IMG/VR virus record: IMGVR_UViG_3300005355_000018
Location: 1-28,559 of that record
Strand: one strand, 5' to 3'
Origin: a virus
DNA length: 28,559 nucleotides
In this document: positions 1-28,559 of the stretch, piece by piece
Position numbering within the stretch: the stretch's first letter is position 1
How the letters are laid out: every line of letters starts with the position of its first letter
The notes under the pieces: generated by a model
Seen by the model: the letters and a program-made list of their open reading frames with translations, nothing else
Database searches by the model: none
What the model was told of the DNA's origin: nothing
Position numbers and translations under genes: made by a program

Positions 1-290
1 CGGCCTTTTTGATTTCGATCCGCTATGTTCTCGGCATGTGTGCCAAGAAATAGATGATCCGGGTTCACACAACAGCGCACATCGCACGTATGGCAAACGC
101 ACATCCCCGGCGGGATCGGGCCTTGATAGCGTTCGTATGCAAAGCGATGGACTAGTTGCCTTTTACGGTTACCAAAAATCCTGACATAGCCGCTGTAAAT
201 GCTCTCACCTTCATCAAACAGCCAGCACCCGGAATTAGGCTCGGGCGAAATGCCATCTTCGAACCACTTATTGTAGCGTGCCCTTGCCAT
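1..290 (-). CDS. HNH endonuclease, C-terminus cut by window edge
   Basis: The reverse strand from the ATG at 290 reads open to the window edge for 96 codons. Residues 48-92 match the HNH_3 pattern of phage homing-type nucleases: an HRFAYE segment, GPIPPG, a Cys/His cluster (C64, C66, H67, C69, C73, C74), then NPDHL and GTHAENI with the catalytic-type Asn and His. Such enzymes nick or cut DNA using a metal bound in a beta-beta-alpha fold. The start is preceded by GGAGG at good spacing and overlaps the end of the upstream gene by 23 bases, so it is the last visible gene of the left operon. HNH genes often lie beside terminase genes and may assist packaging, or be free-standing homing nucleases. 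Only the far C-terminus is missing. Confidence 0.85.
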
Positions 291-660
291 CGTCGCCTCC
301 ACCGTTTGTGACCGTGCCTTCGATCATACGCGGTGGCTCAGGATTAGCATATTTTCGCAACCATTCCTCGCGACTGAGTACCGGTGGAAGTTCCGCAACA
401 TAGCGCACGTTCACGTCGGCGCTGATCAGCGTGCGGGTCAGATCGGGCACCACCTTCTTGAGCAGGCAATCGATCGCGCGCACTTGCGCCATGCTCAGGT
501 CAGCGAGCTTGCGGCCGTCCTTGTCGATCTCGCTGAAAATAAATTGGTGCAAGACATCCACCAACCGGATCGCCTGGATCTTGGATCGCACCTCGTCGGG
601 GTGAAACTTCATCTGCCGCCGACGTAGCAATGCTTTGCCGCCCAGGTTCGGGCCCGACAT
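268..660 (-). CDS. Putative small terminase subunit-like protein (130 aa)
   Basis: This is a small soluble protein with a basic N-terminus (LLRRRQMKF), a helical middle and an acidic, Gly-rich tail. The segment [20 protein letters not shown] followed by a VRYVAELP stretch resembles the helix-turn-helix-bearing phage proteins annotated as small terminase, in which 'L-x-x-x-Q-x-x-A-x-x-x-L-L-x-K-x-x-P-D-L' is typical. Small terminases recognise the packaging site and recruit the large ATPase subunit. GAGGAGGG precedes the ATG, and the gene begins 9 bases after the stop of the 265-residue protein. The HNH nuclease that overlaps its 3' end fits a packaging neighbourhood, with the large terminase expected beyond the left edge. 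The family match is by eye; an unrelated DNA-binding protein is possible. Confidence 0.5.
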
Positions 661-669
661 GATCCCTCC

Positions 670-1467
670 TCAGTAGGACGTGGTCCATTGACCCAATAGT
701 CCTGGCAGTCCCAGCATGGCCAGCGCCCCGTAATCAAACGCTGCCATCGGGCTGCCGTATCGCGTGGTGCTCCGAATGGGAGGCCGATTAACGCCGCCCT
801 CCGCACTGCCTGGGTTTTGACCTTGTTGGAGGTCTTCGCCTATCTGGCGGCGGCTGAACGAACCTTGCTTATACATAAAGCCGGGCTCCGGCGCGTTTGG
901 AAGCCCACGAACCGCCCTGGAGGCTGGATTTGAAATCAGGTTCGGATTGATGGTGTTCGGCGAGTAATCATCCTCATCGTACACCACGCCCTGCTTCTTG
1001 GGAGCTTGCGCCATGTAATCCTTCATCGTCCAGTATTTCCCATTGGGATCGCTTTTGCCGAAAACACCAGGGAAGAAACCCGAATAGCCGCCTTCCACGT
1101 ATGCCGGCGGCGGGCCCCAAGCGGCCGGGTTATAATAATCCGGCAGTGTACTATCGTAAGAGCCGCTACCGGGTTCCCTCCACGGTACGGCCTTCCACCT
1201 TTCCGGTTGCCACGATGACCCATCTGGCCGTGTGCTGCCGCCGCCATCCATGGCCGACTGCGCCATTTGCAGTTGGCCCGCCTCCCCTGAGCCCCGCCCC
1301 TGCTGCTCCTGCTGCTGCCCTTGCCCTTGGACCGGGGCTGACATCGGCCCAAATCCACCGCCACCACCGCCCCTGTTTTGAGGATCACCACCCCGCAACA
1401 GCGACAGCAGTGAGGGTACTGAGGCTGACGTGGGTGGAAGCGCCAGAATACTTGAAAGGTCCACCAT
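670..1467 (-). CDS. Hypothetical Pro/Gly/Gln-rich phage protein (265 aa)
   Basis: I do not recognise a family. The N-terminal hundred residues are low complexity: a leucine-rich start (SILALPPTSASVPSLLSLL), a run of glycines, then a Gln-rich patch. The middle is rich in Trp, Tyr, Pro and Gly (for example EPGSGSYDSTLPDYYNPAAW), and the C-terminus is GLPGLLGQWTTSY. No signal peptide is seen. AGGGAGCAGGATC sits just before the ATG, 11 bases after the stop of the 1440-residue protein. Composition and position suggest a disordered virion accessory protein made together with the large mosaic protein. This is inference from context. Confidence 0.75.
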   Translation of the reverse strand: MVDLSSILALPPTSASVPSLLSLLRGGDPQNRGGGGGGFGPMSAPVQGQGQQQEQQGRGSGEAGQLQMAQSAMDGGGSTRPDGSSWQPERWKAVPWREPGSGSYDSTLPDYYNPAAWGPPPAYVEGGYSGFFPGVFGKSDPNGKYWTMKDYMAQAPKKQGVVYDEDDYSPNTINPNLISNPASRAVRGLPNAPEPGFMYKQGSFSRRQIGEDLQQGQNPGSAEGGVNRPPIRSTTRYGSPMAAFDYGALAMLGLPGLLGQWTTSY

Positions 1468-1478
1468 GATCCTGCTCC

Positions 1479-4400
1479 CTAGTAACTCTGGCGGCCGATC
1501 GCCATCGGCCGACGCTTGATCGAGCCGTAGCCGAGCGCCTGCGCCATCGGGGTTGTCGGATCGGGAAGCTCCGCAGCCGGCGCGGGCGCGGGCGGGAATA
1601 CCCCGTATTGTTCGGTGCCGGGATCGACGCCTTTTCTTCTATCCTCAAAGCGCGATCGCCCGAGGGCAATCAGCGCCGGATCGTTCAGCATTGCGTGCCA
1701 GTTGGCCGCATTGAGCGGCAACCGTCCGCTGTCGACCATGTCGATCAGGCTCGGCATAGGGTTTTGGGCTTCGCGCGTCTGCCGTTCGATCTCGCGCTCA
1801 ACGCCGCCATACCGGCCGGGATACAGCACGGCTGGGCCTTTGGGCCAGCGGTCGACATTCTTGCCTTTTCCCGGTTGCGGCTGATGAGGCACCACCGTGC
1901 CCGACTCGTCCGGTATGAAGAATTCCGGCCCTTCCTCGCCCACCACAACCGTTTCGTCCTTGTCGACGTGGCCGCCCTTGGCCAGAAATCGGGTGTCGAA
2001 CGGCAGCGCCGCCTCATTGCCGCGGAACGGAGAGAATTGTCCGGGAGTGTCTGGCGTGTAAAGCGGCGGCGGGGGTGGCTGAATTGCAGGCGTCTTACCC
2101 CAGTCATTATACGGGGTCGGCTGCGGATTAATGATCGGTGACAGATTTTGCAGGGCCGGTGTGCCACGGCCATAGTTTTCGGGCGCCGGCCCAGTCGACT
2201 GCGTCAGGTCCGCATATTGCTGTCCGAATGGCGCAGCGCCCTGCTTGCCGGGCGCGAAGGGTGACGGCGGTCCTTGCACCTCGCCGGGCTTGGCCGGCTG
2301 GTAGCCCTGCAGGGCGGCGGCAATGCCGCTATCAATGTGGCCCTTGTATATCGACCACAACACAGCGGACGGGCCATAGCCGACCTTTTCCGCCCCCTCG
2401 TAGGCGGATTTGGTCATCAGGCTGCGTGCCATATCAAGTGGAACGCCCGCCCGCGCTAGATCCTTAGCGGCCACCACGCCGGCTGCGTTAAACTCCGCTT
2501 GCCCTGATGCTGTGGTCAATTTGGCGGTGGATTGCTTGATCAGGTTTAGCGCGTTCTGTGTCTGAACCGCGCGGTCCAACTGCCCGCGCGCGGGCGGCGT
2601 TAATATCGGTGCCGGAATATCGGCCGGTGGCCGTGGCTCGGGCGCGATCGGCATGGTCGGCGACGGCAGCGCAGCCGGCGGGATATCGGCCGGCGGTCGC
2701 GGTTGCGCTACCTCCGGCTGCGGCGCATCGCTGGGCCGAGCCCGTGGCGTTGGCACGCCCGCCTGCTGATTTCCCCGTCCGGGGGCTAGCAGGCCGCGGT
2801 CAACGGCCGCCTGCCGGGTTTGCGCGTCGAGGGCCCTTTGTTCCGCCTGCTCCTGCGCGCTCGGGCGTGCGCCGGCATTGCCGCGTGCATCCGACAGTTG
2901 GATATGTGGCTCGTCAAAGGGCCTTCCACCCCTCGATCCAAGGGTTTCAAGGCCATACTCCCTAGCGTGGGCGCGTAACCAACTCAGCGCGGGACCGGGG
3001 CGAAAATCAATGGCTCGTCCAGGGCCGTGATTGGAGCCGCCAGGACGGGCCGCAGGGCCAGCGTTTCGTCCGTTTGGATTATAGCGGGTGTAGACGCTCT
3101 CCTGCGACGTGCGCGGGTCCATCGCGTGTTCATGCGCTTCACCGCGATGTGCAGGACGCCATCCGCTGGTGGCAACCAAGTTATCGCGTAGATTTGCCGG
3201 CATATCCTGCATTGCGCGGTTGATACGCTCAACCAGCCGGGCATCCACATCGCGAACATTGATGTCCTCGATGCGAAAATGCGGCTCAATACCAGCTTGC
3301 CGGGCGGTGCGAAAATCAATGCCGGGCCGCCCTTGCGGATAATCGGTGCGGCCACTGTCGCGATAATTCGAGTTAACCCGCGGATTATCCAAATGTGAAT
3401 TCGTATAGGTGCCCCTTGCCCCAGTCACCTGACCGGGGATGTTTTCGGGCGGGCGGGGCGCATTGGGGTCTTGCGGCGGCTGGCTGGTGTCCTGGGGCTC
3501 CGGCGCGTCGTCGTGTTCATCGGGCGGCTGCGCAGGCTGTGCGGGCGGGGCGGGCGGTGCCGGCTGCTGCGACGGCGCATAGGCCGGCGGCAGAGCCGTC
3601 TGCGGCATTCCCGGAAAGGACAGCGGCGCACTCGGCGTCGTCGGCGTCGGCACCATGTCGACCAAGCTGGGCGGCGTCGGCACTTGTTCGATCAGACTAG
3701 GCGATGTCGGCCGTGCCTCCTGCGGCGGCGTCTGCGGCGTTTGCTCCGCTGGTCGCGCCTCCGGTTGCTGTTCTGCGGGTCGGCCACTCTCCGGTTCTTC
3801 TGCGGGGCGGCTCTCCGGTGCCTCTACAGCGGGCGGCAGAGTAGTCGGGGGCCCCCGCGGATCAGCCGGCACACTGGGATCGTCCGACCTCACCACCTCA
3901 ACATCGATCGGGGTCTGGGTTGGCGCGACATTATACTCGAAGTTGGTTTCCCTGCCGCCGGGGATAAATGCCTCAATGCCGGGTTGAGCCTCTGTTGGCG
4001 CTGCGCCCTCGAAAACCGAACCCCAATCGGGGGCGGGCGCGGTAGTTGACGGCGCATATTCGAAACTTGTTTCTCTACCGCCCGGAATGGTTGACGTGGT
4101 GCCAGACGGAGAAGTGGCCATGTCCGGCCCACCAAGCCCAGGCTCCGAGGGGGGGCTCAGTGCATTATCAGGAATGGCCATAAGGGCATCAAGGCCCCGT
4201 GAGAACGGATACATTGTAACCCCGGCCACAGGGTCAATGATTGCGTTCATGGTAGCGTTAAATCGGTCGCCCCAAGTTGGGGCCGGCGGTCCCTGCACAT
4301 AGCCGGGATTTGGAAAATAGCCGAAATCATGCAGAAGGGTTTCTTGCGCGCTGCGCGATAGCTGGTCGCTCGGCAGCGTGCTGTAGGGCGTATCGCCCCA

Positions 4401-5801
4401 CATTTCGTTGAAGGTAAGCGATGGCTCCGCTTCCGATCTCTGATCGGCCGCCAGATCCATGCCGGACGGCGTGTCGCCGAAGGGATCAAACGCCTGATTG
4501 AAATCCCGCCCAACGGAAACGTCGGTGCTCGGCTGATACGGATTTGCGGCCCAATCGGTCGGCTCGGCGAGGCCGGTTCGCCCCGCCATCTGCTCAGCCG
4601 GGTTCCAGCCGGGCTGGATGCCGAGGTCGGCAAACACCTGATCGAAATTCGGCGCGGCGGTCTGCTGCCCCGGCCCATAGTCGAAATCTGTTCCCCTGCC
4701 CCCGGAGATATACGCATCGACGGCAGGCGATGGCGCGGAAGTGTCGAAGCCGAACCGGCTGTCGAAGCTGTCTTGCTGCTGGCCAGATTTGCCTTGCTCA
4801 CCGGCCGATTGCTGGTCGAGGCTTTGCGGTCCGAAGGCCGAAGGCTCCGCATCGGGTGTAGCGGCATCGAAGCGGCTGGCGAAACTATCCTGCTGCGCGG
4901 GCGCGACGGCGTCGAAGCGACTGGCAAAACTGTCTTGCTGTGTTGGCTCGGCCTCGGGCGGGGCTTCGGCTTCTGGCGCGGGTGCCGCACCTAGCGGGGC
5001 GGCATCAGGGTCGGTCTGTGTTCCCGTATCAGCATTGGGCTCGGCCTCGGATCCGGCCTCGGACGCCGCTTCCGCCGCCTGACCGCCCATGGAATGGCTG
5101 GACGCCGCTGCCGGCCCTGCCGCCGCATGGCCACCGGCCGAACCCGCCGTGTCGGCAAAGGCTGGCCCGCTGACCGAGCTTACCGCATTGCTGCCGCCGA
5201 GGGTGCCGGTGCCGAAGCTGCTGAAGGAGCCGCCACCACCACCGCCTCCACCGTAGAAGCCTCCACCACCGCCACCGTATGAGCCGCCGCCGTAATCACC
5301 ACCGCCGCCGGCGCTACCCCAGAAGCCGCCACCACCACCACCGCCACCACCATAGGTGTCAGCGCCGAACATCGCGCCGCCAGGCCCGCCGCCGGTGCCC
5401 GCCGCGTTGAACGTGCCGGCCGAGCCCCAGTCGCCGCCGCCCGTGGTCACGCCAGGGTTAGGCCCGGCAACGTCGCCAAAGGTCGGATTGGGGGCGTTAA
5501 AGCCGGAATAATTGGTATCGCCGAAGCTGCCCCAGTCGCCACCGCCGCCCATGCCGGTTCCGGCCGTGGAAGCATCGTAGGCCGAGCCGCCCCAGAACCC
5601 GATCCCGCCGGCATCGAAGCCCGAAGCATCATAAGAACCGGAACTGCCCCAATCGCCGCCCCCGGTAAAGCCGCCCCCGCCACTGTCACCGCTAAAGCTG
5701 CCCTCGCCGCCGCCGCCGCCGCCCTCGCTGCCCCAGCATAGCCGTAGGCTTTGCGGCAACCATTCATCCGGCTGCGCGCAATCCCACGGCTTGAAAATCA
5801 T
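1479..5801 (-). CDS. Giant mosaic virion protein with M15-type peptidase domain (1440 aa)
   Basis: Residues about 25-230 are extremely Gly-rich with repeated 'WGS-x-G' and 'YDASGFDAGG' units. Residues 230-800 are Ala/Pro/Glu/Gln-rich, with three DSF(A/D)SRF copies and three GGR-x-T-x-F-x-Y copies. Residues about 800-975 form a recognisable M15-type D,D/L,D-peptidase domain: SGWRPA, then SNHGPGRAIDF (first zinc His and Asp) and DEPHIQL (last zinc His). Near residue 1290 a 'GGHV...VVVGEEGPEFFIP' segment matches a motif common near the C-terminus of tape-measure and other phage virion proteins. The protein ends in MAIGRQSY. It is probably a virion-associated lysin that opens peptidoglycan during DNA entry. 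The ATG at 5801 overlaps the previous stop as ATGA; a GTG at 5810 is an alternative. Confidence 0.85.
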   Translation of the reverse strand: MIFKPWDCAQPDEWLPQSLRLCWGSEGGGGGGEGSFSGDSGGGGFTGGGDWGSSGSYDASGFDAGGIGFWGGSAYDASTAGTGMGGGGDWGSFGDTNYSGFNAPNPTFGDVAGPNPGVTTGGGDWGSAGTFNAAGTGGGPGGAMFGADTYGGGGGGGGGFWGSAGGGGDYGGGSYGGGGGGFYGGGGGGGGSFSSFGTGTLGGSNAVSSVSGPAFADTAGSAGGHAAAGPAAASSHSMGGQAAEAASEAGSEAEPNADTGTQTDPDAAPLGAAPAPEAEAPPEAEPTQQDSFASRFDAVAPAQQDSFASRFDAATPDAEPSAFGPQSLDQQSAGEQGKSGQQQDSFDSRFGFDTSAPSPAVDAYISGGRGTDFDYGPGQQTAAPNFDQVFADLGIQPGWNPAEQMAGRTGLAEPTDWAANPYQPSTDVSVGRDFNQAFDPFGDTPSGMDLAADQRSEAEPSLTFNEMWGDTPYSTLPSDQLSRSAQETLLHDFGYFPNPGYVQGPPAPTWGDRFNATMNAIIDPVAGVTMYPFSRGLDALMAIPDNALSPPSEPGLGGPDMATSPSGTTSTIPGGRETSFEYAPSTTAPAPDWGSVFEGAAPTEAQPGIEAFIPGGRETNFEYNVAPTQTPIDVEVVRSDDPSVPADPRGPPTTLPPAVEAPESRPAEEPESGRPAEQQPEARPAEQTPQTPPQEARPTSPSLIEQVPTPPSLVDMVPTPTTPSAPLSFPGMPQTALPPAYAPSQQPAPPAPPAQPAQPPDEHDDAPEPQDTSQPPQDPNAPRPPENIPGQVTGARGTYTNSHLDNPRVNSNYRDSGRTDYPQGRPGIDFRTARQAGIEPHFRIEDINVRDVDARLVERINRAMQDMPANLRDNLVATSGWRPAHRGEAHEHAMDPRTSQESVYTRYNPNGRNAGPAARPGGSNHGPGRAIDFRPGPALSWLRAHAREYGLETLGSRGGRPFDEPHIQLSDARGNAGARPSAQEQAEQRALDAQTRQAAVDRGLLAPGRGNQQAGVPTPRARPSDAPQPEVAQPRPPADIPPAALPSPTMPIAPEPRPPADIPAPILTPPARGQLDRAVQTQNALNLIKQSTAKLTTASGQAEFNAAGVVAAKDLARAGVPLDMARSLMTKSAYEGAEKVGYGPSAVLWSIYKGHIDSGIAAALQGYQPAKPGEVQGPPSPFAPGKQGAAPFGQQYADLTQSTGPAPENYGRGTPALQNLSPIINPQPTPYNDWGKTPAIQPPPPPLYTPDTPGQFSPFRGNEAALPFDTRFLAKGGHVDKDETVVVGEEGPEFFIPDESGTVVPHQPQPGKGKNVDRWPKGPAVLYPGRYGGVEREIERQTREAQNPMPSLIDMVDSGRLPLNAANWHAMLNDPALIALGRSRFEDRRKGVDPGTEQYGVFPPAPAPAAELPDPTTPMAQALGYGSIKRRPMAIGRQSY
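5205..5740 (-). repeat. Glycine-codon low-complexity repeats
   Basis: Imperfect tandem GGN-codon tracts (seen on the plus strand as CCACCGCC/ACCACC runs) encode the poly-glycine and WGS-G repeats of the large mosaic protein. The densest parts are about 5225-5360 and 5690-5735. Such tracts are prone to length change by slippage and to assembly error. Confidence 0.8.
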
Positions 5802-6628
5802 ACCCCGCACATCCCTTCACATTCGTTGTTGAACAGGTTGAGTTGGCCGTGATCCTCGGCGGTCGAGAGGTCAACCTCGGCGAGCGGTTTCAGCGAGCGA
5901 TGGACGAATAGCTCATTGCGCCATTTGCGCATGTGGCCGCCTTTGCGCACCAGATCGTCCACATCGCACGCCTGTTTGAAGCTCGCCGGATCGTTGGCCT
6001 TCATGTCGCGCCAGCCGGCGTCGTCGCGGAATGGGCAGAACGTGCAGGCCGATTTGCCGGGCAGCGGGTAGCCGTGGGCGGCCAGCCAATCGAGGCAGGC
6101 TTGCCGGGTCATCCGCAATTCGAGCAGGGGATGGCGGTTGGTCTGCCACGCCTGCCGCGCCGGTCGCGCCCGTATCGCCTCGTCAAGCGAAATGCCAATC
6201 CACACCTCCATTGCGCCCGCAGGGATGCGTGTACGCGGCGCATAACCCAGCAATTCGCGTTGCTTCTTGGCCAGCACGTCCACTTTGTAGTGCCGGGTGC
6301 ATTGCCGCCGGCCCATGGACGTTTCAAAGCTGACGCCGTTCTGCTTCATCCGCTTGATGAAAAACGGCGCACCAGCAAACCGGCCCTGCGAGCCGGTGGT
6401 GGTAAACCCGCGCTTGAGGTCATCCGCGATGTTGCCGGCCGAAACCGAGTGAACCGGGAACGGTAGTTGCGGGATCAGCCGCGCCAAGCTGGCGTAGACG
6501 TGCTCGGGCTCGGCGCCGGTATCTGCGAAGATGGCACAGTCCGGCATCGGGCCGATCTCGCCGTGCGCCGCCATCAGCGCCATGGTGGTCGACTGCACGC
6601 CGGCGCCGAGCGAGATCACTCTCAGCAT
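5798..6628 (-). CDS. PAPS-reductase-like PP-loop protein (276 aa)
   Basis: The N-terminus RVISLGAGVQSTT is the S-x-G-x-x-S PP-loop of the adenine-nucleotide alpha-hydrolase/PAPS-reductase superfamily, whose members bind ATP or PAPS and transfer sulfur or activate a substrate. It is followed by FADTGAEPEHVY, as in PAPS-reductase folds. Three cysteine motifs stand out: QCTRHYK (C110), CTFCPF (C195, C198) and the terminal ECEGMC (C270, C274). They could hold an Fe-S cluster or carry sulfur, as in DndC- or TtcA-like enzymes. The ATG at 6628 has GGAGGA about 9 bases upstream; a start at 6658 would lack this. It overlaps the GNAT-like gene by 7 bases and the mosaic gene by 4. The substrate (DNA, tRNA or cysteine metabolism) cannot be told from sequence. 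Confidence 0.85.
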   Translation of the reverse strand: MLRVISLGAGVQSTTMALMAAHGEIGPMPDCAIFADTGAEPEHVYASLARLIPQLPFPVHSVSAGNIADDLKRGFTTTGSQGRFAGAPFFIKRMKQNGVSFETSMGRRQCTRHYKVDVLAKKQRELLGYAPRTRIPAGAMEVWIGISLDEAIRARPARQAWQTNRHPLLELRMTRQACLDWLAAHGYPLPGKSACTFCPFRDDAGWRDMKANDPASFKQACDVDDLVRKGGHMRKWRNELFVHRSLKPLAEVDLSTAEDHGQLNLFNNECEGMCGV

Positions 6629-6981
6629 GTCAGGATCTTCCTCCGTCGCGTGCCGCAACTCTGCCAGCCGGGCATGGCCTTGAGCCAGCCATCACGGCCC
6701 CAGCCAATCATCCAATCGCAGCCCTGCGCTCGGGCGTATTTTTCGATCACGGGATACATCGCCTTGAGCTCTTCGAGCTCGCCGCCTTGGAGCCAGACAC
6801 TGCAGCAGCGGATGCCGATCGGATAGGTCATCATCGTGGTCAGGATGACGGCGTTCTCGCCCGGCCACAGCACCGCGCCATGGCGGATCGCGTCCCTGAT
6901 CTGGTCCTTGGTGTGGGTGGCGCCGAATTCGTTCAGCGAGGCCTCAAGCCAAGGCCAGCACCGCTCGAATTCGTCGGTCAT
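6622..6981 (-). CDS. GNAT-like phage protein, copy 1 (119 aa)
   Basis: The core 'GGELEELKAMYPVIEKYARAQGCDWMIGWGRDGWLKAMPGW' region (residues about 70-105) matches the layout of short phage proteins with a GNAT-like fold: a helix of E-x-Y-A-x-x-x-G-C, a strand, then G-R-x-G-W-x-x-x-x-P-G-W/Y. They often sit near structural genes. The upstream strands VLWPGENAVILTT correspond to the acetyl-CoA-facing sheet of GNATs, but no acyl-CoA loop is obvious and activity is uncertain. The ATG at 6981 overlaps the stop of the 56-residue gene as ATGA, which decides the start over a TTG at 6993. A second copy lies at 23366-23782 in the late operon. Confidence 0.75.
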   Translation of the reverse strand: MTDEFERCWPWLEASLNEFGATHTKDQIRDAIRHGAVLWPGENAVILTTMMTYPIGIRCCSVWLQGGELEELKAMYPVIEKYARAQGCDWMIGWGRDGWLKAMPGWQSCGTRRRKILTC

Positions 6982-7148
6982 CGCACAACGCAATCGGCGA
7001 TGACTTCCCCGCGTTTTGTTTTCAGGGATTGCAGATCACAATCCCAGATGATTTCGCCGGCCTGAAAGAGCGGCCGGTACTTGGGCGGCTCATACATTGC
7101 AGCGAAGATGATGCCGACAATCACCGTTGCGAACAGGAAAAAGCGCAT
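6978..7148 (-). CDS. Small membrane protein (56 aa)
   Basis: The reading frame begins with MRFFLFATVIVGIIFAAMYE, one hydrophobic helix long enough to cross a membrane or serve as an uncleaved signal anchor. A short polar tail with KTKRGE follows. Both ends are translationally coupled: its ATG overlaps the upstream stop as TGATG, and its TGA overlaps the next ATG as ATGA. That perfect fit between two genes is the main reason to call it. The function is unknown; with the N-terminus in the membrane, the tail would face one side of the host inner membrane. Confidence 0.7.
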   Translation of the reverse strand: MRFFLFATVIVGIIFAAMYEPPKYRPLFQAGEIIWDCDLQSLKTKRGEVIADCVVR

Positions 7149-7516
7149 CACTCACCGCCATACGACTGCCGGCCGATCGCCATCAGGCCGGGAGGCCCAA
7201 CCGCGGGCGCGATCGCCGCAACCTTCTTGCCGCCCTGGAAGCCTTCCTTCTCGCCCTCGCGGAACGGATTATCCTGCCGCAGGTACAGATCGCTGAACCC
7301 GAACGGCGAGATATCGCCCTCGACCACGTCGCAGCTGTGGCTCTTGCTGTCGAAGTGGCCGCACAGGCCGCAACTGCGCTGCGGGTTGCCCTCGCGGTAG
7401 TTGGCGGCCTCCTGCGATTGCTTCTTGCCCTCGCCGGGCTCGCTGGCTTCTTCCTGCGGAGGCTGCGGCCCTTCGGTCGTTTCGTCGTCGGGCATAGTCG
7501 AATAGGTGTCAGTCAT
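7148..7516 (-). CDS. Cys-motif phage protein ending in MAIGRQSYGGE (122 aa)
   Basis: The N-terminal half is acidic, Pro/Glu/Gln-rich and probably disordered (MPDDETTEGPQPPQEE). Residues around 50-80 carry C-x-x-C-x-x-F-x-x-x-x-x-x-C (CGLCGHFDSKSHSC) followed by V-E-G-D-I-S-P-F-G. This arrangement is seen in small phage metal- or Fe-S-binding proteins of the 'C-x-x-C-x-x-F' type. The C-terminal eight residues before GGE are identical to those ending the 1440-residue protein. The ATG at 7516 overlaps the preceding TGA as ATGA, so it is preferred over a start at 7552. Its role is unknown; it may accompany the virion mosaic protein. Confidence 0.75.
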   Translation of the reverse strand: MTDTYSTMPDDETTEGPQPPQEEASEPGEGKKQSQEAANYREGNPQRSCGLCGHFDSKSHSCDVVEGDISPFGFSDLYLRQDNPFREGEKEGFQGGKKVAAIAPAVGPPGLMAIGRQSYGGE

Positions 7517-7836
7517 TTGTACCCCCCACCCATGCCACCGAGCCAGCCCCACGGGTTGCTGCCGGGAGGGGTCGGCCGCGGCGTGCCGCTGTAGGTCGGC
7601 TGGCCGCCGAGCATCAGCATCTGCAACAGGCTCGGCTGCGGTTTCTTCTTGGGCGCGTTGGGGTCGTCGGGATTGGCCGGATCATCCTGGGGCGCCTCCC
7701 CCATTTTCCGCGGCAACGGCTGTTCCCACCATTGCTTCGGCTTGGGCGCGTTGCGGGCGAACGGATCACCCTGCGGCGGGCCCATCATGCCGACGCCCAT
7801 CTGGGCCATCTGCAACATGCGCGGATCGTAGGGCAT
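7513..7836 (-). CDS. Hypothetical Met/Pro-rich protein, first gene of left operon (107 aa)
   Basis: I recognise no family. The protein opens with MPYDPRMLQMAQMGVGMMG, is rich in Pro, Lys and Asp through the middle (NPDDPNAPKKKPQP), and ends with a Gly/Trp-rich tail (WGWLGGMGGGYK). AGGAGG lies five bases before the ATG at 7836; a GTG directly before it is less well spaced. Low complexity and its place at the head of the operon that also makes the mosaic protein suggest a disordered structural accessory, but nothing shows a function. Confidence 0.7.
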   Translation of the reverse strand: MPYDPRMLQMAQMGVGMMGPPQGDPFARNAPKPKQWWEQPLPRKMGEAPQDDPANPDDPNAPKKKPQPSLLQMLMLGGQPTYSGTPRPTPPGSNPWGWLGGMGGGYK

Positions 7837-7873
7837 CACCGCCTCCTACATCGCTTCATCATCATGACCTATC

Positions 7874-7893
7874 CTCCTGCTAACTGGCAGGAG
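7874..7893. promoter_or_regulatory. 7-bp perfect hairpin in 5' region of left operon
   Basis: CTCCTGC and GCAGGAG flank a six-base loop. It lies about 38 bases before the ATG at 7836 and would fall in the leader of the minus-strand mRNA. It contains an AGGAG that could mimic or sequester a ribosome site. Its role is inferred. Confidence 0.4.
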
Positions 7894-7898
7894 AACCT

Positions 7899-7913
7899 GT
7901 CACACCCCGTGAC
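7899..7913. promoter_or_regulatory. Candidate operator GTCAC-N5-GTGAC, site A
   Basis: GTCACACCCCGTGAC is an inverted repeat of five-base arms with a five-base spacer. Read on the minus strand it is preceded by CATTGG, like the TTGG before the sites near 9464 and 14474. It lies between the left operon and the PEP-CTERM-type gene, so it could control either. See the finding on the shared operator. Confidence 0.5.
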
Positions 7914-7928
7914 CCAATGCAAGGTTAA

Positions 7929-7946
7929 TCAATTAACATTAATTGA
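7929..7946. promoter_or_regulatory. AT-rich operator-like palindrome
   Basis: TCAATTAA and TTAATTGA form perfect eight-base arms around CA. The right arm overlaps the TTGACA -35 element of the plus-strand promoter, so a protein bound here should block transcription of the PEP-CTERM-type gene. The sequence is AT-rich in an otherwise GC-rich setting. Confidence 0.5.
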
Positions 7947-7971
7947 CACCTGTTCCACAGCGTGTTGTCAT
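7943..7971 (+). promoter_or_regulatory. Sigma-70-type promoter for PEP-CTERM-type gene
   Basis: A consensus TTGACA (7943-7948) is followed after 17 bases by TGTCAT (7966-7971, four of six matches to TATAAT). The gene starts 35 bases further on with GAGGA six bases before the ATG. It is one of the clearest promoters in the window. Confidence 0.6.
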
Positions 7972-8006
7972 TTGCGGGCGGCAAATCACCCCCCCGAGGA
8001 TATCAC

Positions 8007-8747
8007 ATGAACAGACTACTACTCGCAGCCGTCCTGCTGGCGGGAACGGCCCTAGTTGCACCAGCCAGCGCAGCTACGCTCACGGTTCAAGCACTGGCAG
8101 ACGATCAGGTGGTGCCGCAGTCGGCATCCGCACCCTGCATCATCTGCGCCACGACGCAGGCCCATAATCCCGTGGGTTTTGGCTACAATAATTTTAACAG
8201 CACAGGCAACGACGCTTCGTTTAACCTGTTCTCATCCAACATCACCGGAGCCTTTGGCAACGATGATGCCACGACCGTCACGGCCTACAGCGGCACTCAG
8301 CTTGTCAACTTCCTGACAGGAGTAGGCGATCTCAACATGACCTTCGGCGTGGCGATCGATGTCAACTCGACCTCGGCGAAGTCTGAAGTTCTCACCCAGT
8401 TCCGGCTGATCGATCTTGATCAAGCGGGCGACGGGCCGCTCGGCTCCCTTGTCCTGTTTGCTCTGGCCAATCCAGCGCCTTTGCCGGACATCCGCAACGG
8501 CAACGGCTCGGCTGACTACCTGATCACCGGCTTTAACCTGTCCGGCCTCGCCAACCTCGGCGATCGCCTGCTGTTCCAAGCTACGTGGTCCGGTGCAGTG
8601 GACGGCGGCGAGTCGTTCTATATCGTCCCGATCCTGACGGCGGTGCCAATCCCGGCTGCGCTTCCGATGTTTGCGGCCGGTCTTGCCGGCCTCGGCCTGC
8701 TGGCGGCTCGGCGCAAGAAGAAGACACTCGACGTAGCAGCGGCATAA
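8007..8747 (+). CDS. VPLPA/PEP-CTERM-type secreted surface protein (246 aa)
   Basis: Residues 1-23 are a classic Sec signal peptide (MNRLLLAAVLLAGTAL, cleavage after APASA). The body is Asn/Thr/Gly-rich, with PCIICATTQAHNPVGFGYNN near residues 35-55. The last 34 residues hold VPIPAALP, a hydrophobic helix and RRKKK: the three-part VPLPA/PEP-CTERM sorting signal that exosortases recognise to anchor exported proteins in Gram-negative bacteria. GAGGA precedes the ATG at 8007; an earlier ATG at 7962 lacks one and would spoil the signal peptide. The gene stands alone on the plus strand between minus-strand operons, with its own promoter and 3' hairpins, like a lysogenic-conversion (moron) gene. 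It would depend on a host exosortase. I infer an effect on the host surface, such as exclusion of other phages. Confidence 0.9.
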   Translation: MNRLLLAAVLLAGTALVAPASAATLTVQALADDQVVPQSASAPCIICATTQAHNPVGFGYNNFNSTGNDASFNLFSSNITGAFGNDDATTVTAYSGTQLVNFLTGVGDLNMTFGVAIDVNSTSAKSEVLTQFRLIDLDQAGDGPLGSLVLFALANPAPLPDIRNGNGSADYLITGFNLSGLANLGDRLLFQATWSGAVDGGESFYIVPILTAVPIPAALPMFAAGLAGLGLLAARRKKKTLDVAAA

Positions 8748-8757
8748 CCAACACGGT

Positions 8758-8825
8758 CGCCGGGTTCTCCAGAAACCGGCGGTCGCTAGCGGCCCGGCGC
8801 TTGCCGCAAGTTGGCGCCGGGCCGC
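8758..8825 (+). terminator. Tandem strong hairpins after PEP-CTERM-type gene
   Basis: Two stems follow the stop codon. The first (8758-8781) pairs CGCCGG with CCGGCG. The second (8789-8825) has perfect 12-base GC-rich arms around a 13-base loop. Neither has a long T tract, so they may terminate weakly, depend on Rho, or protect the mRNA 3' end. They isolate this gene's transcript from its neighbours. Confidence 0.5.
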
Positions 8826-8844
8826 GCCTATTTGCGGGGGCGCC

Positions 8845-8949
8845 ATGAGCGGCGATGTCGTCGTGCTGATCACCGCGCTAGGCGTGCTGTTCATTGCCCT
8901 GGTTGCCGCCTGCGCCGTTGCCTACGGGTTCTGGCGCGACGGCCTGTGA
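8845..8949 (+). CDS. Tiny single-span membrane protein (34 aa)
   Basis: The ATG at 8845 opens a 34-codon frame of the form MSGDVVVLITALGVLFIALV, one long hydrophobic helix, ending in WRDGL. A G-rich stretch (GCGGGGGC) precedes it. Its 3' end overlaps the end of the minus-strand zinc-ribbon gene by 72 bases, tail to tail. It resembles the other mini membrane proteins in this window (16955-17059, 11575-11685). It is short, so chance remains possible. Confidence 0.4.
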   Translation: MSGDVVVLITALGVLFIALVAACAVAYGFWRDGL

Positions 8950-9441
8950 GCAGGCTGGGCACCGATCGGTGCCGGCAATGCTGGTCCAGCCGTGCTGGTG
9001 CGCCAGCGCCCGGATTGCCGCCACTTGTACCGGCCGGTTGCGGTTATAGTTCATCGTGCCCCAGAACCGCGCCCGCTCGCACACATCGCAGGTTAGTTGC
9101 AGCGTGCCCTCAGCGGCGGGCTCCGGTGTGTGCGGGTGCCAGGCAGGCCCCGGCTTCGGCCCCGGCTTGCGCCGCGGCGGCTTGGGCTTCTCCGCAATTG
9201 CCGCCGCGCTGCGAGCGATCGGCCGCCGGTAAGCCTCCGGCACCCACTCGTAGCCGCGGAACCCCTGCGGCATCACCGCCGTCAGCGCACTGCGGATGTC
9301 CCATCCATCGGGATGCAGCCCCATCTTGCCGGTGACAACCCCCCGGCAAAACTCGGCATCAGCCATGGCGTCGGGCGCGTCGAAGTCCTCGTCTAGGCAG
9401 TTGTGGACCGAAAAGAACGTGTAGACGTTGTGCGAAGCCAT
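8878..9441 (-). CDS. Zinc-ribbon-like hypothetical protein (187 aa)
   Basis: I do not recognise the N-terminal half (MASHNVYTFFSVHNCLDEDF), which looks globular. A basic Pro/Lys linker (KPKPPRRKPGPKPG) at about residues 85-98 leads to a C-terminal domain with C-D-V-C, then about 40 residues later C-P-A-C, as in zinc ribbons of DNA- or RNA-binding proteins. No ribosome-binding sequence precedes the ATG at 9441. Instead an extended -10 lies six bases upstream, which suggests a leaderless mRNA. Two degenerate copies of the recurrent GTCAC/GTGAC operator sit just upstream, so the gene is probably under phage control. Confidence 0.7.
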   Translation of the reverse strand: MASHNVYTFFSVHNCLDEDFDAPDAMADAEFCRGVVTGKMGLHPDGWDIRSALTAVMPQGFRGYEWVPEAYRRPIARSAAAIAEKPKPPRRKPGPKPGPAWHPHTPEPAAEGTLQLTCDVCERARFWGTMNYNRNRPVQVAAIRALAHQHGWTSIAGTDRCPACSQAVAPEPVGNGAGGNQGNEQHA

Positions 9442-9447
9442 GCATTA

Positions 9448-9456
9448 AGCATAGCA
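9448..9456 (-). promoter_or_regulatory. Extended -10 promoter, probable leaderless transcript
   Basis: On the minus strand TGCTATGCT forms an extended -10 (TG-n-TATGCT). Its last base is six bases before the A of the ATG at 9441, where transcription would be expected to start. No Shine-Dalgarno sequence is present. Confidence 0.45.
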
Positions 9457-9463
9457 CAGGTTG

Positions 9464-9504
9464 GTCACATATTGTTGCGTCGGATACCCGACACATTGTG
9501 TGAC
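9464..9504. promoter_or_regulatory. Candidate operator pair, sites B1 and B2
   Basis: B1 (9464-9478, GTCACATATTGTTGC) and B2 (9490-9504, GACACATTGTGTGAC) are degenerate copies of GTCAC-N5-GTGAC. Their outer arms also pair with each other as one large dyad centred near 9484. B1 is preceded by TTG, giving TTGGTCACA, identical to the left part of the site at 14471-14479. They lie just upstream of the promoter of the zinc-ribbon gene. Confidence 0.45.
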
Positions 9505-9718
9505 AGCGTGGAACCTGCTATGTGGTACTGCGTTGACGACAGCTGGTGACCGCCTGGCTGCCCCTTGCGCCACCAGTAGTTCGGTTGTCGGTCGCGTTGC
9601 CGCCGTTGGCCTAGTCCGCCATTCGAACCCGGCGGTTCTGATCGGCAAACGCCAGCCAGGGGGTGTCTGGCAGGCCCGTGCGATCCGGGCCACCTTACCC
9701 AAATCAATCAGCCTGTCT

Positions 9719-9732
9719 GTTCAAAATTGAAC
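9719..9732. promoter_or_regulatory. GTTCAA-AA-TTGAAC palindrome
   Basis: Six-base perfect arms surround AA, 60 bases before the ATG of the lysine-rich AT-hook gene. It is a plausible small operator for that gene; no other support. Confidence 0.3.
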
Positions 9733-9791
9733 ATCGGGAACTTTGGTGCATTGTCCTCCCGACCGCGATCCCCGCGGTGGAGGATACCCCA

Positions 9792-10226
9792 ATGGCAACC
9801 ATGCCAGGTCAGAACGAACAACCCAAGCCTGCCGCGCCCAACGAACAACGCGATCCCAAGCACTCCCGACCGACCGAAACCACCAAGCAGACCATGCCAG
9901 GCTCGCCCATCCAGCCCGGCATGCAGTACGAAACCCCGGAGCCGAAACGACGCGAACCCGAAAAGCCCGCGGACGCCAAGCGCGCACCCGAGCACGAACC
10001 CGGCTATGAGGCCAAGCATCAGAAGGAGGCCAAGCAGCAAACCAAGCAGGACGACGCCAACCGGCGCTCCCAGGCCGACGACAGCAAGGCCAAGATCGAG
10101 GCCGATGACGACAAGCAGGCGCTGCACACCCAGAAGGCCAACCGCGCCTCGGCCAGCAAGCAGCATGTGAAGCGCGGGCGCCCAGCCAAGAGCAAGGCCA
10201 AGAAGCCGACCCGCAAGCACAAGTAA
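9792..10226 (+). CDS. Lysine-rich AT-hook, histone H1-like protein (144 aa)
   Basis: The whole protein is charged and low complexity, rich in Lys, Ala, Pro, Glu, Asp and Gln, with no hydrophobic core. The C-terminus KRGRPAKSKAKKPTRKHK contains an R-G-R-P AT-hook core followed by a basic tail, as in bacterial H1-like and AlgP-type DNA-binding proteins. The middle (KHQKEAKQQTKQDDANRR) is helical and polar. GGTGGAGGA lies eight bases before the ATG at 9792; the frame is open further upstream without a ribosome site. It could coat or compact DNA, or remodel host nucleoid. The gene is monocistronic and ends before a hairpin. Confidence 0.75.
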   Translation: MATMPGQNEQPKPAAPNEQRDPKHSRPTETTKQTMPGSPIQPGMQYETPEPKRREPEKPADAKRAPEHEPGYEAKHQKEAKQQTKQDDANRRSQADDSKAKIEADDDKQALHTQKANRASASKQHVKRGRPAKSKAKKPTRKHK

Positions 10227-10230
10227 CCAA

Positions 10231-10264
10231 CCGGCGGTCCTAGGGTTGTGGGACGAACCGCCGG
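10231..10264. terminator. Bidirectional hairpin between convergent genes
   Basis: CCGGCGGT pairs perfectly with ACCGCCGG, with an inner GTCC/GGAC pairing in the loop. It sits five bases after the lysine-rich gene and faces the 3' end of the minus-strand operon at 10357. There is no T run. A GGCCACGGC direct repeat (10270 and 10305) follows. Confidence 0.45.
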
Positions 10265-10356
10265 CGCTAGGCCACGGCCGAGGCTAAACTACACGGCCAC
10301 GGCTAGGCTGTTGATCTTGCCCCTCAAATCGAACTGAAAATCTTAACATGGGCAGA

Positions 10357-10560
10357 TTAAGCTGCAGGTAGCGATAGCGCAGCAGCCACAAGAGGCGCGC
10401 GCGCACGCATGTAATCGGTTTGAAACCTCGCCCTCAATTCATCCGGGATACGCTCGGGATGGCAGCGGCACAGCCGCTCCAGCAGCACATCGTCATCCTG
10501 CCAGCCGACCGGCGGGCGCCCATCGTAGTCGTGGTCGTGCGGCGCGTGATGGCTCGTCAT
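10357..10560 (-). CDS. Small His/Asp-rich hypothetical protein (67 aa)
   Basis: The protein starts MTSHHAPHDHDYDGRPP, a His/Asp-rich N-terminus that could bind metal. A short helical region (LLERLCRCHPERIPDELRARF) and an Ala/Leu-rich end follow. A GGGGGGC tract lies just before the ATG at 10560; an upstream ATG at 10572 has no ribosome site. It is the last gene of the minus operon containing dpdA, separated from the XRE gene by a strong hairpin. No family recognised. Confidence 0.55.
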   Translation of the reverse strand: MTSHHAPHDHDYDGRPPVGWQDDDVLLERLCRCHPERIPDELRARFQTDYMRARAPLVAAALSLPAA

Positions 10561-10579
10561 GCTGCCCCCCATGAAACGA

Positions 10580-10612
10580 GCCGGCGGCCGCTCTGGATAT
10601 GGGGCCGCCGGC
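10580..10612 (-). terminator. 10-bp perfect hairpin after XRE gene
   Basis: GCCGGCGGCC and GGCCGCCGGC flank a 13-base loop between the XRE gene and the His-rich gene. Without a T tract it may attenuate rather than end transcription, reducing the last gene of the operon. Confidence 0.45.
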
Positions 10613-10655
10613 CGCTATCCCAGGCGCCAGCGCGAGGAGGTCGCACATTCCTGGG

Positions 10656-10865
10656 TTAGGCTAAGTCAATTCTCAACTCCACGCCGATCGCCTGGCATAG
10701 ATCGTAAACCGCAACCAACGGCGGCGAGTAGCGGCCGCGCTCCCAGTTGCCGATCGCAGTGCGGTGATAGCCGACCGCCTGCTGCAGATCACTCAGGCGA
10801 ATGCCGCGGCGCCGCCGCTCCTTCCGCAATTCATGCATCAGCTTGGCCGGGGTCAAAACGCCCAT
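10656..10865 (-). CDS. XRE-family helix-turn-helix regulator (69 aa)
   Basis: Nearly the whole protein is one XRE/Cro-type domain: LMHELRKERRRRGIRLSDLQ, then AVGYHRTAIGNWERGRYSPP (the turn and recognition helix with the W-E-R-G-x-x-x-P signature) and a last helix VAVYDLCQAIGVELRI. Such proteins bind short palindromes as dimers. The ATG at 10865 overlaps the dpdA end by 13 bases; a TTG overlapping the dpdA stop is a possible alternative. Its place inside the dpdA operon makes autoregulation through the palindrome at 12781-12800 a reasonable guess, but the HTH protein at 14043-14333 is another candidate for that site. Confidence 0.85.
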   Translation of the reverse strand: MGVLTPAKLMHELRKERRRRGIRLSDLQQAVGYHRTAIGNWERGRYSPPLVAVYDLCQAIGVELRIDLA

Positions 10866-11575
10866 CCATGCTGGTAGGGCATCACCTCGACCCGCCTGGC
10901 GTAGGCCGCGGCCTCGCGCCAATCGTGGGCGTCACGCCCCTCGTATCGGGCTGCGAAACTCCAGGCCATGCTGTCGGCCGAATACAGGCAATCGCGCACC
11001 ACACCGCTGCCGAGCGCCGTGATCTTGATCCCAAACCCATGCAGCCGCAGATCAGGCCGCTTGCGCTTGATGGCCGACAAAATCGCCTCGATCGTCCGCA
11101 TATCGACGTTGCGCTTGCACACCGAACCTACGCCGACCAACATGCCATCGCGCAGCCGGTCGCCGTACTGGTCGAGGTGGTCCAAGTAGGATTGCAGGGA
11201 ATAGCCCTGCAGCACCGGCATCAGGGTGACGGTCACCAGCGGCAGTAGCGCATCATACCGCTCGATGGTGCGGCGCTGGTGCTCGGCCACGTCGAGGCCG
11301 GTCTTCGCCAGCATGAACGGCTCGCACATCCAATCTTGCGACACCGCTACGCGCAGACCGGGATTGATCCGCGCCAGCCGGTTCACCTCGGCGGCGTAGG
11401 CGGCCGGCTCATGGCGGTAGCCGCCGTACTGCTCGATCTCCCGAAAGGCGCCGCTATCGAGGATCCAATCATCCGATGGCACCGGCTTTTTGCGGCCGCG
11501 CACGGTGTTAATGCTGATGAATGCCCGGTCGAGGTGGGCGGCGTGATGGGCGTGATCGAGCCCGACGTAGAACAT
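10853..11575 (-). CDS. dpdA: DpdA-like DNA deazaguanine transglycosylase (240 aa)
   Basis: DpdA enzymes are tRNA-guanine-transglycosylase relatives that swap guanine in DNA for a 7-deazaguanine such as preQ0, shielding DNA from restriction. Phage-type DpdA features are all present: an N-terminal FYVGL strand, ILDSGAF (D40), VAVSQDWMCEP (D81), MPVLQGY, GVGSVCKRN, LRLHGFGIK and ADSMAWSF near the end. The Asp residues match the nucleophile and general-base positions of the TGT barrel. The length is normal for short phage DpdA. The ATG at 11575 overlaps the 36-residue gene as TGATG; longer starts lack homology. No queuosine or archaeosine precursor genes are visible here, so the base must come from the host or from genes outside the window. 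Confidence 0.9.
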   Translation of the reverse strand: MFYVGLDHAHHAAHLDRAFISINTVRGRKKPVPSDDWILDSGAFREIEQYGGYRHEPAAYAAEVNRLARINPGLRVAVSQDWMCEPFMLAKTGLDVAEHQRRTIERYDALLPLVTVTLMPVLQGYSLQSYLDHLDQYGDRLRDGMLVGVGSVCKRNVDMRTIEAILSAIKRKRPDLRLHGFGIKITALGSGVVRDCLYSADSMAWSFAARYEGRDAHDWREAAAYARRVEVMPYQHGWAF

Positions 11576-11685
11576 CACCGGATCACCAGCCCGACGTGCA
11601 GAACGTAGGCCACATAGCTGACGACAACGACCGCATCGAGCCACAGCCCGATGACGATCCAATCGATGCGAGGCTTATCGGACAT
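11575..11685 (-). CDS. Mini membrane protein upstream of dpdA (36 aa)
   Basis: MSDKPRIDWIVIGLWLDAVV leads into a continuous hydrophobic stretch (VVSYVAYVL) with a short end HVGLVIR: one membrane span. The stop overlaps the dpdA ATG as TGATG, and the start overlaps the end of the previous gene by 11 bases. This tight fit supports a real gene that couples translation to dpdA, although no ribosome site is seen. Confidence 0.5.
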   Translation of the reverse strand: MSDKPRIDWIVIGLWLDAVVVVSYVAYVLHVGLVIR

Positions 11686-12268
11686 AGTCGGGATTGAGGT
11701 TTTCCACAGGCCGCGATTTGTTCCGCGTTGTCAATCCCAGACTTTCTGCCAGCGCGTCCAATCCACAGATCAGCACCGGCAGCGCCCACGGCGGGCACGG
11801 CACATCCCAGCACGCCACCCTGGCGATCATCTGGACGGCTTCCGGCCCGGCGGCCGCGAGGGCGAAGGTGGAACGCCTCCACAAGCGCCTGGCGAGGTCA
11901 CAGGCGCATTTTTCTCGGTCGCTTGCTGTAGGACAGCCAAGGCAGTGCGAATCTCCTCCATGGCCACCGTTGCTGCCCAGCCGTCGGGGTCCATCCAGGG
12001 TTGCGAGGTAGGCTCGCCACTGGGCGGCGTAGCGTTGGCCGGCGAGGTATTGGAGCGCGCTGATCTGACCGCGAAGGGCCAGCCGCCCGAGTTCGCTCTC
12101 GGCCGCCGCGTCAACCGCACGATCTCCAAGGCCTTGGCGGTGTGGCTGCGTGGCCGCGATCGCCGCGGGGGAAACCGCTGGTTCATGGCTGCTCGGCCTC
12201 AGATTTCCGTTGCGATAGCGCAGGCCGGTCTTGCGCGGCCTGCCCTTGCGGCGCCGTTTGCTCGCCAT
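11675..12268 (-). CDS. Conserved-looking phage hypothetical protein (197 aa)
   Basis: The very basic N-terminus (MASKRRRKGRPRKTGLRYRN) contains G-R-P-R, an AT-hook-like core. A helical region LGRLALRGQISALQYLAGQRYAAQWRAY follows; that 'G-R-L-x-L-x-G-x-I-x-x-x-Q-Y-x-A-G-x-R-Y-A' layout is familiar from uncharacterised alphaproteobacterial phage proteins. Four cysteines sit in CLGC and CAC near residues 109-124, and the C-terminal third is hydrophobic (PPWALPVLICGLDALAESLG). GAGGGCAGGCA lies before the ATG, so I keep this start although it overlaps the previous gene by 86 bases. It may bind DNA. Function unknown. Confidence 0.7.
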   Translation of the reverse strand: MASKRRRKGRPRKTGLRYRNGNLRPSSHEPAVSPAAIAATQPHRQGLGDRAVDAAAESELGRLALRGQISALQYLAGQRYAAQWRAYLATLDGPRRLGSNGGHGGDSHCLGCPTASDREKCACDLARRLWRRSTFALAAAGPEAVQMIARVACWDVPCPPWALPVLICGLDALAESLGLTTRNKSRPVENLNPDYVR

Positions 12269-12584
12269 TGCCTGCCCTCATGGCGTCGATCTGAGCGAAG
12301 ACCGTTTGCAAATTTGCAATGATCTTTGGTTCCTCGCTTGCAGGAATGCAACGGATATTCTTATGGGGCTTTTTCATTTGGGCGCGTTCCTCCTTTGGCT
12401 TGCGGGCGGAAAGCTCAAGGATTTCAACGTGGTTGAACTTATATATTCGAGTGCCTTGTGAGCCGGTGACGGTGTAGTCGGCGAGGGCATTGCGGATATC
12501 CTGCGCGTTACCGTTACAACGGCAGATTTCCTTGATGCTGGCGCCTGGGTAGTTTTCCTTGGCCATGATGACGTAGCCCTTCAT
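12183..12584 (-). CDS. Hypothetical protein (133 aa)
   Basis: I recognise no family. Residues 1-60 look globular (IKEICRCNGNAQDIRNALAD, then RIYKFNHVEILELSARK) and could be a small winged-helix-like fold. The rest is charged and Gln-rich (EEPKIIANLQTVFAQIDAMR, then a polar tail). The ATG at 12584 has GGAGC before it and overlaps the upstream stop as ATGA; an inner ATG at 12566 is possible. It is the second gene of the dpdA operon. Its 3' end overlaps the next gene by 86 bases. Confidence 0.65.
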   Translation of the reverse strand: MKGYVIMAKENYPGASIKEICRCNGNAQDIRNALADYTVTGSQGTRIYKFNHVEILELSARKPKEERAQMKKPHKNIRCIPASEEPKIIANLQTVFAQIDAMRAGNGEQTAPQGQAAQDRPALSQRKSEAEQP

Positions 12585-12763
12585 GGTCGCTCCACCGCGC
12601 TGTAGGGCAATTGCCGTTCCTTATCGAAGGGTCCGTTTGGCCGGCCGTGCTTTGCGGTGAGTTCCTCGAAGGATTGGCCGGGCGGGGTTGGGTCGGGGCA
12701 TCGGCGGGGCGGATATCGTTTGTCCTGTTCTTCCCTTTTGAACCAATAACCTGCGGTATTCAT
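12581..12763 (-). CDS. Small hypothetical protein, first gene of dpdA operon (60 aa)
   Basis: A short polar, Pro/Arg-rich protein (YWFKREEQDKRYPPRRCPDP, then FEELTAKHGRPNGPFDKERQ) with no recognisable domain. GAGGAGGAAAGTCA precedes the ATG at 12763, an excellent ribosome site, and the perfect palindrome at 12781-12800 lies directly upstream. It is the promoter-proximal gene of the seven-gene dpdA operon. Confidence 0.6.
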   Translation of the reverse strand: MNTAGYWFKREEQDKRYPPRRCPDPTPPGQSFEELTAKHGRPNGPFDKERQLPYSAVERP

Positions 12764-12780
12764 TGACTTTCCTCCTCGCT

Positions 12781-12800
12781 AAGTAACCAGTTGGTTACTT
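12781..12800. promoter_or_regulatory. Perfect 9-bp-arm operator palindrome
   Basis: AAGTAACCA and TGGTTACTT are perfect inverted nine-base arms around GT, 18 bases upstream of the first ATG (12763) of the dpdA operon and just before its AGGAGG ribosome site. Position and symmetry fit a repressor site over the promoter. A half-site GTAACC recurs at 12823. Confidence 0.65.
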
Positions 12801-13095
12801 TTGGCTTGCAATCCTGGCTCCCGTAACCCTACCCTACCGCTTGCAAGTGTGGCGGTAGGTCAGGGATCACAATTACAGCCCCGTTTTATCGGCCAGCCGT
12901 GTCGTGGCCCTGACGCCTACCCCAGATCATCCGTTGATCTGTAGCGGGGGAGTATTTGGCCGTTTATCCCTCAACGCTGTGACTGCGCAGTCGGGCCGTC
13001 GGGAGCGGTTCCGGCGGGGCATAACCGGCTTATTTGCTGTAGGGGCCGGTCTTCCTCTGGGGAGTACTTAAGGTTGGTCTTGCACGCCTCTTATT

Positions 13096-13142
13096 CTCGC
13101 GTGCGGGCGCGCCATTAAAGAGCGCCGAAGCACGCACGCGAG
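13096..13142. other. Two-tier hairpin, possible structured RNA
   Basis: An outer nine-base stem (CTCGCGTGC with GCACGCGAG) encloses an inner five-base stem (GGCGC with GCGCC) around a loop GCCATTAAAGA. An asymmetric internal loop separates the two. No poly-T follows on either strand. Confidence 0.4.
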
Positions 13143-13179
13143 CCACTGATCCTTACTTGCTTGCAGAGGTGCGGCAACG

Positions 13180-13198
13180 GAACAAACCGAGTTTGTTC
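13180..13198. terminator. Inverted repeat after nuclease-like gene
   Basis: GAACAAAC-CGA-GTTTGTTC is a perfect eight-base dyad, next to CCGG-AAAAAA-CCGG. It lies 20 bases beyond the stop of the minus-strand gene that ends at 13218. On that strand a T6 run sits between the CCGG boxes before the dyad, so termination is possible but not typical; an operator is the alternative. Confidence 0.35.
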
Positions 13199-13217
13199 AC
13201 CGGAAAAAACCGGAAAT

Positions 13218-13727
13218 TTACAACCGCATGAGGTTGTACAACTCATGCGGCGGTCGCAGGACACCGGCCGGCAAGGCGTGGCACCAGCGGTCGGGTTGTA
13301 GTTCGACCAGCGGCGCCGCGGCCAGTTCCTCGCCCCGGCACCAGCCCCGGATCCAGTAGCGCGGGTGCTCCTGCGCCGACACCAGCAGGTAGGCCCACGA
13401 TCGCTTGATGGCGGCCGCGGGGGAGATCAGTTGCCGATCGTGGAACGGCACGCCTTTGACATCGATGAGCATGCGGGGGTGCTCAAGGTCGCAGATATCG
13501 GTGACGATCTGCTGCAGCAGTTCGATGTGCCAGGCTGTCATCCAGAGGTAGGTCTTGGCTGCGCACTCGGTGCGGGTGCCGAGGATCTGACCGGCGAGGG
13601 CCTGGGAGGGGGTGACGCGGCGATTGTTGGTGTGGCGCGAGCCTGAGGCTCGGCGCGCCGCCTGGATGTCGACGGCGAGAAGGTCGCAGAATTCGATTTC
13701 GATGGGGGTCAGTGTGACCCAGATCAC
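13218..13727 (-). CDS. Possible PD-(D/E)XK-type nuclease-like protein (169 aa)
   Basis: The layout is that of small phage proteins with a restriction-endonuclease-like core: a helix with a conserved Glu (TRTECAAKTYLW), a strand bearing LIDVKG (a D-x-K pair) and a strand RQLISPAAAIKRSWAYLLVS. The segment PRYWIRGWCRGEEL follows, matching the 'P-x-y-x-v-x-G-W-x-x-G-x-E' end seen in such families. Its partner or DNA target is unknown. The start is GTG at 13727, overlapping the preceding stop as GTGA. It ends the three-gene operon headed by the HTH regulator. The fold assignment is inference from motif order. Confidence 0.55.
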   Translation of the reverse strand: MIWVTLTPIEIEFCDLLAVDIQAARRASGSRHTNNRRVTPSQALAGQILGTRTECAAKTYLWMTAWHIELLQQIVTDICDLEHPRMLIDVKGVPFHDRQLISPAAAIKRSWAYLLVSAQEHPRYWIRGWCRGEELAAAPLVELQPDRWCHALPAGVLRPPHELYNLMRL

Positions 13728-14050
13728 CCGGCGGCTTCCCGTGGACCCTTGGCGACCACCCGCGGCATCGAGGTCATGTGGGGCACATCCTTGGGCAGTT
13801 GCTGCATTTGCGGAGTTTGCTGCGGAGTTTGCGGAATTTGCTGCGGCCGCTCGGGTTGCGGCAGGAACGCCTCCCGCTCTTGCAACAGGACCGATCTCAC
13901 CTTTTCGACCATGGTCAGTAGATCACCGAGCCATTCGACATGGGCATCGGTTTCGCGCTGCTGGATGTAGCGCAGGTCATCGCTGCGGGCGCGGGCGCCC
14001 TCGGCCATGCGCTGCAGGCCCACGACGAGGTCGTGCAATCGGTCAGCCAT
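13724..14050 (-). CDS. Coiled-coil hypothetical protein (108 aa)
   Basis: Residues 1-65 are a continuous amphipathic helix with heptad character (LHDLVVGLQRMAEGARARSD, then WLGDLLTMVEKVRSVLLQER). They are followed by a Pro/Gln-rich tail with repeats of the PQQTPQ type and a short end RVVAKGPREAAG. No catalytic motif is visible. The ATG at 14050 overlaps the regulator gene by 8 bases, so it is translated in the same unit and might dimerise with a partner. Function unknown. Confidence 0.65.
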   Translation of the reverse strand: MADRLHDLVVGLQRMAEGARARSDDLRYIQQRETDAHVEWLGDLLTMVEKVRSVLLQEREAFLPQPERPQQIPQTPQQTPQMQQLPKDVPHMTSMPRVVAKGPREAAG

Positions 14051-14333
14051 GCTGTCGGTCCTCTATTGCCGGCGCTGACTTCTTGCGCCGCTTGCGTTGC
14101 TTGGGGCGGGAGAGTTCGTGCAATTGCGCCGCGTGCAGCTTCTGGGCGAACAGCAGGGGGCTGAATTCGTAGCCCTTGGCGGTCAGCGCGGGCGCCAGCA
14201 CCGCGTAGGTGTCGGGCGGAAAGCCCCTCGTTCGCCAGTTGAGCACCACCCGGTAATCCAGCCCGAACAGCTTACCGACGGCGATATTGCCGCCTAGAAC
14301 GTCGATCGCTTCGCCGGCGAAGTTAATTCGCAT
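14043..14333 (-). CDS. Cro/CI-like HTH DNA-binding protein (96 aa)
   Basis: Residues about 10-55 read as a compact helix-turn-helix: LGGNIAVGKLFGLDYRVVLN (helix 2, turn, recognition helix), then W-R-x-R-G-x-P-P-D-T-Y and a last helix AVLAPALTAKG. The NWRTRGFPPDTYAVL segment is the hallmark of YdaS/Cro-like phage regulators. A Lys/Arg-rich C-terminus (SRPKQRKRRKKS) probably adds DNA contact. AGGGAGCAAGC precedes the ATG. It is transcribed away from the early operon across a shared control region full of dyads, so it is the best candidate regulator of the switch and possibly of the recurrent GTCAC-N5-GTGAC sites. Confidence 0.8.
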   Translation of the reverse strand: MRINFAGEAIDVLGGNIAVGKLFGLDYRVVLNWRTRGFPPDTYAVLAPALTAKGYEFSPLLFAQKLHAAQLHELSRPKQRKRRKKSAPAIEDRQHG

Positions 14334-14352
14334 GCTTGCTCCCTATCACGAC

Positions 14353-14408
14353 CTGTTGCGGGTTTCAAGTTGTGGTAATATAGCGCCCTCGTAAGGCTCC
14401 CGCAACAG
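14353..14408. promoter_or_regulatory. 10-bp inverted repeat bracketing the regulator promoter
   Basis: CTGTTGCGGG (14353-14362) and CCCGCAACAG (14399-14408) are perfect inverted arms 36 bases apart. The right arm covers the -35 box of the minus-strand promoter and the left arm lies in its early transcribed region, enclosing the -10. This suits DNA looping or a leader RNA stem. Confidence 0.5.
14377..14405 (-). promoter_or_regulatory. Promoter of the HTH regulator operon
   Basis: On the minus strand TTGCGG (14405-14400) and TATATT (14382-14377) are spaced by 17 bases. The -10 matches five of six consensus positions and the -35 three of six. The ATG at 14333 follows 43 bases later. Confidence 0.5.
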
Positions 14409-14412
14409 TGAC

Positions 14413-14442
14413 CCGGTGCGGTGGTGACGCACGCCGCACCGG
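14413..14442. promoter_or_regulatory. 9-bp hairpin in the divergent control region
   Basis: CCGGTGCGG pairs perfectly with CCGCACCGG around a 12-base loop that contains GGTGAC. It lies between the two divergent promoters, upstream of both transcribed units, so an operator or structural element fits better than a terminator. Confidence 0.4.
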
Positions 14443-14464
14443 TAAAAATAGCTGGGTGACCCCC

Positions 14465-14493
14465 TTTACATTGGTCACAGGCTGTGACATACA
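14465..14493 (+). promoter_or_regulatory. Early promoter with operator in the spacer, site C
   Basis: TTTACA (14465-14470) and CATACA (14488-14493) are 17 bases apart. The spacer holds GTCACAG-G-CTGTGAC (14474-14488), a perfect seven-base-arm dyad containing GTCAC-N5-GTGAC. A bound repressor would cover the promoter. Further GTGAC half-sites occur at 14408, 14424 and 14456. The first early gene follows at 14524 with GAGGAGCAGGA before its ATG. Confidence 0.6.
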
Positions 14494-14523
14494 CACAGTC
14501 ATCGCCAACGAGGAGCAGGACAA

Positions 14524-14820
14524 ATGACACCGAAACACATCGAGCGCCGCATCGCCAAGAACGCCGACACCATCCTGCGCACCATGGAGGGGCTGTCCAA
14601 GGGCGACACCCGCGAAACCATCGCAACCTTGCTGATTGCCGCCGTCGCCCTCGCCCGCGCTGAGCAGATGTCGTTTTCGGATTTCCTGATGCCGACCAAA
14701 ATAGCTTGGAATGAAATTCATTCGGGGAACAAACTCGAAAACCTGCCTTGGCACGGCAAGCACAATCCTTTCACCGGCGAAACACAGTCAGAGTGGAAGA
14801 CACGGCAGGAGGGCCGCTGA
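14524..14820 (+). CDS. Early hypothetical protein (98 aa)
   Basis: I do not recognise the family. The first 50 residues are helical (MTPKHIERRIAKNADTILRT, then ETIATLLIAAVALARAEQMS). The rest is polar and Trp-containing (FLMPTKIAWNEIH, then HNPFTGETQSEWKTRQEGR). GAGGAGCAGGACAA precedes the ATG. As the first gene behind the early promoter it may be an anti-repressor, regulator or host-takeover protein; nothing in the sequence decides. Confidence 0.7.
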   Translation: MTPKHIERRIAKNADTILRTMEGLSKGDTRETIATLLIAAVALARAEQMSFSDFLMPTKIAWNEIHSGNKLENLPWHGKHNPFTGETQSEWKTRQEGR

Positions 14821-14821
14821 C

Positions 14822-14992
14822 ATGACACCCAAACAGCACTTTCGCTCCCTCCAGATCCGGCTCGAAATCGCCGAGTTCGGGATGGGCATGCCGCTGGACC
14901 GCGAGCGCGTGAAGGAACTGCGTGAGCAGGTCGAGCAGGCCCGCAAGGACGCCGAGTTGGACACCATGACATCGGACGGAACGGAGCCATGA
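14822..14992 (+). CDS. Small early hypothetical protein (56 aa)
   Basis: The ATG at 14822 follows the previous stop by one base, with GGAGGGCCGCTGAC in front of it. The protein is one charged amphipathic helix (LQIRLEIAEFGMGMPLDRER, then VKELREQVEQARKDAELD), likely a coiled coil. Its TGA overlaps the erf ATG as ATGA. It may be a binding partner of the recombination proteins; this is inferred from position only. Confidence 0.65.
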   Translation: MTPKQHFRSLQIRLEIAEFGMGMPLDRERVKELREQVEQARKDAELDTMTSDGTEP

Positions 14993-15600
14993 AAACATCC
15001 GAGCAAATCAGTGAGTTGGCCGCCGCCTTGGCCGCGGCGCAGGGCATGATGGAAAATGCCGTCATGAACCGGATCAATCCGCATTTTAAGTCGAAATATG
15101 CCGATCTAGCCGCCATCTTCGATGCCGCGCGCAAGCCGTTATCCGCCAACGGCCTCGCCATCGTTCAGACGATTGGCGATGGCGTGTTGCATACGCGGCT
15201 GTTGCATACGTCCGGCCAGTGGATCGCCAGTGAGCACCCCCTGCCGATGTCCGGCCGGCCGCAGGAGATCGGCTCGGCATTAACCTACGCGCGCCGTTAT
15301 TCGCTCTCTGCTCTGATCGGCATTGCCGCCGATGAGGATGACGATGCCAACGCCGCCAACCGCTCCAATGGCAAGGACAGCACGGAAAAATTGCTTAACG
15401 CCGAGCAGATGGAATTCGTTTGGGAGAAGGCGCGCGAATACTGCGATCCCGACGTGCAGCAGGAGTGGGTTGAAACGCTGGTCAAGACGCTTGGCCACGA
15501 CAATCTCGCCGAAGTGCCCGCATCCCTGTTTGACAGGCTGCGGCAGGAAATCATCGCATGGCCCAAGAAGCCGGGCGCCGCAAAGTGGAAAACGCAATGA
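14989..15600 (+). CDS. erf: ERF-family single-strand annealing protein (203 aa)
   Basis: ERF proteins bind and anneal single-stranded DNA for phage recombination and genome circularisation. Family marks are present: an N-terminal helix with AAALAAAQGMMENAVMN, FKSKYADLAAIFDAARKPLS (residues 34-52), GLAIVQTI, and the signature SALTYARRYSLSALIGIAAD followed by acidic EDDD (residues 96-119). The C-terminus is variable, as usual, and helical. It is encoded just before a YqaJ exonuclease and NinB, forming a Red-like recombination module. The start overlaps the upstream gene as ATGA and the end overlaps the exonuclease in the same way. Confidence 0.92.
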   Translation: MKTSEQISELAAALAAAQGMMENAVMNRINPHFKSKYADLAAIFDAARKPLSANGLAIVQTIGDGVLHTRLLHTSGQWIASEHPLPMSGRPQEIGSALTYARRYSLSALIGIAADEDDDANAANRSNGKDSTEKLLNAEQMEFVWEKAREYCDPDVQQEWVETLVKTLGHDNLAEVPASLFDRLRQEIIAWPKKPGAAKWKTQ

Positions 15601-16214
15601 CGGTGGAGATCATCGACTGCGTGCAGGGATCGCCGGAATGGTTCCAGGCGCGGTTGGGAATTCCAACCGCGTCCTGCTTTTCGCAGGTGCTGGCCAAGGG
15701 TGAGGGCAAGGTACGCGCAACCTACATGCGCCGCCTTGCCGGCGAGATCATCACCGGCCAGCCGGCCGAAACATTCAAATCGCCCGAAATGGAACGCGGC
15801 AACGCCATGGAGGATGAGGCCCGCGCCAACTACATCTTCGGCTGGAACAATACCCGGCCGACGCGGGTGGGGTTTGTGCGCCGCACCTATGTCGGCTGCA
15901 GCCCGGATGCGTTGCTAGGCGACGACGGGGTGCTGGAACTTAAGACGCAAAAGCCCGAACTGCTTATCGCCACCCACGACGCCGACCGCTTCCCGCCCGA
16001 GCACATAGCGCAGTGTCAGGGCGCGCTGCTGGTCACCGGCCGCAAGTGGGTTGATCTCTGCGTGTATTGGCCGGGCATGCCGATGTTCGTGAAACGTGCC
16101 GAGCGCGACGAAGACTACATCGACAAACTGATGGATGAACTCGCTCGGTTCAACAACGAACTCCAGGCCATGGTCGCGCGCGTGCGCGCCTATGGGCAGA
16201 GGGCGGCGGCATGA
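15597..16214 (+). CDS. YqaJ-type lambda-exonuclease-like recombinase (205 aa)
   Basis: This family resects double-stranded DNA 5' to 3', giving single strands for ERF. The N-terminal Q-G-S-P-E-W-F-Q-A-R-L-G and P-T-A-S motif is diagnostic for YqaJ. The PD-(D/E)XK nuclease core follows: ERGNAMEDEAR (E66, E72, E74), CSPDAL (D104) and LELKTQKP (E114, K116), then the Q-C-Q-G-A-L-L-V-T-G helix. All catalytic residues appear intact. I start at the ATG overlapping the erf stop (ATGA) because homology begins there. The neighbour order ERF, exonuclease, NinB is typical of a phage recombination operon. Confidence 0.92.
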   Translation: MTVEIIDCVQGSPEWFQARLGIPTASCFSQVLAKGEGKVRATYMRRLAGEIITGQPAETFKSPEMERGNAMEDEARANYIFGWNNTRPTRVGFVRRTYVGCSPDALLGDDGVLELKTQKPELLIATHDADRFPPEHIAQCQGALLVTGRKWVDLCVYWPGMPMFVKRAERDEDYIDKLMDELARFNNELQAMVARVRAYGQRAAA

Positions 16215-16624
16215 TTTTCGTTTGGGATGGGCACAGCATGCAACCGCTCGATCAATTCTCCCGGCTAGCCGAACAGTCGTTCACATCAGGCCACGCCTAC
16301 AAGATGATGGTGCAGGAGGAGGGCGAGCGGCGCTCGTCGGAGCAGAACGCCAAGATGTGGGCGATGTTGACCGAATTCTCGCAGCAGCTTGTGCATGCCG
16401 GCAAGCTCTATGAACCGGAACGCTGGAAGGCGATCTTGCTGCATGCTTGGGGCCAGGAGATTGAATTCCTGCCATCGCTCGACGGCAACGGCTTCATCCC
16501 CTACGGCAATCAGTCATCCAAAATGTTGAAGCGCGATATGGTGAGCTTCTTGGAATTCATTCTTGCCGAAGGCACCAAGCGCGGCGTCAAATTTGCCGAC
16601 GATGTGGCCGATCATGCGCGTTGA
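16211..16624 (+). CDS. ninB: NinB/Orf-family recombination protein (137 aa)
   Basis: NinB (lambda Orf) binds single-stranded DNA and helps load annealing proteins, substituting for host RecFOR. The residues RRSSEQNAKMWAMLTEFSQQ (around 38-57) with a following K-L-Y-x-x-E-R-W-K, then F-L-P-S-L-D-G-N-G-F and SSKMLKRDMVSFLEFILAEG (around 97-116), match the family order and length (about 140 residues). It overlaps the exonuclease as ATGA and the HNH gene by 11 bases, so all three are translated together. Confidence 0.88.
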   Translation: MIFVWDGHSMQPLDQFSRLAEQSFTSGHAYKMMVQEEGERRSSEQNAKMWAMLTEFSQQLVHAGKLYEPERWKAILLHAWGQEIEFLPSLDGNGFIPYGNQSSKMLKRDMVSFLEFILAEGTKRGVKFADDVADHAR

Positions 16625-16949
16625 ATTCACGGCCAAGGTCAAGGAGCAGGCTTACGAACGAGCAGGAGGGGTGTGTGAGTGTGGATGCGGAAGACCGCTT
16701 GTCGTCGGACAAATCGACTACGATCATCGAATTCCCTGGGACACCAGCCGCGACAGTACACTGCAGAATTGTGTTTGCATGCTGCGCGGATGCCATCGAG
16801 AAAAAACTAGAGTGGATATCGCTACTATTGCAAAAGGCCGGCGCATCCGACGTAAGCATCGCGGTATCCGTAAGCGCGGAGGGTTTCGGACAAACCGCGA
16901 CGGGCCATTCAAGCGCAAGATGGATGGCACCACCGAGAAGCGACGGTGA
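16614..16949 (+). CDS. HNH endonuclease of recombination operon (111 aa)
   Basis: A zinc-type cluster CECGCG (residues 21-26) is followed by D-Y-D-H (D37, H38), TLQNC (N52) and GCHREKT (C60, H61), the canonical HNH order with a C-x-x-C-like start. A basic tail IAKGRRIRRKHRG contacts DNA in this family, and IAKGR is a typical end motif. The ATG at 16614 lies inside the end of ninB. It may act as a Holliday-junction or nicking nuclease within the recombination set, comparable with the Rap/Rus position in lambdoid phages; the biochemical role is inferred from context. Confidence 0.85.
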   Translation: MRVEFTAKVKEQAYERAGGVCECGCGRPLVVGQIDYDHRIPWDTSRDSTLQNCVCMLRGCHREKTRVDIATIAKGRRIRRKHRGIRKRGGFRTNRDGPFKRKMDGTTEKRR

Positions 16950-16954
16950 CTAGC

Positions 16955-17059
16955 ATGATCCCGCAATGGGCGCCGGCATTTGGCTGGGTACTGTTCTGCA
17001 TCGCCTGCGGCACGCTGCTAGCAATCGTGCTGCTCGGCTGCGCGGTGCCGCTGCGATGA
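16955..17059 (+). CDS. Mini membrane protein (34 aa)
   Basis: MIPQWAPAFGWVLFCIACGT is followed by LLAIVLLGCAVPLR: a single membrane span with three cysteines. The stop overlaps the next gene's ATG as ATGA, and it begins five bases after the HNH stop, so it fills the gap exactly. No good ribosome site is present; it probably relies on coupling. Confidence 0.55.
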   Translation: MIPQWAPAFGWVLFCIACGTLLAIVLLGCAVPLR

Positions 17060-17259
17060 CCGACATTGTCGAGCGGCTGCGCTCGCAAGACCCAAATGGC
17101 CTCAGCATATTGCTGTCGATACAGGAGGCCGCCGACGAGATCGAGCGGCTGCGGGCGGCGCTGACGGACATACTCAAGCATTTCAAGCAATACGAAGATG
17201 CCGAATGCTGCAAGCGTGTCTATGCACAGGCCCGCCGCGCCCTGGAGCCAAAGCCATGA
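17056..17259 (+). CDS. Tandem coiled-coil mini protein, copy 1 (67 aa)
   Basis: MTDIVERLRSQ opens the protein, then EAADEIERLRAALTDILKHF, and RRALEPKP ends it. The layout MTDIVERLR ... EAADEIERLR is widespread in small phage and prophage proteins of unknown function. The middle forms a heptad helix, so self-association or pairing with copy 2 is likely. The ATG overlaps the mini membrane gene stop; the end overlaps copy 2. The shared DNA blocks with the next gene show duplication. Confidence 0.7.
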   Translation: MTDIVERLRSQDPNGLSILLSIQEAADEIERLRAALTDILKHFKQYEDAECCKRVYAQARRALEPKP

Positions 17260-17338
17260 CCGACATTGTCGAGCGGATGCGCTCTCCGAAGGCGTGGTTC
17301 TTTGCCAAAGAGGCCGCCGACGAGATCGAGCGGCTGCG
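17056..17338 (+). repeat. Direct repeats shared by the tandem coiled-coil genes
   Basis: The first 29 bases of each gene (17056-17084 and 17256-17284) differ at one position. A 29-base block encoding EAADEIERLR (17125-17153 and 17310-17338) is identical. The last bases before each stop are also similar. Together they show a gene duplication with in-frame length change between blocks. Confidence 0.8.
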
Positions 17339-17471
17339 CGAGGAAGGCACGGTCGAGCTTGCAAAGGCGATGCTGGAGAACGAGCGGCTGCGCGAGGCGC
17401 TACAGGCGATGATGGATGGTGAACCGGGGTGTGTGCTGCTTGCCCGTCGCGCGCTGAGGCTCAAGCCATGA
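17256..17471 (+). CDS. Tandem coiled-coil mini protein, copy 2 (71 aa)
   Basis: It begins MTDIVERMRSPKAWFFAK, continues EAADEIERLREEGTVELAKA and ends RRALRLKP. Start, middle and end are homologous to the preceding gene, with the spacing between blocks changed by 15 bases. A second heptad block (MLENERLREALQAMM) makes it the more extended coil. It is joined to its neighbours by ATGA overlaps on both sides. Function unknown; retention of both copies suggests a hetero-oligomer or dosage role. Confidence 0.7.
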   Translation: MTDIVERMRSPKAWFFAKEAADEIERLREEGTVELAKAMLENERLREALQAMMDGEPGCVLLARRALRLKP

Positions 17472-17656
17472 GCACCGCTAGCGAAACCATCAAACGACTG
17501 CGCGCCGAACTACTGCGGTTGGCTGAGGAGAACATCAAGCTGGAACGCGCGTTGAAATTGGCTGGGCCCAAACACCCGTCGAACCCAGCCGATAGGCCCG
17601 CCGGTGGTGGACCCACTTCCATCGGCGGGCCACTACCCAATGGAGAAAACCAATGA
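17468..17656 (+). CDS. Coiled-coil mini protein with Pro/Gly tail (62 aa)
   Basis: MSTASETIKRLRAELLRLAE and NIKLERALKLAG give one charged heptad helix, followed by a disordered Pro/Gly tail (PADRPAGGGPTSIGGPLPNG). The helix recalls the IERLR helices of the two genes before it, so it may be a more diverged third relative. ATGA overlaps join it to both neighbours. No family recognised. Confidence 0.6.
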   Translation: MSTASETIKRLRAELLRLAEENIKLERALKLAGPKHPSNPADRPAGGGPTSIGGPLPNGENQ

Positions 17657-17829
17657 GCAAGCCAGAGGACTACCAAGCAGAGGACGAGGAGGAGCCGTTC
17701 AACGTCGCCGACCACCTCGACGAGCCGCAAGTGATTGAGGCTTACATCGGCGATCTACAGGTCAAGATCGAGCAGCTGCAGGCGGCAATGGACGAGATCA
17801 CCGCAATTGCCATCGCCGCTAAGGGATAA
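17653..17829 (+). CDS. Small acidic protein, antidote-like N-terminus (58 aa)
   Basis: After an acidic start (YQAEDEEEP) the residues FNVADHLDEPQVIEAYIGDL resemble the opening of HigA-type addiction-module antidotes (pattern D-V-A-E-H-L-x-x-x-x-x-x-x-A-Y-L). The HTH that should follow is absent, replaced by a short helix KIEQLQAAMDEITAIAIAAK. So it is either a trimmed antidote or a chance likeness in a coiled-coil protein. The ATG overlaps the upstream stop. Its own TAA overlaps the 3' end of the endolysin gene by 11 bases, tail to tail. Confidence 0.6.
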   Translation: MSKPEDYQAEDEEEPFNVADHLDEPQVIEAYIGDLQVKIEQLQAAMDEITAIAIAAKG

Positions 17830-18934
17830 GCCGCCACGATACCCGGCCCATGCCGTCAATCCCGAGCGACCGCGCCAGTGACGGCGATAGATCAATGCCG
17901 GCGGGGTTGCTCGGTACTCGTCCCTTCTGCGGCCCGGATGGGATCGGTGTTTTGCTGGCGTAACACTGCTCGGCGATCGGCCGCGTGCCCTTGTCCCAAT
18001 AGGGGTCGTCGGTCATCCACGGGCCAACGTCCTCGATCGTCGCCGGGAAAATCTCCCCGTCCTCGTTCATCACCTCGACATCAGGCCGCGGGCCTTCGAA
18101 CCGATCCGGCAACGCCACGAACGGCTCGGCATCGTTCAACTGGCCGCCATAGGCCGATTGCTCGCCCTCGAAATTGCCGAACACGGTCGCCGTGATGTCG
18201 TGGATCCAGCCTTCCGTCGATGGCGATGGTGGCCCTTCTTCATCCAGCAGCGCCGCCCATGTGTCGGGGCCCACGATACCGTCGTCTTCTAGACCTTCCG
18301 ATCTTTGGAATTCCTTAACAAGCGCCTCGGTGGTCGTCCCAAAATCTCCGTCAATCCATTTGGGTAAGATGGTCTGGAGTAGGACCACGTCAGGGCCTTT
18401 CGAACCCTTGCGCAGAACTGGCTTAGTCGCCGAGGGCGGCTCGATCGGTGGCGGAATGCCGCCCTCGCGGGGCCAGACCAGCGCGACCACATTGGATTTA
18501 GGAAACGCTGCCAGGCCGATTGCATCGGATTGATTGCCTCCGCGCAGCATGTAGTTGCTGCCTGACGTGCTTTCGTACAGTGCGACGTGCCCTCCACCCG
18601 AGCGCGTCAATACCACCACGCAGCCCAGCCGCGGCGTTTTTATCACCTGATAGTCGGGATCGTCGGCCCAACTTCGCGCCCACAGAAATTTATCGGTGTC
18701 AGTGTCGCCGAACGGCGGCCGGATGCCGGCCTTGGCCATGCAATAGGCCACCGTCAATCCGCACCATGGTATGGCGTCAGAATTGTATTGGTCGCAATAG
18801 GATTTCATGTCGGGGAAAATGCGCGCAATCTCGTCAGCCATGGCCAGGATGCGCGGATTGTCAGCCGTGCCCGGCTGTTCCGCCAATCCGCTGATCGACC
18901 GCATCGTGAGCAGGAATTCGGGGGCCTCGCTCAA
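17819..18934 (-). CDS. Modular endolysin: CHAP-like amidase, peptidoglycan-binding and barrel domains (371 aa)
   Basis: Residues 1-155 are a TIGR02594-like CHAP domain: IPWCGLTVAYCMAKAGI (Cys58), GGGHVALYES (His116) and RGGNQSDAIG (Asn134) form the likely catalytic triad that cuts peptidoglycan peptides. Residues about 172-230 are a PG_binding_1 repeat (LRKGSKGPDVVLLQ, DGDFGTTTEALVKEFQ, DGIVGPDTW). Residues 248-371 resemble a double-psi barrel domain: ATVFGNFEGEQSAYGG, DVGPWMTDDPYWDKG, NPAGIDLSPSLARSLG. No signal peptide is present, so release through the holin is expected. The ATG overlaps the preceding stop as ATGA. It is the last gene of the late operon. Confidence 0.9.
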   Translation of the reverse strand: MSEAPEFLLTMRSISGLAEQPGTADNPRILAMADEIARIFPDMKSYCDQYNSDAIPWCGLTVAYCMAKAGIRPPFGDTDTDKFLWARSWADDPDYQVIKTPRLGCVVVLTRSGGGHVALYESTSGSNYMLRGGNQSDAIGLAAFPKSNVVALVWPREGGIPPPIEPPSATKPVLRKGSKGPDVVLLQTILPKWIDGDFGTTTEALVKEFQRSEGLEDDGIVGPDTWAALLDEEGPPSPSTEGWIHDITATVFGNFEGEQSAYGGQLNDAEPFVALPDRFEGPRPDVEVMNEDGEIFPATIEDVGPWMTDDPYWDKGTRPIAEQCYASKTPIPSGPQKGRVPSNPAGIDLSPSLARSLGIDGMGRVSWRLIP

Positions 18935-19263
18935 GTCAGCACCGCTACCCGAAACGCAACCGAGGTCCGCTGCGGAATTAGTTTTGTAGCATATCCTGAT
19001 TGAAACTTGAGCCAGCCACCCGGAACGATCGTGCCCAGCACCATTGAGTTTGCCTGTACGTCAAGTACTCGCTCGCGGCCGTTGGAATGACAGACTGTAG
19101 CATAGGGCAACACATTGTCGGGCGAGAGCAAGAACGACAGCGGCGCATAGGTCCATTCCGGCGGCACGAAAATGCGAATGATCGTGCCCAAGGAAACATC
19201 GATGGCGGTCGATACTGTGCCATCGCGTGCCATCGTCGGCCCGTTGATAATGGTGACAGGCAT
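18931..19263 (-). CDS. Late-operon hypothetical, tail/structural-like (110 aa)
   Basis: A beta-rich small protein: LGTIIRIFVPPEWTYAPLSF, then LSPDNVLPYATVCHSNGRE, an ANSMVLGTIVPGGWLKFQSG segment and PQRTSVAFRVAVL. This order (a PPEW segment, an F-L-S-P-D turn, G-x-E, then W-L-K-F-x-S-G) recurs in uncharacterised phage proteins often linked to tail or capsid decoration. Here it lies between the lysis genes, joined by TAATG and ATGA overlaps, so it could also serve lysis. Role uncertain. Confidence 0.65.
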   Translation of the reverse strand: MPVTIINGPTMARDGTVSTAIDVSLGTIIRIFVPPEWTYAPLSFLLSPDNVLPYATVCHSNGRERVLDVQANSMVLGTIVPGGWLKFQSGYATKLIPQRTSVAFRVAVLT

Positions 19264-19601
19264 TATTTTAAGTCCTCATCGGTTGGAGGGTCGCGGGCGT
19301 CTATTCCCGACATCACCTTGATGTAGATTTCGCGCGCGTTGCGATGGCCGCGCAGCGCCCGGTCTTGGCTGGCCTGATTGGTGTCGGTCATCCAGTTCTG
19401 GAACAGCAGCGCAACCCGGCTTCGGTAGGCCGCCTCGACGCCCTGGCGGTCGAGCCGGTTCAGCTTGCGGTCGTAATCCGAGTGCGGCAGCGGGGGGTTA
19501 GTTTCGCTGGCCGCATGGCGCTCAAACTGCCCGAGCACAAGCAAGGTTATGGCCACGGTGGTCACGCCGACGACGATGCCGACAAACCGCTCCTGGTTCA
19601 C
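19263..19601 (-). CDS. Lysis-cassette membrane-anchored protein (112 aa)
   Basis: The GTG at 19601 overlaps the holin stop as GTGA; the frame extends further upstream but only across the holin gene. The product has one N-terminal membrane helix (ERFVGIVVGVTTVAITLLVL), then a soluble helical part with AYRSRVALLFQNWMTDTNQA and HRNAREIYIKVMSGIDARD. A single span followed by a periplasmic helix, located between holin and endolysin, is the layout of an i-spanin (Rz-like). No embedded Rz1 lipoprotein was recognised, so this role is only a suggestion. Confidence 0.65.
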   Translation of the reverse strand: MNQERFVGIVVGVTTVAITLLVLGQFERHAASETNPPLPHSDYDRKLNRLDRQGVEAAYRSRVALLFQNWMTDTNQASQDRALRGHRNAREIYIKVMSGIDARDPPTDEDLK

Positions 19602-19801
19602 GATGGCCACAAGGGAATGCCCGAACCGGCGAACAGCCGCCACAGGATCAGGATCGCCACCAGCACCAGAACGACGCCGAGGATCACGACCACCATGTGC
19701 GGAAGCACAATTCCGATTGCGCCCAGCACCCAGACGATCAAGTAGAAACACAACGCGAGGCCGCACAAATAAATCAGCGCATAGATGAGCCGCTCAACCA
19801 T
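19598..19801 (-). CDS. Holin-like two-span membrane protein (67 aa)
   Basis: Two hydrophobic helices fill almost the whole protein: LIYLCGLALCFYLIVWVLGA, then a short turn near PHM and VVVILGVVLVLVAILILW, ending FAGSGIPLWPS. Small size, two spans and the place immediately before the spanin-like and endolysin genes fit a class II-type holin that permits endolysin release. AGGAGGCGGCA stands before the ATG. It starts 10 bases after the stop of the 515-residue virion protein. Confidence 0.75.
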   Translation of the reverse strand: MVERLIYALIYLCGLALCFYLIVWVLGAIGIVLPHMVVVILGVVLVLVAILILWRLFAGSGIPLWPS

Positions 19802-19810
19802 TGCCGCCTC

Positions 19811-21358
19811 CTATTGCATATCGAATAGTGAAGGAGCGCCGCCGAGTATCGCCCCTTGCGCTGGGCCAAGATTGAGCGCCGGTCCCGTAGGCCCGCCAAC
19901 GCCCATGGAGGTTGCCAATGGCGAGCGGGCGCCGGCCATGCGCGACAGCATTTCGGCGCGGCTTCGCATCATGGCGTTGGACAGTCGCCGCGCGCCATAG
20001 CCAGCACCGACTGCTGCGGCATAGCGCGGATCACCCGTCGCGTAAGCCGTAGCGAGCCCGGCCCCTGCCATGATCCCATGGCCACCACCCAAGGCATTAC
20101 CGACCAGCCGCAACATATTTGGAAACGACGTGCTGCGGGTTGCCACCCGCAGCCGCTGGATTTCCTGCGGGGTGAAGCCTTCTTTCTTTGCCGGAGAAAT
20201 CCCCTTGTTATTGGGGCGGATGAAGGCCCGCAATTGCTGCCGGTAAGCATTCTCGACGTTCATGCCGGATGCCGCCGATGCCGCCTGATCCTCAGCCCGC
20301 TGGCGCAAGCTGTCGATTGCCCGCAAGCGGAATTCCGCCGCCGCATTGGCACGGGTTTCAGCCGCCAGTTTAGCGATCTGCGCAGCATCGCCCTTTAAGA
20401 CATCGGCGGGCGAAATCTTGGCCAGATAATCGTCAAGGCCGCGCATGGCATCGCGCGCCGCCTTCTGCTCAGTGGGGTTGGTGTAATTGCGCGCAACCGC
20501 GCCAAGCTGTTTGCGCAAGCTATCGAGATCATCGAATTTAACGCCGCCGCTGCCCCCGGTGAGCGGCGACATGATGCCTTTGTTGGCGGCATCGTCCAGC
20601 ACGCCGCTAACCTGCGGTGTCAGCTTGGGGTGAACTTCCGCATCGACCCTGATCCGGTTGACAGCACTCTGGATCGCTTGCGGCTTGATTTCGAGGTCTG
20701 CCGCCCGCAAGGCGGCATAGCCGGCATCAACCGCTGGCTTGAGTTCGTCGGCCGTGGGTGAGCCGAGATATCCCCTCGCCGTCCGGCCAATGCGGCCGAC
20801 CGCTGATCCGATCACCGGAAGCGCCGCCCCGAGGCCGCCGCCAATTTCGGCCGCCGTGGTAGCATCCTCTCCCCGCGCCAACGCATCAGCGGCGCTAATG
20901 CCAGCCCCAGAGGCCGCCCCGCGAGCTACGTTACCGCCAAGCTGCAGCGCCTTGCCGCCCAGCGTGGTAGCCGTTATGGGAGCCGCTCCTAGCATCTTGG
21001 CGCCGAGCGCGGTTGCCCCTAGCGGGGCCGTGGCCAGCGCCCCGCCAAGCATCTGCGCCGCCGTCGATGCAATCGGCTGGTCTTTTTCAACTTGTTCATA
21101 GCGGGCCTGCCGTTCTGGCAAGTTGGCCGCATAGCGTTCAGACCATGACGCCCCCGGCTTGCCAACGCCGGTCAGCGGTTGTGCAGCCGCTCGGATCGCA
21201 GCTTCCGCCTGCGGGATGTAGGCCCCAAGTACGGGAATGCCGCGCAACACCATGCCGGCACTCACGTCATCGTCAGCCGCTGGCAATGTCCAATCATCGG
21301 CAGCGCCAGCCTTTGCCGGCCCTTGCGGAGCATCGGGCACAAACCAATCGTCGGCCAT
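19811..21358 (-). CDS. Putative internal virion / DNA-ejection protein (515 aa)
   Basis: The N-terminus MADDWFVPDAPQ and the Ala/Gly-rich helical body (AAAQPLTGVGKPGASWSERY, then LGGKALQLGGNVARGAASGA) lack catalytic motifs. They match the composition of podovirus ejection proteins, which are packed in the head and enter the cell with the DNA. A mid region (FDDLDSLRKQLGAVARNYTN, then AARDAMRGLDDYLAKI) is helical and recurs in phage proteins of this kind. The Gly/Ala stretch near the C-terminus could insert in membranes. It starts by TAATG overlap and is the third of three similar ejection-type genes. Confidence 0.7.
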   Translation of the reverse strand: MADDWFVPDAPQGPAKAGAADDWTLPAADDDVSAGMVLRGIPVLGAYIPQAEAAIRAAAQPLTGVGKPGASWSERYAANLPERQARYEQVEKDQPIASTAAQMLGGALATAPLGATALGAKMLGAAPITATTLGGKALQLGGNVARGAASGAGISAADALARGEDATTAAEIGGGLGAALPVIGSAVGRIGRTARGYLGSPTADELKPAVDAGYAALRAADLEIKPQAIQSAVNRIRVDAEVHPKLTPQVSGVLDDAANKGIMSPLTGGSGGVKFDDLDSLRKQLGAVARNYTNPTEQKAARDAMRGLDDYLAKISPADVLKGDAAQIAKLAAETRANAAAEFRLRAIDSLRQRAEDQAASAASGMNVENAYRQQLRAFIRPNNKGISPAKKEGFTPQEIQRLRVATRSTSFPNMLRLVGNALGGGHGIMAGAGLATAYATGDPRYAAAVGAGYGARRLSNAMMRSRAEMLSRMAGARSPLATSMGVGGPTGPALNLGPAQGAILGGAPSLFDMQ

Positions 21359-22515
21359 TAGATCGGCCTCCCGGCTGCATCTACGATCGTTCCATCAGGC
21401 AATTTCCACTGATTGCGACTTGGGCTGTAATAGGAACCCTGCGGTACATTGGCCGGTCGCTGCGGGGCCGATCCGCCACGGCCCGCAGTTGGTGGCACCC
21501 CGCTAGAGGTCGCTTCGGTGGTAACAGCAGTCGGCGGTTGGCCCGCCGCTGCCGCTGCATGTGCGGCTCTTCGGCGTTCCAATACGTCGCGCGGGATACC
21601 GCCCCGGCCTCGGAAGGCTTCTTCCTCCGACCGTTTTAATTCATCGTGAAGCTGGTCAAACTTTTGCAGCATCCGGGTGCTGCTGTCGGTGGGCTGGATT
21701 TCATAGCGCGCAACGTATTTTTGCGCCTCTGGAATGCTCATCCCGGCTCCGGTCAATGCACGGAGCAACGCCTCGGCACCAGATTTGACTTTGGCGGCAA
21801 GCGCACCCTCATCGCCCATATTGAGATACGTTTTGACTTTCCCCGTGATGCTATCGGTTGCCATACCGCTTGCGATTTGCGAGCGAATAACCGGAGCCTC
21901 ATCAAGAAATTTCCCCCCCATTGCTACACGGGCCGACGTTTCAGCCGGAAGCGGCTTGCCTTCCTCGTTGAGCGCGCCGCCGCCTGCAATCCAGTACTTT
22001 ACCTTCGGATCATTGGGGTCCATCCCAAGATTTTTAGCGATGGTCTGCCGCTGCTCGGCCTGCGCGGCAAGATTGCCCTCGGATTTAGTGGAATACCATT
22101 GCTTGCCAAATTGTGCATGCTCCGGCGTGCCGGGGGTCAGCCCGAGGTCACGCGCCGCCCGGGTGAATTCGGTCGGGGCGTTGGCAGGATCGCTACGCGC
22201 AAACGTGCGCTCGAAATTAGCTTGGGCCTGCGCGCGATCCGCCGCGTGCTGACTGCGCGCCATCGCCGCCTCCGCCGCGCGCTGCCGACGCTCTGCTGCC
22301 GCCGTTGCCGTGCGGGCATCAAGCTGCGCGCCGCCCTGGAAGCCTTCCAGGGCATTGCCCCAGGTGCTCTGGCCGCGCAGCGGGTTGCTCGGCTGCAGCA
22401 TCCCCATGCCGAGCCCGATCAGGGAATTGGACCGGCTTTGCAGCGCACCGCCAAAGTCGGTCGCCTGTCCGGCAGCATCCTGCGGCTGGAACATATCCCA
22501 AAGGCTGGTTGGCAT
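21358..22515 (-). CDS. Putative virion / DNA-transfer protein (385 aa)
   Basis: The protein opens with MPTSLWDMFQPQDAA and a Gly/Met patch. A long Ala/Arg/Gln coiled coil follows (TATAAAERRQRAAEAAMARS and QHAADRAQAQANFERTFARS), then a globular middle (DLGLTPGTPEHAQFGKQWYS). A Pro-rich linker leads to the C-terminal GSYYSPSRNQWKLPDGTIVD. The long helix and its place between two Ala/Gly-rich virion genes suggest an ejection or tail-extension protein. GAGGTAGACC lies before the ATG at 22515. No catalytic motif seen. Confidence 0.7.
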   Translation of the reverse strand: MPTSLWDMFQPQDAAGQATDFGGALQSRSNSLIGLGMGMLQPSNPLRGQSTWGNALEGFQGGAQLDARTATAAAERRQRAAEAAMARSQHAADRAQAQANFERTFARSDPANAPTEFTRAARDLGLTPGTPEHAQFGKQWYSTKSEGNLAAQAEQRQTIAKNLGMDPNDPKVKYWIAGGGALNEEGKPLPAETSARVAMGGKFLDEAPVIRSQIASGMATDSITGKVKTYLNMGDEGALAAKVKSGAEALLRALTGAGMSIPEAQKYVARYEIQPTDSSTRMLQKFDQLHDELKRSEEEAFRGRGGIPRDVLERRRAAHAAAAAGQPPTAVTTEATSSGVPPTAGRGGSAPQRPANVPQGSYYSPSRNQWKLPDGTIVDAAGRPI

Positions 22516-22523
22516 GGTCTACC

Positions 22524-23366
22524 TCACATCATTCCGAGCAGGCCGCCGCCCAGCGCCCCGATGCCGGCGCCCACCGGCCCGCCAAACGAGGCTCCGATGC
22601 CGGCACCCGCCAGGCCGCCGCCGAGCAGTTTCTGAATGGTCGAGGGCTGGTTGATCGGGGTGGTCTGCGTGCCCACCATGCTGCCGCCCAACGCTCCCGC
22701 GCCGCCACTTATTGCGTTGTAGCGGGCAAGATTTTCCCACGGGTAGGCTTGCTGTGCGTTGTACAGCTTAATCTGATCGTCGAGTTGTTTCTGTGCGCGC
22801 TCCTGATTGTATTGTCCGAGCGCCATCAGGCTTTGCGCCGGTGCATATCGCGCCTGGTCGAGCGTGGGCATCAGCTGCGCCCATTGGCCCGCGCGTTGCA
22901 GGCCCTGATTGTAGTCCTCCGCCAGGATCGGGTTTGCGCTCTCGGCCAGCGCCCGCGCCATCACGTCGGTGTGCTGGCCCGAGCCGTAGCGGCCGGCACC
23001 ACTCATGCTGGAATTGATGCGGTCGCCAATCCGGCGGTTGGACGTATCGAGGATGGCTTGCAGATACGGGTTTTGCTGCCCGGCGGTCTGGATCTGCTGC
23101 GTCCCGAGTTGCCTCGCGGCATTGATGCCGATCGACCCACCAAGCTCGGGCTGGGAAATATTCTGCTGCGCGAGCATGGATTGCGATGTCAGCGGGTCCA
23201 GCCCCGCTTGCGTCGAGCCGGTATAGGGCTGATATCCCAAGCTGTTCTGATAGAACCCCTGGGCATTATTCATTGCCTCGACTAGATGAGGCTGCGCCGC
23301 CGACCACGGATCTTTCGTTTGCGTGGTCTGCTGCGTGACAGGAGTCTGTCCACCGCTGGATGCCAT
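22524..23366 (-). CDS. Putative virion internal protein with Gly-zipper tail (280 aa)
   Basis: The start MASSGGQTPVTQQTTQTKDP leads to PWSAAQPHLVEAMNNAQGFY. This 'P-W-x-x-x-Q-P-x-L ... A-x-x-x-Y' opening is common in phage proteins lying between tail and ejection genes. The middle is Gln/Ala-rich and helical (YNQERAQKQLDDQIKLYNAQ). The last 45 residues are a glycine zipper (LLGGGLAGAGIGASFGGPVG), typical of membrane-inserting ejection proteins. The ATG at 23366 overlaps the GNAT-like gene's stop as TGATG; the longer upstream start is less likely. Confidence 0.7.
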   Translation of the reverse strand: MASSGGQTPVTQQTTQTKDPWSAAQPHLVEAMNNAQGFYQNSLGYQPYTGSTQAGLDPLTSQSMLAQQNISQPELGGSIGINAARQLGTQQIQTAGQQNPYLQAILDTSNRRIGDRINSSMSGAGRYGSGQHTDVMARALAESANPILAEDYNQGLQRAGQWAQLMPTLDQARYAPAQSLMALGQYNQERAQKQLDDQIKLYNAQQAYPWENLARYNAISGGAGALGGSMVGTQTTPINQPSTIQKLLGGGLAGAGIGASFGGPVGAGIGALGGGLLGMM

Positions 23367-23782
23367 CAGAGCACCTTTTCCATCATCACATGGGTTTCGT
23401 GGTAGCCGTGCTGCTTGAGAAACGGTTTCCAGCCCGGCCGGCATATCGGGCGGATAACAGCGCAGCCAACGTGTTCCTTGAGATAGCGTTCAAGCTCGCC
23501 GATCAGGTGTTGCCAATCCTTGCGACTGTGGCCGGTCGTCCAGACGAGTTCAGCGATCAGGTCATCGCCGCGGCGGTGATAGGTGATGCCGAGCAGCGCC
23601 ACCGCCCGCAGCGCGTCCTCGTCCCAAATCAGGATCGGCTGCACATCCTTGCGCTCCACCTTGGCCAGCAGGGTGAGAACCGTTTCCTTCGATCGCTTGG
23701 CAATGGCGGGCAGGAATTGCGACCAGTGCCCGGCGGTGCGCGCCAATGCCTCGTCGGTCATCGGAATAGGCAGCAGCTGCAC
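23366..23782 (-). CDS. GNAT-like phage protein, copy 2 (138 aa)
   Basis: The fold order is that of the protein at 6622-6981: an N-terminal helical segment with W-x-x-F-L, a strand pair ILIWDEDALRAVALLGITYH, then WQHLIGELERYLKEHVGCAV and R-P-G-W-K-P-F-L-K-Q-H-G-Y. The R-x-G-W and final H-G-Y match the acetyltransferase-like C-terminal half. I choose GTG at 23782, just after the fibre gene stop, because VQLLPI looks like the usual family beginning; ATG at 23761 is the alternative. Enzymatic function is unproven. Confidence 0.7.
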   Translation of the reverse strand: MQLLPIPMTDEALARTAGHWSQFLPAIAKRSKETVLTLLAKVERKDVQPILIWDEDALRAVALLGITYHRRGDDLIAELVWTTGHSRKDWQHLIGELERYLKEHVGCAVIRPICRPGWKPFLKQHGYHETHVMMEKVL

Positions 23783-23783
23783 G

Positions 23784-24728
23784 TTACTTGGCGATGCCGT
23801 AGAGCGTGAACGTGCCCGAGGCAATGTTGCCGGATGACATCAGGAATTGGATGCCGTTGATCGGCGATGCCGCGGAAATATACATGCCGGCGCTGGTGAC
23901 CAGATACAGATGGACGGCGTCGAAATACGCCAGGGACGAATTGATGGGATTGAGCTTGCTGCTGTGTGGTGCCGTCAACCGCACCTCGCCCCCGACCGAA
24001 CAGGTGACAGCATTGCTCAATGGCCCCGTCAACGGATACCAGATGGTTCCCTCGGCACCGCCCGCCAAGTTGGTGCCAGCACTGCTCAACAAATTGGCCG
24101 CATAGAAATAGTCGGTTGCGCCGGATTTCCACGTCGCCCCGCTGTCGAGGCTGATCTGCATCACCAGCGTTGCCAAATTGGTCGCCGGCACCACGTCGGA
24201 AAGCACGACAAGACATTCGTCATAGGCGGCAATTCCACTGGTAGTGAATTGAACACTCGCCGCGCCGCTGGCAGTGATCGTGCCCAGCGGCGTCGCGCTC
24301 TGCTTGGACCGCAGCAATACCCAGTTGGTGCCGTTGTAGACAAACTCGGCGTAGGTATCCGCCACCAGTTCGCCGCCGATCAGGTCGGTTGCGTACATGG
24401 TCTTGATCCCAACCGCGCCGAGGCCATCCATTTCCAGCGTGGCGGTGGCGGTGTTGGTCAGGCTCGGCCCGATCTTGAGCAGCACGCGCAAGCCGGTCGG
24501 CACCGTGGTGTAGGTCACGCCGGAAGTAAACGTCTGCGCGTTGGCGGTGCCGCCGGTGACAATCGAGCCATTGTGGAGATTTCGATCCTTGGCGTGCGCC
24601 GCCATCATCGAGCGTGCGGAATTGTTGACGCTCGCGCGCGGTTGTCCCTCGGCCCAATTGATCGAGGTGTCGGAATTGCCGTTGTTGACGGCGGTAACCG
24701 ACCAATCCTGGATATTTTCACCGGGCAT
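23784..24728 (-). CDS. Tail fibre-like protein (314 aa)
   Basis: The N-terminus NGNSDTSINWAEGQPRASVN with NSARSMMAAHAKDR is the well-known opening of many phage tail-fibre or short-fibre proteins. A repeat-like beta region follows (TFTSGVTYTTVPTGLRVLLK, then YAEFVYNGTNWVLLRSK), as in fibre shafts, and the C-terminal 130 residues look like a beta-sandwich receptor-binding tip (LVVLSDVVPATNLATLVMQI). TGAGGGATCACACTC lies before the ATG. It probably binds the host receptor. Confidence 0.8.
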   Translation of the reverse strand: MPGENIQDWSVTAVNNGNSDTSINWAEGQPRASVNNSARSMMAAHAKDRNLHNGSIVTGGTANAQTFTSGVTYTTVPTGLRVLLKIGPSLTNTATATLEMDGLGAVGIKTMYATDLIGGELVADTYAEFVYNGTNWVLLRSKQSATPLGTITASGAASVQFTTSGIAAYDECLVVLSDVVPATNLATLVMQISLDSGATWKSGATDYFYAANLLSSAGTNLAGGAEGTIWYPLTGPLSNAVTCSVGGEVRLTAPHSSKLNPINSSLAYFDAVHLYLVTSAGMYISAASPINGIQFLMSSGNIASGTFTLYGIAK

Positions 24729-24740
24729 GAGTGTGATCCC

Positions 24741-25034
24741 TCAGAGCATCTTGTTGATGGCGTTCTCTACTGCTGACTGCAGCCCGGCATCATCGATTGT
24801 ACCGCCCGCCCCTTGTACCGCCTGATCCATCACCGCCACCGGCGTGACCTGCACGGCCGCCACCTCTGGCGCTAACATGGTGTTGCTCGCCCACTTGATG
24901 CGGGTGTTGTGCGCGGGCGTGTTGGTCGGCTCGCCGTTGATGTACGTTGCGAACTTCAAGCACGCCACCTTGACGCGGCCGATGAATTCCGCGTCTTTCA
25001 TCAGCGCCGCCGAAGCATTGTAATCGAGTGCCAT
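24741..25034 (-). CDS. Conserved-looking tail-region hypothetical (97 aa)
   Basis: MALDYNASAALMKDAEFIGR, VKVACLKFATYINGEPTN and HNTRIKWASNTM form a pattern I recognise from small phage proteins beside tail or fibre genes ('MALDY ... F-x-x-R-V-K-V-A', 'A-H-N-x-R-x-x-W-A'). No function has been assigned that I know of. The end (LQSAVENAINKML) is helical. TAATG overlap with the upstream gene. Confidence 0.7.
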   Translation of the reverse strand: MALDYNASAALMKDAEFIGRVKVACLKFATYINGEPTNTPAHNTRIKWASNTMLAPEVAAVQVTPVAVMDQAVQGAGGTIDDAGLQSAVENAINKML

Positions 25035-25636
25035 TATCTTATCCTTCGTGCCCGAACGTGAGAATTAGTGATCGACATCGATCCCGCCGAAATGTAGCAG
25101 ATCATCTGCAGATAAACCGTTGCCGGTGCAGCAAGTGAGAACCTTTGCATACCCGAAGCCACAACAAGGCCGGTAGTCTGCACCCAGGCATCGTGACTAT
25201 TGAAGCTCACTAGCGAGCCAATAGGCGCACCGCTTGCGAGCGATGCGCCGGTGCAGATGTAACCCTGAACAACGCCGGTGCCGACCGCGACACTGAACAC
25301 CACACCGCCGCTCACGTCCCAGTCGCCCGCCGACAGCGCGATGGTAACCGCCGTTTGCCATGTGGATGGCGTCAAAACGCTGGTGGCGGCGGTGCTGGCT
25401 TCGATATATTCGCCGATCACACCCGCCGCGGCATTACTGCCGTCGGTGACACCCACGAGCGATTGATAGCCGCTGAGATCGATCGTCAGGTTTCCGCCGG
25501 TGACCGCCAGCGGCGAGGTCACCGAGGTGATCAGGCCGGCGCCGGTGCCCGCAATACCGAGCGCATTGCGCGCGGTGTAGGGGTCGCGGGCGTTGTCAAA
25601 CTGTATGCGGTACGGTGGCCGCAGATCCTCGGTCAT
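25034..25636 (-). CDS. Beta-rich fibre/spike-associated protein (200 aa)
   Basis: The product begins with a short basic peptide (MTEDLRPPYRIQFDNARDPY), then GTGAGLITSVTSPLAVTGGN followed by LTIDLSG, a collar motif frequent at the base of fibres and spikes. The remaining 140 residues are Ser/Thr/Gly/Val-rich beta strands (WDVSGGVVFSVAVGTGVVQG), resembling trimeric tip domains. It is made next to the tail hub and overlaps that gene as ATGA. I infer a second receptor-binding or decoration protein. Confidence 0.65.
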   Translation of the reverse strand: MTEDLRPPYRIQFDNARDPYTARNALGIAGTGAGLITSVTSPLAVTGGNLTIDLSGYQSLVGVTDGSNAAAGVIGEYIEASTAATSVLTPSTWQTAVTIALSAGDWDVSGGVVFSVAVGTGVVQGYICTGASLASGAPIGSLVSFNSHDAWVQTTGLVVASGMQRFSLAAPATVYLQMICYISAGSMSITNSHVRARRIR

Positions 25637-27138
25637 AGCGTGACGCCATCACCATCAGGCTGCACGTTGACCGCCACCCCCTGGGCATGGGTCCAGGGGG
25701 AAGCATTCGGGATCATGCGCCGGAAGCGATGCAGCCGCGCCGAGGTCATCACGAACGCCGATCCCACCGTTGGCTCGATGTCGAGTGGCGGCGTCCATTC
25801 CAGCGTCGCACCCAAGCTCTCGCGGGTGCCGTTTGTGATCGAACCCGGCGCACTCGAGGTGGCATCATCGATCGGGTACACTTCATCGACGAAGGCGCGG
25901 CGGCCCGGCACCAGATGCGTTTCCGCGGTTTCCATCGTGGCCGGCAGGTTGGGCCCGGCGAGCGTGGAAAGAAATCCATCCTCGTCAATCGCGCCGATCG
26001 ACGGGCGCCCGCCCCTGTAGGCAAAACTGTCGAGCCCATGCGCGGCGCTGTCAAGCAGTGCGTCGTCAACTTCCGGCCCAGTGGTATCGAGGTCGAGCCC
26101 GGCCGACGACAGCAGGCCCCACACCTGGGCGCTTTCGCTGGCCTTGGTCCAACGCCCATTCGACCAATCGAAAATGATCACCTTGTCATACATCGGGCTT
26201 GCCGATGATGCGTGGAACGCCCACACGATGCGCGGCTTGTTCACCCCGGCGAGGCAGTGAACCACATCGCGCCGGGTTTCGTCGGAGTTGGCAAGGAACC
26301 ACTCGTTGACCTTGTCGGCGCCGATCGGTGTGACGCTCTGGCCGCTGATAGAATAGAAGCCGTCCTCGGCGACAAAATAGAGCACGTTGCCGATGGCCGA
26401 AAACCCGTACTTGGACACGCTGCCGCGGTCGTGCAGCACCCGAGTAAAATTGAAAATGTAGGTTGTGTCGCCGGGCAGGAATTGCATCGTTCTGATGGTG
26501 CGATCCTGCACCACATAGCCGACCTCGGCGCCGGCCACGCCCTGCACCGGGCCGCCGTCCGGGAATTCCTGCATATCGCAAAGGTTGGTGCCAACCGTCC
26601 AGCCCGTGATGTCGTTGATGGCCGACCAGATGATGCAGCGATTGTTAAAGGCGCCGCTGGTTTCCAGCCGCGACAGGAACAGAAACTCGCCGATTGTGGC
26701 GACGTGTCCGGCCCGCGGCGGCGAGCCCGGCAACACCACGAAATTGCCGCCGACATCGATATCAACGTATTGCGGAGCATCGTTGATGTTGACCGCTACA
26801 AGCTTCGAGCCGAATTGCGCGAACGACCACAACTCGGTTGGCGGCACGTTATAGGCGCCGCCCACGGCACGGCTGATGTCGACCCAGCCGGCGAGCGACC
26901 ATGAATACAGCTTGGTGGTAGTGCCGGCGTAGATTTTCCAGCCACCGCTCGCAGTGCGCGCGGAGTACAGCCCGCACACCCGGTCGGACAGCGCAGTGGC
27001 GCTGAACGGCAGCAGCGACGGAAACGGCAGGTAGGAATTCACCCCGGCGAATACGTTCTCCACCTCCGACGCGAACTTGCTGTCCAGGGTGGCCACATCG
27101 GGCCGCCACTCGGAGAATTCGACCGGCGTCGGCTTCAT
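25633..27138 (-). CDS. P22 gp10-like tail hub / packaged-DNA stabilisation protein (501 aa)
   Basis: This family closes the head-tail channel in P22-like podoviruses. Features seen: EWRPDVATLDSKFASEVENV near the start, repeated beta-propeller-like segments (LYSARTASGGWKIYAGTTTK), VVQDRTIRTMQFLPGDTTYI in the middle, and AIGNVLYFVAEDGFYSISGQ followed by PIGADKVNEWF, the best-preserved family region. Length about 500 is typical. AGGTGACCCC precedes the ATG. The adaptor gene comes just before it and fibre genes follow, matching the usual podovirus tail order. Confidence 0.85.
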   Translation of the reverse strand: MKPTPVEFSEWRPDVATLDSKFASEVENVFAGVNSYLPFPSLLPFSATALSDRVCGLYSARTASGGWKIYAGTTTKLYSWSLAGWVDISRAVGGAYNVPPTELWSFAQFGSKLVAVNINDAPQYVDIDVGGNFVVLPGSPPRAGHVATIGEFLFLSRLETSGAFNNRCIIWSAINDITGWTVGTNLCDMQEFPDGGPVQGVAGAEVGYVVQDRTIRTMQFLPGDTTYIFNFTRVLHDRGSVSKYGFSAIGNVLYFVAEDGFYSISGQSVTPIGADKVNEWFLANSDETRRDVVHCLAGVNKPRIVWAFHASSASPMYDKVIIFDWSNGRWTKASESAQVWGLLSSAGLDLDTTGPEVDDALLDSAAHGLDSFAYRGGRPSIGAIDEDGFLSTLAGPNLPATMETAETHLVPGRRAFVDEVYPIDDATSSAPGSITNGTRESLGATLEWTPPLDIEPTVGSAFVMTSARLHRFRRMIPNASPWTHAQGVAVNVQPDGDGVTL

Positions 27139-27147
27139 GGGGTCACC

Positions 27148-27780
27148 TTAGTAATAGGTCGCGGTGCGCACCGCAGGCGAGGTGGCGCCAGTGGTCATGG
27201 CGTAACGCTGGATAATCTCCTGGAATGCTTCATCGCGCCGCGCCTTGTAGAGTTGCGCCATTTCGGCATTGCGCTGCACGGCGGCAAGTTCGGTGATCAC
27301 GCCGAACAGATACGCATTTGGATACTCTGTCAGTAACCAATTGGTGGTCGCGTTGGCACCGACCAGCGTCGGAATTTTCTGGTAGTAGTGGAATTCATAG
27401 GCGCCGACGCGATCGTCCACTGGGCGTACCTTGAAGGTGTTGCCCTCGATAGTGAACAGTCGATCATAGCCGCGGCCTACCGGCGGCAGATAGGCTGGAT
27501 GGACGTATTCAAGCTCATTATAGGGCGGGACGGTGGTCGGGGTTGTGACTGCGGGAACGGTCGGCCGCACCGTGCGCCAGGTGATGTAGTCCGTTGGCAG
27601 TGCCACGTCGCCGCTGACGGTGGTCAGCAGCGTGCTGGTTTCCATCGGCAGCACCCGCAGCCGGGAATTGGCCGCGGTTTCAAATAGCTGCGTGCAGTTG
27701 TCATAGCGATTGGCCAGCCGCTGATGAAACAGGTAGGCCGACAATTCGCTTTTCAACTCGCCGTAGTTACTGATCGCCAT
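27148..27780 (-). CDS. Tail adaptor / head-completion protein (210 aa)
   Basis: The beginning MAISNYGELKSELSAYLFHQ with CTQLFETAANSRLRVLPMET, then TTVSGDVALPTDYITWRTV, is the standard opening of phage adaptor (P22 gp4- or T7 gp11-like) proteins that join portal and tail hub. RLFTIEGNTFKVRP and YEFHYYQKIPTL fit the following strands, and LLTEYPNAYLFGVITELAAV is the conserved C-terminal helix. AAGGGAAAACGGCA stands before the ATG, which lies 14 bases inside the end of the previous gene. Confidence 0.82.
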   Translation of the reverse strand: MAISNYGELKSELSAYLFHQRLANRYDNCTQLFETAANSRLRVLPMETSTLLTTVSGDVALPTDYITWRTVRPTVPAVTTPTTVPPYNELEYVHPAYLPPVGRGYDRLFTIEGNTFKVRPVDDRVGAYEFHYYQKIPTLVGANATTNWLLTEYPNAYLFGVITELAAVQRNAEMAQLYKARRDEAFQEIIQRYAMTTGATSPAVRTATYY

Positions 27781-28120
27781 TGCCGTTTTCCCTTATGCGC
27801 GGCGGTCGTCCGCGCCGTCGCTTGGGTTCGTCCTCGGGTTCCGGCGGATAGTCGGGAAACGGCCCCGGCGGGGTGTTGGTCCACGTTTCTGGCCGGATCA
27901 GGCCGATCGGCAGTGATTGCTCGGGCTGGGGAGATTGTGGGGGTGCATTTTCCTCAACCCGAAAGAACCGATTGCCCCGCGCCTTCTTGATCATCCACTC
28001 GTCAGTGATCTCCACCTTGTCGCCGGCCGTGAATAAGACGCCGTTCCACGTACAGCTATCGAGAGGGGTTTCCCCCTCCCGATAACCTTCGGTGCTTCCA
28101 AGCCAGGTTAGCTTGGCCAT
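27767..28120 (-). CDS. Head/neck accessory protein with AT-hook-like tail (117 aa)
   Basis: Residues 1-55 form a small beta domain (LDSCTWNGVLFTAGDKVEIT, then DEWMIKKARGNRFFRVEE) similar to short phage proteins encoded between capsid and connector genes. The rest is Pro/Glu-rich, ending KRRRGRPPRIRENG, where R-G-R-P is an AT-hook core. TAATG overlap joins it to the upstream gene. A head-tail connector or decoration role is inferred from order. Confidence 0.65.
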   Translation of the reverse strand: MAKLTWLGSTEGYREGETPLDSCTWNGVLFTAGDKVEITDEWMIKKARGNRFFRVEENAPPQSPQPEQSLPIGLIRPETWTNTPPGPFPDYPPEPEDEPKRRRGRPPRIRENGNGDQ

Positions 28121-28539
28121 TATGACAGCGGCTTGACGAACAGCACGGCGACAATGACATCACCGGCGGTCGCCGCACCCGTCGTGCCGACATAAATATC
28201 AATGTCGGTTGTTGGCGGCAGCACTGCCGCCGCCAACGGAAACACCAACTCGCTGCCGGCCGCTTCCGCCAGCACGTTTTGCAGATTACCGGAGGTGCCG
28301 ACCGCCGGCACGGTGCCGCCCGTCGCCACATAGCTGACGCCGAGAACCGGCGTGCCGCCGGTTACCGCCGTCACCACCCGCGAGGCAACGCCGAGGATGA
28401 GGGCCCCGGCCGGGATGGTGCCGATCTTGGTCGCTGCGGGTGTGTCCGCAGCGGTCAGGGTATGACGGCCGACGATCGCCTGTGTGGCGTTGGTAAAGTT
28501 ATCGCGGGCCGGCGTGTTGGTCATCAGGTTAGCAACCAT
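28120..28539 (-). CDS. Capsid decoration-like protein (139 aa)
   Basis: An Ala/Thr/Gly/Val-rich beta protein: KIGTIPAGALILGVASRVVT, then TGGTPVLGVSYVATGG and ending TAGDVIVAVLFVKPL. Phage proteins encoded just after the major capsid often show this 'G-x-I-P-A-G-A-x-I ... V-x-x-A ... T-A-G-x-V-x-V' pattern and are thought to decorate or stabilise the head. AAAGGAACAG lies before the ATG. It is the first late gene visible; the capsid gene is expected just beyond the right edge. Confidence 0.7.
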   Translation of the reverse strand: MVANLMTNTPARDNFTNATQAIVGRHTLTAADTPAATKIGTIPAGALILGVASRVVTAVTGGTPVLGVSYVATGGTVPAVGTSGNLQNVLAEAAGSELVFPLAAAVLPPTTDIDIYVGTTGAATAGDVIVAVLFVKPLS

Positions 28540-28559
28540 GGTTCTGTTCCTTTCTCTAT

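Follow-up and report, generated by a model that had tools for sequence, protein, structure and literature searches.

Phage-borne PEP-CTERM-type surface proteins with exchangeable sorting tags in soil viruses

The window, i.e. the whole stretch of DNA analysed here, is an entire virus record of 28,559 bases. Among its genes is one for a 246-residue protein whose two ends resemble those of bacterial proteins sorted by exosortase. The earlier note, made from the sequence alone, had placed this gene on the strand opposite to the operons on its left; its neighbours lie on the other strand on both sides. We wondered what a protein with a bacterial sorting tag might do for a phage that encodes no sorting enzyme. 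The locus is composed of the following features:

7513 to 7839, minus strand: phage gene of 108 aa, left flank of the slot, kept in related phages
7929 to 7946, no strand assigned: 18-base palindrome TCAATTAA-CA-TTAATTGA, possible operator, overlapping TTGACA
7943 to 7948: TTGACA, possible -35 element, overlapping the palindrome
8007 to 8747, plus strand: coding sequence (246 aa, ATG at 8007, stop at 8747) of the phage-borne PEP-CTERM-type surface protein
8007 to 8072, plus strand: putative signal peptide, residues 1-22 (MNRLLLAAVLLAGTALVAPASA), with hydrophobic core and ASA/A site read from the sequence
8073 to 8627, plus strand: ectodomain, residues 23-207, predicted beta-sandwich (alignments, AlphaFold)
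8643 to 8723, plus strand: putative C-terminal sorting signal VPIPA, hydrophobic helix, RRKKK (TIGR03370 match; exchanged as a unit among relatives)
8758 to 8845, plus strand: overlapping G+C-rich inverted repeats after the stop codon, with no T-run
8878 to 9441, minus strand: phage gene of 187 aa, right flank of the slot, bordering it in related phages too

A ribosome-binding-site-like sequence, GAGGA, precedes ATG 8007. The N-terminus of the product, MNRLLLAAVLLAGTALVAPASA followed by A, has the look of a Sec signal peptide by eye and by hydropathy, and relatives described below likewise have a hydrophobic N-terminus; the C-terminus reads VPIPAALPMFAAGLAGLGLLAARRKKK. The earlier description of a 246-residue product with a Sec-type signal peptide and a three-part C-terminus agrees with the sequence, in that the open reading frame is present and the TIGR03370 match spans the full model. 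From these signals we infer that the protein is exported by Sec and exposed at the cell surface.

Pfam and PHROG searches with the window protein gave no match. Alignments reveal conserved ectodomain motifs (PCIIC, DVN, NGNG-DYL and DGGESFY), and dN/dS values of 0.03-0.18 indicate that the ectodomain is under purifying selection. AlphaFold, supplied with a 49-row alignment, predicted a beta-sandwich and a C-terminal helix (mean pLDDT 78.6). Foldseek returned no significant match in PDB and BFVD. The best VIA-align hit, a domain of an Akkermansia enzyme, has a Z of 7.1, a value at which folds are rated as unrelated; a Z under 8 may reflect just a common fold. Carbohydrate-binding and jelly-roll folds were matched weakly, and we did not take this as functional proof.

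The CTERM models proposed in the earlier note for checking the tail do match, in the window below their cut-offs. TIGR03370 (VPLPA-CTERM) aligns with the window tail at 25 of 25 positions (E 4.2e-5), with a score of 23.5 bits that narrowly misses the curated cut-off (25.35 bits), while TIGR02595 (PEP-CTERM) reaches 8.3 bits against a cut-off of 16. The latter cut-off is passed by two relatives, L020 (25.0 bits) and L025 (17.9 bits). The flocculation-protein model NF033554 (floc_PepA) gave 6.7 bits for the window and 27.8 bits for L020, both below its cut-off of 80. The architecture of the signal is complete in the window: the motif is followed by a hydrophobic helix and then by an Arg/Lys cluster at the C-terminus. 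Of 80 related records whose 3' end is intact, a count that takes in the window, 79 have the same three-part tail, and P-x-P or PEP occupies a fixed place ahead of the helix, again in 79 of 80. Together with the low dN/dS of the ectodomain, this recurrence goes beyond chance. The exception to the three-part rule, L073 (tail APEPITLGLLGISILGLAAARRIL), fails solely on the number of basic residues. By curated cut-offs the window protein thus lies outside TIGR03370 and TIGR02595; judged from its sequence, it nevertheless appears to work like a member.

Tails of 49 representatives were sorted into three classes: PLPA-like (22), canonical PEP (17) and VPGPIVGAGLPG-like (10). In the last class (L010, L017, L019, L021, L027, L029, L030, L035, L037 and L069), VPGPIVGAGLPG is followed by a hydrophobic stretch and RRR. 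No NCBIfam sorting model matched the four members scanned singly (L010, L017, L019 and L021), and the exact VPGPI-tail pattern occurs in 0 of 385 genomes of one bacterial class, although so narrow a pattern makes its absence say little. Since neither model nor pattern recovers it, the VPGPIVGAGLPG class is a sorting signal by architecture only. It may represent an undescribed class of sorting signal.

Are such proteins peculiar to this virus? IMG/VR search with the window protein retrieved 24 viral contigs, and a subsequent profile search 92 relatives, the best 80 of which were retained (36-100% identity). The database check suggested earlier thus uncovered a large IMG/VR family, while the window protein and two diverse members found no relative among 50,697 phage records. 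Equally, one diverse member found none in 72,556 plasmid records, and two tail peptides alone, short and possibly masked as queries, found nothing in plasmids. Across its 12,687 bases, record L002 does not differ from the window (100% identity), and it was excluded from independent counts. Genes neighbouring family members encode terminase large subunits of at least three families (PHROGs 9, 38 and 2), portal and capsid proteins, DNA polymerase, exonuclease, Erf, endolysin and integrase. Because the adjoining terminase large subunits belong to different PHROGs, the family gene resides in unrelated phages.

The other genes of the window are also phage-like: virion proteins, a DNA ejection protein, an Erf-like annealing protein, a RecE-like exonuclease and an endolysin. 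The closest annotated phages to one of the virion proteins (25-34% identity) infect Microcystis, Rhizobium, Pelagibacter, Bradyrhizobium and others. A PAPS reductase-like protein is encoded at 5798-6658 (minus strand), with 31-48% identity among the matches listed, from Pelagibacter, Synechococcus, Salisaeta and Mycobacterium phages. The product of the gene at 10853-11662 (minus strand) may resemble DpdA-like 7-deazaguanine DNA-modification enzymes. A 1443-aa protein rich in Gly, Pro and Ala (1479-5810, minus strand) has no PHROG match and contains SNHGPGRAIDF and DEPHIQL, motifs that presumably recall M15-type peptidases.

No exosortase (PF09721) was found in 56 phage records (25 + 31), the window record included; its absence from the window was correctly predicted from the sequence. 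Tyrosine integrase is present in 11 of 48 carrier records and missing from 37, and none lies in the window; serine recombinase was found in none of 28 carrier records; all these records may be fragments. Lysogenic conversion, suggested earlier, is therefore not borne out as the general setting. With tyrosine integrase missing from 37 of 48 carriers and serine recombinase from all 28, a role in lytic infection is no less probable, within the limits set by fragmentary records.

Further, we examined the position of the gene. Both window flanks and the slot between them recur in five other contigs (L003, L004, L005, L018 and L022) at 75-97% DNA identity. In L135 both flanks are present with no family member between them, and in L133 and L134 the slot is filled by a deep-branching family member with a VPAPAIGAGIPG tail. 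The gene is accessory in its slot, a new finding: the slot is empty or differently occupied in related phages. The earlier proposal of a phage-borne, PEP-CTERM-type (VPLPA-like) surface-protein moron is upheld by this variable slot and by the recurrent three-part tails. That host DNA or a chimeric contig accounts for the region at 7.8-8.8 kb is ruled out, with hardly any probability left to it, because the same phage flanks recur in independent contigs; moreover, the family is present in about 80 viral records.

Other reading frames were noticed around the slot. A 34-codon ORF (MSGDVVVLITALGVLFIALVAACAVAYGFWRDGL; 8845-8949, plus strand) lies 3' of the surface-protein gene and overlaps the 3' end of the 8878-9441 gene; at this place the start of a similar ORF is found in L004 and L005, and a different start in L003, L018 and L022. 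A second secreted-looking protein, with the motif RTKVE[IV]RGPCYSACT, is encoded in or beside the slot in L134 (5912-6544) and L135 (4792-5568). It fills the slot in L135, where the PEP-CTERM-type gene is absent.

The earlier note had also assigned the gene its own promoter and tandem hairpins after the stop codon. Both claims hold in part. TTGACA and the palindrome are present. Five related phages have kept TTGACA as the window has, whereas the perfect palindrome is not conserved; TTAATTGACA is likewise kept by five phages of the window's lineage, the left arm being degenerate. No consensus -10 was found. A dedicated promoter is plausible from these elements. Inverted repeats do follow the stop codon, and five relatives show good conservation of this DNA. 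Lacking a T-run, the repeats do not qualify as classical terminators, and no intrinsic terminator was scored after the stop.

We also compared the evolution of individual protein parts. At least 12 changes of tail class must be placed on the ectodomain tree, the minimum possible being 2, and well-supported branches alone force 6-7 changes per tail class. L003 and L010 share 96% of the ectodomain and 35% of the tail. L009 and L012 are about 93% identical in DNA across most of 11 kb and have identical ectodomain proteins (residues 36-207), whereas the last ~80 bases of the gene are just 60-65% identical; identity returns to 97% beyond the gene. These comparisons indicate a new finding, namely that the sorting tag is exchanged independently of the ectodomain. 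The converse is seen in the window and L018, where identity is 95% in the signal peptide and 97% in the tail but 64% in the ectodomain, and in L006 and L023, whose DNA stays 98% identical until roughly codon 25, where the signal peptide ends, and diverges from there. By the same kind of alignment evidence, and likewise newly, ectodomains are exchanged between constant signal peptide and tail. Tail identity tracks shared neighbouring genes when ectodomain identity is allowed for (partial r 0.26, 0 of 2000 permutations), and tracks the ectodomain more weakly (0.15, 12 of 2000 permutations). Such adherence of the tag to the phage backbone is expected if the tag has to suit whichever exosortase the present host provides.

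We wondered if related proteins also occur in bacterial chromosomes. A first scan of genome contigs gave no relative; when it was repeated with an alignment as query, a single weak match to a tail appeared (L026). One bacterial class (385 genomes) and one order (300 genomes) were then sampled. Distant relatives of full or near-full length, again a new finding, were found in four genomes (L114 in G458, L115 in G552, L116 in G617 and L117 in G845). Each of these four proteins has a PEP-CTERM-type tail at its C-terminus and is surrounded by genes that look chromosomal rather than phage-like, as judged by reading and not by family scan. A phage ectodomain profile stripped of the tail detects them with E of 1e-7 to 1e-11 (search space one million) and detects nothing in 800 shuffled sequences; comparison of phage ectodomain and chromosomal homologues by hhalign gave 99.4%. 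As the chromosomal copies are PEP-CTERM proteins, capture probably proceeded from host to phage.

Exosortase is encoded in three of these four genomes, with none in the fourth assembly. Within the class sample, exosortase (PF09721) is present in 52 of 385 genomes: 21 of the 27 matched by the family profile and 31 of the 358 others (Fisher p 1.5e-15). This co-occurrence ties the tag to exosortases. The matches in the 27 genomes are mostly to the tail only, so the enrichment supports the tag and not a role of the ectodomain. The PEP-CTERM system was itself first recognised through the same co-occurrence (PMC1569441).

The explanation that we favour, and consider fairly probable as a whole, is that of a captured accessory phage surface protein that would be routed by the host exosortase and would change adsorption to the infected cell. 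A chromosomal PEP-CTERM family would have been taken up by phages, spread among unrelated phages of soil bacteria and evolved as three exchangeable modules, i.e. signal peptide, ectodomain and sorting tag. Sec would export the protein and the C-terminal tag would pass it to the exosortase of the host, since the phage has none of its own; we infer such processing to be highly probable. Once displayed, the predicted beta-sandwich may mask a receptor, imitate one or attach to surface polysaccharide; altered adsorption is the most likely role. The outcome would be superinfection exclusion, with progeny spared from binding to debris, in the manner of T5 Llp by another sorting route. We put forward the exclusion role itself tentatively, as somewhat doubtful. 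Whether the family at large comprises exosortase clients of lytic and temperate soil phages is a more balanced matter, which we hold to be about evenly poised: a captured host PEP-CTERM protein would be displayed by host exosortase, tag swaps would refit it to new hosts and ectodomains would be swapped separately, giving a modular system of surface modification and superinfection exclusion.

The main rival to the adsorption role is an effect on matrix or floc. The protein, equally displayed by exosortase, would tune the host matrix (exopolysaccharide, aggregation, floc), and so affect how the phage spreads through biofilm and not its access to the receptor. PEP-CTERM proteins are linked to exopolysaccharide (PMC1569441), and one PEP-CTERM gene is linked to floc formation (PMC9850573). 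The partial NF033554 match, weak as it is, has its best stretch over much of the ectodomain in several members, and the weak CBM-like fold matches (best Z 7.1) point in the same direction. However, the NF033554 scores are far under the 80-bit cut-off, and fold matches of this Z may be mere common fold; we regard this effect as possible and rather unlikely.

Readings that dispense with the exosortase fare worse. Generic stop-transfer anchors have the same make-up, with arginines after a hydrophobic helix, and phages do make periplasmic exclusion proteins such as T4 Spackle. The tail might accordingly hold the protein in the inner membrane facing the periplasm, where it would block DNA entry and escape exosortase processing. 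This is improbable, as it leaves unexplained the fixed P-x-P or PEP ahead of the helix, the HMM sorting-domain matches and the concentration of family-profile matches in exosortase genomes. Still less credible, and rejected here, is a virion or lysis protein: the gene often lies near endolysin, terminase and structural genes, on the same strand in some backbones, but it has no PHROG match, encodes a putative signal peptide and the tail, is accessory in its slot and has chromosomal homologues that are themselves PEP-CTERM proteins.

The favoured reading, a host-sorted surface protein, can be compared with known systems. The lambda genes lom and bor are phage morons for surface proteins. Like them, the window gene is accessory, occupies a variable slot between phage operons and has a predicted envelope product; unlike them, it follows another sorting route, and many carriers show no integrase, so that prophage expression cannot be assumed. 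T5 Llp is a small superinfection-exclusion lipoprotein, sorted to the envelope by the host, that blocks the receptor (PMC9586334). The window protein is likewise phage-encoded and predicted to reach the envelope by a host route, but it carries a C-terminal exosortase-type tag and a larger, predicted beta-sandwich. With substrates of the PEP-CTERM and VPLPA-CTERM type (TIGR02595, TIGR03370; Haft et al. 2006, PMC1569441) it shares a signal peptide, putative in the window protein, an ectodomain of little known homology, the tag of P-x-P, hydrophobic helix and Arg-rich end, and the enrichment of exosortase in genomes matched by the family profile. In contrast to these substrates, it is encoded by phages without exosortase, tag classes are swapped between phage copies, the window score is just below the TIGR03370 cut-off and the VPGPIVGAGLPG class has no NCBIfam model. 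Flocculation protein PepA (NF033554) is also a PEP-CTERM protein and its partial match reaches the ectodomain in several members; with at most 27.8 bits among the members listed, the window protein is not a member. We found no description of a phage-encoded exosortase substrate in the open-access papers searched.

Taken together, many unrelated soil viruses of bacteria carry a gene for a predicted secreted protein with an exchangeable sorting tag and encode no sorting enzyme, which suggests that they use host exosortase for surface remodelling. If true, exosortase sorting would be a further host route exploited by phages for changing the cell surface. Natural tag swaps in near-identical phages, such as L009 and L012, would then be ready tools for reading exosortase specificity, which is poorly known, and the type of tag could help host prediction for uncultivated soil phages.
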